This document shows positions 1 to 64,000 of a stretch of 64,000 bases of DNA, piece by piece. Positions within the stretch are counted from its first letter, which is position 1; every line of letters begins with the position of its first letter. Below the pieces are notes generated by a model that was not told the origin of the DNA, did not search any database, and was given only the letters and a program-made list of their open reading frames with translations. The DNA is taken from the NCBI GenBank assembly GCA_020444415.1, contig JAHLLA010000001.1, forward strand, positions 434,001 to 498,000. Reading direction: 5' to 3'. Position numbers and translations under genes: made by a program. The stretch is from Bacteroidota bacterium. GTDB taxonomy: Bacteria; Bacteroidota; Bacteroidia; Bacteroidales; F082.

Positions 1-1806
1 GACACCATAATAGATCATGAGTGAAGGATCGCCCATGAGGTTATAAATATCCCAATAGTAAGTTTCCAAACTGGAACCAGCATCTGATACTGCAAAATTA
101 CCGGCATAAACGGTTTGTCCCATGGTAGTAAACCATTCTTCAAAATCTTCTCCATGATCGTGGAAAGACCTGTCGTAGTTTCCTAATCCGGTATTTTCAT
201 AAGGGGGAGGAGTTTCAGTTACATTACTGGTACTGCCTACACCAAACCAATAATCTTCGTCCCAATAGGTACTGTTTGAACCACCGATATACCCTACGGC
301 TCCTTTATTTTCAGCCCTTAATATCTCTTCACCAAAACAGTTACCGGCAAACTCACTAGATGAACAACAGTTTCCTATTAATAAACCATATTTATCCTGG
401 TTTTGCAATGCAGAGATATGACTAGTTACGAAGGAAGGATCGGCCCAACCACTGGGTGAACAATGTGCGGTGTAGTTTGCGAATGAAACTCCATTGCTGA
501 TATCCTGCCTGATATTAGCCGCATTGCTGCCTGAATTGGGATACAAATAGGTATGTGATAAAATGTCGTGTTCTTCGTTGAAGTAATTTACAGTTCCATA
601 ATTAATTTGTCCGTTACCGTGGCTTGCTCCAAACCCCCCGTCCATACCGGCAATCATCACTACTTCTTCGAGAAAAGCAGGATCAGGCATGGTATATTGT
701 TCGTACTGAAGTGTTTTATCAATATAGGGTTGTAATTGCGTGGTGTTTTGCGCTGAGAATCTGCCGTAGAAAATTTCCGGGAACAGGTCACCGGTGTATT
801 CAAAGTACAAACGGTCGGTTTCACCATTGCCATTTTCATAGGTAGGAATCTGAGCTACATCACCTACAAAAAGTACAAATGAAGGAGCAGGATCCTCAGT
901 GGTGCCCGCCTCATATAAATCCTGGATATAAGTTTTAATGGCGGGTTTTGTGGTTCCGATCTCGTCAGTATAGGCTTCCACAACGGTGAATCCTTTTTTC
1001 GTTTTCCACTCGATAAAGGGCTGCAACTGGTCTTCAAACATACGGTCAGAAACAATTACATACTTAATCGGGTAGGTCGTGAAATTTTCCCTGCTTGATG
1101 GTTTGGTGTAATTATCAAGCATGGTCAACATCCCACTGAAGTATGGTGAATAATACTTTTCTTTTTGAGCTTGCGTGAGCTCTAAATCAGCGCCTTCAAA
1201 AACAATTTCAAACTCGAGATTTTCATAAACACGGATGGTATTCTTAACAGGGTTGTAAAAAATCGGAGCAATGTTAATTCTGGCGATTCTTGTACCACGC
1301 ATCACACCAAGTATATCAACCGTTACCAATTCCTGGCTTAAAAAAGCATCCACCTGATACATTTCATTGTTACATACATATTCAGGTGAGTCACCACATT
1401 TTGGAACTGGAAATTGAAGTGGATATACGCTGTTTTCAATTCCATAATCAGCCAGGCTGTATTCCGCTACATCATAATTGATAATGTTTATAACCGGTGT
1501 TGCTCCGAAAGGAATTTCGATCATTTTTCTTCTTACAGGCATTTCCGGGTTTCCAAAGACTGTGCTTCTGGTATAGGATGGCACAGCTAGCCTAACAAAT
1601 TCTTCGTTATTTATGTTTACAAATTCCGTTTTTATAACACCCACTTTGTTTAATAAAACAAGTTGCTGGTCATTTACCGAAACAAATTGTAATGCCGTTT
1701 TGTTATCTTCACTGGTGATGATGTTTTTTGCAAATGAATTGATTGCAAATGAGCCAAAAACAACCAGGAAAAATAAAATTCTTAATTGAAAAGTAAAGTT
1801 CTTCAT
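1..1806 (-). CDS. Gingipain-like C25 cysteine peptidase, secreted (3' end outside window)
   Basis: Open frame of 602 codons from an ATG at 1806 running off the left edge, so the C-terminus is missing. The N-terminus is a signal peptide (hydrophobic core LFFLVVFGSFA, residues about 11-21). A prodomain-like region follows, then a caspase-like catalytic domain. The peptidase family C25 dyad is visible: His448 in YTAHCSPSGWADPSF and Cys480 in LIGNCCSSSEF. Their spacing (32 residues) is close to that of the His/Cys pair of the P. gingivalis Arg-gingipain. Other gingipain-like blocks are LFVGDVAQIPTYE and GAVGYIGGSNSTYWDEDYWFG. C25 peptidases are normally exported by the type IX system and carry a C-terminal sorting domain, which would lie left of the window. 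Extracellular proteolysis is the likely role; substrate specificity cannot be read from sequence. A TATATTTG -7 box lies 24 bp upstream of the start. Confidence 0.9.
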   Translation of the reverse strand, partial: MKNFTFQLRILFFLVVFGSFAINSFAKNIITSEDNKTALQFVSVNDQQLVLLNKVGVIKTEFVNINNEEFVRLAVPSYTRSTVFGNPEMPVRRKMIEIPFGATPVINIINYDVAEYSLADYGIENSVYPLQFPVPKCGDSPEYVCNNEMYQVDAFLSQELVTVDILGVMRGTRIARINIAPIFYNPVKNTIRVYENLEFEIVFEGADLELTQAQKEKYYSPYFSGMLTMLDNYTKPSSRENFTTYPIKYVIVSDRMFEDQLQPFIEWKTKKGFTVVEAYTDEIGTTKPAIKTYIQDLYEAGTTEDPAPSFVLFVGDVAQIPTYENGNGETDRLYFEYTGDLFPEIFYGRFSAQNTTQLQPYIDKTLQYEQYTMPDPAFLEEVVMIAGMDGGFGASHGNGQINYGTVNYFNEEHDILSHTYLYPNSGSNAANIRQDISNGVSFANYTAHCSPSGWADPSFVTSHISALQNQDKYGLLIGNCCSSSEFAGNCFGEEILRAENKGAVGYIGGSNSTYWDEDYWFGVGSTSNVTETPPPYENTGLGNYDRSFHDHGEDFEEWFTTMGQTVYAGNFAVSDAGSSLETYYWDIYNLMGDPSLMIYYGV

Positions 1807-1829
1807 TTGATATTTTTTTTGATACGGTG

Positions 1830-1837
1830 CAAATATA
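1830..1837 (-). promoter_or_regulatory. -7 promoter box (TATATTTG) for the C25 peptidase
   Basis: Exact match on the minus strand to the Bacteroidota -7 consensus TAnnTTTG, 23 bp before the ATG at 1806. No good TTTG -33 element is seen at the usual spacing. Confidence 0.55.
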
Positions 1838-1979
1838 ATTGATTTGATTTAAAAAAAATTTGAAATGCAAGATTAAAAATGATTCTATTTAAGTCAGATA
1901 CCTGCTTTTAATCATTTAAAAGACAACGCCATAGAAGTATTGGTTGCGCGAAATACTTTTTTTTCATTTTTTAAAGTAA

Positions 1980-3212
1980 TTACTTAAGTGCTATAGAATG
2001 GTATTTTTTTGACAGGTTTTTTACCGGGTACCATGTCGCCAGTAGCCCAATACAAAGCACCGTTAAAAATACATATAGAAAGTCGAGTTTATTCATGGCA
2101 ACCGGATATGCATCAATAATGAAATCTTGTTCCCCGGCACCTAATTTGATAATACCAAAAGTTTGCTGTATATATAAAATAATGAATCCCAGCAGCAGTC
2201 CGGATAGGGCACTCAAAAGACTGATCAACAGACCTTCGGACATAAATATTTTAAAAATGAGTTTTCTTGTGGCCCCGAAACTCTTTAGCACTGCTATATC
2301 CTTTAATTTCTCAACAATTAATATGGATAACGATCCTACCATATTGATGGAGGTAAGGATAAGAATAAAAACCAAAATGAGAAAAATGGCCATCTTTTCC
2401 GATTTGAGTACCTTATAGAGTGTTTCATTTTGCTGAAAACGGTTTTTTACCTGAAAACCGGCACCCAACAGATTTTCCAGTTCAAATTGCACCTGTGTAT
2501 AATCGGCACCCGGTTTTAAAAATACATCCACACTACTCACTTCGTCGTTGTAATCCATTAATTTTCTTACAAAACGGATGGGGGCAATGACGTATTTTTC
2601 GTCAAATTCCTGCTGCACAGAAAACACGCCTGCAGGATGTATCGGTTCAATATGAAAAGCATTGGAAATACTGAAAGATGAGGGATCACCTCTAACCGGC
2701 ACATACACGTTTATCAAATCTGTGATACTACGGATATTGATTCCCAGGTACCAGGCCACCCCTGCTCCTACCACTGCGAAATTAGAAGTTCCCTCATTCA
2801 ACACAAAAGTTCCGTCAATTAACATCGTATCCATACCTGAAAGTGCTGCATAAGGTTCCGAAACCCCTTTGATTTTGGCAATATACTGGTTGTCGCGGTA
2901 CTTAAATAATACGTCCTCTTCCACTATTTCAGCCAGATTCAATATGCCATTCGTACTTTTTATTTTTTCAACCGGAAAATCAATCATCTGAAATGTCTTG
3001 CCATTTCTGGCCGTTATTTCAAAATCGGCATCAATGATGTTGTACATGGATTTGATCACACCTTCGAAACCATTAAATACCGACAGTACAATTATTAAAG
3101 CCGCGGCACCAATGGTTAACCCCACAACCGTGATAAGTGAAATTACATTAATCAGGTTGTGCGACTTTTTTGAAATGAGATACCTCTTTGCTATGAAAAG
3201 TGAGAGATTCAT
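1980..3212 (-). CDS. LolC/LolE-type ABC transporter permease
   Basis: 410 residues, the usual length for the lipoprotein-releasing permease family (MacB/FtsX superfamily). It starts with MNLSLFIAKRYL. TM1 is about residues 22-48 (NVISLITVVGLTIGAAALIIVLSVFNGF). A large periplasmic domain spans about 50-270, and three C-terminal TM helices lie at about 275-300, 325-350 and 380-400. The FtsX-like block KLKDIAVLKSFGATRKLIFKIF sits between TM2 and TM3. It probably moves lipoproteins from the inner membrane toward the outer membrane together with an ATPase encoded elsewhere. Last gene of a run with rbfA and a methyltransferase; a 57-bp gap separates it from the methyltransferase. The rbfA/LolE-type permease neighbourhood is common in Bacteroidota. 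Function is by family; the cargo is unknown. Confidence 0.85.
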   Translation of the reverse strand: MNLSLFIAKRYLISKKSHNLINVISLITVVGLTIGAAALIIVLSVFNGFEGVIKSMYNIIDADFEITARNGKTFQMIDFPVEKIKSTNGILNLAEIVEEDVLFKYRDNQYIAKIKGVSEPYAALSGMDTMLIDGTFVLNEGTSNFAVVGAGVAWYLGINIRSITDLINVYVPVRGDPSSFSISNAFHIEPIHPAGVFSVQQEFDEKYVIAPIRFVRKLMDYNDEVSSVDVFLKPGADYTQVQFELENLLGAGFQVKNRFQQNETLYKVLKSEKMAIFLILVFILILTSINMVGSLSILIVEKLKDIAVLKSFGATRKLIFKIFMSEGLLISLLSALSGLLLGFIILYIQQTFGIIKLGAGEQDFIIDAYPVAMNKLDFLYVFLTVLCIGLLATWYPVKNLSKKYHSIALK

Positions 3213-3269
3213 CTAAAGCAATTTATCCACAAAGTACGAACAAATATTCGATTTATTTAATTGTATCAA

Positions 3270-4091
3270 TTATTTCCAGGCTTTGGCAATAAGGCCGGTG
3301 CCTGTTTTATGGGTTTTGTTTACGTCGATGATATTTAAAATGAAAGCTACCGGGTAGGTCAATAAATAATAAAAAGGCAGAATGATAAAAAACAAATAGG
3401 AAGTATTCAGCATGATGATAGGATACTTCATACTCAGCCGCCATGCTATTTTACCGGGTTTTCCGTATTGATAGTGTACTTTCGTTTTGGTAAATCCAGC
3501 CCGTTTCATTTTTGCCGCGATTTCTTCAATACCGTAACCATCACGAACATGTTCATCAATAAACGATTGGCTTCCATCTTCGTGATCATGGTCATGATGC
3601 ACATCCGATCCACCCTGGTCTGAAGGGGTTGAAATCAATAAGAATCCACCAGCTTTTAACGATGAACAAAAGTTCTTTAAAACAAGTTCATCTTCTTCTA
3701 TATGCTCCATCACATCCACACAAAGTACCATATCATAGGTTTGCGGTTCATCAAATTTCGTCAGATCAGCTACCTCAAAAATCGCATTATTTAATCCTAT
3801 CCTCGAGAAAAACTGATTGCAATCAGCAATTTGTTCATCTTTAACATCAATCCCCTTAATAGTCCAATCTTTAAATTTTGTGGCCATGTAATAATCGTAT
3901 TGACCAAAACCAGAGCCTGCATCCAGTATTTTTTTGGGCCCTTTATTATCTTTTACCCATTGTTTTATGGCCCTGCGGATATGCCACGAGCGGAGCAGCA
4001 ACACATCTAATAATCTGTAAAATAGCTTTCGTAGTGCCGGGGTTGCGTTGAATACCTTACCCAGTTTTCTTTTAATCGGATCGTATTGCAT
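3270..4091 (-). CDS. Class I SAM-dependent methyltransferase with C-terminal membrane segment
   Basis: 273 residues. A Rossmann methyltransferase domain occupies about residues 50-200: motif I ILDAGSGFGQYD (55-66), acidic strand-2 end GIDVKDEQI (80-88), and VLCVDVMEHIEEDE (about 122-135). A hydrophobic hairpin near the C-terminus (about 225-258, LFFIILPFYYLLTYPVAFILNI) suggests membrane attachment. A His/Asp-rich insertion (DVHHDHDHEDGS, about 168-179) is unusual and could bind metal. It lies between rbfA and the LolE-type permease. The substrate is not identifiable; ubiquinone/lipid-type or small-molecule methyltransferases are possible. Confidence 0.75.
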   Translation of the reverse strand: MQYDPIKRKLGKVFNATPALRKLFYRLLDVLLLRSWHIRRAIKQWVKDNKGPKKILDAGSGFGQYDYYMATKFKDWTIKGIDVKDEQIADCNQFFSRIGLNNAIFEVADLTKFDEPQTYDMVLCVDVMEHIEEDELVLKNFCSSLKAGGFLLISTPSDQGGSDVHHDHDHEDGSQSFIDEHVRDGYGIEEIAAKMKRAGFTKTKVHYQYGKPGKIAWRLSMKYPIIMLNTSYLFFIILPFYYLLTYPVAFILNIIDVNKTHKTGTGLIAKAWK

Positions 4092-4143
4092 TAAATTACT
4101 TTATTTCAGAATAATCATTTTTGCAGGAGATGCTTTTTGATTC

Positions 4144-4482
4144 TTAATCCTTCAGCAGGTTATCGATATTTTCAATATAGTCGAGCGAATCATCTTCATA
4201 AAACTGCAGATCAGGGACCACACGCATTTGATTTTTGATACGAAAACCCAGTTTTCCCCTGATTTCTTTTGAGCGACGCTTAATAGCAGTTAGTAGTGCT
4301 TTCTTGTCGGACGTAGCAAACAAACTCAAATACACTTTGGCTACGGACAAGTCAGGACTTACATTCACCTTTGTTACAGTAACCATTGAATTTTTTGTGA
4401 CATGCTTCAGATCATACTGCAAAATCTCTCCCAAATCTTTTTGCAATAATTTAGAAACACGGTCTAATCTCGTATTTTCCAT
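4144..4482 (-). CDS. rbfA: 30S ribosome-binding factor A
   Basis: 112 residues when started at the ATG at 4482 (MENTRLDRVSKLLQKDLGEI). The frame continues upstream to 4560, but those 26 codons do not look like RbfA and contain the promoter box, so the internal ATG is chosen. RbfA is a single KH-like domain that binds 16S rRNA near helix 1 and helps late maturation of the small subunit, especially in the cold. Family features seen are the N-terminal R..RVS..L..DLGEIL helix, VTVTKVNVSPDLSVAKVYLS (about 38-57) and the C-terminal LRVVPDLQF-like block (here MRVVPDLQFYEDDS). First gene of the minus run ending in the LolE-type permease. Confidence 0.93.
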   Translation of the reverse strand: MENTRLDRVSKLLQKDLGEILQYDLKHVTKNSMVTVTKVNVSPDLSVAKVYLSLFATSDKKALLTAIKRRSKEIRGKLGFRIKNQMRVVPDLQFYEDDSLDYIENIDNLLKD

Positions 4483-4486
4483 GCTG

Positions 4487-4494
4487 CAAAAATA
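4487..4494 (-). promoter_or_regulatory. -7 promoter box (TATTTTTG) directly in front of rbfA
   Basis: Exact TAnnTTTG on the minus strand, separated from the rbfA ATG (4482-4480) by only four bases. Transcription would start at or within a few bases of the start codon, predicting a leaderless or nearly leaderless mRNA. Confidence 0.5.
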
Positions 4495-4555
4495 TTGATA
4501 AAAAAAGATCATTGACACATTGAACCATGGAAATGATTTTTTTGGTGAATAATTG

Positions 4556-4563
4556 TACATTTG
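4556..4563 (+). promoter_or_regulatory. -7 promoter box (TACATTTG) for the amidohydrolase operon
   Basis: Exact TAnnTTTG match 19 bp upstream of the GTG at 4583. It diverges from the rbfA promoter box 60 bp away and supports that GTG as the start codon. Confidence 0.5.
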
Positions 4564-4582
4564 TTAGCATAGAAATTATCAA

Positions 4583-5779
4583 GTGTTAAGCAAAGATCAA
4601 ATAAAAAACCGGGTTCATAATGACGTTGATTTTCTTGTCGGCATCAGGAGGCATTTGCATGCAAATCCTGAACTAAGCGAACATGAACATAAAACGGCAG
4701 CATACATTTCACAATTGTTGGATAGCTGGAATATTCCCCATCAAACCAGAATAGGTGGTTACGGCATAACCGGACTTATCGAAGGTAAGAACCCTTCAAA
4801 AAAAGTGATCGCGTTGCGGGCCGACATGGATGCATTGCCTATTACAGAAGAAAATGATGTTCCTTACAAGTCAACAAACAAAGGAGTTATGCACGCCTGC
4901 GGACACGATGTGCACATGACCTGCCTGTTGGGTGCCGTAAAAATATTAAATGAATTAAAAAATGACTTTGAAGGCACTGTTAAATTCATTTTCCAGCCTG
5001 CCGAAGAACTGGTTCCGGGGGGCGCTTTGCGTATGATCAATGAAGGTGTTCTTGAAAATCCAACACCTGAAGCTATCTGCGCACAGCATGTTTTTCCTGA
5101 CCTTGAAGTAGGCCAACTGGGATTCAGAAGTGGTTTGTATATGGCATCTTCAGATGAAGTCAATCTTTATATCAAAGGAAAAGGAGGCCATGCAGCCATA
5201 CCGGACACTTATGACAATACGATATTAGCTGCCGCCCAAATTCTGGTGGACCTGAATAAAGTGATCACTGAAAATAAATCTAAGGAAATACCTACCGTGC
5301 TGGCCTTTGGAAAATTAATTGGCGATGGCGCCTGCAATTTGATTCCTTCGGAAGTGACGATCAACGGTACATTCAGAACATTTGATGAAGCCTGGCGGAA
5401 GAAAGCACATGAACTCATCATACAAACTGCGCAAAAAACAGCTGCAACACATGGAACAACTTGCGAAGTGGTTATTGATAAAGGTTATCCATTTCTGATA
5501 AATGATGACAAAGTAACCCGGATTGCAAAAAATGCAGCTTTTGAGTTTCTGGGAAAAGATAAGGTGAAAGAACTGGGAATCAGAACTACAGTGGAAGATT
5601 TTGCACGATACACCCAGCTTATCCCCGGATGTTTCTATCGCCTGGGAACAGCAAATCATGTAAAAGGAATTCGTTCAAACCTGCATACATCTAACTTTAA
5701 CGTGGATGAAAAAAGTATTGAAATTGGCACCGGGTTTATGATCTGGAATGCACTTGCACAACTTAAAACCCAAAATTAG
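4583..5779 (+). CDS. M20D-family metal-dependent amidohydrolase (N-acyl amino acid / hippurate hydrolase type)
   Basis: 398 residues from a GTG start; an in-frame stop lies just upstream and no ATG is available near the N-terminus. The family hydrolyses N-acyl amino acids to amino acid plus carboxylate using two metal ions. The metal site is intact: MHACGHDVHM gives Cys106 and His108, FQPAEE gives Glu141/Glu142, and AQHVFPD gives His169; a further His lies in NLHTSNF near the C-terminus (about 375). The N-terminal RRHLHANPELSEHE signature is typical of M20D. The stop is one base from the mtnA start, so the two are co-transcribed. The exact acyl/amino acid substrate is unknown. Cytoplasmic, with no signal peptide. 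Confidence 0.88.
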   Translation: MLSKDQIKNRVHNDVDFLVGIRRHLHANPELSEHEHKTAAYISQLLDSWNIPHQTRIGGYGITGLIEGKNPSKKVIALRADMDALPITEENDVPYKSTNKGVMHACGHDVHMTCLLGAVKILNELKNDFEGTVKFIFQPAEELVPGGALRMINEGVLENPTPEAICAQHVFPDLEVGQLGFRSGLYMASSDEVNLYIKGKGGHAAIPDTYDNTILAAAQILVDLNKVITENKSKEIPTVLAFGKLIGDGACNLIPSEVTINGTFRTFDEAWRKKAHELIIQTAQKTAATHGTTCEVVIDKGYPFLINDDKVTRIAKNAAFEFLGKDKVKELGIRTTVEDFARYTQLIPGCFYRLGTANHVKGIRSNLHTSNFNVDEKSIEIGTGFMIWNALAQLKTQN

Positions 5780-5780
5780 C

Positions 5781-6827
5781 ATGATCGTTGGCGATAAATC
5801 TTATCAGACTGTCTGGATGGAAGGCACATCCGTTTTCATGATCCAGCAAAATTCGTTGCCGTTTAAGTTTGAAATTCATGAATGCCCTACCTACTGGGAT
5901 ACCTGCATGGCCATCACGGATATGGTGGTTAGAGGTGCCGGTGCTATTGGTGCTGCGGCAGGTTATGCCATGGCACAGGCTTTTTTGCTATCGACAAAAA
6001 AAACAAAAGCACTTACCATTCGCGAAGCCCGACAGGATATTGAACACACGCGGCCTACGGCTAAAAACTTATTCTACGCGGTTGATCGTGTCTATAAAGC
6101 CGGATTAATCTCGCCTGAAAGTGCGATGATCGAAGCCCAGAAAATAGCGCTTGAGGATTCTCAAAACTCAAAAAAAATAGGAGAATTGGGTGCCGAATTA
6201 TTTGGACGGAGTGTGAACATCCTTACCCATTGCAATGCAGGTTGGCTGGCTTTTGTGGATTATGGTACAGCCCTGGCTCCGGTATACTTAGCCAAACGGC
6301 AGGGTAAAGATGTGTTCGTATACGTGGATGAGACACGACCCCGAAACCAGGGGGCCAAACTCACTGCCTGGGAGCTATATAATGACGAAATCCCCCACGT
6401 GATCATTCCTGATAATGCTGCAGCCACATTGATGGCTAGTAAAAAAATTGATTTTGTTATTGTGGGGGCTGACAGGATTGCTGCCAATGGTGATGTGGCC
6501 AATAAAATTGGAACACTCGAAAAAGCTATCATTGCCCATGAATATGGCGTTCCGTTTTATGTAGCTGCCCCCATTTCCACCTTTGATATTGGTTGTAAAA
6601 CCGGACGGGATATTCCCATTGAAGAACGCGATCCTGATGAAGTGCTATATCAAACCGGTGTTGACAATAATGGCAACCCGATCAGGATACGAGTGAGTTC
6701 GCCAGGTTCAAAAGCCCTGAATCCTGCTTTCGATATTACACCCGCCAAATATATTGAAGGCATCATTACCGAAAAAGGCATTATCAAAGCACACAATATG
6801 TCAATTAAAAAAATACTGGAAACCTAA
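5781..6827 (+). CDS. mtnA: S-methyl-5-thioribose-1-phosphate isomerase (MtnA family)
   Basis: 348 residues from the ATG at 5781. The frame opens earlier at 5748, but that would overlap the amidohydrolase by 32 bp and adds no family sequence. MtnA isomerises methylthioribose-1-phosphate to methylthioribulose-1-phosphate in methionine salvage and belongs to the eIF2B alpha/beta/delta-like fold. Visible signatures are RGAGAIG (51-57), the catalytic Cys151 in ILTHCNAGWLA, ETRPRNQGAKLTA, catalytic Asp231 in VGADRIAANGDVANKIG, and IPIEERDPDEV. No other methionine-salvage gene lies nearby, so a role in a partial 5-deoxyribose/MTA salvage route is possible. Sandwiched between an amidohydrolase (1-bp gap) and tag (9-bp gap). 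Confidence 0.9.
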   Translation: MIVGDKSYQTVWMEGTSVFMIQQNSLPFKFEIHECPTYWDTCMAITDMVVRGAGAIGAAAGYAMAQAFLLSTKKTKALTIREARQDIEHTRPTAKNLFYAVDRVYKAGLISPESAMIEAQKIALEDSQNSKKIGELGAELFGRSVNILTHCNAGWLAFVDYGTALAPVYLAKRQGKDVFVYVDETRPRNQGAKLTAWELYNDEIPHVIIPDNAAATLMASKKIDFVIVGADRIAANGDVANKIGTLEKAIIAHEYGVPFYVAAPISTFDIGCKTGRDIPIEERDPDEVLYQTGVDNNGNPIRIRVSSPGSKALNPAFDITPAKYIEGIITEKGIIKAHNMSIKKILET

Positions 6828-6836
6828 GTTTGCCTG

Positions 6837-7412
6837 ATGAATACTAAATTAAGATGTCCCTGGCCTGCCGGAAAAACCAATGATATAAAGTATCACGATG
6901 AAGAATGGGGTGTGCCGGTGCATGATGACAGGAAACTTTTTGAGTTTCTGGTGTTGGATGCATTCCAGGCAGGATTAAGCTGGTCAACTATATTAAATAA
7001 ACGCGAAAACTTCCGCAAGGTATTTGACAATTTTAAACCCGAGATCATTGCGCTGTATGATGAGAAAAAAATTGAAGAACTATTAAGGAATAAAGGAATC
7101 ATCCGCAATCAGCTTAAAATTAGATCGACCATTACCAATGCACAGCATTTTTTGGAAGTACAAAAAGAATTTAGCAGTTTTGATGCGTATATTTGGCAGT
7201 TTACCGGCGGTAATACCAGGATAAACAACTGGAACAACCCAAGTCAGGTCCCTGTTAGCACTACCGAATCCGATGCTATGAGCAAGGATCTTAGAAGACG
7301 CGGTTTTAAGTTTGTTGGCACCACCATTTGTTATGCATTTATGCAGGCGGCCGGCATGGTGAACGATCATCTCATTTATTGTTTTCGATATGATGAGGTC
7401 AATCACATGTAA
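6837..7412 (+). CDS. tag: DNA-3-methyladenine glycosylase I
   Basis: 191 residues, standard for Tag. It removes 3-methyladenine from alkylated DNA in base excision repair. The zinc-snap ligands are all present: Cys7 in CPWP, His20 in KYHDEEWG, and His178 and Cys182 in VNDHLIYCFR. The substrate-pocket block is FEFLVLDAFQAGLSW (36-49); E. coli Tag has Glu (E38) where this protein has Asp41. The helix-hairpin-like region NKGIIRNQLKI (85-95) is conserved. Last gene of the amidohydrolase-mtnA-tag run. Confidence 0.93.
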   Translation: MNTKLRCPWPAGKTNDIKYHDEEWGVPVHDDRKLFEFLVLDAFQAGLSWSTILNKRENFRKVFDNFKPEIIALYDEKKIEELLRNKGIIRNQLKIRSTITNAQHFLEVQKEFSSFDAYIWQFTGGNTRINNWNNPSQVPVSTTESDAMSKDLRRRGFKFVGTTICYAFMQAAGMVNDHLIYCFRYDEVNHM

Positions 7413-7479
7413 ATTCTTCTAAGTTCACGTTATTTTTTTAATTTTAGCCTTCTTTTTATAAACCTTAACACATTTGAGA

Positions 7480-10400
7480 ATGAAAAATATGCTGACCATC
7501 AGGGCGATTCTTGCGCTGTCCATGATTTTATTATTTACCCAGGCAGAAGCCAAAAAGAAAAAAGACGAACCTGAAGCTGACAGCCTAAAGTCGGGTACTT
7601 TCAGTGGTTTAAAATGGCGAAGTATCGGTCCTGCATTTGCGTCAGGAAGAATTTCTGATTTTGCCGTTGACCCTGATAATCCAAGTACGTATTATGTTGG
7701 TGTAGCTTCCGGTCATATCTGGAAAACAACCAACAACGGCACCACTTTCACACCCATCTTTGATAATTATGGCACCTATGCCATTGGTGCACTTGCCATG
7801 GATCCTAACAATCCTAATGTGGTTTGGGCGGGCACCGGCGAAAATAACCACCAACGGGCCCTCGGCTATGGAAATGGCGTATATAAAACCATCGATGGGG
7901 GCAAGAAATGGGAAAATATGGGATTGGAAGAATCGCGGCAGATCGGTGGTATTTTAATTGATCCACGAAATTCTGATGTTGTTTACGTAGCTGCTGAAGG
8001 TTCGGCATGGGGACCGGGCGGAGAGCGTGGTTTGTATAAAACTACCGACGGCGGCGATAACTGGGAAAAGGTCCTCGACATCAGTGAACACACGGGCGTT
8101 GCCAATATTTGTTTTGAACCTGGAAACCCGGATGTAATCTATGCAGGAGCCGAACAACGCCGCAGAAGGCAATTTTCAAAAATTGGCGGCGGACCTGAAT
8201 CAGCCTTTTATAAGTCGACAGATGCCGGAAAAACATGGGATAAACTTACCAATGGTATTCCAGGAGTTGATAAAGGCGGTATGGCCATAGCTGTTTCTCC
8301 TGTGAATCCCGATATCGTGTATGTGATGTTCGAAGCTTCCAACGATAAAGGTGGGTTTTACCGTTCCACCAACAGGGGCGCGTCATTCAATAAAATGAAT
8401 GATTACAATACCAGCGGGCAGTACTACAGCGAACTTTTCTGCGACCCGAAGGATGCTGACAAAGTATTTTCCATTGGTACGTATACAAAATATACCACAG
8501 ATGGCGGCAAAACGTGGCACAATCTAAGCAACAACAAACGCCATGTGGATGACCATGCCATGTGGATTGATCCCAACAACACGGATCATTTCCTGATTGG
8601 TGGGGATGGTGGCATTTATGAAACTTTTGATGACGGTTCAAGCTTTTTGTTTAAAACCAACCTGCCGGTAACACAGTATTACCGTGTTAATGTGGATAAT
8701 ACCGAACCTTTTTACTGGGTATATGGCGGCACACAGGACAACAACAGCATGGGTGGCCCGTCACGCAACCTGAAATCCGGTGGAGTAACCAGCGATGAAT
8801 GGGTGGTAACGCTCGGTGGTGATGGTTTCTGGCAGGCCATTGAACCCGATAACCCCGACATTGTTTATTCGGCTTACCAATACGGCAATATTTATCGATA
8901 TGATAAAAAATCGGGAGAAAAAATAAAGATCAAACCCGAACCTCGTAAAGATGAATTAACCTATCGCTGGAACTGGGACGCTCCATTTATTTTAAGTCCC
9001 CATTCAGGAACAAGGCTCTATATAGCTGCCAACAAAGTTTTTAAATCTGACGACCGTGGCAACACCTGGCAAGTGATCAGTGATGACCTGACCCGGAATG
9101 AAGACCGCAACCAGTTTAAGGTTATGGATAAATACTGGCCCGCCGATGCTGTTGCCAAAGATGTATCCACCTCACAGTGGGGCACTATCGTTTCTCTTGC
9201 CGAATCCACCATTAAAGAAGGATTAATATATATCGGCACAGATGATGGCGTCATCCAGGTGAGCGACGATGATGGCAACACGTGGACGAAAACAACAATC
9301 TTTCCGGGCGTTCCTGAATATACCTATGTGAGCGATATTTTCCCATCAAGATTTGATGAAAACGTGGTATTCGCATCTTTCAACAATATAAAAAGTGACG
9401 ATTTTAAACCTTACCTGTTAAAAAGCTCCGATAAGGGAAAAACATGGGTTTCCATTGTTTCTGATTTACCGGAAGATGAAACAGTTCACTCCATCATTCA
9501 GGATCCGGTCAAAAAAGATCTGTTGTTCGTGGGAACCGAATTCAGTTTCTATTTTACTACTGATGGTGGCGGACAATGGGTTAAATTAGCTTCAGGGCTG
9601 CCTGATATTGCCGTCAGGGACATTGCCATACAGGAAAGAGAGAACGATTTGGTGATTGCCACTTTCGGCCGTGGGTTCTATATTATGGATGATTATACGC
9701 CACTGCGCGATATAACAACTGATAAATTAGAAAACGAAGAAGCGATCCTATTCCCGGTAAAAGATGCACTCATGTATATCCAGCAAGGCAGCAGGTATGG
9801 CACAGGCTCGGCAATTTATGAAGCCGAAAACCCTGAATTTGGTGCTACATTCACTTACTATTTAAAAGATGTACCGAAAAGCCTGAAGACTGAAAGGCTG
9901 GAAAAGGAAAAAGAACTGTTTAAAGAAGGACAGCCCATTCCACAACCTACTAAAAAACAACTCGATGCCGAAAAAAAAGAGATTAATCCCTACCTGGTAT
10001 TTACCATTAAAGATAAAAATGGAAATATTGCCCGTCAACTTAATAAAAAGGCATCCAAAGGCATCCAGCGTGCAAACTGGGATCTGAGGTATAAAAATCC
10101 GTCCTATATCGAAATGAAAGATGAGAAATTTGACCCCATGAAGGATGGCGGAAGTGGTATGATGGCATTGCCTGGCACTTATACCGTTGAAATGAGTATG
10201 GTACACAATGGTAAGGAAACGGAATTGGCCGGACCTGTGACATTTGAAGCAAAAGTATTGGAGAACACGACACTGCCTGCTGAAAATAAGGAAGCCTTTG
10301 TGGCCTTTTATAGCGATGTGGCAGACTTATGGCGGGTAATGAATGATATTGAAAAATACCATGAGGACCTTTCGACAAAAACAGCCTATATAAGGCAAGC

Positions 10401-10755
10401 GCTCCAGCAGTCTCATGATGCTACCATAGAAATGAAAAATGAAGCCGCTCAGATCAAAGAAGAACTGGATGATATTACATTCCTGTTTGAAGGTACACCT
10501 GCAAAAGCCAGTTGGGAAGAAGTGCCACCCGAGCAAATGCCACTTTCAAACAGGTTGAGTGCCATCTTATGGGCTTCCTGGCAATCCACTTCAGCGCCAA
10601 CGGCTACCCAAAAAATGAATTATGAAATTCTGATGGAAGCTATGCCTCCTGTCATTGAACAACTGGAAGAAATCAGCAACAAGCTGGATCAACTGGACGA
10701 TGAACTGGATCAACTGAAAGCACCATACACACCAGGAAGAACGCCGAAGTTTTAA
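7480..10755 (+). CDS. Large secreted BNR/VPS10-like beta-propeller protein
   Basis: 1091 residues from the ATG at 7480; a TTG two codons earlier is less likely. A signal peptide (MKNMLTIRAILALSMILLFTQAEA) is followed by a Lys-rich linker. The first about 750 residues hold many Asp-box/BNR repeats (VWKTTNNGTTF-like, YKTIDGGKKWENM, YKTTDGGDNWEKV, YKSTDAGKTWDKL, KSDDRGNTWQVI, SSDKGKTWVSI). These predict one or two beta-propellers of the sortilin/glycosyl-hydrolase type. The C-terminal part (about 830-1091) has a beta-sandwich-like segment followed by a helical region rich in Glu/Gln/Leu. No T9SS sorting domain is visible, so periplasm or outer-membrane surface is likely. No sialidase Arg triad can be asserted, and an enzymatic role is unproven. 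Confidence 0.8.
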   Translation: MKNMLTIRAILALSMILLFTQAEAKKKKDEPEADSLKSGTFSGLKWRSIGPAFASGRISDFAVDPDNPSTYYVGVASGHIWKTTNNGTTFTPIFDNYGTYAIGALAMDPNNPNVVWAGTGENNHQRALGYGNGVYKTIDGGKKWENMGLEESRQIGGILIDPRNSDVVYVAAEGSAWGPGGERGLYKTTDGGDNWEKVLDISEHTGVANICFEPGNPDVIYAGAEQRRRRQFSKIGGGPESAFYKSTDAGKTWDKLTNGIPGVDKGGMAIAVSPVNPDIVYVMFEASNDKGGFYRSTNRGASFNKMNDYNTSGQYYSELFCDPKDADKVFSIGTYTKYTTDGGKTWHNLSNNKRHVDDHAMWIDPNNTDHFLIGGDGGIYETFDDGSSFLFKTNLPVTQYYRVNVDNTEPFYWVYGGTQDNNSMGGPSRNLKSGGVTSDEWVVTLGGDGFWQAIEPDNPDIVYSAYQYGNIYRYDKKSGEKIKIKPEPRKDELTYRWNWDAPFILSPHSGTRLYIAANKVFKSDDRGNTWQVISDDLTRNEDRNQFKVMDKYWPADAVAKDVSTSQWGTIVSLAESTIKEGLIYIGTDDGVIQVSDDDGNTWTKTTIFPGVPEYTYVSDIFPSRFDENVVFASFNNIKSDDFKPYLLKSSDKGKTWVSIVSDLPEDETVHSIIQDPVKKDLLFVGTEFSFYFTTDGGGQWVKLASGLPDIAVRDIAIQERENDLVIATFGRGFYIMDDYTPLRDITTDKLENEEAILFPVKDALMYIQQGSRYGTGSAIYEAENPEFGATFTYYLKDVPKSLKTERLEKEKELFKEGQPIPQPTKKQLDAEKKEINPYLVFTIKDKNGNIARQLNKKASKGIQRANWDLRYKNPSYIEMKDEKFDPMKDGGSGMMALPGTYTVEMSMVHNGKETELAGPVTFEAKVLENTTLPAENKEAFVAFYSDVADLWRVMNDIEKYHEDLSTKTAYIRQALQQSHDATIEMKNEAAQIKEELDDITFLFEGTPAKASWEEVPPEQMPLSNRLSAILWASWQSTSAPTATQKMNYEILMEAMPPVIEQLEEISNKLDQLDDELDQLKAPYTPGRTPKF

Positions 10756-10763
10756 ACTATTTT

Positions 10764-10798
10764 GAACCTGCCGGGATATAACAATTCCGGTGGGTTTT
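10764..10798 (+). terminator. Rho-independent terminator after the BNR protein gene
   Basis: Stem AACCTGCCGG (10765-10774) pairs with CCGGTGGGTT (10787-10796) through two G-T wobbles, followed by a run of T. It starts nine bases after the stop codon. Confidence 0.7.
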
Positions 10799-10809
10799 AA
10801 TTTTATGCT

Positions 10810-11280
10810 ATGCGCCGATTCGACAAACTTATAACAGATACCCAAATCATCGAAAAAATCCTGAACGAATCCTCTATTTGCCGGATCGGTTTTTCTGTTG
10901 ATGGCGAAGCGCATATTGTTCCTGTCAATTTTGGCTACCTTAACAATAAACTTTTCATCCATTCGGCAACCGGTGGTAATAAAATTGATTTTATCAAAAA
11001 GAACAATCGTGTTTGTTTTGAAATGGAGCTTGATCATGAGATTATGACAGGTAAAGCAGCCTGTGACTGGACAACTAAATACCGATCGATCATTGGATAT
11101 GGTAACATTTCCATAATTGATGATATATCTCAGAAAAATGCGGGTTTGGATATCATCATGTTAAAATATGGCGGACCGGCAAAAAATGCATATTCCGAAA
11201 AAAACCTGGAAAAAATGGTATTGCTTGTTATTGAAATCGATAACCTTACAGGGAAACAATCGGGAAAATGGGAAGATTAA
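10810..11280 (+). CDS. Pyridoxamine 5'-phosphate oxidase-like flavin-binding protein
   Basis: 156 residues. It matches the split-barrel FMN-binding family related to nitroimidazole-resistance (NimA-like) proteins. Signs are the N-terminal helix IIEKILNESSICRIGFSVDGEAHIVPVNFGY (about 13-43, the first two barrel strands), LFIHSATGGNKIDFIKKNN (48-66) and VCFEMELDHEI, then a RSIIGYGNISIIDD strand (about 97-110). Probably a small cytoplasmic flavoprotein. Some family members reduce nitro compounds, others have no known substrate. Follows a terminator, so likely transcribed on its own. Confidence 0.8.
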   Translation: MRRFDKLITDTQIIEKILNESSICRIGFSVDGEAHIVPVNFGYLNNKLFIHSATGGNKIDFIKKNNRVCFEMELDHEIMTGKAACDWTTKYRSIIGYGNISIIDDISQKNAGLDIIMLKYGGPAKNAYSEKNLEKMVLLVIEIDNLTGKQSGKWED

Positions 11281-11376
11281 CGGGTTCACATGAATTCATT
11301 TCCATAATAATTTCATAATACTTAAGTGTGTGCTGCTTATTTTGTAATTTCGACTGATTTTTCAAAAAACGAAACA

Positions 11377-12579
11377 TTGGATTTTAAAGCATTTTCATTT
11401 AACGAGAAACTTGAGGAAGGTATTGACGCCATCGGCTTTGAAAAAGCCACCCCTGTTCAGGAACAAGTGATTCCTTTGATTATGCAAGGCGAAGACGTGA
11501 TTGCATCAGCACAAACAGGAACTGGCAAAACTGCAGCTTTCCTGTTACCCATCATCAATAAAATTATAACCGGCGACCAGGACCACCACCAGGTAAAAGC
11601 ACTTATTATTGTACCCACACGCGAGCTTGCCGTGCAGATCGACCAGCAGATGGAAGGCTTTTCTTACTTCACACCGGTAAGTTCCATCGCTGTTTACGGA
11701 GGCACAGATGGCACTTCCTACAACCAGGAGAAAAAAGCATTGTCGGATGGTGCCGATGTAATAATTGGTACGCCTGGCAGGCTAATCTCTCATTTTAATA
11801 TGGGCTATGTGAAGGTTTCCGCATTGAAATATCTCATCCTTGATGAAGCTGACCGCATGCTGGATATGGGCTTTTATGAAGACATCATGAAACTCATTTC
11901 TTATCTGCCTAAAAAAAGGCAAACCCTCATGTTCTCGGCTACCATGCCACAAAAGATCAGAACGCTGGCCAAAACCGTGCTTTCAAACCCAAAGGAGATC
12001 AGCATTGCGATGTCGAAACCTGCAGAGAAGATCCTGCAGATTGCCTACGTGGTATATTCAAAACAAAAAATTCCCTTAGTTTCATATTTACTGCAAACAA
12101 AAAAACTCAGGAGTGTGCTTATCTTTTGTTCAACGAAATTAAGCACGAAACAATTGAGCAGCACATTGAAGAAAAAAGGCATCAACGTGGCCGACATCCA
12201 TTCCGACCTCAAACAGGAAGAAAGGGAAAACGCGCTGCGGAGTTTCAAGGCCAGGCGGATCAACGTATTGGTCGCTACTGATATTTTATCCCGAGGTATT
12301 GATATTGAAGACATCGACCTGGTCATTAATTATGACGTACCCAATGACGGTGAAGATTATATCCACCGCATAGGTCGAACGGCGCGTGCCGAGGCTGATG
12401 GTGTGGCCATCACCCTGATTGATGAAGACTCGCAGGGAAAATTCCTTGAAATCGAAGAACTGCTGGGTGAAACTTTGCATAAATCGCAAGTGCCAAAAGA
12501 GTTGGGCGAATCTCCGGAATACAAACCCAGGAAAAGAAAACCTTTTGTAAAACGCAGGTGGAATAAGAAAAAAAAATAA
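11377..12579 (+). CDS. DEAD-box ATP-dependent RNA helicase (RhlE-like)
   Basis: 400 residues from a TTG at 11377 (LDFKAFSFNEKLEEGI). The frame also allows a GTG at 11326, but the extra 17 codons (MCAAYFVIS...) are not family-like, and a promoter-like TAATTTCG lies inside them at 11346. No early ATG exists. All helicase motifs are seen: Q motif TPVQEQVIPL, Walker A AQTGTGKT, PTRELA, GTPGR, DEAD in LILDEADRMLDMGF, SAT in LMFSATMP, and HRIGRTAR. The tail after the second RecA domain is short and basic (KPRKRKPFVKRRWNKKKK), typical of RhlE-like proteins that unwind rRNA or mRNA structures in ribosome assembly or decay. Confidence 0.92.
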   Translation: MDFKAFSFNEKLEEGIDAIGFEKATPVQEQVIPLIMQGEDVIASAQTGTGKTAAFLLPIINKIITGDQDHHQVKALIIVPTRELAVQIDQQMEGFSYFTPVSSIAVYGGTDGTSYNQEKKALSDGADVIIGTPGRLISHFNMGYVKVSALKYLILDEADRMLDMGFYEDIMKLISYLPKKRQTLMFSATMPQKIRTLAKTVLSNPKEISIAMSKPAEKILQIAYVVYSKQKIPLVSYLLQTKKLRSVLIFCSTKLSTKQLSSTLKKKGINVADIHSDLKQEERENALRSFKARRINVLVATDILSRGIDIEDIDLVINYDVPNDGEDYIHRIGRTARAEADGVAITLIDEDSQGKFLEIEELLGETLHKSQVPKELGESPEYKPRKRKPFVKRRWNKKKK

Positions 12580-12590
12580 TTCCTTTCTTG

Positions 12591-12618
12591 AATTATCCCC
12601 TTCGACGGGGAATTTTTT
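12591..12618 (+). terminator. Rho-independent terminator after the helicase gene
   Basis: TCCCC (12596-12600), loop TTCGAC, GGGGA (12607-12611), followed by six T residues. It lies 12 bp past the helicase stop codon. Confidence 0.75.
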
Positions 12619-12669
12619 AAAAGTAAAATATTGTAGGCCAAGTTTCGTTTTTCCTGAAACGAATAACTC

Positions 12670-13410
12670 ATGTTGATCAATAGAAAAATATTTTCCGTAA
12701 TTATCATTTTACTCTTCAGTATAGGTGCTTTCAGCCAAGTCACCAGAAACCTGAATACAGCAGCCCATTGTCATTACTTATCGGAAGATGAAAAACAAAT
12801 GATCTTTGAAATTAACCTGGTACGCAGCCAGCCACAGACTTATTTAAACCTGATACAACCCTACCTGAAGAAAGCAGAAGCAGAATTGGAAATTTATGGA
12901 CCGGGAGAAGTACGATATTCCATTGAAACTACCTATAAGCAACAAAACGGGAAGCTTTCAGTGCATAAAATTGATACCCAGACTTATTATCGGTATGAGG
13001 AAGAAGTTGCTGCCATCAAAAGCCTCATCCAAGACCTGGAAAATTTACAACCCCTATCGATTTTACAACCCGACGAAGGCATTTATATAGCTGCTAAAAA
13101 GCACGGAAAAGACCAGGACAGGCATGATTGGAAACTGGGTCATTACGGAAGTGATCATTCGACACCCATGGAACGCATTGTCAGGTATGCGCCCAGTATG
13201 AAAACAGGGAATGAAAATATTGCCGGGCGTTTTCCTGAAGCTTCTCCCCGTGAAATAGTTATTTTACTGCTTATCGACAGTGGTATTGCAGGTTATGGGC
13301 ACCGATACAATATATTGAATCCGCAATGGACGCATGTGGCATGTTATTCGGGCGGATTGCACAATGGCATGTACCGCTGGCTGCAAGAATTTGGGGAAAT
13401 GAGGAAGTAA
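12670..13410 (+). CDS. Secreted CAP-domain (SCP/PR1-like) protein
   Basis: 246 residues. A signal peptide (MLINRKIFSVIIILLFSIGAFSQ) precedes a CAP domain. Signs of the fold are EKQMIFEINLVRSQPQTYL (40-58, first helix) and GHYGSDHSTPMERIVRYAP (about 154-172). GNENIAGRF (about 178-186) and the C-terminal LLIDSGIAGYGHRYNILNP...WTHVAC follow. His residues of the CAP cavity (GHYG and YGHR) are present. An insertion of about 80 residues (65-145) sits between helix 1 and the cavity helix. Bacterial CAP proteins are extracytoplasmic and of mostly unknown function. Flanked by a terminator upstream and a paired-hairpin element downstream, so it is a single-gene unit. Confidence 0.82.
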   Translation: MLINRKIFSVIIILLFSIGAFSQVTRNLNTAAHCHYLSEDEKQMIFEINLVRSQPQTYLNLIQPYLKKAEAELEIYGPGEVRYSIETTYKQQNGKLSVHKIDTQTYYRYEEEVAAIKSLIQDLENLQPLSILQPDEGIYIAAKKHGKDQDRHDWKLGHYGSDHSTPMERIVRYAPSMKTGNENIAGRFPEASPREIVILLLIDSGIAGYGHRYNILNPQWTHVACYSGGLHNGMYRWLQEFGEMRK

Positions 13411-13513
13411 GGACTTGAGGTATTCTTATCCGTCTGGATAAAGAAGCAAAGCTAGCATATTCGGAATTTTACCAAAGATACTCTTTCGGAACAAATTTTG
13501 AACTTCTGAAATT

Positions 13514-13585
13514 CCCCTCCTTGGAGGGGATTAAGGGGTGGGTTATATATTTCAATCCGCCGGGAATAAAGCTACCCTGCGGATT
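13514..13585. repeat. Double-hairpin intergenic element between convergent genes
   Basis: First hairpin CCCCTCC-TT-GGAGGGG (13514-13529). Second hairpin AATCCGC (13554-13560) with GCGGATT (13579-13585), extended inside by GGG/CCC. It lies between the convergent CAP-protein and Omp28-like genes, so it may act as a two-way terminator or be a REP-like repeat. Genome copy number cannot be judged here. Confidence 0.5.
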
Positions 13586-13594
13586 TAGACATTC

Positions 13595-14443
13595 TTAATT
13601 TTCCAATTCAATCACTTTGGCTTCTTTCACCTGGACGACAGTCTTGGTTTCTGAATTACTTATAAATGCAACTACGTGACAATTTTCCGGCACCCAATCT
13701 GCTTCAAAATCAACTGTGAAGGAAGATGTATATTCTGTACCAACTTCCACATTATCAGTTAGATTCTCACCCCAAATTTCATTGGTGTAGCGAAGTACAT
13801 GCATGAATTCGTATTCTTCTATCAATGGTGTTTCACCCACGTTTGCATCGTTATTTCTTTGCGGTCCGGTAAGGTGATCCTGTGTAATGCAAAATACCAG
13901 GTTATAAACACCGTCAAGTGGGGTTAAAAATTCGGAAGTGACCGTCGATGTTAGTTTATTCTCCTCAAAATTATTTTCGATGGTCATTTTTGCTTCGGCT
14001 TCTTTTTCCATCTCTAAACTAACAGCAGTACTCCACTCGCCAAAATTAAAGACATAATTTCCCGGAGATTTCTCCACCCTGTTAACCAGGCCATTTGGAT
14101 TTCCCAGAGCACCAATAAAAAACGGGTCCCAAACTTCACCCGCTTCTGTCCTAAAATCTTCAGGCAATTCGGATGTCGGCCTGGCAAAATAACCAGCATG
14201 TACAGCAATTACGACCAGTCGCTCGCCATAAAGCTCTTTTAAATTTTCAGCAGCAACTGCCGCAGTTGGGCAATTGACGCAGTCATGACCGGTATAATCT
14301 TCCAGTAAAACATGCTTAACAACAGCAGTCGTATCCGGAGGCTCAATATCATGATCTGTTTTGTAGGGTGGATCAATTTTTTCGCATCCATAGAAAAACA
14401 GGCTCACTACGGCCAATATGGATAGTATTTTGAATAATTTCAT
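13595..14443 (-). CDS. Omp28-like outer-membrane lipoprotein with thioredoxin-type CxxC
   Basis: 282 residues. Lipoprotein signal with the lipid-attached Cys at residue 20 (LFFYGCEK). After a Pro/Asp-rich linker comes VLLEDYTGHDCVNCPTAA, a CVNC motif at residues 55-58 at the start of a thioredoxin-like fold. That arrangement is characteristic of the Omp28 family of Bacteroidota. The C-terminal half (about 160-282) is a beta-sandwich-like region. It ends the minus run TlpA-like thioredoxin, DUF6029-like barrel, this gene (11-bp gap), suggesting a joint cell-envelope function, perhaps redox or protein quality control at the outer membrane. Exact activity unknown. Confidence 0.78.
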   Translation of the reverse strand: MKLFKILSILAVVSLFFYGCEKIDPPYKTDHDIEPPDTTAVVKHVLLEDYTGHDCVNCPTAAVAAENLKELYGERLVVIAVHAGYFARPTSELPEDFRTEAGEVWDPFFIGALGNPNGLVNRVEKSPGNYVFNFGEWSTAVSLEMEKEAEAKMTIENNFEENKLTSTVTSEFLTPLDGVYNLVFCITQDHLTGPQRNNDANVGETPLIEEYEFMHVLRYTNEIWGENLTDNVEVGTEYTSSFTVDFEADWVPENCHVVAFISNSETKTVVQVKEAKVIELEN

Positions 14444-14454
14444 GATTCTGCTTA

Positions 14455-16143
14455 TTAAAAATTACTACTGATCGTTACATAAAAACCACTGGAAGCCGGA
14501 ACCGCTCGGCATACACCACCTACACATACAATCCCTTCCCGCTGTCTGCCGTAGGTAACCGAAATCCGGCTTGTTTTGTGCGTATAGCCAAATGATCCTG
14601 TATAATAATTGAGTCTTTTATCTTCATCAGGATTGCCATAGTTATACTGGTTGGAGAGTGAGAAAAACCAGTTGGGCGAAATCGTGTATTCCAACAAAAC
14701 AGCAGCCCAGTCTCCTTTATCCTGTTGCGACCACAATCCCTGAAACTCACCTCTCAGCGCTTGTTTTGAGGTAAATTTATATGTCAATTCAACAACTCCA
14801 ATATGAGAGTGTACGGAAGGTTCACCTGTATGTCCCTCAAGCGTGGCAATATCGTAAGTTTGGTACATGTAAGTAAAGATACCTTTGAACTTTTTAGAGA
14901 ACTTCTTATCTATGGCGATGTTAAAATCCTGCCAAAAAATTCGGTCCCCGAATTTAAAGAATGGTGAGGTCCATCCCAATGTGCCTGATGCTCCAACTGC
15001 TGTTGTATCCGTTCCTGGTACAGAAACAGGATCTCTTACAATATCATTCACCTGCGAATAGTTTACTGCGATGCCCATACCATATTTACCCCCTAATTTT
15101 GATTTTTTAGGCACTTTATAATTTAACTGTAATTGGAATCCAATTTCCCCATTAGGCTGTGTATTATATGGATACATGGAAGTAAGCATATAGGTATGGG
15201 TTTCCGTATTGGGTGGCAGAAAGTTAATATCAAGCCCATTGGCTGTAACTGCCCGGTTTGATTTGTAGCTCATATTATCATATCGCTTGAACATGGCATA
15301 CAAACCAAATCCTTTGGTTGAATATGTTGCGCTGAGCATAAATCCCTGCCCTTCCTTATATACAAAATTGTTAATAGCTGATGGGTCATTAATTTTATAA
15401 GCATATTCGGTTGAAATATTGAATTTGCCGTAGCCCAGTGTCATGCGGCCTGCCATGTTGCCCACATTTCTCGGAAGATTATACAATGGGTCCTGGTCAG
15501 CCTGGTACTTACTTACAAAACTACCGCCAAGTACCATCCTGAGCTTTGAACTGTTCATGGATGTAAATAACTGGTTGAAATCGAGTTCGGCATCAAATCC
15601 TTTTACGATACCACGGCTGTTTTTTGTATAGGGTGTCCAGTAAAAGCGTTGCATACCATATATACCCTTGAACAACAAACCTTTCACGGGCTCAAATGTT
15701 ACACGTGCACCATTAAGTGAATTGTCGTAACCCAGCGACCATTCTTCATAAGTTCTGAAAGTTAAGCCGTTTCCAAATTGCTCATAAAAGTTCCCTACGG
15801 TAAAGGTGAACTTTTCGGTAGCATACATGGCCCATATGTTTGGAAATCCTTGTCCTTCCAATCTTGAGTCAAATCCTGCAAGTGGCGGCAAATAGGCCTC
15901 ATATCGCACACCTGCTGAAAAATTGCCCAACGAATAGGTAATATTTCCGAAAGCATTAAATCCAAAATTATTTCCATTGATGACTGAATCGTATATACCA
16001 ATAGCTTCATCAGGCATATAATAAGCACCATCAAATTCAAAACTGCCATGCACCTGCGAATTTTGAATTACTTCCGAAAATTGTGAGTATGCTGATATGC
16101 CAATTAATAAAAAGCTAACAATGAGTAATATTACTCTTTTCAT
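14455..16143 (-). CDS. DUF6029-like outer-membrane beta-barrel protein
   Basis: 562 residues with a signal peptide (MKRVILLIVSFLLIGISAYSQ). The mature part is a succession of alternating amphipathic strands with many Tyr/Phe/Gly (FSAGVRYEAYL, FTFTVGNFYEQFG, GYGKFNISTEYAY, GLYAMFKRYD, FFSLSNQYNYG) and ends in aromatic Phe (FYVTISSNF). This is the usual outer-membrane barrel C-terminus. The block NFYEQFGNGLTFRTYEEWSLGYDNSLNGARV (about 107-137) is what I associate with DUF6029. Middle gene of a three-gene unit with a TlpA-like thioredoxin and an Omp28-like lipoprotein. Function unknown; a porin-like or assembly-related role is inference. Confidence 0.7.
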   Translation of the reverse strand: MKRVILLIVSFLLIGISAYSQFSEVIQNSQVHGSFEFDGAYYMPDEAIGIYDSVINGNNFGFNAFGNITYSLGNFSAGVRYEAYLPPLAGFDSRLEGQGFPNIWAMYATEKFTFTVGNFYEQFGNGLTFRTYEEWSLGYDNSLNGARVTFEPVKGLLFKGIYGMQRFYWTPYTKNSRGIVKGFDAELDFNQLFTSMNSSKLRMVLGGSFVSKYQADQDPLYNLPRNVGNMAGRMTLGYGKFNISTEYAYKINDPSAINNFVYKEGQGFMLSATYSTKGFGLYAMFKRYDNMSYKSNRAVTANGLDINFLPPNTETHTYMLTSMYPYNTQPNGEIGFQLQLNYKVPKKSKLGGKYGMGIAVNYSQVNDIVRDPVSVPGTDTTAVGASGTLGWTSPFFKFGDRIFWQDFNIAIDKKFSKKFKGIFTYMYQTYDIATLEGHTGEPSVHSHIGVVELTYKFTSKQALRGEFQGLWSQQDKGDWAAVLLEYTISPNWFFSLSNQYNYGNPDEDKRLNYYTGSFGYTHKTSRISVTYGRQREGIVCVGGVCRAVPASSGFYVTISSNF

Positions 16144-16176
16144 AATGTAACTGGTTTTTAGGCTTACAATTAATTA

Positions 16177-16701
16177 TTAGTGACTGGAAAGTTCTTCCCC
16201 GGCAGCCACTTTTTGCACCATTTCATATATTTCTTCTTCCAGTCCTTCGTAATAAGAAGTGTGCTGGTATACAATTTTTCCATTGCCGTCAAGGAGAAAA
16301 GTATGAGGGATCATATTTACATTCATGGCTCTTTTAAAATCGCCATTTGGATCTAGCAGCACTTCCATTTCCCATGCTTTTCCGCTTACAAAAGGAAGTA
16401 CTTTGGCTGTTGAGCGCGCATCATCAATGGATACGGCGTAAATTTTTACACCTGTTTCTTCCTGCCAGTCGTCGTAATTTTCGTTGTATGCATCCATTTC
16501 CTTTTTACAGGGTTTGCACCACAAGGCCCAGAAACTGATCAATATCGGTTTTCCATTATTGGCAATATCCTTCGTGTTAAAGGTTTGGCCGTCCAGGGTT
16601 TTAATATTTACGGAAGGCAGGTCATTGTTCTGACTTTCTTCCTGCGAATATAAGGCAGTTCCTAAAAAAAGAACCAGGGTAAAAATGATGAGTTTTTTCA
16701 T
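16177..16701 (-). CDS. TlpA-like periplasmic thioredoxin
   Basis: 174 residues from the ATG at 16701; eight extra upstream codons in frame are not signal-like. A signal peptide (MKKLIIFTLVLFLGTALYSQ) is followed by a TlpA/ResA-type thioredoxin fold. The redox motif FWALWCKPCKKEMDAY has Cys62 and Cys65, and the cis-Pro loop is MIPHTFLLDG. Such proteins reduce or exchange disulfides outside the cytoplasm. It heads the operon with the DUF6029-like barrel (33-bp gap) and the Omp28-like lipoprotein, which itself carries a CxxC, so the latter is a plausible partner. Confidence 0.88.
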   Translation of the reverse strand: MKKLIIFTLVLFLGTALYSQEESQNNDLPSVNIKTLDGQTFNTKDIANNGKPILISFWALWCKPCKKEMDAYNENYDDWQEETGVKIYAVSIDDARSTAKVLPFVSGKAWEMEVLLDPNGDFKRAMNVNMIPHTFLLDGNGKIVYQHTSYYEGLEEEIYEMVQKVAAGEELSSH

Positions 16702-16849
16702 GTGTTTAAAATTTTGTAAATGCATTTAAATGAAGCTATTCCAAAATTTACAAACACATGGAACCGCTTCGCTTTCATATTAACGTTTTTTAGTGATCTT
16801 TTTTGTTACATGAATGACAACAATTGTTGAGACTTAGTTGCATTCAGTA

Positions 16850-17836
16850 TTATATCCTTGCTGCATCAATAAATATTTCCAATAACTTCGATTTTCCATT
16901 GGGTTCAATGATGATATTTCCTAATGAAGCGGGAACCAGCACAGTTTCACCTAATTTCATGCCAATCTCACCTTCTTCATATTTTAATATGCAATTGCCT
17001 TCTACCACCATATAAACGACAAATGAATCCAATTCATTGATATTTTTCAGCACCGGCTTGTCGGCGTCAATTAGCCTTGTAATGAAATAAGGTGATTCAA
17101 TCAATGGAGTTGTTTTATTTAGCTCGCTTTCGTAAGCTGTTTTATAATCTACGGTTTTTGAGAAATCAATGGCTGCCAATGCTTCTTCTGCATGTAATTC
17201 GCGCTTCATGCCAGCGGCGTCAATGCGATCCCAATCGTAAATTCTGTAAGTGGTATCAGAAGTTTGCTGAATTTCAGCCAGCAGACAACCGGGTCCTAGC
17301 GCATGCACCCTGCCTGCCGGGATATAAAATACGTCACTTTTATCAACATGAACTACATTCAACAAATCCTTGATCTTGTTGTCTTCGAGATGCTGCATAT
17401 AGGTTTCAGCTTCTATGTCGCGGTTGAAACCTGAAATTAATTCAGCCTCAGGATCAGCATCCAGCATATACCACATCTCGGTTTTTCCGTTACCAATTTT
17501 TCTCTTTTGCGCCAGTTCATCATCCGGATGTACCTGGATGGAAAGCCAATCATTTGAATCGATGATTTTTATGAGCAATGGAAACTCATTTCCAAATCGT
17601 GCAAATATCTTTTCACCCACCAATTCTCCCATATACACTTCTACCAGTTCATTCAGTTCATTTCCTTCAAGAAATCCGTTAGTAACGACGCTTGGGTTCC
17701 CGCCAACACCTGAAATCATCCACACTTCGCCGCAATTTGGCAAGTTACCAAAATCCATTCCCAACACGGTTTTGATCTTGCGGCCTCCCCAAATTTTATC
17801 TTTAAATATAGGTTTGAATTTAAAAGGATACAGCAT
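16850..17836 (-). CDS. manA: Mannose-6-phosphate isomerase, class I
   Basis: 328 residues from the ATG at 17836; a TTG eight codons upstream lies inside the promoter box and is rejected. It interconverts mannose-6-phosphate and fructose-6-phosphate. Seen are the N-terminal LYPFKFKPIFKDKIWGG and the zinc cupin region SIQVHPDDELAQ (zinc-site Gln/His). KTEMWYML supplies the Glu ligand, and YIPAGRVHALGPGCLLAEIQQTSDTTYRIYDW the second His and the catalytic loop. The length matches the short bacterial class I type. Its own -7 box sits just upstream, so it can be expressed apart from the large BNR gene that precedes it. Confidence 0.92.
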   Translation of the reverse strand: MLYPFKFKPIFKDKIWGGRKIKTVLGMDFGNLPNCGEVWMISGVGGNPSVVTNGFLEGNELNELVEVYMGELVGEKIFARFGNEFPLLIKIIDSNDWLSIQVHPDDELAQKRKIGNGKTEMWYMLDADPEAELISGFNRDIEAETYMQHLEDNKIKDLLNVVHVDKSDVFYIPAGRVHALGPGCLLAEIQQTSDTTYRIYDWDRIDAAGMKRELHAEEALAAIDFSKTVDYKTAYESELNKTTPLIESPYFITRLIDADKPVLKNINELDSFVVYMVVEGNCILKYEEGEIGMKLGETVLVPASLGNIIIEPNGKSKLLEIFIDAARI

Positions 17837-17857
17837 ATCTTGTTTTTTGTATTCGTG

Positions 17858-17865
17858 CAAAGATA
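17858..17865 (-). promoter_or_regulatory. -7 promoter box (TATCTTTG) for manA
   Basis: Exact TAnnTTTG on the minus strand, 21 bp before the manA ATG and in the short gap after the upstream BNR gene. It supports the 17836 start. Confidence 0.5.
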
Positions 17866-17877
17866 AAACTTGATCTA

Positions 17878-20607
17878 TTATTGGATCACCAGCTTTTGCG
17901 TTTTTATGTCGCCATTCACATCTACAGCGACAACATAAATGCCTTGTTCAATGTTGCTGACATCTATTGAATGCACCGTTAATCCGTTTTGTACACTGAA
18001 AACATCTTTATAAACCTGTCTTCCATTTACATCCAACAATATAAAAGATACTTCGCCTGCTTCAATTTGATTTAAATTGATTGTAACATTGCTTTTCGCC
18101 GGATTCGGATATATATTGAAACCATCATTATCAACTTCCAGTTCCTGCTGCCCTACATAAAAAGGATCCAACTCATAGGTAGTCGTAAACAAGCCCCGGC
18201 CATGGGTAGCTGCCAGCACCGTCTGATCACTTTTACGAAGTTTGAGCATATCCACCCTTACATTGGCCATACCTTCGCTGGCCGGATACCAGATGGTTTC
18301 CTCTTCCAGCATCATATTGGTCACCCAAACACCGGTTTCGGTGGCCAGCATTACCTGTCCGTCATTATCCGGGTGGAATAGTGCCCAGCGGATGGGCATA
18401 TCCGGCAGATTGGTCTCTTTTTCAGTCCATGTATCACCACCATCATCCGTAAACCAAACAGACGAAACGCCATAGTTTGAGAAAGTTACGAGCAATATAT
18501 CTTCTGAACTTCCCACAGCCACACATGAAATGCTGCCTGTTGGAAATTGGGAACCTGTTAATTCAGTTGCCTGTGGCGAGGATTGTGCGTTTTCAATTTT
18601 ATATAGTTTACCCGATTGCGTTCCTACGAAGAGCGTGGAAGTTCCGATGGGTGAATATTCAGAATAACCCACATATGAGAAAGGTACTGAAGAATTAGTT
18701 CCCACATGAACCATCTGTTCTGTTATGTTATATGGAATTCCTGTATTTCTATTAATCCTGTTGGCATTGCTGCCGGTAAACGAAACTCCATTGGCAAATA
18801 AAATGTTGTCTCTTGAGTTGTAATCAGCAGGACTCACAAATGTACCACCATCCCCAAAATAATTGACTTCATTTCCATTTACCCAGGCAGTATAAGCATT
18901 GTAATAAACAGAGGTAATATAAATTTGAGGTTCATCCTCATCGTAAAAACAATAGGCTCCGTCACCTCCATCGATCATGTCATTGATATCAACTGGTGAA
19001 CCTGTGTACAAAGTGGTACCATTATCCTGAAGTCCGCCAATGTAATGATCTGTGTCAGCCACCGGATGAATAGCTCCTGAATAATATTGCAGGGTATTGT
19101 ATCCCTGGTTTCTTTCAATAAAAACAGGGTATGTATAATTGGCTGTATGGGTGAGAAAAATGCCGCCGTCCGAACCAAAAACTGCCGTTTCGAAAGAGCC
19201 CGGCTGATACACAATATTATGCTGGTCGGCATGTACATAATCATCACCTCCGCCGGTATACATGGCATACCAATCTGATATATGGTTCCATGAATTTCCA
19301 GAATTGGACGATTTCCACAAATCCTGGCCTCCTGAAATAATGGCATTTGGATTGGATGGGTCTACTCTTAAAATGAAATTATGCCAGGCGCGTTCAGCCC
19401 AGTCTTCATCAGGTAGATTCCTTTGCTGCCAGGTTTCACCGCCATCCAACGATTTTATAATATACCTTCCTTTATAATTATAATAGCCAGAACTTACCCA
19501 ATAACCGCCAGCAAATTGTGCATAAACGATATTGGGATCAGAAGGTGCGATGGCTACATTGGTACGAGCAGGCACATGAATATAACCATCGTTGGAAATA
19601 ACTGTATTGTAATGGTCGTATATTTCCCAACTTCCTTCGAGTCCGGTGTCGGAATATAAAATGGTAGCGCCACCATTCAATTCTAAATTTTCCATGGTAC
19701 CAATAAATATCCTGCCATCGGCAGCTATATCAATATCCGCCGGGGAATAAATTTCACCGGGGTGATCAATGATCTCAGGCAAAACCTGTACCCATGTTTC
19801 ACCATCATCATCGGAGCGATACAGTCCATCAGGATCACTTTCGTGTTCTTCGCCCATATAAGTTCCTGAAGCCACACAAGCATAAATGACACTTGTGCCA
19901 TTTTCATCTTTAACGACCATATCGGTTATGTACATAAAACCGGAAGTTGATGGCATTTGTTCCCAGGTTTCGCCTGCATCTGTTGATCGGAAAATACCAG
20001 CTCCCAGGCCTGAAGATTCCCGGTAGATGATCCGTGCTGTTTGTGCTTCGCCAGTACCCACATAAAAAGTTTGGGTGTTATTGGGATCGTATGTAATGCA
20101 GCTAATAGCGAGGTTGCTCCAAAAATCGCCGACCGGCACCCAGTTTACATTGGTGTTATTAATGTCTTCATTATACCATAGTCCGCCGGTTACACCGCCG
20201 CCCCACATTTTCTTCAGTTCTGCATCGTTCGGGTCGAACATCAAAGCACGGGTTCTGCCACCCATATTGGCTTCTGTACCCTGCCATTCGATGTTGGGAC
20301 CATCACGTAATGTTTGTGCTTTTTCCTCTATTTCAAGGGTTGTTTGATAGGATTTCCAGAGGCGCTCTTTAGGCACATAGCCCAATTGCGGGTCCACCGT
20401 TTTTATGTATTCCTGGAATGCGGCCATTTCGGGTTTATCGGGTGATTCCAAATTTGTTTTTGCTACTTTCACATGAGTATGAAAAGCCGCTTTTTCAAGT
20501 ATAAATTTTTCGTATGCTGCCCGTGGATCATTATTTCGCTGATTGATAACCAGCAAGACAGAAATACTGATGAACAGCAAAGGTATTAAGAAGTATATTT
20601 TTCTCAT
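17878..20607 (-). CDS. T9SS-exported BNR-repeat (sialidase/sortilin-fold) protein
   Basis: 909 residues. N-terminal signal sequence MRKIYFLIPLLFISISVLLVI, then a helical region to about 110. A long Asp-box beta-propeller region follows (FRSTDAGETWEQM, YRSDDDGETWVQV, KSLDGGETWQQR, KSSNSGNSWNHI, FTDDGGDTWTEK). The last about 80 residues are a type A T9SS sorting domain: FNIYPNPAKSNVTINL, VSFILLDVNGRQVY, HSIDVSNIEQGIYVVAV, KTQKLVIQ. The protein should be carried across the outer membrane and released or attached to the surface. Its propeller resembles the BNR protein at 7480 but that one lacks a sorting domain. Enzymatic activity is not established. Promoter box TAACTTTG lies 26 bp upstream. Confidence 0.85.
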   Translation of the reverse strand: MRKIYFLIPLLFISISVLLVINQRNNDPRAAYEKFILEKAAFHTHVKVAKTNLESPDKPEMAAFQEYIKTVDPQLGYVPKERLWKSYQTTLEIEEKAQTLRDGPNIEWQGTEANMGGRTRALMFDPNDAELKKMWGGGVTGGLWYNEDINNTNVNWVPVGDFWSNLAISCITYDPNNTQTFYVGTGEAQTARIIYRESSGLGAGIFRSTDAGETWEQMPSTSGFMYITDMVVKDENGTSVIYACVASGTYMGEEHESDPDGLYRSDDDGETWVQVLPEIIDHPGEIYSPADIDIAADGRIFIGTMENLELNGGATILYSDTGLEGSWEIYDHYNTVISNDGYIHVPARTNVAIAPSDPNIVYAQFAGGYWVSSGYYNYKGRYIIKSLDGGETWQQRNLPDEDWAERAWHNFILRVDPSNPNAIISGGQDLWKSSNSGNSWNHISDWYAMYTGGGDDYVHADQHNIVYQPGSFETAVFGSDGGIFLTHTANYTYPVFIERNQGYNTLQYYSGAIHPVADTDHYIGGLQDNGTTLYTGSPVDINDMIDGGDGAYCFYDEDEPQIYITSVYYNAYTAWVNGNEVNYFGDGGTFVSPADYNSRDNILFANGVSFTGSNANRINRNTGIPYNITEQMVHVGTNSSVPFSYVGYSEYSPIGTSTLFVGTQSGKLYKIENAQSSPQATELTGSQFPTGSISCVAVGSSEDILLVTFSNYGVSSVWFTDDGGDTWTEKETNLPDMPIRWALFHPDNDGQVMLATETGVWVTNMMLEEETIWYPASEGMANVRVDMLKLRKSDQTVLAATHGRGLFTTTYELDPFYVGQQELEVDNDGFNIYPNPAKSNVTINLNQIEAGEVSFILLDVNGRQVYKDVFSVQNGLTVHSIDVSNIEQGIYVVAVDVNGDIKTQKLVIQ

Positions 20608-20633
20608 CTGAACAAATTTGGTTTTAAAGCCTA

Positions 20634-20641
20634 CAAAGTTA
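20634..20641 (-). promoter_or_regulatory. -7 promoter box (TAACTTTG) for the T9SS BNR protein
   Basis: Exact TAnnTTTG on the minus strand, 26 bp before the ATG at 20607. Confidence 0.5.
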
Positions 20642-20730
20642 ATTAATGATTTTTGTTGGCATTACCCATGAAATTGTTTTTAACAAATACAAATAATTTG
20701 TTGTCAACAAAAAGAGAAGAAATTCGGATT

Positions 20731-21426
20731 TCAAAATGCAATTTCAAAATTAACTCCTAAAACAACATCCGGAGCCAACCTGGTTTTTTTTGTTTCCCTT
20801 GGTCTAGTAAAATATTCAAATCGATTGATATAGCAACCGTATCCCTGTCCAAAGGTTATATGCTCCTGGAGGTTAATCAGAAATCCGATGCCAGTATAAA
20901 AATCAAAAATGAATTTAACACGTGATTTTTTAAGAAGCCACAACTTATAACCTATCTGCGGTTCAATACCAAAGTCGTTATTGTATTCCGATTCGAGATA
21001 AACCCATGATTCACTAGTCATACCTGAACAATCATAATAATAGACATCTTTATAAAATGAATAACTATAAAACAAATCGAATGCGAGATATAAGCCCATA
21101 TTTGCCTTCAGAAATCTTCCGTACCCCGAGGTAACCTTAACATCTGTAATAACTGTATTCTTATTGCTTATCTTGAACGGAAATGCACTTATATTTTCGT
21201 AAGAATCTGTATTTTTCGGATATTGATAACTGAGTCCAAATCTCAGAAAACCATTTCGGTTTATTAAGCGTTCATATCGAATAGCGTACTGCCTGAAAAT
21301 AGGGCTTAAAACATTTGTTGATACATAATTCCGAATTTCTGATATACTTTCTGCTTGTGAACTGACAGTTTTTGGAAAACCCAATATTATAAGACAGATC
21401 AATTTTATTAATAATTGTCTTTTCAT
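20731..21426 (-). CDS. Putative outer-membrane barrel-like protein, paralogue of the next gene upstream
   Basis: 231 residues with a signal peptide (MKRQLLIKLICLIILGFPKTVSSQ). The rest is short alternating strands rich in Tyr/Phe (IRYERLINRNGFLRFGLSY, LYLAFDLFYSYSFY, FIFDFYTGIGFLI) ending in VVLGVNFEIAF, as expected for a small outer-membrane barrel. It matches the gene at 21433 in length, strand order and two single Cys positions (YYYDCSG and GYGCYI versus FLFCTG and GECSVE), so the two are tandem duplicates that have diverged. Gap between them 6 bp. No known family recognised. Confidence 0.6.
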   Translation of the reverse strand: MKRQLLIKLICLIILGFPKTVSSQAESISEIRNYVSTNVLSPIFRQYAIRYERLINRNGFLRFGLSYQYPKNTDSYENISAFPFKISNKNTVITDVKVTSGYGRFLKANMGLYLAFDLFYSYSFYKDVYYYDCSGMTSESWVYLESEYNNDFGIEPQIGYKLWLLKKSRVKFIFDFYTGIGFLINLQEHITFGQGYGCYINRFEYFTRPRETKKTRLAPDVVLGVNFEIAF

Positions 21427-21432
21427 TTTATT

Positions 21433-22125
21433 CTAAAAAGGGAGGCTTAAAAGTATGCCTGCGTTAATAGTGGGCCACCATCCGATTGAAATCTCTTCTT
21501 CCGGCGGGTTATAAACCCTATAATCGTATTGACCTTCAACTGAACATTCGCCCTGCTTCTTTTTGTATATGGTTATTTCTTCTACACGGTATTGGACACC
21601 TATTCCGGCAAAAAAATCAAATTGTAAACGTGTTTCCTTTTTTGGTGACACTGATATTTTTTTACCAATAAGAAACTTCATTCCTGTTTTCTTTAAATCC
21701 ATTGATTGAAAGTTTACATAATTCTCCTTGTCCTGACCTGTACAAAACAAAAAATACTTGTCATCATAATAACTATAATTGAAATACGCTTCTGTCGAAA
21801 CATATAATTTCTTTCTTGGATTAAAAGTATAAATGTAACCTACCGCAACGAATCCCCCTTTCGATATAGGATAGTAGAAAGGAACATAGAAATAATAAGG
21901 AAATGAAGTTGACGAAACAGGAAATTGAATTCCCAGGGACGAACGAATAGCATGCTTTTCGGTGACTTGCCTTTCGTATCCAAAACGCGCTTCCATTAAA
22001 GCGAGCCGGGTTATATTAAAAGACAAAATATTTTTAAATGATTTTGTTTCATCCTGTGCTATGATCACTGTTGAATTCAACAAAAGGATTAAAAAAAAGA
22101 TCGCTCCGGTCGACTTATTTTTCAC
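21433..22125 (-). CDS. Putative outer-membrane barrel-like protein (tandem paralogue)
   Basis: 230 residues from a GTG at 22125, which lies 22 bp after a strong promoter match. Signal peptide MKNKSTGAIFFLILLLNSTVIIAQ. Strands such as LMEARFGYERQVTEKHAIRSSLG, LYVSTEAYFNYSYYDD and LQFDFFAGIGVQYRV, and a C-terminal INAGILLSLPF, fit a small outer-membrane barrel. First gene of a two-gene unit with its paralogue. The phrase RYER/GYER followed by a basic loop and the F-DFY/FFAGIG block are shared by both. Function unknown. Confidence 0.6.
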   Translation of the reverse strand: MKNKSTGAIFFLILLLNSTVIIAQDETKSFKNILSFNITRLALMEARFGYERQVTEKHAIRSSLGIQFPVSSTSFPYYFYVPFYYPISKGGFVAVGYIYTFNPRKKLYVSTEAYFNYSYYDDKYFLFCTGQDKENYVNFQSMDLKKTGMKFLIGKKISVSPKKETRLQFDFFAGIGVQYRVEEITIYKKKQGECSVEGQYDYRVYNPPEEEISIGWWPTINAGILLSLPF

Positions 22126-22147
22126 TCTGGTTTTGGCTTGGGTTCAA

Positions 22148-22179
22148 CAAATATAAGCATATGAGAATGGAATTCCAAA
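22148..22179 (-). promoter_or_regulatory. Promoter TTTG-N20-TATATTTG for the tandem barrel genes
   Basis: On the minus strand, a TTTG -33 element (22176-22179), a 20-bp spacer and an exact -7 box TATATTTG (22148-22155). This is among the best promoter matches in the window and sits 22 bp before the GTG start. Confidence 0.65.
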
Positions 22180-22278
22180 ACACTATTTTATGACTTCTAA
22201 TTTAAAGCATCTAAAAATAAACCCTTACGGAAAGATATTTAATTTTACCCCTTCTTTATCACGCACTTTATAAAATTC

Positions 22279-23922
22279 ATGAACATGAACAGATTTCTTT
22301 TAATACTGGTTATTATACTGACCTCAACCGTTAACATTTCAAATGCCTGCACCATCATCGTTGTGGGTAAAAACGCCACCGCTGATGGTTCAGTAATAGT
22401 TTCACATACCGATGCCGGGCCTGATTGCCGGGTGCATGTGATGCCGGGCCAGTTTTTTGCCGAAGGATCCCTGACACCCGTATATTGGGGCATGGTTGAC
22501 CTCGGTCGTCCTTTAGGTGATTATGGTGACACGCTGGGTATGATCCCACAGGTTACCGAAACCTATAGTTATTTTCAGTCGGCTTACCCGCAAATGAATG
22601 AGTGGCAACTGACCATTGGTGAAAGTACCACCAGCATGCGTGATGAATTAAAATTAAACGATTCAACTTGCAAACAGATTATGACGATTGAGCAGGCACA
22701 GGCTTTTGCTTTGCAGCGTTGTAAAACAGCCAAAGAAGCCTTGAAACTCATTACTGCTTTGATGGAAAAATATGGTTTCAGACCCTCCTGTGTGGGTGAA
22801 TCTGAATCGCTGGTATTGGCTGATACAGAAGAAATTTGGGTCCTTGAAATATTTGCCGTGGGCAATGAATGGACACCAGAGAGCGGCAAACCCGGTGCCA
22901 TCTGGGCAGCACAAAGATTACCGGATGATCATGCCACCATGATCCCCAACTGGAGCATCATCAAAGAAATTCACCTGGATGATACGGCTAATTTCAGGGC
23001 TTCGGTAAATTATATGAGTGAAGCCATTGAACGTGGATGGTATGATCCTGAAAGCGGAAAAGATTTTATCTGGCAGGATGTTTACGCGCCTGTGCCTCGT
23101 GAATGGGCCACCAGCCGATTTTGGTTATTCCATGCACTGTATGCGCCCGATTTACCCGAACTTCCCAATCGCTGGACGACCGATCCCTTTGCCGGTGAAG
23201 ACCAGTACACCCAATACGTTGAGCCACTTTCTATTTATCCATTCAGCATCAAACCCAATAAAAAACTGACCGTGCAGGATATAATGGCGTTCCAGCGATC
23301 GACATTTGCGGGTACCATTTACAATAAAGAAAATGCACCGGGCTGGTATTATCCGGGGCCTGAAGGACAAATGGTTCACAGCTCACATGCAACCCCATTC
23401 CCCACTGAAGATATGCGGAAACTTCTAAAAATTAACCGCCGCAGGAATGTAGCTCGGGCACGGGGTGAATATGGCATGATCGCCCAGTTGCGCAGCTGGC
23501 TCCCGAATGATATTGGTGGTATTTACTGGTTTTATGTGGATAATGCATTTACCAGCGCCTATGTACCCATGTACGCCGGTGTGACTGACGTGGCCGAATG
23601 TTACAAAACTTATGATAAAGATACGTTTGATGATAATTCTATACGCTGGGCTGTTGATTTCGTTGACAACCTGCTGTACCTGAAATGGCAGGATGCTGTG
23701 AAAGACTTACATGCAGTTCGCGGCCCACTTGAACAACGGTTTTTTGATGAACAAGCTGAAGTTGATAAAACTTTCCTGGAGTTGTATAAAAAGAATCCGA
23801 AAAAAGCGAAACAATATATTACTGACCTGACGATTAAAAGGCAGAATGAAACCTTAAAAATGTTCCAGGATTTAAGGACTACTTTGATCACGAAGTACAC
23901 GAATAATAAGCAGGGAATTTGA
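22279..23922 (+). CDS. C69-family dipeptidase, secreted
   Basis: 547 residues. The signal peptide ends at NISNA, exposing Cys24 as the new N-terminal residue (CTIIVVGKNATADGSVIVSHTDA). In peptidase family C69 (PepD-like Ntn hydrolases) this Cys is both the autoprocessing site and the nucleophile. Family blocks include GESTTSMRDEL, EKYGFRPSCVGESESLVLADTEEIWVLEI and NRRRNVARARGEYGMIAQLRSWLP. Expected to cleave dipeptides in the periplasm. It stands alone, and no promoter box matching TAnnTTTG was found just upstream. Confidence 0.88.
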   Translation: MNMNRFLLILVIILTSTVNISNACTIIVVGKNATADGSVIVSHTDAGPDCRVHVMPGQFFAEGSLTPVYWGMVDLGRPLGDYGDTLGMIPQVTETYSYFQSAYPQMNEWQLTIGESTTSMRDELKLNDSTCKQIMTIEQAQAFALQRCKTAKEALKLITALMEKYGFRPSCVGESESLVLADTEEIWVLEIFAVGNEWTPESGKPGAIWAAQRLPDDHATMIPNWSIIKEIHLDDTANFRASVNYMSEAIERGWYDPESGKDFIWQDVYAPVPREWATSRFWLFHALYAPDLPELPNRWTTDPFAGEDQYTQYVEPLSIYPFSIKPNKKLTVQDIMAFQRSTFAGTIYNKENAPGWYYPGPEGQMVHSSHATPFPTEDMRKLLKINRRRNVARARGEYGMIAQLRSWLPNDIGGIYWFYVDNAFTSAYVPMYAGVTDVAECYKTYDKDTFDDNSIRWAVDFVDNLLYLKWQDAVKDLHAVRGPLEQRFFDEQAEVDKTFLELYKKNPKKAKQYITDLTIKRQNETLKMFQDLRTTLITKYTNNKQGI

Positions 23923-24254
23923 GCCTTCTTGCCTTCGGTTTAATAACCAAAAAGAAAAAAATGCAAAGTTTTGTTTATGGCACTAAGGCTAGAACATAAG
24001 TTTTAACCACGAAAGACGCAATGGAAATAACAAAGTGGCACAAAGTTTTGTAATCAGATATTCAGCCTCTTTATTTTTCTTTATATCGTTTTTTGTCCTG
24101 TCTATTATGCTTTTCTACTCTTGACACAGCCAAATTGGAACACCAGGTTGAAAATATTATAATAATTCTTATAAAAAGTGCAAAATCCAATTATTTTACG
24201 TATTTTGCGTAACGTTTTCTACGTAACGTTTTTTACGTAATAAAATTTTTTATC
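23923..24254. other. Gene-free stretch between the C69 peptidase and the ATPase
   Basis: 332 bp without a credible gene. It holds a direct repeat CAAAGTTTTGT (23964-23974 and 24041-24051) and a patch around 24003-24050 (ACCACGAAAGACGCA...) of the kind often seen as intergenic debris. The tandem repeat at 24197-24240 is described separately. No terminator hairpin after the peptidase gene stands out. Confidence 0.5.
24197..24240 (+). repeat. 14-bp tandem repeats in front of the ATPase gene
   Basis: Two full units of CGTAACGTTTT(C/T)TA (24208-24221, 24222-24235) and a partial CGTAA, preceded by a related TACGTATTTTG. Each unit carries the palindrome AACGTT, and junctions create TACGTA. It ends 14 bp before the ATPase ATG, so an operator or DNA-binding site for that protein or its regulator is possible. 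Confidence 0.6.
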
Positions 24255-25376
24255 ATGGAAAAGAGGAATCCTTTTATTTTAAGCGTGTATGCAGGCCCCC
24301 GATACTTTTGCAACAGGGATCACGAGACAAAAACCATAATTAACTCCTTAAAAAACAGAAGAAATATTACTTTGATATCTCATCGCAGGCTCGGAAAATC
24401 GGGTTTGATCCATCATGTATTTTATCAATTGCGAAACGATAAAGAACTGAAAATGTTTTACATCGATATCATGGATACAGAAGACCTTCACGGGCTTGTT
24501 CAATTGATTGCAAAAGAAATTGTTGGAAAGGTGGATGGTAAGACCATGAATTTTATTAAGAAATTTAGCGAATCCGTAAAAAGCATCCGTCCAAAAATAT
24601 CAGTCGACCCATTGACGGGTCTGCCGGAAGTTGAGATCAACATACAAAATGACTATTCTCCTGAAACAAGCCTCACTGAAATATTTAACTATTTAAAAAA
24701 GCAGGAAAAGCACGTCATTATCGCGTTTGACGAATTTCAGCAAATTACCGAATATCCTGAAAAAAATATGGAGGCCTTGCTGCGAAAACACATACAACTT
24801 CTCTCAAACACGACTTTCATTTTTTCCGGTAGCCGCAAGCATATGCTTCTTTCAATGTTCAACGATTACAGGAGACCTTTTTATCAGGGCTCTGAATTAT
24901 TGAATCTCGGAACTATTGATCGCAAAATCTATCAAAAATTCATTCTAAATCAATTTAAAAAAGGGAACCGAAGCATAGAACAACCCGCACTGGATTTAAT
25001 TATGAATTACACAAAAAGCCATACTTTTTACGTGCAATATTTTTGCAATAAGCTGTACGGATTGTCAGAAAAAATGATCACTCCGGAAATCGTAACAAAT
25101 ACGCTTTTACGAATCCTTCAGGAAAATGAGGTTGTTTATTTTAATTATAAAAAGTTACTCACCGGATTACAATTTAAATTGCTGGAAGCAATCGCAAAAG
25201 AAGGGGGCATCGAAAAACCTACATCAAAACACTTTATTGGCACATATCAACTTGGAACGCCCAGTTCGGTAAAAACTGCATTATCTGCTTTAATGGCAAA
25301 AGAAATGATTTACAAGGATGACCATAAAACCCATGTTTATGATGTCTTTTTTGAAAAATGGCTTGAACGGAGGTGA
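24255..25376 (+). CDS. Stand-alone AAA+ family ATPase (ATPase_2 / archaeal ATPase type)
   Basis: 373 residues. The P-loop ISHRRLGKSGLI (41-52) fits the RRxGKS pattern of the archaeal-type ATPase family, but Ser replaces the usual first Gly. Walker B is HVIIAFDEFQQI (Asp159, Glu160). A sensor-1-like FIFSGSRKHML lies at about 193-203. The C-terminal third (about 285-373) looks like a winged helix (LLEAIAKEGGIEKPTSKHFIG, GTPSSVKTALSALMAKEMIYKDD). Such proteins are widespread in archaea and Bacteroidota, often in several copies, and are poorly characterised; roles in signalling, DNA binding or defence have been proposed by analogy with STAND ATPases. Convergent with the glycyl-radical gene 8 bp downstream. 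Confidence 0.8.
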   Translation: MEKRNPFILSVYAGPRYFCNRDHETKTIINSLKNRRNITLISHRRLGKSGLIHHVFYQLRNDKELKMFYIDIMDTEDLHGLVQLIAKEIVGKVDGKTMNFIKKFSESVKSIRPKISVDPLTGLPEVEINIQNDYSPETSLTEIFNYLKKQEKHVIIAFDEFQQITEYPEKNMEALLRKHIQLLSNTTFIFSGSRKHMLLSMFNDYRRPFYQGSELLNLGTIDRKIYQKFILNQFKKGNRSIEQPALDLIMNYTKSHTFYVQYFCNKLYGLSEKMITPEIVTNTLLRILQENEVVYFNYKKLLTGLQFKLLEAIAKEGGIEKPTSKHFIGTYQLGTPSSVKTALSALMAKEMIYKDDHKTHVYDVFFEKWLERR

Positions 25377-25384
25377 CTGCACAT

Positions 25385-27748
25385 CTAAAACACCTCGTTC
25401 TCAGTCCGGCGGATGATCTCATCCTGTAACTCTTCACCCAGGTCGTTGAAATAATCGCTGTATCCTGCCACACGCACGATCAGGTCTTTATAATTTTCAG
25501 GATGTTTTTGTGCTTTCCGAAGCGTTTTTGCCGTCACCACATTGAATTGAATATGATGCCCATCCAACCTGAAATAGGCCCGTATGAGTTGCACCATCGA
25601 TTCCAACCCCTTTTCGGATTCCAGTAATGACGGCGTTAACTTCTGGTTCAGTAAAGTGCCACCCGTCCGAAGATGGTCAATTTTTGAAGCAGATTTTATC
25701 ACCGCTGAAGGCCCTTTGCGGTCCGCTCCCTGGAAAGGAGAAATGCCTTCTGAAAGTGGTTTTTTGGTCAGTCGGCCGTCCAGTGTGGCACCTGTAACAC
25801 TGCCAAAATACACATGCGAGGTAGTCGGTAACATGTTGATCCTGAAATGCCCGCCCTTGGTATTGGGCCTGCCATTGACAGCATTGTGGAAAATTTCAAA
25901 TACAGAAACAGCTTGTGCATCTGCATAATCATCGTCGTTCCCATATTTGGGCGTGTTGTTGATCAGCTCATTGCGTAATTCGTCTGCGCCTTTAAAATTC
26001 TCATCAGCCGCTTTTAATAATTTCTTAATCGTATACTTTTTTTGATCAAAAACGTGGTATTTGATGGACGTTAAAATATCCGTAAGGCTGCCCAGTCCCA
26101 CACCCTGGATATAACTCGTATTATACCTGGCACCCCCGGAATTGTAATCTTTTCCATTTGTAATGCAATCATCAATTAACAAAGACAAAAACGGGACGGG
26201 CACATTTTCAGCAAATAGCTGGTCGATGATATTGCTGCCTTTTATTTTAATATCAGCAAAATATTTTACCTGTTTTTCATAGGCAGCTAATAATTCATCA
26301 AATGATTTGAATGCTAATGGGTCACCTGATTGCAGTCCGATTTGCCTACCCGTCATCGGGTCAATACCATTATGGAGTGTGATTTCAAAAATCTTTGTCA
26401 GGTTAAAATAGCCGGTTAAAATATAGCTTTCCGTTCCAAAAGCGCCGGTTTCGACACAACCGCTTGCACCTCCATTCCTGGCATCTGTAATGCTTTTCCC
26501 CTGGTTGAGCAACTCCTGAATAATGGCATCGGTATTAAAAACAGAAGGTTGCCCAAACCCGGTTTTCAAAATCCTGGCGGTTCGTTTAATGAATCTGTCC
26601 GGGTTCTTTTTACTCACTTGTATCATCGAAGAAGGTTGCAACAGGCGCATTTCTTCAATCACATCCAGGATTACAAAAGTGAGATCGTTAACAGCATCCG
26701 AACCGTCTTCTTTTACACCTCCTAAATTAATAAGTGCAAAATCAGTATAGGTGCTGCTCTCTTTGGCAGTTACACCAATTTTTGTAGGAGCCGGATGGTT
26801 GTTGAACTTGATCCAGAATGAGGATAACAATTCTTTCGCACCTTCTTCTGTTAACTTGCCTTCTCTTATTTCCTTTTCATAGAAAGGATAAAGATGCTGA
26901 TCGAGCCTGCCGGGATTGAAGCTGTCCCAGGGATTTACTTCTGTAATGACGCCCAGGTGAATAAACCAATAATGTTGCAATGCTTCGTGGAATGTTTGGG
27001 GTGCATGGGCCGGAACCCTTCTGCAGATGGCCGACATCTGCATCAATTCAATTTTACGATCTTCGTCTCTTTCATTGTTTGCCAACTCTTCCAATGCATC
27101 TAAATATCGCTCAGCAAATAAGATAATAGCATCTGCGGCAATATCCATTGCTTTTAGTTCCTCTCTCTTGTTTAATGCTTCAGGATCATTAAAGAAATCG
27201 AGTCTTTCGATCTCGAGAGCAATCTCTTTCTTCAGATCGAGAAATCCCTTTTGGAACATCTTTTTGCCAAGTACCGTATGCCCCGGCGCTCTTTGTTCCT
27301 GGAATTCGGTAAAAATCCCTGCCTCATAGGCATCAATCCAATTTTGATCCAGGTTATTGAATATTTTTTCACGGTTTGATTTTCCAGTCCAATAAGGAAT
27401 AATCTCTTCCCTGTAGATCCTTTTGGTTTCTTCGTCTGCTTTGTACCACACTTTTGGCCTTGAATCCAGGATCTCCAAGTCCTCGATGGAATGCACGGTT
27501 ATTTCAGGATAAGTAGGCACAGCCTTAGGTGCAGGCCCACGTTCACCTACGATCAGTTCCCCATCATTGATACAAATTTTCTTATGAGTCATGATATGCT
27601 TAAAAGCCAATGCTCTTTTCACCGGAACAGACACCTGTTGTGCCAAGTCACTTTTATAAAATTCGGTCACCAACAATGCCCTTTCAGCCGAAATCCGTGG
27701 TATTGCGTTCAGGCTTTGTTCTCTTAACTGTTGTATTCTTGCGTTCAT
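25385..27748 (-). CDS. hypD: Glycyl-radical enzyme of the trans-4-hydroxy-L-proline dehydratase (HypD) type
   Basis: 787 residues, the length of clostridial HypD. The thiyl Cys431 and catalytic Glu433 lie in GASGCVETGAFG, and the glycyl-radical Gly762 lies in RVAGYSDYF near the C-terminus. From memory, the C. difficile enzyme has Cys434, Glu436 and Gly765, a constant offset of three. Other shared blocks are RAPGHTVLGKK, TPGRLDQHLYPF-like NPGRLDQHL, KESSTYTDFALINLGG, NTPKYGNDDDYAD and LRTGGTLLNQ. HypD removes water from 4-hydroxyproline to give pyrroline-5-carboxylate, which ProC reduces to proline. It is oxygen sensitive and needs the activase encoded 30 bp upstream. No proC is nearby. Another glycyl-radical dehydratase activity cannot be fully excluded. 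Confidence 0.85.
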   Translation of the reverse strand: MNARIQQLREQSLNAIPRISAERALLVTEFYKSDLAQQVSVPVKRALAFKHIMTHKKICINDGELIVGERGPAPKAVPTYPEITVHSIEDLEILDSRPKVWYKADEETKRIYREEIIPYWTGKSNREKIFNNLDQNWIDAYEAGIFTEFQEQRAPGHTVLGKKMFQKGFLDLKKEIALEIERLDFFNDPEALNKREELKAMDIAADAIILFAERYLDALEELANNERDEDRKIELMQMSAICRRVPAHAPQTFHEALQHYWFIHLGVITEVNPWDSFNPGRLDQHLYPFYEKEIREGKLTEEGAKELLSSFWIKFNNHPAPTKIGVTAKESSTYTDFALINLGGVKEDGSDAVNDLTFVILDVIEEMRLLQPSSMIQVSKKNPDRFIKRTARILKTGFGQPSVFNTDAIIQELLNQGKSITDARNGGASGCVETGAFGTESYILTGYFNLTKIFEITLHNGIDPMTGRQIGLQSGDPLAFKSFDELLAAYEKQVKYFADIKIKGSNIIDQLFAENVPVPFLSLLIDDCITNGKDYNSGGARYNTSYIQGVGLGSLTDILTSIKYHVFDQKKYTIKKLLKAADENFKGADELRNELINNTPKYGNDDDYADAQAVSVFEIFHNAVNGRPNTKGGHFRINMLPTTSHVYFGSVTGATLDGRLTKKPLSEGISPFQGADRKGPSAVIKSASKIDHLRTGGTLLNQKLTPSLLESEKGLESMVQLIRAYFRLDGHHIQFNVVTAKTLRKAQKHPENYKDLIVRVAGYSDYFNDLGEELQDEIIRRTENEVF

Positions 27749-27778
27749 AACAAATTAATTTTCTGGTTTTTCTTTTTA

Positions 27779-28573
27779 CTAACCTCCAATGGAAACTTCA
27801 AAACCGGCATTGGAGAATAGCCGGCTTACTTCTTCAATTCTTTCAGCGGTAGGTTCCTGAACTCCGTTCATTTTATATTCCAACCCAAAACGGTGGTATT
27901 TATGACTTCCGATTTTATGATAGGGTAGCAAATTGATATTATTCACGTGTTTCAATTCTTTCAGGAAAGCGAGTAAATTGATTAAATTACCTTCATCATC
28001 ATTGATGCCAGGCACCAATACATACCTGATCCAGATATTTTTTCCTATCGAATCGAGATATCTCAAATTTTCGAGGATTGCTTCATTATTCACACCGGTA
28101 TATTTCCTGTGCTGCTCGCTATCCATATGTTTGATATCGTACAGAAAATGATCTGTATACTTGGCAATTTCAGCCATCTTATCCTGTTGGGCAAGCCCGG
28201 TAGTGTCGAGGCAAGTGTGAATATCTCTTTTTTTACATGCTTTTAAAACTTTAAGCAGGAAATCGTATTGCTGCAGCGGTTCACCCCCTGAAAATGTTAC
28301 GCCTCCACCCGATTCTTCAAAGAAAACCATGTCCTTTTCAATGATCTTCAGCAATTCATTTACTGAGTATCTTTTACCAACCGTTTCCTTCACAACCACT
28401 TCCCGGCCATCTATCTTCTCTTTTTTCTGATAGGTAAATGGCTCATGCGAACGGCTTTCGGGATTATGGCACCACCAGCAGCCCAAAGCACAACCCTTGA
28501 AAAAAATGGTTTGCCGGATTCCGGGTCCATCGTGGATGGCGTAGTGTTTTATATCGAAAATAACACCTTGCAT
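27779..28573 (-). CDS. hypE: Glycyl-radical enzyme activase, radical SAM (HypE type)
   Basis: 264 residues from the ATG at 28573 (MQGVIFDIKHYAIHDGPGIR); a TTG three codons earlier is less likely. The radical SAM cluster motif is KGCALGCWWCHNP (CxxxCxxC). GGVTFSGGEPLQQYDFL and DIKHMDSEQHRKYTGV are typical of activating enzymes. It would abstract hydrogen from Gly762 of the neighbouring HypD. Many activases of non-pyruvate-formate-lyase enzymes carry a Cys-rich ferredoxin-like insert after the first motif; here the 40 residues after it contain no Cys, so this is the short form. Preceded by a heptamer repeat starting 10 bp upstream. Confidence 0.88.
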   Translation of the reverse strand: MQGVIFDIKHYAIHDGPGIRQTIFFKGCALGCWWCHNPESRSHEPFTYQKKEKIDGREVVVKETVGKRYSVNELLKIIEKDMVFFEESGGGVTFSGGEPLQQYDFLLKVLKACKKRDIHTCLDTTGLAQQDKMAEIAKYTDHFLYDIKHMDSEQHRKYTGVNNEAILENLRYLDSIGKNIWIRYVLVPGINDDEGNLINLLAFLKELKHVNNINLLPYHKIGSHKYHRFGLEYKMNGVQEPTAERIEEVSRLFSNAGFEVSIGG

Positions 28574-28582
28574 TGTTGACAA

Positions 28583-28627
28583 GTTAAAGTTTAAAGTTTA
28601 AAGTTTAAGGTTTAAAGACTAAAGTTT
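28583..28627 (-). repeat. Tandem heptamer repeat in the hypE leader
   Basis: About six head-to-tail copies of a 7-bp unit read on the plus strand as AAGTTTA, two of them imperfect (AGGTTTA, AAGACTA). The array begins 10 bp upstream of the hypE start codon, within the presumed transcribed leader. Confidence 0.75.
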
Positions 28628-28682
28628 GATGTTGGGAAATAAATTTGTCGTAACGATTGTCGTATCACTACTTCAGGGAAAT

Positions 28683-28778
28683 TTAGGAAGCATAGTACAT
28701 CCAGCACTCGTAAAGGCCTTTACCGTCCGTGGTATGGGTAAGCTGAATAAACTTTTGATCGTTAAGGTTCACCTTCAT
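28683..28778 (-). CDS. Small ORF of 31 codons in the hypE leader (hypothetical)
   Basis: ATG at 28778, TAA at 28683. The product begins MKVNLNDQKFIQLTHTT and ends YECWMYYAS. It follows a near-ideal promoter (TTG-N21-TATATTTG) with the ATG about 15 bp after the -7 box, and ends 110 bp before hypE. It could be a leader peptide, a small protein, or the stub of a decayed gene. No family recognised; the placement is the main support. Confidence 0.3.
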   Translation of the reverse strand: MKVNLNDQKFIQLTHTTDGKGLYECWMYYAS

Positions 28779-28792
28779 TTGAATTAGGGAGT

Positions 28793-28824
28793 CAAATATA
28801 CGAAAATCACTTCTATAAAGTCAA
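28793..28824 (-). promoter_or_regulatory. Promoter TTG-N21-TATATTTG driving hypE-hypD
   Basis: On the minus strand, TTG (28822-28824), a 21-bp spacer and an exact -7 box TATATTTG (28793-28800), placed right after the PhoH stop codon. The same spacing is seen at the marR promoter. Confidence 0.6.
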
Positions 28825-30180
28825 TTATAAAAGATCATTAGCCAGATTGGCCAACTCCGAGCGCTCCCCTTTTTCAAGCCTTACGTGGGCATATATATCA
28901 TGGTGTTTGATCTTATCGATCAGCACCGACAGACCATTCGACTGTGAATCGAGGTAAGGGGTGTCGATCTGATAAATATCACCGGTGAAGATGATCTTGG
29001 TGTTCTCCCCTGCCCTGGTAATAATTGTTTTCACCTCGTGAGGCGTGAGGTTCTGGGCTTCATCTACAATAAAGATCACGTTTGAAATACTACGTCCCCT
29101 GATGTATGCCAATGGTGTGATCATCAGTTTTTCATTTTCAATGGCATCGGTAATGCGCTTGTATTCCTTATCCTGCTCGCCATACTGGCTTTGGATAAAT
29201 TTCAGGTTATCCCACAGGGGTTCCATATAAGGATTGATTTTTTCGTGCACATCACCCGGCAAATAGCCAATGTCTTTATTACTTAGCGGCACGATGGGCC
29301 GTGTCAGGTAAATTTGCTTGAAATTCCGTCGTTGATCCCAGGCACCTGCCAGTGCCAGTAAAGTTTTTCCAGTTCCTGCCACACCCTGAAGGGTTACCAG
29401 TTTGATCTCAGGATTTAAAATGGCATGCAGCGCAAAAACCTGTTCGGCATTGCGGGGCATGATCCGTGAAACCGCATGTTTTTCAACACGTTCTATGCGG
29501 TTTGTAATCGCGTTAAAATAGGCCAATGCTGAGGTACGGTCACTTTTTAAAATATAATAATGGTTGGGAAATGGATTTTCAATGCCCAGGTCTTCGGCCT
29601 GGCAAAATCCTTCGGCATAAAGCTTGTCGATCATATCAGCATTGAGGTCCTCAAGCTGGCTCATGCCCGTGTAGAGCGATTCAATGTCGGCAATCTTGCC
29701 TGTCATGAAATCTTCTGCCGGCAAGCTGAGCGATTTGGCTTTTAAACGCAGGTTGATATCTTTACTTACCAGTATCACCTTGCTTTCCGGGTGGTCTTCT
29801 TTTAACTTTAAAGCAGCATTTAAAATACGATGATCTGCTTTGCTGTCGCCAAAAATTTTTCGCGCATCGAGTTTACTGTTGTCGTTCATCACCACCTTAA
29901 ACCTGCCTTTTTCCGGTCCATTCAATCTTCGCCAATTCTTCATGCTCGATTTATCCGATATCTTATCGAGGAACCTGATAAATTCCCGGGCTTCAAAATT
30001 CAAATTAGTATTTCCCTTTTTAAAGTTATCCAGCTCTTCAAGCACGGTTATTGGGATGGCCACATCGTTATCCTCGAAACTATTGATCGCATTGTGGTTG
30101 TATAAAATAACGGAAGTGTCAAGAACGAATATTTTATTCGCGGGGGTGGCTGCTTTATCGGCGCTGCTCTTTTTTGCCAT
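28825..30180 (-). CDS. PIN-PhoH fusion ATPase (YlaK/PhoH2 type)
   Basis: 451 residues. An N-terminal PIN RNase domain (about 15-150) starts KIFVLDTSVILYNHNAI with acidic Asp21; PITVLEELDNFK and DHRILNAALKL supply further acidic residues. The PhoH ATPase domain (about 240-451) has Walker A LQGVAGTGKTLLALAGA (near residue 268) and Walker B VIFIVDEAQNLTP. PIN-PhoH proteins of this type act as ATP-dependent, RNA-unwinding ribonucleases in mycobacteria; the role in Bacteroidota is not settled. Divergent from polA, with about 190 bp between the two starts. Confidence 0.9.
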   Translation of the reverse strand: MAKKSSADKAATPANKIFVLDTSVILYNHNAINSFEDNDVAIPITVLEELDNFKKGNTNLNFEAREFIRFLDKISDKSSMKNWRRLNGPEKGRFKVVMNDNSKLDARKIFGDSKADHRILNAALKLKEDHPESKVILVSKDINLRLKAKSLSLPAEDFMTGKIADIESLYTGMSQLEDLNADMIDKLYAEGFCQAEDLGIENPFPNHYYILKSDRTSALAYFNAITNRIERVEKHAVSRIMPRNAEQVFALHAILNPEIKLVTLQGVAGTGKTLLALAGAWDQRRNFKQIYLTRPIVPLSNKDIGYLPGDVHEKINPYMEPLWDNLKFIQSQYGEQDKEYKRITDAIENEKLMITPLAYIRGRSISNVIFIVDEAQNLTPHEVKTIITRAGENTKIIFTGDIYQIDTPYLDSQSNGLSVLIDKIKHHDIYAHVRLEKGERSELANLANDLL

Positions 30181-30344
30181 AATGTATGTTTTCCTAATTC
30201 GTTTTGTAAAAATAAGGAGTTAGAACGCCCGCTTATGAAGCTTTTGCTATATTTTCAAACAATTTGAAGTTGAAAATTTATTGTGGATTTTTCCAAGAAA
30301 TTCATTATTTTCCACAAACTCCATATTGCAAAGTGTTCGTTTCA

Positions 30345-30352
30345 TACCTTTG
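30345..30352 (+). promoter_or_regulatory. -7 promoter box (TACCTTTG) for polA
   Basis: Exact TAnnTTTG, 19 bp upstream of the polA ATG. A TTG at 30326-30328 is only 16 bp away, shorter than the usual spacer. Confidence 0.5.
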
Positions 30353-30371
30353 TTAGCTACAATTTCAATGT

Positions 30372-33158
30372 ATGAGCGAAAAGAAGAAACTATTTCTGCT
30401 GGATGCGATGGCCCTTATTTACAGGGCATACTTTGCTTTCAGTAAAAATCCGAGGATCAATTCGAAAGGCCTCAACACATCTGCTATTCTCGGCTTTGCC
30501 AATACACTTTATGATGTATTGAAAAACGAAAAACCAACCCACATCGGTGTTGCATTCGATACGATGGCCCCAACATTGCGACAGGAAGGTTTTGTAGCTT
30601 ATAAAGCCAACCGGGAGAAAATGCCGGAAGACCTGGCGGCTTCCATTCCGTACATCGTTGAACTTCTAAAAGGCTTCAACATTCCTATTTTGGAAGTAGA
30701 TGGCTATGAAGCTGATGATGTGATCGGCACCCTATCAAAAAAAGCCGAAGAGGCAGGATTTTTTACCTATATGATGACACCCGACAAAGATTTCGGCCAA
30801 TTGGTTTCAGAAAATATTTTCATGTACAAACCGGCCCGTATGGGCAATAAAGCGGAGGTTTGGGGTGTGAAAGAAGTTTGCGAACGTTATGGTATCAAGC
30901 ATCCCGAACAACTGATCGATATTTTGGGTTTGTGGGGTGATGCTTCCGATAATATTCCCGGTGTGCCGGGAGTTGGTGAAAAAAGAGCCAAAGAGCTTAT
31001 CGCTGAGTTTGGTTCGGTTGAAAATGTGATTCAGAATACTGACAAACTCAAGGGCAAACAAAAGGAGAATGTGGGAAATTTTGCCGACCAGGCGCTTGTT
31101 TCCAAGGAATTGGCAACTATCATTCTCGATGTTCCCATTGAGTTTCATGAAGACGATTTAAAACTTTCTTCACCCGATCCGGAAGCCTTGAAAAAATTGT
31201 TTGACGAACTGGAATTCCGGAATTTTGCCAAGCGGTTTTTCACAGATCATTCGCTAAAAGAAGATGAAGGCAACAAGCTGGAGCAAGGCGAACTCTTCAT
31301 GGAAAATGATGCGGAACAGGAAGCTACAGCAGTGCCAACGGAATTAAAAACGATTCAAAATACGGCACATGAGTATCATCTGATCAACGATGAGAAAGAA
31401 ACTAAGGCATTGGCCGATCTGCTGGCGAAACAAAAATCCATATGCTTTGATACAGAAACCACAGGCCTCGATCCGAATAACTCGGAACTGGTAGGAATTT
31501 CTTTCTCCATCAAGCCTCATGAAGCCTGGTATGTCGCTTTGCCTGAAAACTATAATGAAGCCCAGAAGACCATCAATATTTTTAAGTCTGTCCTCGAAAA
31601 TCCGAAAATTGAAAAGGTGGGGCAAAACCTGAAATTTGACATGGCCATCCTGAAATGGTACGACATCCATGTACAGGGCCCGATTTTCGATACCATGATC
31701 GCACATTATTTATTGCATCCCGACATGCGCCATAATATGGATTTTCTGGCTGAGACCTACCTGAATTATAAGCCAGTGCCCATTGAAAACCTGATCGGCA
31801 AAAAAGGCAAAAACCAGTTGAGTATGCGGGATGTCGACATTAAACTGATCAAGGAATACGCAGCAGAAGATGCAGATATTACCTTGCAACTGAAAGATAT
31901 TTTTGCACCTCAATTGAAAAATACAGAAACACTTGAGTTGTTTGAAAAGATTGAAATGCCGCTGGTTCCCGTGTTGGCATCCATGGAAGCAGAAGGTGTG
32001 AAGCTGGATATAAAAGCGTTGAATGATTACAGTGCCAAACTTGAAAAGTACATCATTGAAACGGAAAGAACGATTTTTGACCTGGCGGGAACGGAATTCA
32101 ATATCGCATCTCCAAAGCAACTCGGCGAAATCCTGTTTGATAAATTACAAATAGACGACAAGCCTAAAAAGACAAAAACCGGGCAATATTCTACCGGTGA
32201 AGATATTTTATTGCGGCTATCCAACAAACACCCGATCATTGAGCATATTTTGGAGTATCGCTCGCTTACAAAACTTAAATCGACCTATGTAGATGCGCTC
32301 CCATTGCTGATTAACCCGAGAGATCAACGCATTCATACATCTTACAACCAGGCGGTGGCGGCCACCGGCAGGCTGAGTTCCAACAATCCGAATCTGCAGA
32401 ATATTCCTATCCGCACTGAAAAGGGCCGCGAAATCAGGAAAGCATTTATTCCAAGAAATGAAGAATATACGCTGCTGGCAGCCGATTATTCACAGGTGGA
32501 GTTGCGGATCATCGCGCATTTGAGTAGCGACAAAAATATGATCGAAGCTTTTAAACAAAACCTGGATATTCACACAGCTACAGCCGCCCGGGTATATGGT
32601 GTTGATCTAAAAGATGTAACTAAAGACATGCGCCGGAATGCCAAAATGGTGAACTTTGGACTGATCTATGGGATTTCCGCTTTCGGACTTTCGCAACGAC
32701 TCGATATTCCCAGAAAAGAGGCTGCCGAGATCATCGAAAATTATTTTACTGAATATTCCGGCATTAAAAAGTACATGGATCATCAAATTCTTTTTGCCCG
32801 TGAAAAAGGCTATGTGGAAACCATCATGGGAAGGCGTCGTTATTTAAGTGATATCAATTCGGGCAATGCTACCGTTCGTGGTTTTGCCGAGCGAAATGCC
32901 ATCAATGCGCCCATCCAGGGTTCCTCGGCAGATATGATCAAAATTGCCATGATCAGCATTTTCGAAGCTTTCAATAAAAAGCAGCTAAAATCAAAAATGA
33001 TATTGCAGGTGCATGATGAATTGGTGTTCGACACGCACAAAGATGAAGTGAAAGAAGTACAGACAATTGTAAGCGAACATATGAAAAATGCGATCAAACT
33101 GAGTGTTCCGGTTCTTGTTGACATGAATACAGGCAACAATTGGCTTCAGGCACATTAA
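30372..33158 (+). CDS. polA: DNA polymerase I
   Basis: 928 residues with all three domains. The 5'-3' exonuclease (about 1-290) has FLLDAMALIYRAYFAF, EVDGYEADDVIGTL and TPDKDFGQLV. The 3'-5' proofreading domain (about 340-520) keeps its acidic set: FDTETTG (Asp360, Glu362), VGQNLKFD, and EYAAEDADIT. The polymerase domain (about 540-928) has motif A LLAADYSQVELR (Asp705), motif B RRNAKMVNFGLIYG, and motif C LQVHDELVF. It therefore retains proofreading, unlike the Taq-type enzymes. It removes primers and fills repair gaps. The stop codon overlaps the next start by one base (TAATG), so the kinase gene is translationally coupled. Confidence 0.97.
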   Translation: MSEKKKLFLLDAMALIYRAYFAFSKNPRINSKGLNTSAILGFANTLYDVLKNEKPTHIGVAFDTMAPTLRQEGFVAYKANREKMPEDLAASIPYIVELLKGFNIPILEVDGYEADDVIGTLSKKAEEAGFFTYMMTPDKDFGQLVSENIFMYKPARMGNKAEVWGVKEVCERYGIKHPEQLIDILGLWGDASDNIPGVPGVGEKRAKELIAEFGSVENVIQNTDKLKGKQKENVGNFADQALVSKELATIILDVPIEFHEDDLKLSSPDPEALKKLFDELEFRNFAKRFFTDHSLKEDEGNKLEQGELFMENDAEQEATAVPTELKTIQNTAHEYHLINDEKETKALADLLAKQKSICFDTETTGLDPNNSELVGISFSIKPHEAWYVALPENYNEAQKTINIFKSVLENPKIEKVGQNLKFDMAILKWYDIHVQGPIFDTMIAHYLLHPDMRHNMDFLAETYLNYKPVPIENLIGKKGKNQLSMRDVDIKLIKEYAAEDADITLQLKDIFAPQLKNTETLELFEKIEMPLVPVLASMEAEGVKLDIKALNDYSAKLEKYIIETERTIFDLAGTEFNIASPKQLGEILFDKLQIDDKPKKTKTGQYSTGEDILLRLSNKHPIIEHILEYRSLTKLKSTYVDALPLLINPRDQRIHTSYNQAVAATGRLSSNNPNLQNIPIRTEKGREIRKAFIPRNEEYTLLAADYSQVELRIIAHLSSDKNMIEAFKQNLDIHTATAARVYGVDLKDVTKDMRRNAKMVNFGLIYGISAFGLSQRLDIPRKEAAEIIENYFTEYSGIKKYMDHQILFAREKGYVETIMGRRRYLSDINSGNATVRGFAERNAINAPIQGSSADMIKIAMISIFEAFNKKQLKSKMILQVHDELVFDTHKDEVKEVQTIVSEHMKNAIKLSVPVLVDMNTGNNWLQAH

Positions 33159-34258
33159 TGAATATGATTAAAGATAAAACCATACTTGTTTTGGATGCCG
33201 GTGGCACCAACCTTGTTTTCAAAGCTGTTAGCAATGGAATAATTCAAAGTCAAACGATCACTTTACCTGCCAAATCAGGCAGTCTTGATGCATTGTTAAA
33301 AAAAATAGTAAGTGGTTTTAATAAAATCAATGAAGCCACCTCCAACAATGCATCGGCTATTAGTTTTTGTTTTCCCGGCCCGGCAGATTATGAAAATGGC
33401 ATTATTGGCAACCTGGAAAATTTACCCCTGTTCCGGGGCGGTGTGGCATTAAAGCAGATGCTCGAAAACGAATTTCGTATACCCGTTTTTATCAATAACG
33501 ATGGCGACTTATTCACGCTGGGCGAAGCCATCGGCGGATTACTCCCCAAAGTAAATAAGAAGCTGAAAGATTCCGGTGTTCAAAAGCAATATCGAAACCT
33601 ACTGGGTGTAACGCTGGGAACCGGTTTTGGTGGTGGTATTGTTAGCAATGGCCGATTATTTATAGGAGATAATTCAGCAGGTGCTGAGATCAACCGGATG
33701 GTTAATCCATTGGACTGGAATACGAGTATTGAAGAAACCCTGACGATCAGGGGAATTAAAAAACTGTTCGCTGAGGAAGCCCAGATAACACTTGAGGCAA
33801 GTCCCGATCCTTTTGATATTTTTAATATCGGGTTGGGGGAAAAACATGGCAACCGCCAGGCAGCCATTGCCGCATGGGAAAAATTCGGAACAGTGCTGGC
33901 AGACGCCATTGCCAATGCCAATACTTTAATTGATGGAATAACGGTGATCGGTGGCGGACTGTCAGGTGCCTACCCATTGTTCCTTCCAAAAACCATCGAA
34001 ATGCTAAACCGGAAATTCACCCGTGCCGATGGTGGGCAGTTTCCGCGCATGGAAGTATCAGCATACAGTCTTGAAGATGAAAAAGAGGTGGAACGATTTC
34101 TACATTTCGAACAAAAAATGATCACCGTTCCTTTTTCAAATGATACCATTCCCTATTACGAAGAGAAAAAGACCGGTGCAGGTATCAGCCGACTGGGGAC
34201 TTCTGAAGCTGTGGCATTGGGTGCATACGCGTTGGCAGTAGATAAATTGGGATCGTGA
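33158..34258 (+). CDS. ROK-family sugar kinase (glucokinase-like)
   Basis: 366 residues from the ATG at 33158, which overlaps the polA stop; a second ATG follows two codons later. ASKHA fold: phosphate-1 loop VLDAGGTNLVFKAV (near 11-24), FCFPGPADYENGIIGNL, catalytic Asp in FINNDGDLFTLGEA, LLGVTLGTGFGGGIVSNG, and GGGLSGAYPLFLP. The Cys-rich zinc motif (CxCGxxGC) that marks most ROK kinases is not present, and GAEINRM occurs where it would start. It probably phosphorylates a hexose, but specificity is uncertain. Its stop codon abuts the stop of the convergent lipoprotein gene with no spacer. Confidence 0.78.
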   Translation: MNMIKDKTILVLDAGGTNLVFKAVSNGIIQSQTITLPAKSGSLDALLKKIVSGFNKINEATSNNASAISFCFPGPADYENGIIGNLENLPLFRGGVALKQMLENEFRIPVFINNDGDLFTLGEAIGGLLPKVNKKLKDSGVQKQYRNLLGVTLGTGFGGGIVSNGRLFIGDNSAGAEINRMVNPLDWNTSIEETLTIRGIKKLFAEEAQITLEASPDPFDIFNIGLGEKHGNRQAAIAAWEKFGTVLADAIANANTLIDGITVIGGGLSGAYPLFLPKTIEMLNRKFTRADGGQFPRMEVSAYSLEDEKEVERFLHFEQKMITVPFSNDTIPYYEEKKTGAGISRLGTSEAVALGAYALAVDKLGS

Positions 34259-34717
34259 TCAGGGCTGGGTTTTCAGCACATCAAAAGCAAGGGTTTTATC
34301 AGTGACGAGATAACTTGTATCGCCCTCAAATTTCCAATGAAAATTTTTAGCAGTTCCGCTCAGTTTCAGTTGGTCGCCTTTCACTTTCAAATTCATGATG
34401 AGGGATTTTGAAGTTCCGTTAATGGTCAGGTAATAGGTACTGTCTCTTTTAATTCCATAAAAAGTTTCAGCATAAACATCATCAGCTACCACCCTTATGT
34501 TCAGATTATCAGATGCTATTTGCTGGATGGTCAGTTCCACTTCAAGTTGTTGTGCATCCACTTCGTCTCCTAAATAGAAATTGCCGTTTCCGGTATAATT
34601 TCCAATCCACGAATCAATAGTGCAGTTACAGAAAGTCCAGTCGTCAGTTTCTTTTTTACAATGCGTAAAAACTCCTGACAGGATGACTATCAATAGAATT
34701 CCAACAATCTTTTTCAT
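34259..34717 (-). CDS. Hypothetical lipoprotein
   Basis: 152 residues. The signal sequence MKKIVGILLIVILSGVFTHC has a Cys at residue 20 followed by KKETDD; the residue before the Cys is His, which is unusual for a lipobox, so lipidation is likely but not certain. Two further Cys occur in FCNCTIDSW. The remainder is beta-rich (NFYLGDEVDAQQLEVELTIQQIA, YYLTINGTSKSLIMNLKVKG, LKLSGTAKNFHWKFEGD), like small lipocalin or META-type envelope proteins. No family recognised. It ends exactly where the ROK kinase ends. Confidence 0.6.
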   Translation of the reverse strand: MKKIVGILLIVILSGVFTHCKKETDDWTFCNCTIDSWIGNYTGNGNFYLGDEVDAQQLEVELTIQQIASDNLNIRVVADDVYAETFYGIKRDSTYYLTINGTSKSLIMNLKVKGDQLKLSGTAKNFHWKFEGDTSYLVTDKTLAFDVLKTQP

Positions 34718-34734
34718 TATTTCTACTTAGCGTA

Positions 34735-34742
34735 CAAAAATA
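34735..34742 (-). promoter_or_regulatory. -7 promoter box (TATTTTTG) for the lipoprotein
   Basis: Exact TAnnTTTG on the minus strand, 17 bp before the ATG at 34717, back to back with the plus-strand box at 34784. Confidence 0.45.
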
Positions 34743-34783
34743 ATAAAGCCTTTGCCCAAAAAGAAATATCCCTAAGAAAGTTT

Positions 34784-34791
34784 TACTTTTG
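34784..34791 (+). promoter_or_regulatory. -7 promoter box (TACTTTTG) for the MBL hydrolase
   Basis: Exact TAnnTTTG, 23 bp before the ATG at 34815. No TTTG at the standard -33 distance. Confidence 0.5.
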
Positions 34792-34814
34792 CACATCTTA
34801 AAACAGCTAATAAA

Positions 34815-35660
34815 ATGAAACTCTATCCCATAGAAACCGGAAATTTAAAGCTTGATGGCGGAGCCATGTTTGGCGTGGTTCCCAAAGTATTATGGTCGAA
34901 AGCCTATCCCTGTGACGAAAAGAATCTCTGCAACTGGTCTATGCGTTGTTTGCTGGTGGTTGACGGCGACAGGAAAATATTGATTGATAATGGCATAGGC
35001 GATAAACAAGATGAAAACTGGCTGAAACATTACTATCTGAATGGGGATGCTACCCTGGAATCATCGCTCTCCAATGCGGGTTTTACACCCGAAGATATTA
35101 CAGATGTCATTCTCACCCATATGCATTTTGACCATTGCGGTGGCAGTGTAAAATGGAATGACGACAAAACCGGCTACGAACTGGCATTTCCTAATGCTAC
35201 TTACTGGACCAGCCAGCAGCAATTTGATTGGGCCACGAATCCGAACCGCCGCGAAAAAGCCTCTTTTTTGAAAGAAAATATTTTACCTATCCAGGAAAGC
35301 GGCCAATTGAAATTGATGAAAGAAGAAGGTGAATACATTCCCAATATTGTTTTCAAATTATACGACGGGCATACGGATGGACAGTTGATCCCTCATATTA
35401 ATTACAATGGAAAAACCATTGTTTTTATGGCGGATTTGATGCCATCGGCAGCGCATATTCCCATGCCGTGGATCATGGCTTATGATACGCGTCCGTTGCA
35501 AACCTTGAAAGACCGTGAACGCTTTTATGCTGAAGCCCTGGAAAATGATTACATCCTGTTTTTTGAGCATGACTTATACAATGAAGCCGGCACTTTGGAA
35601 GATACATCCAAAGGCGCACGGATTAGGAAAACAGGGAAGTTGAGTGAGTTTGTTGGTTAA
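34815..35660 (+). CDS. Metallo-beta-lactamase-fold hydrolase
   Basis: 281 residues. The MBL metal motif is THMHFDHCGGS (His102, His104, Asp106, His107). Further metal ligands are expected at KLYDGHTDGQL (His) and MADLMPSAAHIP (Asp), with a C-terminal FFEHD. The CLLVVDGDRKILIDNGIGDK block (45-64) is typical of the family that includes lactonases and small esterases. No signal peptide. Substrate cannot be inferred; quorum-quenching lactonases share this overall pattern but so do many other hydrolases. Single gene with its own promoter box. Confidence 0.85.
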   Translation: MKLYPIETGNLKLDGGAMFGVVPKVLWSKAYPCDEKNLCNWSMRCLLVVDGDRKILIDNGIGDKQDENWLKHYYLNGDATLESSLSNAGFTPEDITDVILTHMHFDHCGGSVKWNDDKTGYELAFPNATYWTSQQQFDWATNPNRREKASFLKENILPIQESGQLKLMKEEGEYIPNIVFKLYDGHTDGQLIPHINYNGKTIVFMADLMPSAAHIPMPWIMAYDTRPLQTLKDRERFYAEALENDYILFFEHDLYNEAGTLEDTSKGARIRKTGKLSEFVG

Positions 35661-35672
35661 TCTCTAAACTCA

Positions 35673-36533
35673 TTATTTAATAAGTGGATAAAACTGAGCC
35701 TCTCTGAGCCTATTTAAATCCAAGCCTGTTTCAACGCCTTCGGTTTCGCACCAGGTCATCAGCGATTCGAGCGATAAATTACCCACCAGTTCTTTGTCTG
35801 TCATTGGACAACCACCTATCCCTCCAATGACCGTATCGAAGTGACGTACACCATGTTTCCATGCAGCAGCAATTTTGCTTTTCCCTTTACCGGGATAGGC
35901 ATGGGCATGCAGGCCAAATTCCACTTCCGGAAAATTTGGAATAACTGCACCGCAAACTTTGTCGATAACTTCCGGATGCACGTCGCCAATGGTATCGGCC
36001 AATGGGATACGTGTAATCCCCAGCGAAAGCAGTTTTTCAACCTTTTTGTTGATTAGGTCAATGCTCCATGGGTCGCCGTATGGATCACCGAATGCCAACG
36101 AGATGAATGCCACCAGTTTTTTATCTTTCTTTATACAAAGGTTTTGTAATCCCTCAACCGTTCTTTCTGCTTCTTTAATGGTCGTGTTGAGGTTCTTTTT
36201 CAGAAAAGTTGGGGAACTGGAGTAGGGATAGAAAATCAGGTCAACCTCCTCAAATTGTGCAGCTAATTCGCCGCCTTTTAAGTTGGCCGCCAGCACGGCA
36301 ATGTTGGAATTGGTTTTTGAATAATCCAACTTTTTAAGCACTTCGGCAGTATCGGCCATTTGCGGTATGGCTTTGGGTGAAACAAAACTGCCTACTTCTA
36401 CTGTATCAAAACCGCATTGCAGCAATATATTGATATATTCAATCTTCTTGTGGGTGGGAATAAATGTATCCAGCCCCTGCATGCCATCACGGGGTGTTTC
36501 AATGATCTTTATGTTTTGCCTGTTAGTGTTCAT
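35673..36533 (-). CDS. Hydroxymethylglutaryl-CoA lyase
   Basis: 286 residues, a DRE-TIM metallolyase. IETPRDGMQG holds the catalytic Arg15-Asp16 pair, VEVGSFVSPKAIPQMAD is the family block (46-61), and GLHAHAYPG gives the metal-binding His209/His211. The flexible loop GGIGGCPM carries Cys242, equivalent to the catalytic Cys of human HMG-CoA lyase. It cleaves HMG-CoA to acetyl-CoA and acetoacetate, the last step of leucine catabolism. It ends the minus operon that diverges from the methylcrotonyl-CoA carboxylase operon, three bases after the carbonic anhydrase gene. The acetoacetate would be reactivated by the synthetase at 44029. Confidence 0.85.
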   Translation of the reverse strand: MNTNRQNIKIIETPRDGMQGLDTFIPTHKKIEYINILLQCGFDTVEVGSFVSPKAIPQMADTAEVLKKLDYSKTNSNIAVLAANLKGGELAAQFEEVDLIFYPYSSSPTFLKKNLNTTIKEAERTVEGLQNLCIKKDKKLVAFISLAFGDPYGDPWSIDLINKKVEKLLSLGITRIPLADTIGDVHPEVIDKVCGAVIPNFPEVEFGLHAHAYPGKGKSKIAAAWKHGVRHFDTVIGGIGGCPMTDKELVGNLSLESLMTWCETEGVETGLDLNRLREAQFYPLIK

Positions 36534-36536
36534 GGG

Positions 36537-37112
36537 TTAGTTTTCAATATAAAAATCCACTTTTCCCGAGCTCAAATGGTAATAGGCCGGAATGATCTCC
36601 AATTCTTTTTTCTGGATGGCACTGCGAATAATCTCAGATTTTTCCACCAGCTCTTTTGAGGTAAGAACAGCATTCTGCTTTGCCACCCCATTTATACTTT
36701 GATCTGTTGCTGTCATTTTAGCGGGTTGAATATTCGCCAACAAATGATTGAGGTTATCACCATGATCAGCATCTGCCATGGCAGCAGTAACCGCACCACA
36801 ATTTTCATGACCCAGCACCACGATCACAGGTGTGTGAATATGCGCCACGGCATATTCGATGGTTGCAATGGTAGATGTATTAGCAATATTACCGGCCACC
36901 CGGATAACGAACAAGTCGCCAATTCCAGTATCGAATATCAACTCGGGCACAACTCTTGAATCGGAACAACTCAGAATAATGGCCCAGGGTTCCTGTCCAT
37001 CAATGAGTTCCTTGCGCCTTTTGGCATGAAAGTTTCGGTTTTCCAGTTTGCCATTAACAAAATGTAAACTCCCTTCTTTAAGCCTTTTTATCGCCTGCTG
37101 AATGCTGATCAT
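36537..37112 (-). CDS. Beta-class carbonic anhydrase
   Basis: 191 residues. The zinc site is complete: Cys49, His102 and Cys105 (ILSCSDSRVVPE, LGHENCGAV), with the Asp51-Arg53 dyad. It hydrates CO2 to bicarbonate in the cytoplasm. It is placed between two HMG-CoA lyase-family genes, 3 bp from the downstream one, in the operon divergent from the biotin-dependent methylcrotonyl-CoA carboxylase. Supplying bicarbonate to that carboxylase is a reasonable inference from context. Confidence 0.92.
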   Translation of the reverse strand: MISIQQAIKRLKEGSLHFVNGKLENRNFHAKRRKELIDGQEPWAIILSCSDSRVVPELIFDTGIGDLFVIRVAGNIANTSTIATIEYAVAHIHTPVIVVLGHENCGAVTAAMADADHGDNLNHLLANIQPAKMTATDQSINGVAKQNAVLTSKELVEKSEIIRSAIQKKELEIIPAYYHLSSGKVDFYIEN

Positions 37113-37160
37113 TGCTTAAGATTTAATTTAAAAAATAAAAATCGATTAAAGTATATATGC

Positions 37161-38174
37161 CTACCAGTTTCTGCCCGATAGTTCTTTAGGAATTCTACCC
37201 TGATTAATGGTTTCAGAGCGAAGCCGGCGACCTAAGATACGCTCAACCATTCTACCGGTTTCCAGTATCCTGTCAATATCCAGATTGGTTTCAATACCCA
37301 TTTCATCCATCATTACTACCATATCTTCCGTCGATACCAGGCCCACATCTTTTGAGTCTTTATAATAATAAGCACCTGTGCCTGAAACCGGCACACCACT
37401 CACAAAATTTGCCGGTTGTCCACCCGTTGCACCAAGTGTCGATTCATAATTGGTCATTCCCGCTTGCAGCGCTGCCAGTACATTGGCAAGTCCCCAGCCC
37501 CTGGTTGTATGGAAATGCACAATATGTTTCTCAGGATTGGCAATTTTATCCATCAACATAGAATAATATTTATACACCCTGTCAGGCGATGCAGAACCAT
37601 CATGATCGGCATGTTCCACATCATTGGCGCCAATATCCAGCCATCGCTGGGCAAATTCAATCGCATCTTTCATATCTGTTGGACCTTCAATCGGACACCC
37701 CCAGATAGTTGAAACCGTACCATTAACTTTCAGTCCGGCGTCTTGCGCTTTGGGAATATATTCTTCAGCCATTTTCCAGTATTCTGATAATGAGAGCCCG
37801 GAATTTTTCCTCTGGTGTGATTCGCTTGTCGAAACCATGAGCAAAATCCTGTCGGGACCATAACCATCTTTTTTGGCCTGGATAGCTCTTTCAATAGCAC
37901 GTTCGCGAATGGTAACAGCAGTAAGGCTCACCGTATCTATCAGGTGTTTCACTCTTTTGCTTTTCCTGATACCTTTGAACAGTTCATCTGCATCTTTAAA
38001 TTGTGGCATACCTTTCGGGTTTCCGAAATTCGATACTTCCAGATGTTTAAAACCGGCCAGTATCAACTCTTCAAGCACCCACAATTTGGCAGCTGTGGGC
38101 ACAAATATTTCTTCATGCTGAAATCCGTCTCTGACAGTAATGTCTCCAACAACAACTTTTTTAGGATAGTTCAT
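37161..38174 (-). CDS. HMGL-like (DRE-TIM metallolyase) family protein, not a standard HMG-CoA lyase
   Basis: 337 residues. VVVGDITVRDGFQHEEIFVP has the Arg15-Asp16 pair, LEVSNFGNPKGMPQF parallels the EVGSFVSP block, and IVHFHTTRGWG gives the HxH metal site. However, the loop that carries the catalytic Cys in HMG-CoA lyase (GxGGCP) reads STLGATGGQPANF, with Gln in place of Cys. The catalytic chemistry is therefore probably different (another aldol cleavage or condensation, or a carboxyltransferase-like reaction). First gene of the minus operon with carbonic anhydrase and the true HMG-CoA lyase, divergent from the leucine operon, so a role in branched-chain acyl-CoA metabolism is likely. Confidence 0.75.
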   Translation of the reverse strand: MNYPKKVVVGDITVRDGFQHEEIFVPTAAKLWVLEELILAGFKHLEVSNFGNPKGMPQFKDADELFKGIRKSKRVKHLIDTVSLTAVTIRERAIERAIQAKKDGYGPDRILLMVSTSESHQRKNSGLSLSEYWKMAEEYIPKAQDAGLKVNGTVSTIWGCPIEGPTDMKDAIEFAQRWLDIGANDVEHADHDGSASPDRVYKYYSMLMDKIANPEKHIVHFHTTRGWGLANVLAALQAGMTNYESTLGATGGQPANFVSGVPVSGTGAYYYKDSKDVGLVSTEDMVVMMDEMGIETNLDIDRILETGRMVERILGRRLRSETINQGRIPKELSGRNW

Positions 38175-38431
38175 GTATGTATGTTTTAGTTTTCTTAAAA
38201 ATCAAGTGCAATATTTACCGAAATACTTGGAAAGCGAAGTTATAAAAAAAAGAAAATGCTACATCAATATCTTTTTCACATCGCACAAAGTATTTTTTAC
38301 ACAAGCTTTCTCATGAAAAATTTTTAATTTAGAATTGCTTTTTACACTCATATTTGGCCAAATTTCACTAAACTTGCATAAGCTCAGAAAATTATCTGAA
38401 AAAAGATTTTTACTAACTAAATCACCCGAAA

Positions 38432-40039
38432 TTGTTCACCTTAAAAACAAAGATCGATACGAGTTCAAACGAATTCAAATTAAATAAAGCGGCATTTCAA
38501 AAACTTATTGATCAATATAAGGAAAGATTGGCTGAAAGTACAAAGGGTGGCTCGGAAAGTGCCGTTAAAAAGCACAAAGACAGGGGTAAACTGCTGGCCA
38601 GGGAACGCATCAATTTATTGGTTGATCCCAATACTCCCTTTTTAGAACTTTCATCTCTTGCTGCATACGGACAGTACAACGATGGTTTTCCATCAGCAGG
38701 CATTGTAACCGGCATAGGAGTGATACACGGCCGGGAAACTGTTATTATTGCCAATGACGCAACGGTAAAAGGTGGTACCTATATGCGTTTTACGATTAAA
38801 AAACATTTGCGGGCGCAGGAAATTGCCATGCAAAACAACCTACCTTGCGTGTATATGGTTGATTCAGGTGGTGCTTTTCTACCGGAACAGGATACCGTTT
38901 TCCCTGACAGGGATCATTTTGGCCGTTTCTTTTTCAACCAGGCACAGATGTCGGCAAAAGGCATACCGCAGATTGCCATTGTAATGGGATCGTGCACTGC
39001 CGGTGGTGCTTACGTGCCTGCCATGAGCGATGAAACCATCATTATCAGGGGTCAGGGCACTATTTTCCTAGGAGGCCCGCCACTGGTGAAGGCAGCTACG
39101 GGTGAAGAAGTTACAGCGGAGGAACTGGGCGGCGCGGAGGTGCATACCGCCATTTCAGGTGTAGCTGATCATTTAGCTGAAAATGACACCCATGCCATCC
39201 AGATTTGCCGAAATATTTTTGAAACCCTTGATCACAGGGAAAAACAGGAATTGGATATACGGACACCCGAAGAACCATTATATGATCCCGAAGAGTTATA
39301 CGGCATTGCCCCGGTTGATTTACGAAAAATTGTCGATCCACGGGAGGTGATAATGCGCATGGTGGATGGCAGCCGCTTCCAGGAGTTTAAATCAAAATAC
39401 GCGACTACCGTTGTTACAGGCTTCGCCTATATTATGGGTTTCCCGGTGGGAATCATCGCCAATTATGGGGTACTGTTTTCCGAATCGGCTTTGAAAGTGA
39501 CCCATTTTATTGAACTCTGCACCTCCCGTAAAATTCCGCTCATCTTCCTGCAGAACATCACAGGATTTATGGTGGGCAAGGAATTTGAAAGAGGTGGCAT
39601 AGCCAAAGATGGCGCCAAAATGGTGCATGCTGTTTCCAATACCAATGTACCTAAATTCACAATGGTTTTCGGAGGTTCTTTTGGCGCGGGAAACTATGGC
39701 ATGGCAGGCCGTGCCTACGATCCGCGATTGCTGTTCATGTGGCCCAATGCGAAGATATCGGTGATGGGCGGTGAGCAGGCTGCCACTGTATTGACAACTG
39801 TTAAAGCCGATCAATATAAATTGGCGGGGAAAAAACCACCAAAGAAAGAAATTGATGAATTACGTGCAAAAATTCTGGCCAAATATGAAAAAGAAGGATC
39901 GGCTTATTACAGCACTTCCCGTTTGTGGGACGATGGCATTATTGACCCGGTTGACACCAGGAAAATTCTCGCTATGGGTATTGCTGCTTCGCTGAACCAG
40001 AAATTCCCGGAACAGAAATATGGCGTTTTCAGAATGTAA
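38432..40039 (+). CDS. Methylcrotonyl-CoA carboxylase, beta (carboxyltransferase) subunit
   Basis: 535 residues from a TTG at 38432 ([15 protein letters not shown]); no ATG is available before the conserved region. It transfers carboxyl from biotin to 3-methylcrotonyl-CoA. The N-terminal [10 protein letters not shown] and [24 protein letters not shown] blocks match the MCC rather than the propionyl type. [17 protein letters not shown] and the second-domain [26 protein letters not shown] and [17 protein letters not shown] carry the acyl-CoA and biotin sites. It heads the operon with the hydratase, alpha subunit, dehydrogenase and acetoacetyl-CoA synthetase. Other acyl-CoA carboxylase activity is possible but context favours MCC. 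Confidence 0.9.
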
Positions 40040-40045
40040 AGAAGT

Positions 40046-40828
40046 ATGAATGTGAAAGATTATAAAACCATCTTCATCGAAGCGAAAAATAATGTGATCA
40101 GCGTTTGGTTGAACCGACCTGAAGTGCACAACGCGATGAATGCCCTGATGATTGAAGAACTGACCGATGCATATTCATCATTCGATGATGATCAAATACG
40201 GGCTATCGTCTTACGTGGTAAAGGAAAATCATTTTGTGCCGGTGCCGACCTCAATTATATGAAAGAAATTGCTTCTTTCGGATTGAAAGAGAACAAGGAA
40301 GATAGTTTGAAGTTGGCTCGCTTATTTCAGAGCATTTATATTTGTCCGTTTCCAAACATAGCGGTGGTACACGGTGCCGCTTTTGGAGGTGCCAACGGTT
40401 TGCTGGCAGCATGCGATATAGTGCTGGCGGAGGAAAATACCACTTTCGCCTTCAGTGAGGTAAAACTGGGGATTGCCCCCGCTACCATCGCGCCATTTGT
40501 CATCAAACGAATCGGGGAGTATGGTGCCAGAGAACTCATGATTACCGGGAAAAGATTTAAAACGGACGAAGCCCTCAAATGGCGCCTGGTAAATCATTCA
40601 TCAACTGAAAGTGAACTGGAAGATACATTGAATAAATTATTGACGGAAATAAAACGAAACGGTCCGAAAGCTGTCCGTGCTGCAAAAAAACTGATACATT
40701 CCATTACAGATCATAAAACTGATGGCATGCTGGAATATACTGCTCAAATAATTGCTGAATTGCGCGCCTCTGATGAAGGACAGGAAGGTATGGCATCGTT
40801 TTTAGAAAAAAGGAAACCCAATTGGTAA
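40046..40828 (+). CDS. Enoyl-CoA hydratase family, probable methylglutaconyl-CoA hydratase
   Basis: 260 residues, crotonase fold. The substrate pocket is GKGKSFCAGADLNYMKE (about 63-79), and VVHGAAFGGANGLLAACDIV (about 107-126) is the oxyanion region. FAFSEVKLGIAPATIAPFVIKRIG carries the region of the catalytic Glu. It lies between the two carboxylase subunits, where the leucine pathway needs hydration of 3-methylglutaconyl-CoA to HMG-CoA; the specific call rests on that context. Gaps of 6 and 4 bp to its neighbours indicate one transcript. Confidence 0.85.
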   Translation: MNVKDYKTIFIEAKNNVISVWLNRPEVHNAMNALMIEELTDAYSSFDDDQIRAIVLRGKGKSFCAGADLNYMKEIASFGLKENKEDSLKLARLFQSIYICPFPNIAVVHGAAFGGANGLLAACDIVLAEENTTFAFSEVKLGIAPATIAPFVIKRIGEYGARELMITGKRFKTDEALKWRLVNHSSTESELEDTLNKLLTEIKRNGPKAVRAAKKLIHSITDHKTDGMLEYTAQIIAELRASDEGQEGMASFLEKRKPNW

Positions 40829-40832
40829 ACTG

Positions 40833-42839
40833 ATGAAGAACTCTATGAAAAAATTTAACAAAATACTCATCGCCAACAGGGGTGAAATTGCCGTCAGGAT
40901 CATGCGGACAGCCAAAGAAATGGGCATAAAAACTGTGGCCGTTTTTTCAGAAATTGACAAAGAGGCCCTGCATGTAAAAAAGGCGGATGAGGCTTTCTGC
41001 ATTGGTCAACAGGAGTTGAGCGAAACCTACCTGAATATTGAAAAGATCATGGAAGTGGCCATCAATACGCATTGCGATGCCATCCATCCCGGCTATGGTT
41101 TTCTTGCCGAAAACCCAAAATTCGTCGAGGCCTGCGACAAAGCCGGCATCACTTTTATCGGACCGGGAACAAACCCGATCAAATTGATGGGCAATAAAAT
41201 TGAAGCCCGGAAATTTGTGAAAGAACTGGGCATTCCCATGACCGAAGGCATTACCGGAAGCCCTGCCCAACTGCTCAAAAATGCCCACAAAGTACCTCTG
41301 CCCATGCTGGTAAAAGCAGCTGCAGGAGGCGGCGGAAAAGGCATGCGCATTGTCCGCGAACCTAAAGAACTGAAACAAGTGCTGGAAACCACCAGCCGCG
41401 AAGCCAAAAATTATTTCGGTGATGAAAGTATTTACATCGAACAATACATTGAAGAACCCAGGCATATTGAGTTCCAGGTAATCGGCGATAATTTTGGGAA
41501 TGTGGTGCACTTATTTGAACGCGAATGCACCATCCAGCGGCGATACCAGAAGATCATTGAAGAATCGCCTTCACCCACGCTGACCCCCGAGATCAGAAAA
41601 AAAATGGGCGAAGCAGCGGTGGCCATCGCTAAAAAAACAGCATATAACAGCGCTGGTACCATTGAATTTCTGGTCGATAAAAAGCTGAATTTTTATTTCC
41701 TGGAAATGAATACCCGTATCCAGGTGGAGCATCCGGTTACAGAAATGATCACAGGTGTGGATCTCATCGAAGAACAAATATCAGTGGCGGCTGGCAACAA
41801 ACTCAGGTTGAAACAGGACCAGCTTTCACAAAATGGACATGCTATCGAATGCCGGATTTATGCTGAAGACCCTGAAAATAATTTTATGCCCTCACCCGGC
41901 ACCATGACCTTTTATTACCAACCGGCAGGTGAGGATATTCGCGTGGATACAGGCATTGAAAGCGCCATCACTATTTACAGCTTTTTCGACCCGATGATCA
42001 GTAAGATGGTCGTTTGGGGAAAGAACCGAAATGAGGCTATCAGAAAATCTGTTGATGCGTTGAATGATTATATCATCCACGGCATCCAAACCAATATTGA
42101 ATTTCTTTCGCAGGTATTGCAGCACAAGGCTTTTAAAAAGAACCAGATTTCTACCAAATTTTGTGATGAGCATAGTGCCGAATTACTGGATGCTATCAAG
42201 AAGTCAAAATCAGGTTTAAATGCCTCAGTACCATTATTAGCAGCAAGCCTTTATGCGCTGAATGCCTCAAAATTAAATAATCAGACCAATATTTGGGAAA
42301 ACATCGGTTACTGGAGAAATTTGATCCGTTTTTCGTTTTCCGAGAAGGAAACCACAAGAGTTATTGATCTGATTTCGATACATAAAACGGCATATCAGTT
42401 CAATATTGATGGTAAAAAATTTGACGTGTCTCTCATTGAGGTTACCAAAAACTTCGTCAGCTTTTTTATGGGTAAAAAGAAATTTGACGCCTTTATTTCT
42501 GCGGATGCAAAGGGTAACTATTACATCACCATCCTGGGCAATCATTTTAAATTAAAAAGAAATGATGTGCTGGACAACACTGAAACAGCTTCGTCCGGAG
42601 CAACTGGAGAAGGAGGAAATAATCTATTTGCGCCAATGCCCGGAAAAGTGCTGGTAATTAATGTGAAAGAGGGACAGAAAGTGAAAAGAGGCACCGTTTT
42701 ACTGGTAGTTGAAGCCATGAAAATGGAAAACAATATCGTAGCTGGAACCGATGCCATCATCGAAAAAGTGAATGTGAAAGAAGGGGAAATGGTAGATACG
42801 GACAAACAACTTGTACAATTAAAAAATATTAAAAACTAA
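40833..42839 (+). CDS. Methylcrotonyl-CoA carboxylase, alpha (biotin carboxylase/BCCP) subunit
   Basis: 668 residues; an alternative ATG four codons in (40845) is equally close to the family start KKFNKILIANRGEIAVRIMRTA. Biotin carboxylase with ATP-grasp occupies about 5-450: HPGYGFLAEN, KAAAGGGGKGMRIV, and FLEMNTRIQVEHPVTEMI. A variable BT-like region follows, and the C-terminal biotinyl domain has the biotin Lys in VVEAMKMENN (about 625-640). It carboxylates its biotin using ATP and bicarbonate. Pairs with the beta subunit two genes upstream; the carbonic anhydrase in the divergent operon could provide bicarbonate. Confidence 0.92.
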   Translation: MKNSMKKFNKILIANRGEIAVRIMRTAKEMGIKTVAVFSEIDKEALHVKKADEAFCIGQQELSETYLNIEKIMEVAINTHCDAIHPGYGFLAENPKFVEACDKAGITFIGPGTNPIKLMGNKIEARKFVKELGIPMTEGITGSPAQLLKNAHKVPLPMLVKAAAGGGGKGMRIVREPKELKQVLETTSREAKNYFGDESIYIEQYIEEPRHIEFQVIGDNFGNVVHLFERECTIQRRYQKIIEESPSPTLTPEIRKKMGEAAVAIAKKTAYNSAGTIEFLVDKKLNFYFLEMNTRIQVEHPVTEMITGVDLIEEQISVAAGNKLRLKQDQLSQNGHAIECRIYAEDPENNFMPSPGTMTFYYQPAGEDIRVDTGIESAITIYSFFDPMISKMVVWGKNRNEAIRKSVDALNDYIIHGIQTNIEFLSQVLQHKAFKKNQISTKFCDEHSAELLDAIKKSKSGLNASVPLLAASLYALNASKLNNQTNIWENIGYWRNLIRFSFSEKETTRVIDLISIHKTAYQFNIDGKKFDVSLIEVTKNFVSFFMGKKKFDAFISADAKGNYYITILGNHFKLKRNDVLDNTETASSGATGEGGNNLFAPMPGKVLVINVKEGQKVKRGTVLLVVEAMKMENNIVAGTDAIIEKVNVKEGEMVDTDKQLVQLKNIKN

Positions 42840-42850
42840 AATGATACATC

Positions 42851-43996
42851 ATGAACTTTGAGTTAAGTGATGAACAGCAAATGATACGCGATACAGTTCG
42901 CGATTTTGCAGAACGTGAAATTAAACCACAGGCCAAAGAACTGGACGAAAAAGGTGAATTTTCCATTGAGCTTACCAAAAGGATTGGTGAAATGGGATTG
43001 TTTGGCATGAACCTGCCGGAGAAATATGGCGGGCAGGGACTTGATACTTTATCCTACATTATTGCTGTGGAAGAAATGGCACGTGTAGATGGATCGCATG
43101 CTGCTACACTGGCCGCCCACAATTCACTGGGTATTTATCCGCTCTTTGGTTATGGTACAGAAGAACAGAAAATGAAATACCTGCCGCAACTTTGCACGGG
43201 CGAAGCCTTGTGGAGCTTCGGACTGACCGAACCCGGAGCAGGTTCCGATTCACGTGGATCTAAAAGCACCGCCGTGTTAGATGGTGATGAATGGGTAATC
43301 AACGGTTCTAAAATCTTTATTACAAATGGTTCATCTGTCATCTCAAAAGGATGCACGGTGCAGGCGGTTTCGGACGCAAAAAACGGCAAGAAAGAATTTA
43401 CGACCATCCTCGTGGAAAAAGGTACCGCAGGTTTTACGGCCAAAACCATGCATGGTAAAATGATGTGGCGGGCATCGGACACATCGGAATTGTATTTTGA
43501 CGATTGCCGCGTTCCCAAAGAAAACCTGCTCGGCGAAGTAGGCAAAGGCTCTAAAATCATGCTGTCAACACTCGATGGCGGACGCCTCTCGATAGCAGCT
43601 ATGGGGTTAGGACTGGCACAGGGCGCTTTTGAAATGGCCCTTGCCTATGCCAATGAGCGCAAGCAGTTTGGCAAGCCTATCTCAAAATTCCAGATCAATG
43701 CCTTTAAGCTGGCCGATATGGCGACAAAAATTGAACTGGCACGCAACCTTCTATACAAAGCCTGCTGGCTGAAAGATGAAGGCAAACCCTTCACAAAAGA
43801 GGCTGCCATGTCGAAATTATATTGTTCCGAAATTGCCAGGGAAGTAGCCGATGAAGCGGTGCAGTTACACGGTGGTTACGGACTTATGAAAGATTATGAT
43901 GTGGAACGTTTCTACCGTGATCAGCGATTGCTGCAAATTGGTGAAGGTACTTCCGAAATACAACGACTGGTCATTTCCAGGCAAATTGGCTGTTAA
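42851..43996 (+). CDS. Acyl-CoA dehydrogenase (short/branched-chain; isovaleryl-CoA step by context)
   Basis: 381 residues. The FAD/acyl-CoA dehydrogenase fold is clear: WSFGLTEPGAGSDSRG, WVINGSKIFITNG, ERKQFGKPI, and LHGGYGLMKDYDVERFYRDQR. The position of the catalytic base in short- and medium-chain enzymes has Glu here (LLQIGEGTSEIQRLV), whereas human isovaleryl-CoA dehydrogenase has Ala there and uses another Glu. By residue type it is butyryl- or 2-methyl-branched-chain-like. By operon position it should make 3-methylcrotonyl-CoA. Electrons go to ETF, not encoded here. Confidence 0.85.
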   Translation: MNFELSDEQQMIRDTVRDFAEREIKPQAKELDEKGEFSIELTKRIGEMGLFGMNLPEKYGGQGLDTLSYIIAVEEMARVDGSHAATLAAHNSLGIYPLFGYGTEEQKMKYLPQLCTGEALWSFGLTEPGAGSDSRGSKSTAVLDGDEWVINGSKIFITNGSSVISKGCTVQAVSDAKNGKKEFTTILVEKGTAGFTAKTMHGKMMWRASDTSELYFDDCRVPKENLLGEVGKGSKIMLSTLDGGRLSIAAMGLGLAQGAFEMALAYANERKQFGKPISKFQINAFKLADMATKIELARNLLYKACWLKDEGKPFTKEAAMSKLYCSEIAREVADEAVQLHGGYGLMKDYDVERFYRDQRLLQIGEGTSEIQRLVISRQIGC

Positions 43997-44028
43997 ACCA
44001 TTCTTCTCACATGAAAAACTGAGTCATT

Positions 44029-45969
44029 ATGAGTCATCAACAACTTTGGAAACCTACGGAAGATTATAAAAAGAACTCGAATATGTATGAGTTTCTTTCC
44101 ATGATCGCTAAGAAATATGATTTACCCAACAATGAATATCATACCATTCATCGGTGGAGCGTGGAAAACATTCCCGAGTTCTGGGCTGAAATATGGGATT
44201 ACTGCGGCATCAAACATTCACAAACGTATGAGCAGGTAGTTGACGACCCGAAAAAAATGCCCGGTGCCAAATGGTTCAAAGGGGCTCGAATGAATTTTGC
44301 CGAAAACCTGTTAAGCCGCAAAGATGATCACCTGGCTATGATATTCTGGGGTGAAGATACGGTAAGGCGCGAAATTAGCTATGCTGAATTATATGAACAA
44401 GTAAGACTAGCTGCGGCAGGATTTAAAAAACTGGGCGTTGAAAAAGGCGATCGTGTGGCTGCCTTCATGCCCAATATGCCTGAAACGATCATAGCCATGC
44501 TGGCGGCAGCATCCATTGGGGCTATCTGGTCATCCTCATCACCCGATTTTGGTATCAAAGGTGTGCTGGACCGATTCAGCCAGATCAAACCCAAAGTGAT
44601 CATCGCTGCAGATGGCTATTTTTATAAAGGCAAAGCATTCGATTCGCAGGAGAAATTAAAAGGCATTCTCGATTCATTGCCGTCCGTAAAAAAAGTGGTA
44701 ATGATTGATTATACAGGCCATCTGGATGTGAAAACAATTCCGAATGCGATGGCCTGGACGGAACTGGCAAAACCTAGTGATGAACCCCTGACCTTTGAGC
44801 AACTCCCCTTCGATCATCCGCTCTATATCATGTATTCATCCGGTACTACGGGTTTGCCAAAAAGCATTGTGCATTCAGCAGGCGGAACGCTCATTCAGCA
44901 TTTGAAAGAATTGGTGCTTCATACCAATTTAACTGCTGATCAACGAATTTTTTATTTCACCACATGTGGCTGGATGATGTGGAACTGGTTTGTAAGCAGC
45001 CTGGCTGTTGGTGCCACCATAATTCTTTACGACGGCAATCCGTTTTATCCAAATCCGGAAGCCTTATTGAAAATGGCCATCGATCTGAAAATTAATGTAT
45101 TCGGGACAAGCGCTAAATATATTGCATCGCTCGAAGCAGAAGGTGTTTGCCCCGTTTGCCATTATAATTTTGAACACCTCAATGTTATCGCCTCAACCGG
45201 CTCACCCCTATCGAATGAAAGCTTCAGATACGTTTACAACCGTTGGTCGAAAAATGTGCAACTTTCATCTATTGCCGGAGGAACCGACATCGTTTCATGT
45301 TTCGTGCTGGGTTCACCAACTTTGCCTGTATATGCAAGCGAAATTCAGTGCAAAGGACTTGGAATGGATGTGGATTGTTTTGATGTGGAAGGCAATTCAT
45401 TGATTGAAGAGCAGGGCGAACTGGTTTGTAAATCGGCTTTCCCTTCTATGCCCATTTATTTCTGGAATGATAAAAATGACGAAAAATATAAAAAAGCTTA
45501 TTTCGAAGAATTTGAAGGTGTTTGGCATCATGGCGATTATATCGAGATTACCAAAAATGGGGGGATCATTATGCTGGGTCGGTCGGACGCCACGTTAAAT
45601 CCGCAGGGTGTACGTATTGGCACGGCAGAAATATACAGGGTAGTGGAAAATATGGAAGAAATTGAAGACTCGGTTGTTGTGGGTAGAAAATTAGATGATG
45701 ATGAATTGGTTGTTTTATTTGTAAAACTCAAAGAAGGTTTACAACTGGATAATAACCTGATCAAATTGATACGAGCCGGCATTCGCAACAGCTGCAGCCC
45801 TCGCCATGTACCTTCAATTATTAAACAGGTACCGGATATTCCGTATACGATCAACGGAAAAAAGGTGGAAATCGCTGTTAAGAAGATCATTCATGGGCTA
45901 GATGTGAAAAACAAAGATGCCCTTGCAAATCCTGAATGCCTGGAATTTTATAAAAATATACTTGACTAA
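44029..45969 (+). CDS. Acetoacetyl-CoA synthetase
   Basis: 646 residues, the usual length for acetoacetate-CoA ligase. N-terminal KWFKGARMNFAENLL and the AMP-binding P-loop MYSSGTTGLPKSIVH (about 271-285) are present. CGWMMWNWFVSSLAVGATI is highly typical of this ligase rather than of acetyl-CoA synthetase. The hinge/adenylate region is HHGDYIEITKNGGIIMLGRSDATLNPQGVRIGTAEIY, and the C-terminal Lys lies in YTINGKKVE. It activates acetoacetate, the product of the HMG-CoA lyase at 35673, to acetoacetyl-CoA for thiolysis. Last gene of the leucine operon. Confidence 0.92.
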   Translation: MSHQQLWKPTEDYKKNSNMYEFLSMIAKKYDLPNNEYHTIHRWSVENIPEFWAEIWDYCGIKHSQTYEQVVDDPKKMPGAKWFKGARMNFAENLLSRKDDHLAMIFWGEDTVRREISYAELYEQVRLAAAGFKKLGVEKGDRVAAFMPNMPETIIAMLAAASIGAIWSSSSPDFGIKGVLDRFSQIKPKVIIAADGYFYKGKAFDSQEKLKGILDSLPSVKKVVMIDYTGHLDVKTIPNAMAWTELAKPSDEPLTFEQLPFDHPLYIMYSSGTTGLPKSIVHSAGGTLIQHLKELVLHTNLTADQRIFYFTTCGWMMWNWFVSSLAVGATIILYDGNPFYPNPEALLKMAIDLKINVFGTSAKYIASLEAEGVCPVCHYNFEHLNVIASTGSPLSNESFRYVYNRWSKNVQLSSIAGGTDIVSCFVLGSPTLPVYASEIQCKGLGMDVDCFDVEGNSLIEEQGELVCKSAFPSMPIYFWNDKNDEKYKKAYFEEFEGVWHHGDYIEITKNGGIIMLGRSDATLNPQGVRIGTAEIYRVVENMEEIEDSVVVGRKLDDDELVVLFVKLKEGLQLDNNLIKLIRAGIRNSCSPRHVPSIIKQVPDIPYTINGKKVEIAVKKIIHGLDVKNKDALANPECLEFYKNILD

Positions 45970-46009
45970 TATTATAACTATTTTTAAACATATTTAAAAA
46001 CCTGATCTT

Positions 46010-46378
46010 ATGGAAGAATTCACATTTTTTGACGATTTTAACGGCAATTCACTATTCATACTTTTGGCCATTGCTGTAATTATGCTCATCGCCCAATGGA
46101 AAATTTATGTAAAAGCCGGAAAACCAGGATGGGCAGTATTAATTCCTATATACAACATCATTATTTTGCTTGAAATTATAGGCAAACCCATCTTGTGGCT
46201 GTTTCTCTTCTTAATTCCAATTGTTAATATTATTATTGGGATTTGGGCTACCAATTTGCTTTCGAAGAGTTTTGAAAAAGGTGTTGCTTTTACGATTGGG
46301 CTTATCTTCCTTCCATTCATCTTTTATCCAATACTCGGTTTTGGAAGTGCCAAATATATGGGTCCGGCTGGGAAATAA
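46010..46378 (+). CDS. Small membrane protein, DUF5684-like
   Basis: 122 residues with about four hydrophobic helices: LFILLAIAVIMLIAQWKIYV, WAVLIPIYNIIILLEIIG, LWLFLFLIPIVNIIIGIWAT, and FTIGLIFLPFIFYPILGFG. The pattern KAGKPGWAVLIPIYN followed by a second helix ending IPIVNIIIGIWA is what I associate with DUF5684 membrane proteins. Function unknown. It begins 40 bp after the leucine operon and could be read through from it. Confidence 0.65.
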   Translation: MEEFTFFDDFNGNSLFILLAIAVIMLIAQWKIYVKAGKPGWAVLIPIYNIIILLEIIGKPILWLFLFLIPIVNIIIGIWATNLLSKSFEKGVAFTIGLIFLPFIFYPILGFGSAKYMGPAGK

Positions 46379-46535
46379 AAACTAAGCAGTGAAATAGCAA
46401 TTATCAAATCACAAAAAACAAATAAATATTTGAATATATGATTATTGGGTATTGAATTTTATTTGAGATTTGGATATTGTTATTTGAAATTTATTAAAAA
46501 CTGATTTAAGCCTCAAAATACCTGATAAAAAGAAT
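46379..46535. repeat. AT-rich spacer with imperfect inverted repeat
   Basis: 157 bp of about 80% A+T between two small membrane protein genes. CAAATCACAAAAAACAAATA (46406-46425) and the later TTTATTTGAGATTTGG...TTATTTGAAATTT form an imperfect inverted repeat of the low-complexity kind common between Bacteroidota genes. No gene or promoter is asserted. Confidence 0.35.
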
Positions 46536-46976
46536 ATGGCTCAGCAACCCTGTTGTACTAACGATTATGGCCCTTTCATCAATTGGTCATTGGTGGCACT
46601 TAGATTAGGCGTCAGTATTGCCATGTTAACGCATGGGATCCCAAAGCTCATCAAGCTCTTCTATGGTGATTTTGCTTTCCCCGATCCCATCGGCTTAGGA
46701 CCGGAGTTATCACTGGTACTGGCCACTTTTGCCGAGTTTTTCTGCTCCATATTAATCATTGTCGGATACAGGTCGCGATTCGCCGCCATTCCACTCATAT
46801 TTACCATGCTGGTAGCTTTGTTGATTGTACACGGAAACGATTCAGTTTTTGAGCACTGGAATGTTCTTCTGTACCTGTTTGCATATGCCATTTTGCTGCA
46901 TTTGGGAGGAGGCAAATACACGCTTACTTATTACTTTTTTGAGAAAGAAAAGAAGAAAAATATTACTAATCAATAA
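46536..46976 (+). CDS. DoxX-family membrane protein
   Basis: 146 residues with four hydrophobic helices. The DoxX signature is in helix 1, LVALRLGVSIAMLTHGIPKLIKLF (about 15-38). Then come LATFAEFFCSILIIVGYRSRFAAIPLIFTMLVALLIVHG and YLFAYAILLHLGGGKYTLTYYF. DoxX-like proteins are inner-membrane proteins linked variously to quinone or redox functions; this one has no informative neighbour. Its last 11 bases overlap the end of the convergent gene at 46966. Confidence 0.82.
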   Translation: MAQQPCCTNDYGPFINWSLVALRLGVSIAMLTHGIPKLIKLFYGDFAFPDPIGLGPELSLVLATFAEFFCSILIIVGYRSRFAAIPLIFTMLVALLIVHGNDSVFEHWNVLLYLFAYAILLHLGGGKYTLTYYFFEKEKKKNITNQ

Positions 46977-49419
46977 CCCGGATTACCCGTGATTCTCCGG
47001 CTTTAAGATCAAACCAAAAGATCAGATCATCCACGGATACTTTCTGCTCCGGTTTTAACCTGTCCACCAACACCGCTTTGGCCTTTGTAGCAAAAGATAA
47101 TCCCTTGACATCCTGTGGGTTGCTATTGGTCACACGAATCCTGCCATCGGATAAAAGCTGATAATCTATATTTTCCAATAGTAACTGGTAATCTATAAAC
47201 TCTTTCACCGTAGTCACATTTAATCGACCTTCCTTTTTCAAGCTTGCCATTTTTTCGAGCGTCCGGTTAAAACCCAGTTGCGCCACAATTGTTGAATCAG
47301 CATCGTAAGTCCAGAAGCCTTTTTTCGGATCCACCCAAGCCGGGTAGCAATGGTTCATTTCAACCGACCAGTTTTCGATAAAGGCATTTAAGTTATGGTC
47401 GTTAAAAAAGTAATCCCATAAAGCATCATGCTCAACATAAAGAACGGTGCTGGTTGGCCAATGAATAAAATCACCCGATCGTGTTGGATGACGCCAGTAA
47501 CCGGGTTTGGGCATAAAATCGCCAAAACCGCTGAAGTAGGGTTCAAGCGAACTACCAAACCGCCACTTTTCAAATGTGAAATAGTCCTCGTAGTAAGCAT
47601 TCCAGAAATATTTTACCCCATATCTTTTCCATTGCACGGCCGCGTAAAAAGGAGATTTATTTAACAAACCATCACACATAAAATCCTCCCTGTTGTTGTG
47701 CGGCAGGTTGTTATAACCATGATCAATCCACGAAACGGCATCAAAATGAATTTTCGTATAATTCAGCGCCGCCTCCAGCTGGTCTGGCGTGGTAGTAAAT
47801 TGCTCCGGTGTATGCAGGCAAATTTCAATTTCCTGCTTGTTCATCTGATTTAAGATACGAAGGAAAGCAGTATCTGTTTTGATAGCACTTTCAAATCCGG
47901 TGAATTTACCTCCTGAGATTTCTGCATTGGTGATCTGATCAGGATTGTCGTAAAAAACACTTTTTGTAACCGGAATGTTGTAGAACACAAACCCGCCGTT
48001 TGCTTCATCAGGTTCTGTAATTTCTTCTGAGCCAAAATAGGTTGCCCTGTTCGTTTGGATATTGCTAAAATCGGCATGCTCTGTCCAGATATAAGTAGCG
48101 ATGTAGCCCGAAGAATTTTTCATGAACCTTGGTAACGAAGCCACCGCCGCACCTATTGTCAACTTAAAATGGTTGGTCCGTTTACTTCCTTTTTTAAACT
48201 TTCCCGCCGACCAGTCTTCTTTAAAATCAATAGTGTCATTTCTCAAAGGAAAATGTAAAAAAGGATGGTCTTTTTCATAATCGAGGTTGATCCATAACCT
48301 ATTATGCTCCAAATCTAATTGCAATGAAGAAATGCCTGGTGTATGGTATACATATAAGGTGTTGTTATTTTCTCCAAACAATGCCCCTTGTTTATCCAGC
48401 CAGTATTCCTGCTGAAAATCATTCGTATCCGATTTTCTGTTCGCCCGCATCACCTCTGTTACCGGTTGATCCACCTGAAGCAGGATGGCCGACCTTTTAC
48501 AAATCACATGTTTTCTGTATTTCTCTTCTACTTCGAATTTCAATTGCGGACTGAATAGATCGCAGTGAATGATCAGGTTTGTAGCCGCAGCCTTACTTCT
48601 TGACTTCAGCCGTAGCTCTGTGATTCCATTTTTTGTTTGTTTACCTTTAAATATGAGAGCCGATGTTTGTTCAATAGAGTCTTCCCCAATAATCAATTGA
48701 TCAATTGCCATGAAATGCCCGGCGATGGACTCCCCGCTTTTGCTTACAAACACAATTTCTTTGGTTTTTTTATCCAGACGAATGCTGTAAAAAGGATTGG
48801 TAAAAAGCAGCTCGTTTGCAACGGAACTCGTACTTTCCGAAAGAGCTGCTTTATCATAAGCAGGCAGAAATGAGGGCGTGGAAAAATATTTAAATTCAAC
48901 TTTCAGATCATCAATTACAACTGTATCTTTCTGCTGAATATTCCATAAAAAACACTTGAAAACAGCATTCTTGGTGACGGAAGCCGGAATCTTATATGTA
49001 GCCGAAAACTCATTCCATATATTTGCGGTTCTTACAGTATCAAGCCGGACGCTTTCCCAAAATAACTCTTTGCCTTCTTCAGTAATGGTGACAACAAAGG
49101 TAGCTTTTGGAAAAGATGCGGAACTTTTTACCCAGCCTTCAATAGTCACCATGGTATTCATGCCTCTTTTCTCTTCCGGAAAATTCATTTCCATACCCAG
49201 TCCATATGGGTTTAATGAATCAGTGACTGAAATTAAATAACCTGAATGAGCTAATCCCGAATCGATGGTTTGTTGCCCAATCCAAATGTCAGAAATAAGT
49301 GAATCTTCCAGGTAACAAAAGTAGGTTTGGGTATTTGCATTTAAAAATTGGAAAAAGAGTAAATTCAACAAAATGAAGTATCTGCAGATATGCCTTTTTG
49401 AGCGGTATAAAATCTTCAT
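46966..49419 (-). CDS. Large secreted protein of unknown function
   Basis: 817 residues. A signal peptide (about 1-30, ILLNLLFFQFLNANTQ) is followed by a carbohydrate-binding-like beta-sandwich (about 30-185, MNTMVTIEGWVKSSASFPKATFVVTI). The next beta-rich region (about 195-440) resembles a lyase or polysaccharide-enzyme accessory sandwich. The segment near 540-720 includes EIEICLHTPEQFTTTPDQL, FDAVSWIDHGYNNLPHNN and YFWNAYYEDYFTFEKW. That segment is suggestive of a deacetylase/TIM-barrel-like active site with His and Asp residues. I cannot assign a family. Transcribed from the same strand as butyrate kinase, 39 bp downstream of it. Confidence 0.6.
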   Translation of the reverse strand: MKILYRSKRHICRYFILLNLLFFQFLNANTQTYFCYLEDSLISDIWIGQQTIDSGLAHSGYLISVTDSLNPYGLGMEMNFPEEKRGMNTMVTIEGWVKSSASFPKATFVVTITEEGKELFWESVRLDTVRTANIWNEFSATYKIPASVTKNAVFKCFLWNIQQKDTVVIDDLKVEFKYFSTPSFLPAYDKAALSESTSSVANELLFTNPFYSIRLDKKTKEIVFVSKSGESIAGHFMAIDQLIIGEDSIEQTSALIFKGKQTKNGITELRLKSRSKAAATNLIIHCDLFSPQLKFEVEEKYRKHVICKRSAILLQVDQPVTEVMRANRKSDTNDFQQEYWLDKQGALFGENNNTLYVYHTPGISSLQLDLEHNRLWINLDYEKDHPFLHFPLRNDTIDFKEDWSAGKFKKGSKRTNHFKLTIGAAVASLPRFMKNSSGYIATYIWTEHADFSNIQTNRATYFGSEEITEPDEANGGFVFYNIPVTKSVFYDNPDQITNAEISGGKFTGFESAIKTDTAFLRILNQMNKQEIEICLHTPEQFTTTPDQLEAALNYTKIHFDAVSWIDHGYNNLPHNNREDFMCDGLLNKSPFYAAVQWKRYGVKYFWNAYYEDYFTFEKWRFGSSLEPYFSGFGDFMPKPGYWRHPTRSGDFIHWPTSTVLYVEHDALWDYFFNDHNLNAFIENWSVEMNHCYPAWVDPKKGFWTYDADSTIVAQLGFNRTLEKMASLKKEGRLNVTTVKEFIDYQLLLENIDYQLLSDGRIRVTNSNPQDVKGLSFATKAKAVLVDRLKPEQKVSVDDLIFWFDLKAGESRVIRVID

Positions 49420-49434
49420 TTTAATGATTAAATG

Positions 49435-49456
49435 AACGAATTGAAAAACGTTCGTT
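49435..49456 (-). other. Short hairpin between butyrate kinase and the large secreted gene
   Basis: AACGAA (49435-49440) and TTCGTT (49451-49456) form a 6-bp stem with a 10-base loop in the 39-bp gap. No T-run follows on the minus strand, so it may be an operator or a weak attenuator rather than a terminator. Confidence 0.35.
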
Positions 49457-49458
49457 AA

Positions 49459-50535
49459 TTAAATGTATTCTTTAATCGGAACCTCACCTTTCAATATCTC
49501 ATAACCATACATGGCCAGGGCTTCCACATCATTTACAGAAGGATACAAAGCAATGGGTGCAATGCTACCAATACGGCATTTTACATTCTCAAGAAATCGT
49601 TGACTATCGAAAATGATACCGGTTAAAATAATGGCATCCACTTTGCCTTCAAGTGTGGCTACATGCGATGCAATTTCTTTGGACACCTGGTACGACAAGG
49701 CATAGGAAACCAAGTGGGCTTTTTTATCTCCTTCGGCCAGCATCTGGTTGATTTCATTGATATTATCTGTTCCAAGATACGCCCGGTAGCCACCTTTCTC
49801 GGTGATCATCTCCATAATTTCCTTTTCAGAATATTTGCCACTGAAGCACATCCGTACCAATTGTCCCATCGGCAGTGTTCCTGTACGGGTAATGCCGAAT
49901 GGCCCGCCGCCATCATAGGCCTGGTTCACATCAATTACTTTGCCGTCTTTATGGGCCCCGATGGATACACCCCCACGACCAATATGACACACAATCAGGT
50001 TCAGGTCTTCGTATTGTTTGTTCATCGACTTGGCATACTTGGCTGCCACATGCTTATGGTTCAGGGCATGATAAATCGAACGCCGTTCGAATAACGGATG
50101 ACCGGTTAAGCGTGCTACATCCGACAATTCATCCACCACAACCGGGTTGGCAATAAAGGCTTCTTTCCCAATCTCCATGGCGATATCGTAAGCCATGATG
50201 GCGCCCAGGTTGGTCGCATGTTTCCCGATAATGCCATCGTTCAGGTCTTTGATCATCGCTTCGTTGATGCGATAGACACCTTGAGAAACCGGTTTGACCA
50301 AGCCACTGCGGCCCAAAACAATTTCAATACTGTCCAGCGGAAAATTGTTTTTATCCAATTCATTCTTGATGTATCTCATCCTGAATTCTTTCTGGTCGAT
50401 CACGTTTTCAAATTGCGACAACTCTTCTTCCGTATGGCTGATATTCTTTAAAAACAAGGGTTCTACATTGCGATAAACCGCTACTTTGGTTTTATGCACT
50501 TCGGGATAAACAACGAGTATATGATTTGCTGTCAT
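49459..50535 (-). CDS. buk: Butyrate kinase
   Basis: 358 residues, standard for Buk (acetate/butyrate kinase branch of ASKHA). Blocks include ILVVYPEVHKTKVAVYRN (phosphate-1 loop), LGRSGLVKPVSQGVYRIN and FIANPVVVDELSDVARLTGHP. CHIGRGGVSIGAHKDGKVID and YDGGGPFGITRTGTLP are also present, and the C-terminal adenosine motif is AIILTGIIFDS. It converts butyryl phosphate plus ADP to butyrate plus ATP, or the reverse. No phosphate butyryltransferase gene is in the window. Nearby IcmF could make butyryl-CoA from isobutyryl-CoA. A one-mismatch promoter-like TAAATTCG lies 20 bp upstream (50555-50562). Confidence 0.92.
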   Translation of the reverse strand: MTANHILVVYPEVHKTKVAVYRNVEPLFLKNISHTEEELSQFENVIDQKEFRMRYIKNELDKNNFPLDSIEIVLGRSGLVKPVSQGVYRINEAMIKDLNDGIIGKHATNLGAIMAYDIAMEIGKEAFIANPVVVDELSDVARLTGHPLFERRSIYHALNHKHVAAKYAKSMNKQYEDLNLIVCHIGRGGVSIGAHKDGKVIDVNQAYDGGGPFGITRTGTLPMGQLVRMCFSGKYSEKEIMEMITEKGGYRAYLGTDNINEINQMLAEGDKKAHLVSYALSYQVSKEIASHVATLEGKVDAIILTGIIFDSQRFLENVKCRIGSIAPIALYPSVNDVEALAMYGYEILKGEVPIKEYI

Positions 50536-50629
50536 GGGGGTATTATTTTCTGCTCGAATTTACAAAAACCGTTTGGAATGGGGGTATGAAAATAGGAATT
50601 AATTATCCTACTACTCTTCAGGATTCCTG

Positions 50630-50646
50630 CCCGTCCGATAGGCGGG
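50630..50646. repeat. REP-like short hairpin
   Basis: CCCGTC-CGATA-GGCGGG (50630-50646) in the 219-bp gap between the barrel protein and butyrate kinase genes. The flanking context CCTGCCCGTCCGATAGGCGGGTG resembles palindromes dispersed in many Bacteroidota genomes. No T-run follows. Confidence 0.45.
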
Positions 50647-50754
50647 TGTAATCCCGAAGCCAAGAGTTAAAGATTTGAAATCTTTTTTCCTTTCACGCTC
50701 CTGTGTATCGGGAAAAATATTGAATAACAATATTCTTCGGCTCTTTTCAGCCAA

Positions 50755-51405
50755 CTATTTCAACCTGTAGCCCACAGAAAACAACACCGAAAAATAATTT
50801 ACACTGACCTGATTTAAAACATCTAAATTGCCTCTGTAGTTAACCAGTTTATTCAGATTGTAGTTATGCATGAATGCCACTCCGGCTCTTATTTTGTTTA
50901 AGTTAACATGTAATCCGGCCGTACCAATCAATCCCCAAAGTAGATTATTTAATTTATTTGTTTCATCAAAATGCTTCAGAAACAATATATTTTCTTCATA
51001 TGAAATCAAATAGTTTAAGCCAACTCCTAACCCTATAAATGGTGATACCTTCTTTTCGGCCATAAAATTGTATTTCGCAATGGTATTCAATGTAAAAAAT
51101 TTGAGTTGTATCATTTGGGTTGTATCCTTAATATTGCCCATTTCGTCTGAATACCTGTATGTAGCATTGCCTCCATTGGAATAATAACCTATATTTGAAC
51201 TGAGGCTGAATCCTTTTATCTGCAGGTAATCCAAACCTAAGGTTGCGTACAACCCCACATGATTCTCATCGAAAAATGTATCTGACGATAACGAAATTTC
51301 CCATTTCATTTGTGAAATTGAAGGGCCAACTTTAAGGCTCACGACCTGAGCACTTGCATTTAAATAAAAAGCAGAGAAAAGGATAGGTAATAAATATTTT
51401 CTCAT
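50755..51405 (-). CDS. Small outer-membrane beta-barrel protein
   Basis: 216 residues. Signal peptide MRKYLLPILFSAFYLNASAQ, then amphipathic strands (VGLYATLGLDYLQIKG, FSLSSNIGYYSNGG, FFTLNTIAKYNFM, VSPFIGLGVGLNYLIS, LIGTAGLHVNLNKIRAGVAF, YFSVLFSVGYRLK). The whole resembles the OmpA/PorT-like outer-membrane barrel domain of Bacteroidota, with about eight strands. Function unknown. Separate from the icmF gene (129-bp gap) on the same strand. Confidence 0.7.
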   Translation of the reverse strand: MRKYLLPILFSAFYLNASAQVVSLKVGPSISQMKWEISLSSDTFFDENHVGLYATLGLDYLQIKGFSLSSNIGYYSNGGNATYRYSDEMGNIKDTTQMIQLKFFTLNTIAKYNFMAEKKVSPFIGLGVGLNYLISYEENILFLKHFDETNKLNNLLWGLIGTAGLHVNLNKIRAGVAFMHNYNLNKLVNYRGNLDVLNQVSVNYFSVLFSVGYRLK

Positions 51406-51534
51406 GTGTGTGTATTATTGGGTTATTATTTCAATTATTATTCTGCTTAAATAACTCCTTAACGAATGCTTTCAACCTTTCAAGACGCTTTTACAACAGC
51501 CTTCTTCGACCTGAGAGTTTGACTTTTTTATCCC

Positions 51535-54500
51535 CTACATATTCCTCCTATACTGCCCACCTACATGGAAAAGGGCTTCCGTAATCTGCCCAATCGAAGC
51601 ATGTTTGGAAGCATCCATCAGCGCTTCGAAGATGTTTTCGTTGGCGATAGCCGCTTCCTGTAATTTTTTGAGCTGCACTGCCGCTTCATCTTTCCATGTT
51701 GCATGCAGTTGTTCAAGCATGTGTATCTGGTATTCCTTTTCCTTCTCCGTAGCCCTGATGATTTCACCGGGAATAATGGTCTTTGAACCTTCGCTACCCA
51801 GGAAAGTATTCACGCCGATAATCGGCATCTTGCCTGAATGCTTCAAGGTTTCATAATACAATGATTCTTCCTGTATTTTGCTGCGCTGGTACATGGTTTC
51901 CATGGCACCCAACACGCCACCGCGCTCCGTGATGCGATCAAATTCCATTAAAATGGCTTCTTCCACCAGTTCCGTCAACTCTTCAATAATGAAAGAGCCC
52001 TGCAACGGATTCTGGTTTTTAGCCAGTCCCAATTCATGATTGATGATCATTTGAATGGCAATGGCCCTGCGAACAGATGCTTCCGTCGGTGTGGTGATGG
52101 CTTCGTCATGCGCATTGGTATGCAACGAATTACAATTGTCATAAATGGCGTACAATGCCTGCAATGTGGTGCGAATATCATTGAAATCGATTTCCTGTGC
52201 GTGCAATGATCGTCCTGAGGTCTGGATATGGTATTTCAGTTTTTGTGAACGTTCATCACCACCATATTTCAGTTTCATGGCTTTCGCCCAAATCAACCTG
52301 GCCACACGGCCAATTACCGCGTATTCCGGATCTTCTCCGTTGGAAAAGAAGAATGATAAATTAGGTGCATAGCTGTTCACGTCCATGCCCCGCGACCTGT
52401 AATATTCCACGTAGGTAAATCCATTGGAAAGTGTAAATGCCAATTGACTGATGGGGTTGGCGCCCGCCTCAGCTATATGATAGCCTGAAATGGAAACACT
52501 GTAAAAGTTACGTACATTATTATTGATGAAGTATTCCTGGATATCACCCATTAATTTTAAGGAAAAATCCGTTGAGAAAATGCAGGTATTTTGAGCCTGG
52601 TCTTCTTTTAAAATATCGGCCTGCACCGTTCCCCGAACCACACTCAGGGTTTTCTTTTTAATTTTCTCATACACATCTTTAGGCAACACCTGATCGCCTG
52701 TAACACCCAACAGAAACAAGCCCAAACCATCATTACCTTTTGGTAGTTTTCCCTGGTAATGTGGCCTTTCTGTGCCTTTCTTTTTATAGATGTCTTTGAT
52801 CTTTTTCTCTACTTCTTTTTCCAGGCCATGCTCCTTTATATACAGCTCGCATTGCTGGTCGATGGCAGCATTCATAAAATAGCCCACCATAGTGGGTGCG
52901 GGCCCGTTGATGGTCATGGAAACAGAGGTTTTCGGATCGGCCAAATTAAAACCTGAATAGAGTTTTTTGGCATCATCGAGACAGGCGATCGAAACACCTG
53001 AATTACCGATTTTACCATAGATATCAGGCCTCCTGTCGGGATCTTCACCATACAATGTAACCGAATCAAACGCTGTAGAAAGCCTTTTGGCGGGCATGCC
53101 CTGTGACACATAATGGAATCGGCGGTTGGTGCGCTCCGGACCGCCTTCACCGGCAAACATTCGGGTAGGATCTTCTCCTTCACGTTTGAAGGGAAATACA
53201 CCTGCCGCGAAAGGAAATTCGCCGGGTACATTTTCTTTCAATACCCATTTCAGAATCTCCCCCCAGCTTTCAAATTTCGGCAAACTTACTTTTGGGATTT
53301 CAAGGTGCGACAATGTTTCCACCTTCGTTTCCACATTAAATTCATTGTTCCTTACCTTAAAAGTAAACTTGTCAGCCGCGTATTTTTTCTTTTTCTCGGG
53401 CCAGGTTTTTAGCAAATCCAGGTTGTTCGGGTCCAGTTTGCGGACAATTTCTTCATATAATTCTTTCAAACTTTCGGTCGCCTTGTCTTTACCATTTGCT
53501 TTCAATTCGTCAATCGACTGGCTGATGCTGAAAAGTTTTTGTGCTATTTTACTTTGATCCTCGGCCCATTTGTTGTAATCCCTGACAGTTTCAGCAATCT
53601 CTGACAAATAACGCACCCGCTGAGGTGGAATAATGTAAATTTTTTCTGGGGTGTTGTTTATAATTATCTGGTCGGTACTAAAATCTGCGTTTGCCTTTTC
53701 ATTCAGTATGTGTAGCAGCCTTTTATAAAACTCATTTACACCCGGGTCGTTGAATTGTGATGCAACTGTCCCGAAAACGGGCATTTCATCCACATCATGA
53801 TCAAACAATAAATTATTGCGCTGGTATTGTTTCTTGACATCCCGCAAGGCATCCTGCGCGCCTCTTTTATCGAATTTATTTAATGCGATAATATCAGCGA
53901 AATCAAGCATATCAATCTTCTCCAGTTGCGTGGCTGCACCATATTCCGGTGTCATCACATACAAGGAAACATCGCTATGATCGACAATAGCCGTATCCGA
54001 TTGACCGATACCTGACGTTTCGAGAATGATCAGGTCGTAACCGGCCGCATGGGCTATTATTTCAGCATCTTTCACGTACTTGGAAATGGATAAATTGGAT
54101 TGACGTGTCGCCAGCGAGCGCATATACACCCGTGGATTATCAATGGCATTCATGCGGATACGATCACCCAGTAGTGCGCCACCCGATTTTCTTTTGGAAG
54201 GATCGACAGAAATGATGGCGATGGTTTTATCGGGAAAATCATGCAGAAACCTGCGTACAATCTCATCCACCAGCGATGACTTTCCAGACCCTCCGGTGCC
54301 TGTAATGCCCAATACAGGTGATTTTTTTGAATTAGCAATTTCAGCCAATTCATCCAGTACATCACCTACTTCTTTCCTGTTGTTTTCCGCTGCCGAAATC
54401 AGTCGTGCAATCGAAACTTTATCTTTTTTTAATATGTCTTTAACTTTAACTGAAACTTTCCTTCCGGTTGGAAAATCCGATTGCTTCATCAGGTCGTTGA

Positions 54501-54906
54501 TCATCCCCTGCAGTCCCATTTCCATGCCGTCATCAGGTGAATAGATCCTTGTGATGCCAAATTTATGCAACTCCTCCATTTCCTCCGGGAGAATCACACC
54601 GCCACCACCTCCAAATATCTTGATATGCCCACAACCTTTTTCCTCTAGCATTTCGTGCATATATTTAAAAAATTCCATGTGCCCACCCTGGTATGAGGTC
54701 AGCGCGATGGCTTGTACGTCTTCCTGTACAGCGGCATTTACAATTTCGTGTACCGACCTGTTGTGGCCCAGGTGAATCACCTCGGCACCATTGGCCTGGA
54801 TAATTCTTCGCATCACATTAATTGCCGCATCATGTCCATCAAATAAGGATGCCGCTGTTACAATTCGCACATGGTTTTTTGGTTTATAAACCTTTGGAGC
54901 CTGCAT
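51535..54906 (-). CDS. icmF: Fused isobutyryl-CoA mutase (IcmF)
   Basis: 1123 residues from the ATG at 54906; 39 further in-frame codons upstream are not family-like and contain the promoter box. Order of domains: B12-binding (about 1-140, [20 protein letters not shown] with the DGHD corrinoid motif), a MeaI-like G-protein chaperone (P-loop [12 protein letters not shown] near 199-209), a linker, then the mutase (about 560-1110). The mutase carries [39 protein letters not shown] and [13 protein letters not shown]. This order marks IcmF, not methylmalonyl-CoA mutase. It interconverts isobutyryl- and n-butyryl-CoA (possibly isovaleryl/pivalyl), linking valine breakdown to beta-oxidation. Divergent from the marR beta-oxidation operon. 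Confidence 0.93.
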
Positions 54907-54932
54907 ATAATTACTGTTATGTTGAGTTCTTA

Positions 54933-54940
54933 CAAAGATA
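54933..54940 (-). promoter_or_regulatory. -7 promoter box (TATCTTTG) for icmF
   Basis: Exact TAnnTTTG on the minus strand, 26 bp before the ATG at 54906, which fixes that ATG as the start. Confidence 0.55.
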
Positions 54941-55016
54941 AATATTCCTTTCACTTGAAGACACCTTAATCCTGGATTCAATTTCAAAATAGCATTGTTA
55001 TTTTTTAACAAAAAGC

Positions 55017-55048
55017 TTGACATGCATAGTATTTATATTGTATATTTG
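55017..55048 (+). promoter_or_regulatory. Promoter TTG-N21-TATATTTG for the marR beta-oxidation operon
   Basis: TTG at 55017-55019 and an exact -7 box TATATTTG at 55041-55048. Expected transcription start near 55053, about 30 bp before the marR ATG. Confidence 0.6.
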
Positions 55049-55062
55049 TTGTGCATGCATAG
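55021..55062 (+). promoter_or_regulatory. Candidate MarR operator: two CATGCATAG repeats around the promoter
   Basis: CATGCATAG occurs at 55021-55029, just after the -33 TTG, and again at 55054-55062, at the expected transcription start; the second copy lies in the palindrome TGCATGCA. The repeats are 33 bp apart, about three helical turns, and bracket the -7 box. That placement suits repression by the adjacent MarR protein. Confidence 0.5.
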
Positions 55063-55082
55063 CACTTTCTAAGTATTAAAAC

Positions 55083-55538
55083 ATGAATATTGAAGAAACC
55101 GTTGACTTTCATCTGAGGTCTACTTTGTTCGCAATGAGGCGAATGTATAATTTAATGGCTGCAGAGAACGGCATTACACAGGGTATTGGCTACGCGCTTA
55201 TTAATATCGGAAAAGAAGGTATTCCTGCCACAAAAATTGCCCCGATCATGGGTATGACTTCTTCAAGCCTGAGCAGATTGCTCAAGGAAATGGAAACAAA
55301 TGGTTTGATTTACCGACAGCATGATGATGAAGATAAAAGAGTGGTACGCATTTTTTTAACCAAAGAAGGATTTAATCTTAGAGAAAAAGTGAAAGAAGTG
55401 GTAGTGAATTTCAACAAGAACTTATTTGAAAAGATAAATCCCGAAGAAATGAAAGGTTTTGTGAAGGTAAACAATATGATTAAAGAACTGGTAATCGAAG
55501 AAGTTGATGAATTTCAGAATAATACTCACCCAAAATAA
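55083..55538 (+). CDS. MarR-family transcriptional regulator
   Basis: 151 residues. Winged helix-turn-helix: recognition region KIAPIMGMTSSSLSRLLKEMETNGLIYRQHDDEDKRVVRIFLTKEG (about 57-102), with the wing DDEDKRVV. The dimerisation helices lie at both ends. First gene of the operon with hydroxyacyl-CoA dehydrogenase, thiolase and acyl-CoA dehydrogenase, so it probably senses an acyl-CoA or fatty acid. The repeat pair over its own promoter suggests autorepression. Confidence 0.88.
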   Translation: MNIEETVDFHLRSTLFAMRRMYNLMAAENGITQGIGYALINIGKEGIPATKIAPIMGMTSSSLSRLLKEMETNGLIYRQHDDEDKRVVRIFLTKEGFNLREKVKEVVVNFNKNLFEKINPEEMKGFVKVNNMIKELVIEEVDEFQNNTHPK

Positions 55539-55550
55539 TTAATATAAATC

Positions 55551-57968
55551 ATGCAAATAATAGCTATGACACGAAGAATTAAAAAAGTAGCCATATTGGG
55601 ATCCGGGGTGATGGGATCAGGAATTGCCTGTCATTTTGCCAATATTGGTGCTGAAGTATTGCTGATCGATATCGTACCGCGTGAACTGGACGATAAAGAA
55701 AAAGCAAAAGGACTTACGCTTGACGACAAAGTGGTAAGAAACCGGATCGTAAACAACTCGCTGCAGGCGGCTTTAAAATCAAAGCCCTCTCCTATTTACA
55801 AACAATCATTCAGTAAACGAATTACCACGGGCAACTTTGATGATGACCTGTCAAAAATTGCTGATTGTGACTGGGTGATTGAAGTTGTGATAGAAAGACT
55901 TGACATCAAACAATCCGTTTTTGCCAATGTGGAGAAATACCGGAAACCGGGTACATTGATCACTACCAACACTTCTGGTATTTCCGTTGAAGCCATGCTG
56001 GAAGGCCGGAGCGAAGATTTCCAGCAACATTTTTGCGGTACACACTTTTTCAATCCACCACGATACCTGCAGTTGTTTGAAATCATCCCAACCAGTAAAA
56101 CCTCTCAGGAAGTACTTGACTTCCTGGCAGACTATGCTTCACGCTTTCTTGGAAAAACACCTGTACTGGCCAAAGACACACCTGCATTTATTGCCAACAG
56201 GATTGGTACGTTCTCCATCATGGAGTTATTTAATAATGTGAAAAACCTGGATCTGACCATTACAGAAATAGACAAGCTTACAGGGCCCGTTATCGGACGA
56301 GCAAAATCAGCAACTTTCAGAACGGCCGATATTGTTGGCCTCGATACTTTGGTGCATGTAGCCAATAATATCAAGGAAACCACCAAGGACGAAGCCAATG
56401 CGCTGTTCACCATCCCTGATTATTTAAAAACCATGCTGGAAAACAAATGGCTGGGATCGAAAACAAAACAGGGGTTCTATAAAAAAGCGGAAAAAGATGG
56501 CAAAAAGATCTTCCCGACACTCGACATTAAAACAATGGAGTACACTGAAGACCCAAGGCCTAAATTTGCTGTATTTGAGCAAACAAAAGGTATTGATGAC
56601 CTGCGAGAACGCATGCCCATCCTTTTTGCCGATAAAACCAAAGTAGGCGAATTTTACCGCTCTTCATTTTACAGTTTATTCCAGTTTACTTCCAATCGTA
56701 TACCTGAAATAAGCGATGAAATTTACAAGGTAGATGACGCCATGAATGCCGGTTTTGGCTGGAAATTAGGACCTTTCCAAACCTGGGATGCAGTAGGTGT
56801 TCCTGATACAGTTAAGGCCATGGAAGAAGCAGGTAAAAAACCTGCGCAATGGGTATATGATATGCTTGATGCCGGGATCACTTCTTTTTATAAGGTAGAA
56901 AAAGGCCGGAAATATTTTTATGACATTCCGAGCAAATCATACAAAGAAATTCCAGGTCAGGAAGGCAGGCTTTCATTGGAAGTGTTGCGCAACACGAATG
57001 TCATCTGGCATAATGAAGACACCACGCTTTTTGATTTGGGCGATGGCATTCTGAATATCGAATTCTACACCAAGATGAACACCATCGGTCAGGGTGTGTT
57101 GGAAGGACTCAACTATGCAGTTGACCTAGCCGAAAAAGAATACAAAGGACTGGTAGTTTCAAATGAAGGCGATCATTTTTCAGCCGGAGCCAATGTAGGC
57201 ATGATTTACATGCTGGCCATTGAGCAAGAATGGGAAGAACTGGATATGGCCGTACAATGGTTCCAGAAAACCATGATGCGCATGCGTTATTCATCCATTC
57301 CGGTAATTGCTGCACCCCACGGCATGGCACTTGGCGGTGGATGTGAACTTTGTATGCACTCCGATAAGGTATTAGCACATGCAGAAACGTATATGGGACT
57401 CGTTGAATTTGGCGTAGGTTTAATCCCCGGCGGCGGCGGCACCAAAGAGTTTGCCTTACGTCTTTCTGACGAATTGCAGGACGGAGACATCAGAACCAAT
57501 GCTTTCCTGAATCGCTATTTAAGCATCGGGCAGGCAAAAGTCTCAACTTCAGCTTATGAAGCATTTGATCTGGGTTACCTGCGAAAAGGTACTGATGAAG
57601 TGATTGTGAGCCGCGCCCATCAACTGGCTTATGCCAAACGTCTGGCGCTTGATCTCTCTGACAAAGGCTATACACAACCTGCGCCACGAAATGACATCAA
57701 GGTACTGGGTAAAGAAGCACTGGGGATGGTATACGTGGGAGCTGATGGTTTTGTAACCGGTAATTACATGTCGGAACACGACCAGGTGATCGCAGAAAAA
57801 TTAGGCGAAGTGCTTTCAGGTGGTGAAATTTCACAGGCATTAACAGAAGTGTCTGAACAGTACCTGTTGAACCTGGAACGAAAGGCTTTCATGGAGTTAT
57901 GCTCAACACGTAAAACACTTGAAAGAATTCAAAGCCTGATCACAAAAGGTAAAATACTACGTAACTAA
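55551..57968 (+). CDS. 3-hydroxyacyl-CoA dehydrogenase / enoyl-CoA hydratase fusion (FadN-like)
   Basis: 805 residues; a second ATG at 55566 (MTRRIKKVAILGSG) may be the true start. The dehydrogenase is N-terminal and the hydratase C-terminal, the FadN order rather than the FadB/FadJ order. NAD-binding KKVAILGSGVMGSGIACHF, VIEVVIERLDIK and FCGTHFFNPPRYLQLFEII belong to the former. A second dehydrogenase-like C-domain spans about 360-470. In the hydratase (about 500-720), VSNEGDHFSAGANVGM and APHGMALGGGCELCMHSDK form the pocket, and LVEFGVGLIPGGGGTKE holds the catalytic Glu. It performs two beta-oxidation steps on acyl-CoA, feeding the thiolase 28 bp downstream. Confidence 0.92.
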   Translation: MQIIAMTRRIKKVAILGSGVMGSGIACHFANIGAEVLLIDIVPRELDDKEKAKGLTLDDKVVRNRIVNNSLQAALKSKPSPIYKQSFSKRITTGNFDDDLSKIADCDWVIEVVIERLDIKQSVFANVEKYRKPGTLITTNTSGISVEAMLEGRSEDFQQHFCGTHFFNPPRYLQLFEIIPTSKTSQEVLDFLADYASRFLGKTPVLAKDTPAFIANRIGTFSIMELFNNVKNLDLTITEIDKLTGPVIGRAKSATFRTADIVGLDTLVHVANNIKETTKDEANALFTIPDYLKTMLENKWLGSKTKQGFYKKAEKDGKKIFPTLDIKTMEYTEDPRPKFAVFEQTKGIDDLRERMPILFADKTKVGEFYRSSFYSLFQFTSNRIPEISDEIYKVDDAMNAGFGWKLGPFQTWDAVGVPDTVKAMEEAGKKPAQWVYDMLDAGITSFYKVEKGRKYFYDIPSKSYKEIPGQEGRLSLEVLRNTNVIWHNEDTTLFDLGDGILNIEFYTKMNTIGQGVLEGLNYAVDLAEKEYKGLVVSNEGDHFSAGANVGMIYMLAIEQEWEELDMAVQWFQKTMMRMRYSSIPVIAAPHGMALGGGCELCMHSDKVLAHAETYMGLVEFGVGLIPGGGGTKEFALRLSDELQDGDIRTNAFLNRYLSIGQAKVSTSAYEAFDLGYLRKGTDEVIVSRAHQLAYAKRLALDLSDKGYTQPAPRNDIKVLGKEALGMVYVGADGFVTGNYMSEHDQVIAEKLGEVLSGGEISQALTEVSEQYLLNLERKAFMELCSTRKTLERIQSLITKGKILRN

Positions 57969-57996
57969 CCATTATTAATCTGAAAAAAATATTATC

Positions 57997-59169
57997 ATGA
58001 ATGCATATATAGTAGCAGGATATCGATCAGCCATTGGTAAAGCACCCAGGGGTAGTTTACGTTTTACACGCCCCGATGATATTGCGGCAGTCGTTATCAA
58101 ACACATTTTAGAAAAATTTCCCCAGATCGATCAATCGAAAATTGACGACGTGGTAGTTGGAAATGCCTTCCCCGAAGCAGAAACCGGTTTCAATATGGGT
58201 AGATTACTCTCACTGATGTCAATGGATACCATTGAAGTTCCGGGCTCTACAGTAAACAGGTATTGTGCCTCTGGGCTGGAAACCATTGCCATCGCTTCAT
58301 CGAAAATTACAGCAGGTATTGCTGATATGATCGTTGCCGGTGGCGCCGAAACCATGTCGATGATCAACATGGGCGGATGGAGAATGGTTCCTAACCCGGA
58401 TGTGGCCAAACAACACCCGAAATGGTTCTTAAGTATGGGATTGACATCAGAAATGGTGTCAAAAGAATACAATGTTTCTCGCCAGGAGCAAGATGAGTTT
58501 GCTGTAAAATCAGTGAATAAAGCCCTGTCAGCCATTGATGCCGGTAAATTCAAAGATGAAATAGTTCCAATCACCATAAAGGAAAATTATTTCGCAGATA
58601 ATAAGATGAAAACACGTGAATATGTTTTCGACACTGATGAAGGCCCCAGGAAGGGAACAACGGTAGAAGGTCTTGCAAAACTGAGGCCCGCTTTTGCATC
58701 TGACGGAAGGTCAACAGCAGGTAACTCATCTCAAATGTCGGATGGAGCCGCATTCGTTTTGGTTGTCTCCGAAAAAATGCTGAAAGAATACAACTTGACA
58801 CCTATTGCACGGCTTGTAGATTACCAGGTAGCCGGTGTGGAGCCTTACAAAATGGGTATTGGACCTGTGGAAGCCATTCCAAAAGTTTTGAAACATTCGG
58901 GCATGAAGCTTTCTGATATGGAATTGATCGAATTAAACGAAGCTTTTGCATCACAATCAATAGTGGTAATGAACGAATTGAGGATCAATCCAGACATTGT
59001 GAATGTAAATGGTGGTGCCATCGCCCTGGGCCATCCATTGGGAGCAACTGGCGCCAAATTAACCGTCCAGTTAATGCACGAGCTTAAGCGCAGGGGCGGA
59101 AAATACGGTATGGTGACCATGTGTATCGGAACCGGACAAGGCGCCGCAGGAATATTTGAAATGCTATAA
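57997..59169 (+). CDS. Acetyl-CoA acyltransferase (beta-oxidation thiolase)
   Basis: 390 residues, full-length thiolase. The nucleophile Cys90 lies in VNRYCASGLETIA. The C-terminal His is in GGAIALGHPLGATGA and the second Cys in MCIGTGQGAAGIFE. Substrate-loop blocks such as GPVEAIPKVLKHSG are conserved. It cleaves 3-ketoacyl-CoA to acetyl-CoA and a shortened acyl-CoA. It could also cleave acetoacetyl-CoA arising from the leucine pathway. Sits between the FadN-like protein and the acyl-CoA dehydrogenase in one operon. Confidence 0.93.
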   Translation: MNAYIVAGYRSAIGKAPRGSLRFTRPDDIAAVVIKHILEKFPQIDQSKIDDVVVGNAFPEAETGFNMGRLLSLMSMDTIEVPGSTVNRYCASGLETIAIASSKITAGIADMIVAGGAETMSMINMGGWRMVPNPDVAKQHPKWFLSMGLTSEMVSKEYNVSRQEQDEFAVKSVNKALSAIDAGKFKDEIVPITIKENYFADNKMKTREYVFDTDEGPRKGTTVEGLAKLRPAFASDGRSTAGNSSQMSDGAAFVLVVSEKMLKEYNLTPIARLVDYQVAGVEPYKMGIGPVEAIPKVLKHSGMKLSDMELIELNEAFASQSIVVMNELRINPDIVNVNGGAIALGHPLGATGAKLTVQLMHELKRRGGKYGMVTMCIGTGQGAAGIFEML

Positions 59170-59193
59170 AAAATTAACCTAAAAAATATAATC

Positions 59194-60978
59194 ATGTCTG
59201 AAAATAAAACACTAAAAGGAGGCGAATTTTTGATTCGCGAAACCAATGCTCAGGATGTTTTTATTCCTGAAGAATTCAATGAAGAACAGCGGATGATCGC
59301 CCAGAGCTTCAAAGAGTTTACGGATACACAGGTGCTCCCACAAATGGAACAACTGGAAAAACACGACCGTGAACTGCTCACAAAAATGTTTAAAGATGCC
59401 GGCGAACTTGGTTTGCTTGGCGTGTCCATTCCTGAAGAATATGGTGGCTTTGGACAAAATTTTGTCACCTCCATGCTGGCGGTTGAAGAAATGGGAAAAG
59501 GATTCAGCTTTGCTGTCGCTTTTTCTGCCCACACCGGAATTGGCACCTTACCCATATTATATTATGGTACGGATGAACAAAAAGAAAAGTACATTCCCAA
59601 ACTGGCATCGGGGGAGTTTATTGGTGCATACTGCCTTACCGAAGCTGATGCTGGCTCTGATGCCAATTCTGGTAAAACCAAAGCCAAATTGAGTGACGAT
59701 GGCAAACACTACATTTTAAATGGTGTTAAAATCTGGATCACCAATGGTGGTGTTGCCGATCTGCTGATCGTTTTTGCAAAAATTGATGATGATAAAAACC
59801 TGAGCGCTTTTATAATTGAATCTGCATATAAGGGCGTTACACTGGGTGCCGACGAAGAAAAAATGGGCATCAAAGGCTCATCTACTGTGCAAGTTTACCT
59901 GGATGATGTGAAAGTCCCCGTTGAAAACCTGCTGGGCGAAAGAAATGGTGGATTCAAAATTGCCCTTAATATCCTGAACCTGGGACGTATTAAGCTGGCA
60001 GGCGCTACCACTGGTGCAGGCAAAGGCACTATTACAAATGCTGTAAACTATGCGAATGAACGCAAGCAATTTGGACAACCCATTGCCAGTTTTGGTGCGA
60101 TCAAGCACAAATTAGCTGAAATGGTGATCCAGAATTTTGCTGCTGAGTCACTTACTTACAGGGCAAGCCAAAATATTGAAGATGCCACGCAATTATTTAT
60201 CGATGAAGGCATGGATAAAAGCAAGGCAACACTTGAAGGCATCAGGCAGTATGCCATTGAAGCGTCCATTGCCAAAGTATTTGGTTCCGAAGCACTGGAT
60301 TATGTTGTGGATGAAGGTGTTCAAATTTACGGTGGTATGGGCTATTCAGCCGAAACACCCGTTGAAAAAGCCTACCGAGACTCCCGTATCAACCGGATAT
60401 TTGAAGGCACCAATGAGATCAACCGGATGGTAATCGTTGGCGAGCTTATTAAAAGAGGGTTGAAAGGTGAAATTGACCTGTTAACACCAGCCAAAGAAGT
60501 AGGCAAAGAGCTCATGGGCATCCCTGATTTTGGCAGTCCGGTTACGGATTATTTCGAGGTAAAGAAGAAAATGATCATCAATTTCAAGAAGAGTATTCTG
60601 ATGGTGGCCGGATCAGCCATTCAAAAATTCATGCAGGATATTTCCAACGAGCAGGAGTTGCTGATCAATGCAGCCAATATGATCATTTGGACTTATGCTG
60701 CTGAATCCATGCTGTTGCGTATTGAAAAACTGAATGGCATGTATGATGAACAAAAGATGAATCTATATAAAGACATACTGGATGTGTATATGTATGATGT
60801 AGCTCATAAAATCAACAAAGAAGGTGTCGATGCTGTAAACGCTTTTGGAACCGGCGATGAAAAACAAGGTATGCTAATGGGCATGAAACGTTTTACAAAA
60901 GCGGCTTCAGTGAACGTGGTAGCTGCCCGTCGCAGGATTGCTGATAAGTTGATTGAAGACAATAAGTATAACTTTTAA
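59194..60978 (+). CDS. Acyl-CoA dehydrogenase, long-chain type with C-terminal extension
   Basis: 594 residues. The core dehydrogenase (about 20-430) has YCLTEADAGSDANSGKT, ILNGVKIWITNGG, ERKQFGQPIASF and VQIYGGMGYSAETPVEKAYRDSRI. The catalytic Glu is in IFEGTNEINRM. A C-terminal helical domain of about 160 residues (435-594) resembles that of VLCAD and ACAD9-type enzymes and may mediate dimerisation or membrane contact. It catalyses the first step of fatty acid beta-oxidation. A palindromic repeat begins four bases after its stop codon. Confidence 0.92.
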   Translation: MSENKTLKGGEFLIRETNAQDVFIPEEFNEEQRMIAQSFKEFTDTQVLPQMEQLEKHDRELLTKMFKDAGELGLLGVSIPEEYGGFGQNFVTSMLAVEEMGKGFSFAVAFSAHTGIGTLPILYYGTDEQKEKYIPKLASGEFIGAYCLTEADAGSDANSGKTKAKLSDDGKHYILNGVKIWITNGGVADLLIVFAKIDDDKNLSAFIIESAYKGVTLGADEEKMGIKGSSTVQVYLDDVKVPVENLLGERNGGFKIALNILNLGRIKLAGATTGAGKGTITNAVNYANERKQFGQPIASFGAIKHKLAEMVIQNFAAESLTYRASQNIEDATQLFIDEGMDKSKATLEGIRQYAIEASIAKVFGSEALDYVVDEGVQIYGGMGYSAETPVEKAYRDSRINRIFEGTNEINRMVIVGELIKRGLKGEIDLLTPAKEVGKELMGIPDFGSPVTDYFEVKKKMIINFKKSILMVAGSAIQKFMQDISNEQELLINAANMIIWTYAAESMLLRIEKLNGMYDEQKMNLYKDILDVYMYDVAHKINKEGVDAVNAFGTGDEKQGMLMGMKRFTKAASVNVVAARRRIADKLIEDNKYNF

Positions 60979-60981
60979 ACT

Positions 60982-61079
60982 GTCATCGCGAACACCGTGG
61001 GAAGGTAAAGAGATGGCGTGAAGCGATCTCAATCAAGAACATCGATGAGATTGCTTCGCACTTCGTGGCTCGCAATGAC
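60982..61079 (+). repeat. Palindromic repeat, copy 1 (98 bp)
   Basis: Begins GTCATCGCGAAC and ends CTCGCAATGAC, with inner arms GCGTGAAGCGATCTC and GAGATTGCTTCGCAC forming an imperfect hairpin. Copy 2 lies at 61403-61500 in the same orientation and has the same length. It directly precedes the GIY-YIG gene. The outer motif matches the kind of GTCATTGCGA...TCGCAATGAC palindrome dispersed in many bacteria. Confidence 0.85.
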
Positions 61080-61091
61080 GATAAAGTAAGT

Positions 61092-61358
61092 ATGGAAAGA
61101 GGTGGACATGTTTATATAATGACAAATAAAATGAACACTGTTCTTTATACAGGTGTTACAAGCGAACTTACAACAAGGGTTTGGCAGCACAAAACCAATG
61201 TTTATCCCGGTTCATTTTCATCTAAATACAAAACACACAAACTTGTTTACTATGAATACTTTGAATTTATTGAAGAAGCTATTGCAAGGGAAAAACAAAT
61301 AAAAGGAGGATCCAGAAAAAAGAAGATTGATTTAATTAATAATTTTAATCCTGAATAG
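61092..61358 (+). CDS. Small GIY-YIG nuclease
   Basis: 88 residues from the ATG at 61092; an in-frame GTG at 61065 lies within the palindrome and is not favoured. A single GIY-YIG domain: HVYIMTNKMNTVLYTGVTSE gives the two tyrosine strands (VYI and YTG), RVWQHK the conserved Arg, EAIAREKQIKGGSRKKKIDLI the catalytic Glu, and a terminal INNFNPE. It has the length of the UPF0213/small GIY-YIG family, whose members occur in many copies and have no settled function. Flanked on both sides by the 98-bp palindrome; with them it makes a module of 421 bp (copy start to copy start) inserted in a fatty acid operon. Confidence 0.88.
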   Translation: MERGGHVYIMTNKMNTVLYTGVTSELTTRVWQHKTNVYPGSFSSKYKTHKLVYYEYFEFIEEAIAREKQIKGGSRKKKIDLINNFNPE

Positions 61359-61402
61359 AGGGATTGGTATGTTGATATTATAAATGAAGAACATTAAAAC
61401 CC

Positions 61403-61500
61403 GTCATCGCGAACATAGCGGGAAGAATCAAGAGATGGCGTGACGCGATCTAAGGTTGAAAACAATTAAGATTGCTTCGCACTTCGTTGTTCGCAATGTC
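61403..61500 (+). repeat. Palindromic repeat, copy 2 (98 bp)
   Basis: Direct copy of 60982-61079. Shared stretches include AAGAGATGGCGTGA, GCGATCT and AGATTGCTTCGCACTTCGT. The right end ATGTC has lost one pair of the palindrome. The following bases GATAA...ATGGAAAGAG also match those after copy 1, so the duplicated unit extends beyond the hairpin. Confidence 0.85.
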
Positions 61501-61512
61501 GATAACTTACAT

Positions 61513-61992
61513 ATGGAAAGAGAAAACAAAGTCCGGAAACTGGCAAAAAACAATTTTCACATGAAATTGTTCATGTTGAAAAATCTGCCTATGGCTTTTC
61601 TGGCAGGACTCAAGGTGACTGAAATCGACCAGACTAAAGCATCCGTAACTGTACCTTATAAATCTCTGAATAAAAACCCATTTAAGTCTATCTATTTCGC
61701 AGTTTTGAGCATGGCAGCCGAACTGGCAACCGGTATACTGGCCATGGCCGCCATCAAAGATTTTTCAACACCAGTTTCCATGCTAGTGTTTGAAATGAAA
61801 GCCAGTTTTCAGAAAAAAGCGAGAACAAAAATCACTTTTAAATGCACCGAAGGAGAAAAAATGATGGATGCCATTAGCAGAAGCATTGAAACCGGAGAAG
61901 GTCAAACTGCGGAGGTTACATCGATAGGCTATGATACAGAAGGCGATGTGGTTGCCGAATTTAAATTTACCTGGACATTTAAACCAAAGTAG
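61513..61992 (+). CDS. DUF4442 / hotdog-fold thioesterase-like protein
   Basis: 159 residues from the ATG at 61513; an internal ATG at 61561 (MKLFMLKNLPMAFLAGLKV) is an alternative and might be the ancestral start. The hotdog block KVTEIDQTKASVTVPYKSLNKNPFKSIYFAVLSMAAELATGILAM (about 35-80) fits DUF4442, a PaaI-related family. PVSMLVFEMKASFQKKARTKITFKC follows. Probably a cytoplasmic acyl-CoA thioesterase or binding protein working with the acyl-CoA ligase 45 bp downstream. The first residues MEREN share the DNA ATGGAAAGAG with the GIY-YIG start, which suggests the upstream element contributed this N-terminus. Confidence 0.78.
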   Translation: MERENKVRKLAKNNFHMKLFMLKNLPMAFLAGLKVTEIDQTKASVTVPYKSLNKNPFKSIYFAVLSMAAELATGILAMAAIKDFSTPVSMLVFEMKASFQKKARTKITFKCTEGEKMMDAISRSIETGEGQTAEVTSIGYDTEGDVVAEFKFTWTFKPK

Positions 61993-62037
61993 AATGAAAT
62001 AAAAAAATTACTAAATTAACCGCTCAATCCAAAAACC

Positions 62038-63813
62038 ATGAAAGTACTCAGAACCTTCGACATTGTAGATAACCTACTTGAGAATTACAAAAAAGACGAT
62101 GCCCTTGCGGTAAAACGTTTTGGCAAATGGGAAAAATTCAGCACGGAAGACTATGCCCACAATGCCAATTTATTCAGTTACGGCCTGTTAGCCATGGGAT
62201 TTAAAAAACAAGATAAAATTATCACGGTTTCTAATAACCGGCCCGAATGGAACTTTATGGATATTGGCATGAGCCAGGTGGGTGTGGTACACGTTCCTGT
62301 CTACCCCACTATTGGAACGGATGAATATGAGCATATCCTGGTTCACTCAGATGCAAGGATCATCATAGTCTCCTCGCAGGAATATTATGAAAAGATCAAA
62401 CCCATTGCCGATCAATCTCCCAACATCGAAAAGATGTATACGATTGACAAGGTAAAAGGCGCGCCCAATTGGGAAGAAATTATAGAACTGGGAAAAAAGA
62501 ATGAAGATAAATTCAAAGAAGAAGTTGTAAAAATTAAAAAAGCCATTCAACCGGATGAGTTGATGTCTATTATTTATACTTCGGGAACAACAGGTCGGTC
62601 AAAAGGCGTAATGTTATGCCACCGGAATTTCATTTCTAATGTGGAAGCCTGTCAGAATATTTTGCCCATCAATGAAACGCATCGTTTTTTGAGTTTTCTA
62701 CCATTGTGTCATGTGTTTGAGCGCATGGTTACCTATTTCTGGCAATACATGGGCGCTTCCGTTTATTATGCCGAGAATTTTGAAACCATCGGAGAAAATA
62801 TGCGGGAAGTAAATCCCCATGGATTTGCTGCTGTTCCGCGCGTTGTAGAAAAGCTCTTCGATAAAATTCTATTGAAAGGAAAAGAACTTACAGGAATTAA
62901 GAAAAGTTTATTCTTCTGGGCGGTAAACCTCGGACTGAGGTATGAATTGAACGGAGCCAATGGCTGGTGGTATGAAACCCAGCTGAAACTGGCCAACAAA
63001 TTAATATTCAGTAAATGGAGAGAAGCGCTAGGAGGAAATGTGTTTATCATCGTGTCAGGTAGTGCGCCTCTGCAACCGCGATTGGCCCGGATTTTCACTT
63101 CTGCCGGATTACCGATACAAGAAGGCTATGGTTTAACAGAAACCTCACCGGTAATTGCCGTGAATCATGCCAAGTATCCTTTGCTGCAATTTGGAACGGT
63201 CGGGCCTATTGTCAACAATATTGAAGTTAAAATTGCTGAAGACGGCGAAATACTAATGCGCGGCCCCAGTTTGATGATGGGTTATTATAAAGATCCTGAA
63301 AAAACGGCTGAAGTGATTGACAAGGAAGGTTGGTTCCATACGGGTGATATAGGAGAAATACACGAACATAATATCCTTCAGATAACCGATAGGAAAAAGG
63401 AGATATTTAAACTGTCAACAGGAAAATATGTAGCACCCCAAATAGTGGAAAATAAGTTCAAAGAATCACAGTTTATTGAACAACTGATGGTGGTAGGTGC
63501 TGGCGAAAAATATGCGGCAGCGATTATTTCTCCTGCATTTGAATATTTACATGGATGGTGTTTTAAAAACGGAATTAAGTTCAGGGATAATGCTGATCTG
63601 ATAAAAAAACCAAAAGTACTTGCCAGATACCAAAAAGAAATCGACAGACTGAATGAAACACTTGGAAGACACAATCAGATTAAAAAATTTGAATTAACAG
63701 GCGACGAATGGTCTCCTATAACCGGTGAATTATCACCAACTCTGAAACTGCGCCGGAAAGAAATTAAAGAAAAATACCGCGCTGAATTCGACAGGTTGTA
63801 TGGTTATGCATAA
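62038..63813 (+). CDS. Long-chain acyl-CoA synthetase (AMP-dependent)
   Basis: 591 residues, ANL superfamily. The P-loop is IIYTSGTTGRSKGVMLCHRNF (about 180-200). FLPLCHVFERMVTYFWQYMG, GSAPLQPRLARIFTSAGLPIQEGYGLTETSPVIA and WFHTGDIGEIHEHNILQITDRKKEIFKLSTGKYVAP are characteristic of FAA1/FadD-like ligases. It activates fatty acids to acyl-CoA for the beta-oxidation genes upstream in the same operon. The C-terminal Lys in SPTLKLRRK is conserved. Confidence 0.92.
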   Translation: MKVLRTFDIVDNLLENYKKDDALAVKRFGKWEKFSTEDYAHNANLFSYGLLAMGFKKQDKIITVSNNRPEWNFMDIGMSQVGVVHVPVYPTIGTDEYEHILVHSDARIIIVSSQEYYEKIKPIADQSPNIEKMYTIDKVKGAPNWEEIIELGKKNEDKFKEEVVKIKKAIQPDELMSIIYTSGTTGRSKGVMLCHRNFISNVEACQNILPINETHRFLSFLPLCHVFERMVTYFWQYMGASVYYAENFETIGENMREVNPHGFAAVPRVVEKLFDKILLKGKELTGIKKSLFFWAVNLGLRYELNGANGWWYETQLKLANKLIFSKWREALGGNVFIIVSGSAPLQPRLARIFTSAGLPIQEGYGLTETSPVIAVNHAKYPLLQFGTVGPIVNNIEVKIAEDGEILMRGPSLMMGYYKDPEKTAEVIDKEGWFHTGDIGEIHEHNILQITDRKKEIFKLSTGKYVAPQIVENKFKESQFIEQLMVVGAGEKYAAAIISPAFEYLHGWCFKNGIKFRDNADLIKKPKVLARYQKEIDRLNETLGRHNQIKKFELTGDEWSPITGELSPTLKLRRKEIKEKYRAEFDRLYGYA

Positions 63814-63913
63814 TCATCAGCCTTATAAATATAACTGTTATTTAATTTCCAACTTAACAAATTGCAAACGAATTCAATTACAGTTTAATGTCAAATTTTA
63901 AAATGATCTCCTC

Positions 63914-64000
63914 ATGATGTCAAGTATTATTTTCATCCTTATCCTTATTGCCACCATCATTCTTTTTTACAAAAACGTAAGCGTCATTATTAAGAACATC
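63914..64000 (+). CDS. 5' fragment of a membrane protein, possibly an Fe-S/heterodisulfide reductase-like protein
   Basis: Starts at the ATG at 63914 and runs off the right edge (29 codons). It begins MMSSIIFILILIATIILFYK, a clear transmembrane helix, then KNVSVIIKNI. In Bacteroidota, membrane Fe-S proteins with a similar N-terminus often sit near fatty acid oxidation genes and are thought to link ETF to quinone, but too little is present to assign this one. Confidence 0.4.
   Translation, partial: MMSSIIFILILIATIILFYKNVSVIIKNI

Follow-up and report, generated by a model that had tools for sequence, protein, structure and literature searches.

Within the 64,000-nucleotide stretch of DNA analysed here (the window), a GIY-YIG nuclease gene encoding 88 amino acids (61092-61358, forward strand) lies between two host genes, an acyl-CoA dehydrogenase gene to its left (59194-60978, forward strand) and a DUF4442 gene (PF14539) to its right (61513-61992, forward strand; the start at 61513 is the most likely one). 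Coordinates and Pfam matches confirm the setting given in a preliminary description of this DNA, which had placed a nuclease unit between the acyl-CoA dehydrogenase and DUF4442 genes, and its account of a GIY-YIG gene between two 98-bp palindromes in the same orientation proved correct down to the coordinates.

The protein encoded at this locus matches PF01541 with an E-value of 2.5e-13, its sole Pfam match at E 0.001; NCBIfam returned only matches far below the cut-off. Residues Y8, Y19, R29, E67 and N86 are present, and alignment of 55 sequences shows Y8, Y19, G21, R29, H33, A63, E67, K78 and N86 to be invariant; the conserved Tyr, Tyr, Arg, Glu and Asn are the catalytic residues of GIY-YIG nucleases. 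The structure model (pLDDT 95.5) comprises a bare GIY-YIG domain, from which we infer that any specificity would be read by the catalytic domain itself. By profile and fold, the nearest structures are UPF0213 proteins (PDB 1zg2, 1ywl), with the model fold closest to 1zg2 and then to Slx1 and UvrC domains; the similarity to these single-domain GIY-YIG proteins is only moderate (TM-score 0.57 of query, 29% identity). A known defence gene and a phage gene were both considered and set aside, as PADLOC gave no match and neither a phage record nor a PHROG family matches the window protein. Up to nine of the 55 family members weakly match one phage homing-endonuclease family in PHROG.

Inspection of the palindromes revealed that the signal is in their arms, each of which is a hairpin by itself. 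An arm consists of a (C/T)GTC tag (YGTC), a stem starting with AT and a short tail, and the whole palindrome is a pair of such hairpins with their tags outward, a head-out REP dimer. In the upstream palindrome (60982-61079, forward strand), the outer hairpin (60981-61030, forward; from sequence and hairpin scan) carries the tag TGTC, the stem ATCGC/GCGAT and the tail CTC, and the inner hairpin (61047-61080, reverse; from sequence) carries the tag CGTC, the stem ATTGC/GCAAT and the same tail. The downstream palindrome (61403-61500, forward strand) is a direct copy, with an inner hairpin (61402-61452, forward; from sequence and hairpin scan) of tag CGTC and stem ATCGC/GCGAT and an outer hairpin (61468-61501, reverse; from sequence) of stem ATTGC/GCAAT. 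In this last, right-hand arm the CGTC has decayed to CGAC, so that the YGTC tag is kept in three of the four window arms, all of which have an outer stem of 5-6 bp within a hairpin of 27-44 nt. The two palindromes are identical in 80 of 101 alignment columns, and the direct repeat continues for a further 22 bp (61080-61101, forward strand, into the nuclease start codon; other copy at 61501-61522, into the DUF4442 start codon), with 18 of 22 positions identical between copies, to reach the ATGGAAAGAG start common to the nuclease and DUF4442 genes. Searched as a gapped pattern, the palindrome ends occur at only these two places in the window and in none of 100 shuffles; the folds of the whole palindromes are unexceptional (z -1.5 and -0.9). 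Rfam returned nothing at E values up to 1 when 60500-62100 was searched for known RNA families.

In the window genome, a 3.15-Mb draft in 29 contigs, this palindrome family is low-copy, with one further partial place found by BLAST (C15:61714). Contigs C15 and C18 each carry another family gene, the one on C15 intact (56% identity), the one on C18 broken and distant (34% identity). The C15 copy is also bracketed by two direct palindromes, the sequence of which is unlike that of the window's (GTCACTCTGA...), indicating that enzyme and palindromes go together without a fixed palindrome sequence.

Association of gene and hairpins across loci and genomes

To place the locus in a wider context, we compared the flanks of 80 family loci, 77 from named genome contigs and three of the window genome, three of the 80 being dropped for flanks that were too short. 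Upstream and downstream flanks share sequence in 58 of 77 loci; in controls of identical geometry, placed at shifted positions on the contigs of these loci, they do so in 31 of 1055. A set of 131 non-redundant loci, which includes relatives and class members, was derived from 138 by removing two without a match (L113, L114) and five near-duplicates (L063, L092, L094, L117, L158). A GTCAT hairpin was present within 300 nt of the gene both upstream and downstream at 57 of these loci, compared with 9 of the 1152 shifted controls, and on at least one side at 91 loci, compared with 169 controls; the corresponding counts are 71 versus 90 upstream and 77 versus 88 downstream. Among the 40 loci without a GTCAT hairpin, 19 still share repeats across the gene at a score of at least 50, several of them with other tags. 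The phyla represented by labelled loci are Bacteroidota, Bacillota, Chloroflexota, Pseudomonadota, Spirochaetota and several candidate phyla.

The protein is also encoded in 33 records of a plasmid collection, 10 of which were examined. A scan placed YGTC-tagged hairpins within 350 nt of the gene in all 10 named records, and on both sides in eight; the N. gonorrhoeae copy is flanked by dRS3-type CGTC REPs. In the proteobacterial records stems measure 8-10 bp with short loops and a CCA tail is common; in the Novosphingobium and Sphingobium records the stem does not begin with AT. The gene and YGTC-tagged hairpins occur together across phyla. On an Azospirillum lipoferum 4B plasmid (L176), the gene splits sufB from sufC within an operon for iron-sulphur assembly and is thus placed inside an operon as it is in the window, and on a Planktothrix agardhii plasmid (L180) it lies between an MmeI-type restriction-modification gene and DISARM drmA.

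In the hairpins of the 131 loci, the base before GTC is C in 119, T in 87, A in 7 and G in 6, and the commonest tails (n=219) are CTC (73), CCC (46), CTT (33), CTA (13), CTG (11) and CCA (11). Because the scan was seeded on GTCAT, the tag-side A and T were fixed in advance; their pairing partner was assessed with no selection for pairing, and the gene-flanking hairpins do have complementary AT at stem positions 1-2. Examination of 434 GTCAT sites in the flanks found the complement of the site's own five-base stem within 40 nt in 54.8% of cases, versus 5.6% when stems from other loci were tried at the same sites; in shifted regions the two values are 9.3% and 4.3%. Nineteen stem types were distinguished, of which ATTGC is the commonest, and those seen among relatives include ATTGC, ATCCT and ATTCCCGC. 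The hairpins thus change their stem sequence and yet remain paired.

We next asked how stem type is distributed over a protein tree, built from 119 proteins and 87 columns after leaving out 12 of the 131 loci (stop codons or fewer than 70 amino acids), in which 67 of 116 inner forks are unresolved. The test used 77 of 79 labelled rows, those whose stem class has at least three members. Stem class changes 15 times on the tree; 1000 shuffles averaged 27.2 changes and never fell below 22, and with labels shuffled inside phyla the mean is 23.8 and the minimum 18. For Bacteroidota with the window's class there are 10 changes versus 16.4, and for the 19 rows of other phyla 7 versus 8.9, which is not significant (p 0.105). 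The stem type thus follows the protein tree, clearly so in Bacteroidota. This agreement demonstrates co-inheritance of gene and repeats and is by itself no proof of recognition, since plain linkage of the two can be enough to produce it.

At the genome level, the gene is present at E 1e-10 in 98 of 247 genomes of the class, a total that includes the window genome. With GTCATNNNGA...TCNNNATGAC as search pattern, at least three palindromes are found in 53 of the 98 gene-positive and 15 of the 149 gene-negative genomes (Fisher p 7e-14). As the palindromes beside the gene add about two per gene, higher thresholds are also given: at least ten palindromes occur in 25 of 98 versus 6 of 149. A reversed control pattern does not differ between gene-positive and gene-negative genomes (p 0.15), and permuting labels within families gives an expectation of 36.6 against the 48 observed, with none of 20,000 permutations as high. 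The preliminary description had named, as an outcome that would refute it, palindromes abundant everywhere with no association to the gene; neither these counts nor the comparison of flanks with shifted controls bears that out.

Eleven genomes without the gene at E 1e-10 have at least five palindromes. A PF01541 search found small GIY-YIG frames (up to 145 amino acids) in seven of these; of the other four, G075, G100 and G224 have nothing but frames of UvrC size or otherwise long ones, and G269 has no match. Other small GIY-YIG genes (89-145 amino acids) in REP-rich genomes lacking the family have a REP beside them in one of 11 cases with complete flanks. Together, these results indicate that palindromes can exist without the family gene and that the association with REPs is not general to small GIY-YIG genes. 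One of these genomes, G100, has 171 GTCAT-type palindromes and no family gene, its two GIY-YIG matches falling in frames of 609 and 460 amino acids; its palindromes are possibly REPs that outlived their enzyme. Contig G194:C1 carries six small GIY-YIG frames (up to 120 amino acids) that the window protein does not find at E 1e-10, and no REPs lie near the four of them with complete flanks.

Gene-borne and solo repeat types were compared by eye in nine genomes, among the matches listed. The gene's repeat type is also among the listed solo palindromes in six of the nine (G082, G118, G141, G248, G280, G305). In G080 and G253 the gene hairpins are of ATCCC types and the solo ones, among the matches listed, mainly ATTGC; the search pattern is unable to find solo copies of these ATCCC types. 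In G160 the gene has no REP hairpin. A match between solo repeats and the enzyme's own is hence frequent but not settled. Family gene copies number at most five per genome among the matches listed, and palindromes can exceed 100. Several REP stem types, partly in mixed dimers, coexist in G248 (ATGTC, ATGCT, ATGCA, ATTCC and ATCCT among others) and in G118, and one interval, G225:C31:267312-274097, holds three GIY-YIG gene copies within 7 kb, one of them with a stop codon.

Unit layout and empty sites

Layout was assessed at 161 loci, comprising the 131 non-redundant loci, the 10 plasmid-collection records and 20 from palindrome-rich or palindrome-listed genomes; the last group is not unbiased, and 17 of its members have an AT-starting hairpin in the stretch examined. 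The nearest YGTC hairpins lie on both sides of the gene in 76 of the 161, on one side only in 40, and are lacking within 320 nt in 45. Tags point outward at 40 of the 76 two-sided loci and inward at 13, the window included, with other arrangements at 23. The commonest two-sided layout is thus REP-gene-REP with tags outward, for which the median unit is 412 bp (quartiles 388-439). A direct repeat across the gene, with near ends within 300 nt on both sides, is present at 74 of 136 loci; identity is 95% or higher in 13 of the 70 direct repeats among the matches listed. Besides the 22-bp run in the window, other loci too have direct repeats that exceed one dimer in length.

The protein family is present in 27 of 60 relatives (E 1e-6). 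A DUF4442 match was obtained in 25 relatives, and in 23 of these the acyl-CoA dehydrogenase gene lies directly upstream within the stretch examined. None of the 23 has the nuclease between the two genes. Conservation of the gene at this locus in relatives lacking the repeats had been put forward beforehand as a possible refutation; its absence in 23 of 23 leaves the interpretation standing. Three congeners were available, two of which (L121, L122) are among the 23 and have short gaps without a YGTC palindrome; the third has no DUF4442 match. At the same junction, examination by eye revealed a solo palindrome of the GTCAT[C/T]GCGA kind in three relatives from two other genera (L125, L128, L129) and one of another kind in two relatives of a further genus. 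The C15 copy is likewise absent in all four relatives that keep the radical-SAM-tyrS neighbourhood, of 29 relatives' loci examined. Measured against an insertion sequence or MITE, which has terminal inverted repeats and a target duplication of fixed length, the family shows inverted REPs with outward tags at 40 of the 76 two-sided loci, and no short target duplication was visible by eye in the two empty-site comparisons. In one MAG, copies at three places (L030, L037, L040) have gene and repeats in common and not the host flanks. Gene and repeats are thus absent from the same junction in relatives, and repeat pairs are also found in places that lack the gene, similar ones standing even at this very junction in two other genera.

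Relation to known repeat systems and proposed mechanism

REP-type palindromes are common bacterial intergenic repeats, and their CGTC class has been left without an enzyme; Di Nocera et al. (2013; PMC3733652), who found none associated with it, concluded that CGTC REPs "apparently lack a dedicated transposase". Four families are described with a stem of 8-9 bp, a loop of 4-5 nt and an unpaired tail that is mostly CCA; the CGTC tag is often changed to TGTC, the stem begins with AT, the tail is short, and head-to-head dimers predominate (PMC3733652). Its list of CGTC REPs includes A. lipoferum, S. meliloti and Neisseria (dRS3), and these three groups are among our named records with YGTC hairpins beside the gene. 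The window arms resemble this super-family in the C/TGTC tag, the AT-starting stem, the short tail and the mainly head-to-head dimers. They depart from it in the outer stem, which is shorter, in the inner part, which is longer, and in the tail, which is not CCA; we therefore call them CGTC-like and do not place them in the four families.

A second comparison is with the REPtron, in which GTAG REPs accompany a RAYT (TnpA-REP) gene. Both systems have a small nuclease-like gene flanked by hairpins, and both combine few gene copies with many repeats; for the GIY-YIG family, hairpins of the gene's own type were seen elsewhere in the genome in six of the nine genomes compared by eye, among the matches listed, and at one further partial place in the window genome. 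They differ in that the enzyme is a GIY-YIG protein and not an HUH/Y1 tyrosine transposase, that the tag is YGTC and not GTAG, and that the commonest GIY-YIG unit is about 410 bp. The likeness to RAYT elements drawn in the preliminary description thus holds in layout; as the enzyme class was tested and is different, we regard the unit as working like a REPtron and do not file it as a RAYT element.

Our preferred reading, in which our confidence is evenly balanced, is that the GIY-YIG gene and its palindromes form a REP-associated mobile unit resembling a REPtron, with a bare GIY-YIG nuclease in the place of the tyrosine transposase; cutting and movement are inferred. The nuclease would recognise the hairpin in single-stranded DNA, either on the lagging strand or in incoming DNA, and would nick near the YGTC tag. 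GIY-YIG enzymes are hydrolytic nucleases, and copies would consequently arise via host repair or template switching. The expected products would be units of about 410 bp that carry the gene, together with repeat pairs lacking it, the latter being non-autonomous copies. The notion of a nuclease-palindrome element, with which the earlier reading began, is supported and largely holds, neither of its refutation tests having refuted it; that the enzyme recognises or spreads the palindrome is an inference. Against the mobile-unit reading, no movement was observed and no short target duplication was seen, YGTC hairpins are lacking at 45 of the 161 loci and one-sided at 40, eleven gene-negative genomes have at least five palindromes, and the comparison of solo repeats lowered our confidence in it.

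The same data can be read as describing a site-specific nuclease that serves the host, for which REPs are an address for cutting single-stranded DNA, such as incoming transforming DNA, and of which the gene is not a REP spreader. This we consider doubtful, if still a serious contender. Ssn, reportedly the subject of a 2025 study in Nature Communications, is said to be a wide family of small GIY-YIG nucleases whose cuts fall at specific sites in single-stranded DNA; the Neisseria NTS repeat is reportedly its target, in hundreds of copies, with homologs in many bacteria, and Neisseria Ssn is reported to modulate natural transformation through a repeat. The dRS3-type CGTC REPs around the N. gonorrhoeae copy fit such a role, as do the few gene copies per genome (at most five among the matches listed) beside palindromes that can exceed 100, and the two genomes in which the solo palindromes among the matches listed differ from the gene's type. 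A pure host gene, however, need not sit inside its own targets, and its patchy presence (27 of 60 relatives), the empty sites for two copies in one genome and the repeat-bounded copies at different places of one MAG are harder to accommodate.

The direct dimers on both sides of the window gene invite a further explanation, homing into repeats, in which REP dimers would already stand alone in gaps within operons; once the nuclease had cut such a dimer, repair templated by a dimer-flanked copy would bring in the gene and leave direct dimers on both sides. Direct repeats across the gene at 74 of 136 loci (13 of 70 at least 95% identical among the matches listed), the similar solo dimers seen by eye at the window junction in two other genera (L125, L128, L129) and the weak matches of up to nine of 55 members to one phage homing-endonuclease family all point this way. 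Yet the commonest two-sided layout, with one outward-tagged REP per side (40 of 76), needs no pre-existing dimer, and the empty sites of two congeners (L121, L122) have no YGTC palindrome; we think homing improbable. Least credible of all, and very unlikely in our judgement, is that REPs are mere insertion hot spots or intergenic filler in which a small gene happens to land: REPs do occupy many intergenic gaps and some gene copies have none, but this passenger role is at odds with the shifted controls from the same contigs, with the stem-tree agreement and with the finding that, where REP-rich genomes carry other small GIY-YIG genes, just one of the 11 whose flanks are complete has a REP.

To return to the mobile-unit reading, the small GIY-YIG gene may travel with flanking hairpin repeats in many phyla and may supply the enzyme that the large CGTC REP class was described as lacking. 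A broader proposal, which we put forward tentatively and with rather less than even confidence, is that CGTC REPs are the spreading form of elements of about 410 bp whose sole gene is a GIY-YIG nuclease. These would constitute a second, independently evolved REP-mobilising system beside RAYTs; it would span many phyla, belong with the smallest self-encoding mobile units, and rely on hydrolytic nicking of single-stranded hairpins and not on transposase chemistry. If the enzyme, whose presumed targets vary along its tree, is indeed the partner, the spread of CGTC REPs would be explained, a set of matched nuclease-hairpin pairs would be at hand for working out recognition, and the REPtron idea would extend to an unrelated nuclease fold. 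Among the matches listed, no title or start of an abstract joins GIY-YIG genes to REP-type repeats, most subscription papers and preprints being outside the scope of the search, and a search on the repeat strings returned, by title, nothing on such repeats. Ssn, reportedly a small GIY-YIG enzyme with a target repeat in hundreds of copies and many bacterial homologs, resembles the family described here, and the Neisseria nucleases may already cover part of the gene-repeat finding. Should that study report flanking repeats, what is new here narrows to the link with CGTC REPs, the make-up of the unit, the empty sites and the agreement between stem and protein.

A different, tRNA-linked arrangement was seen in a distant GIY-YIG subfamily (L003, L116 and L117, at G000:C18, G009:C18 and G002:C302; 32-34% identity). 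L003 and L116 are without REPs; the subfamily lies at a tRNA-Arg(acg) gene, and inspection by eye revealed that part of the tRNA sequence is repeated across the GIY-YIG gene.
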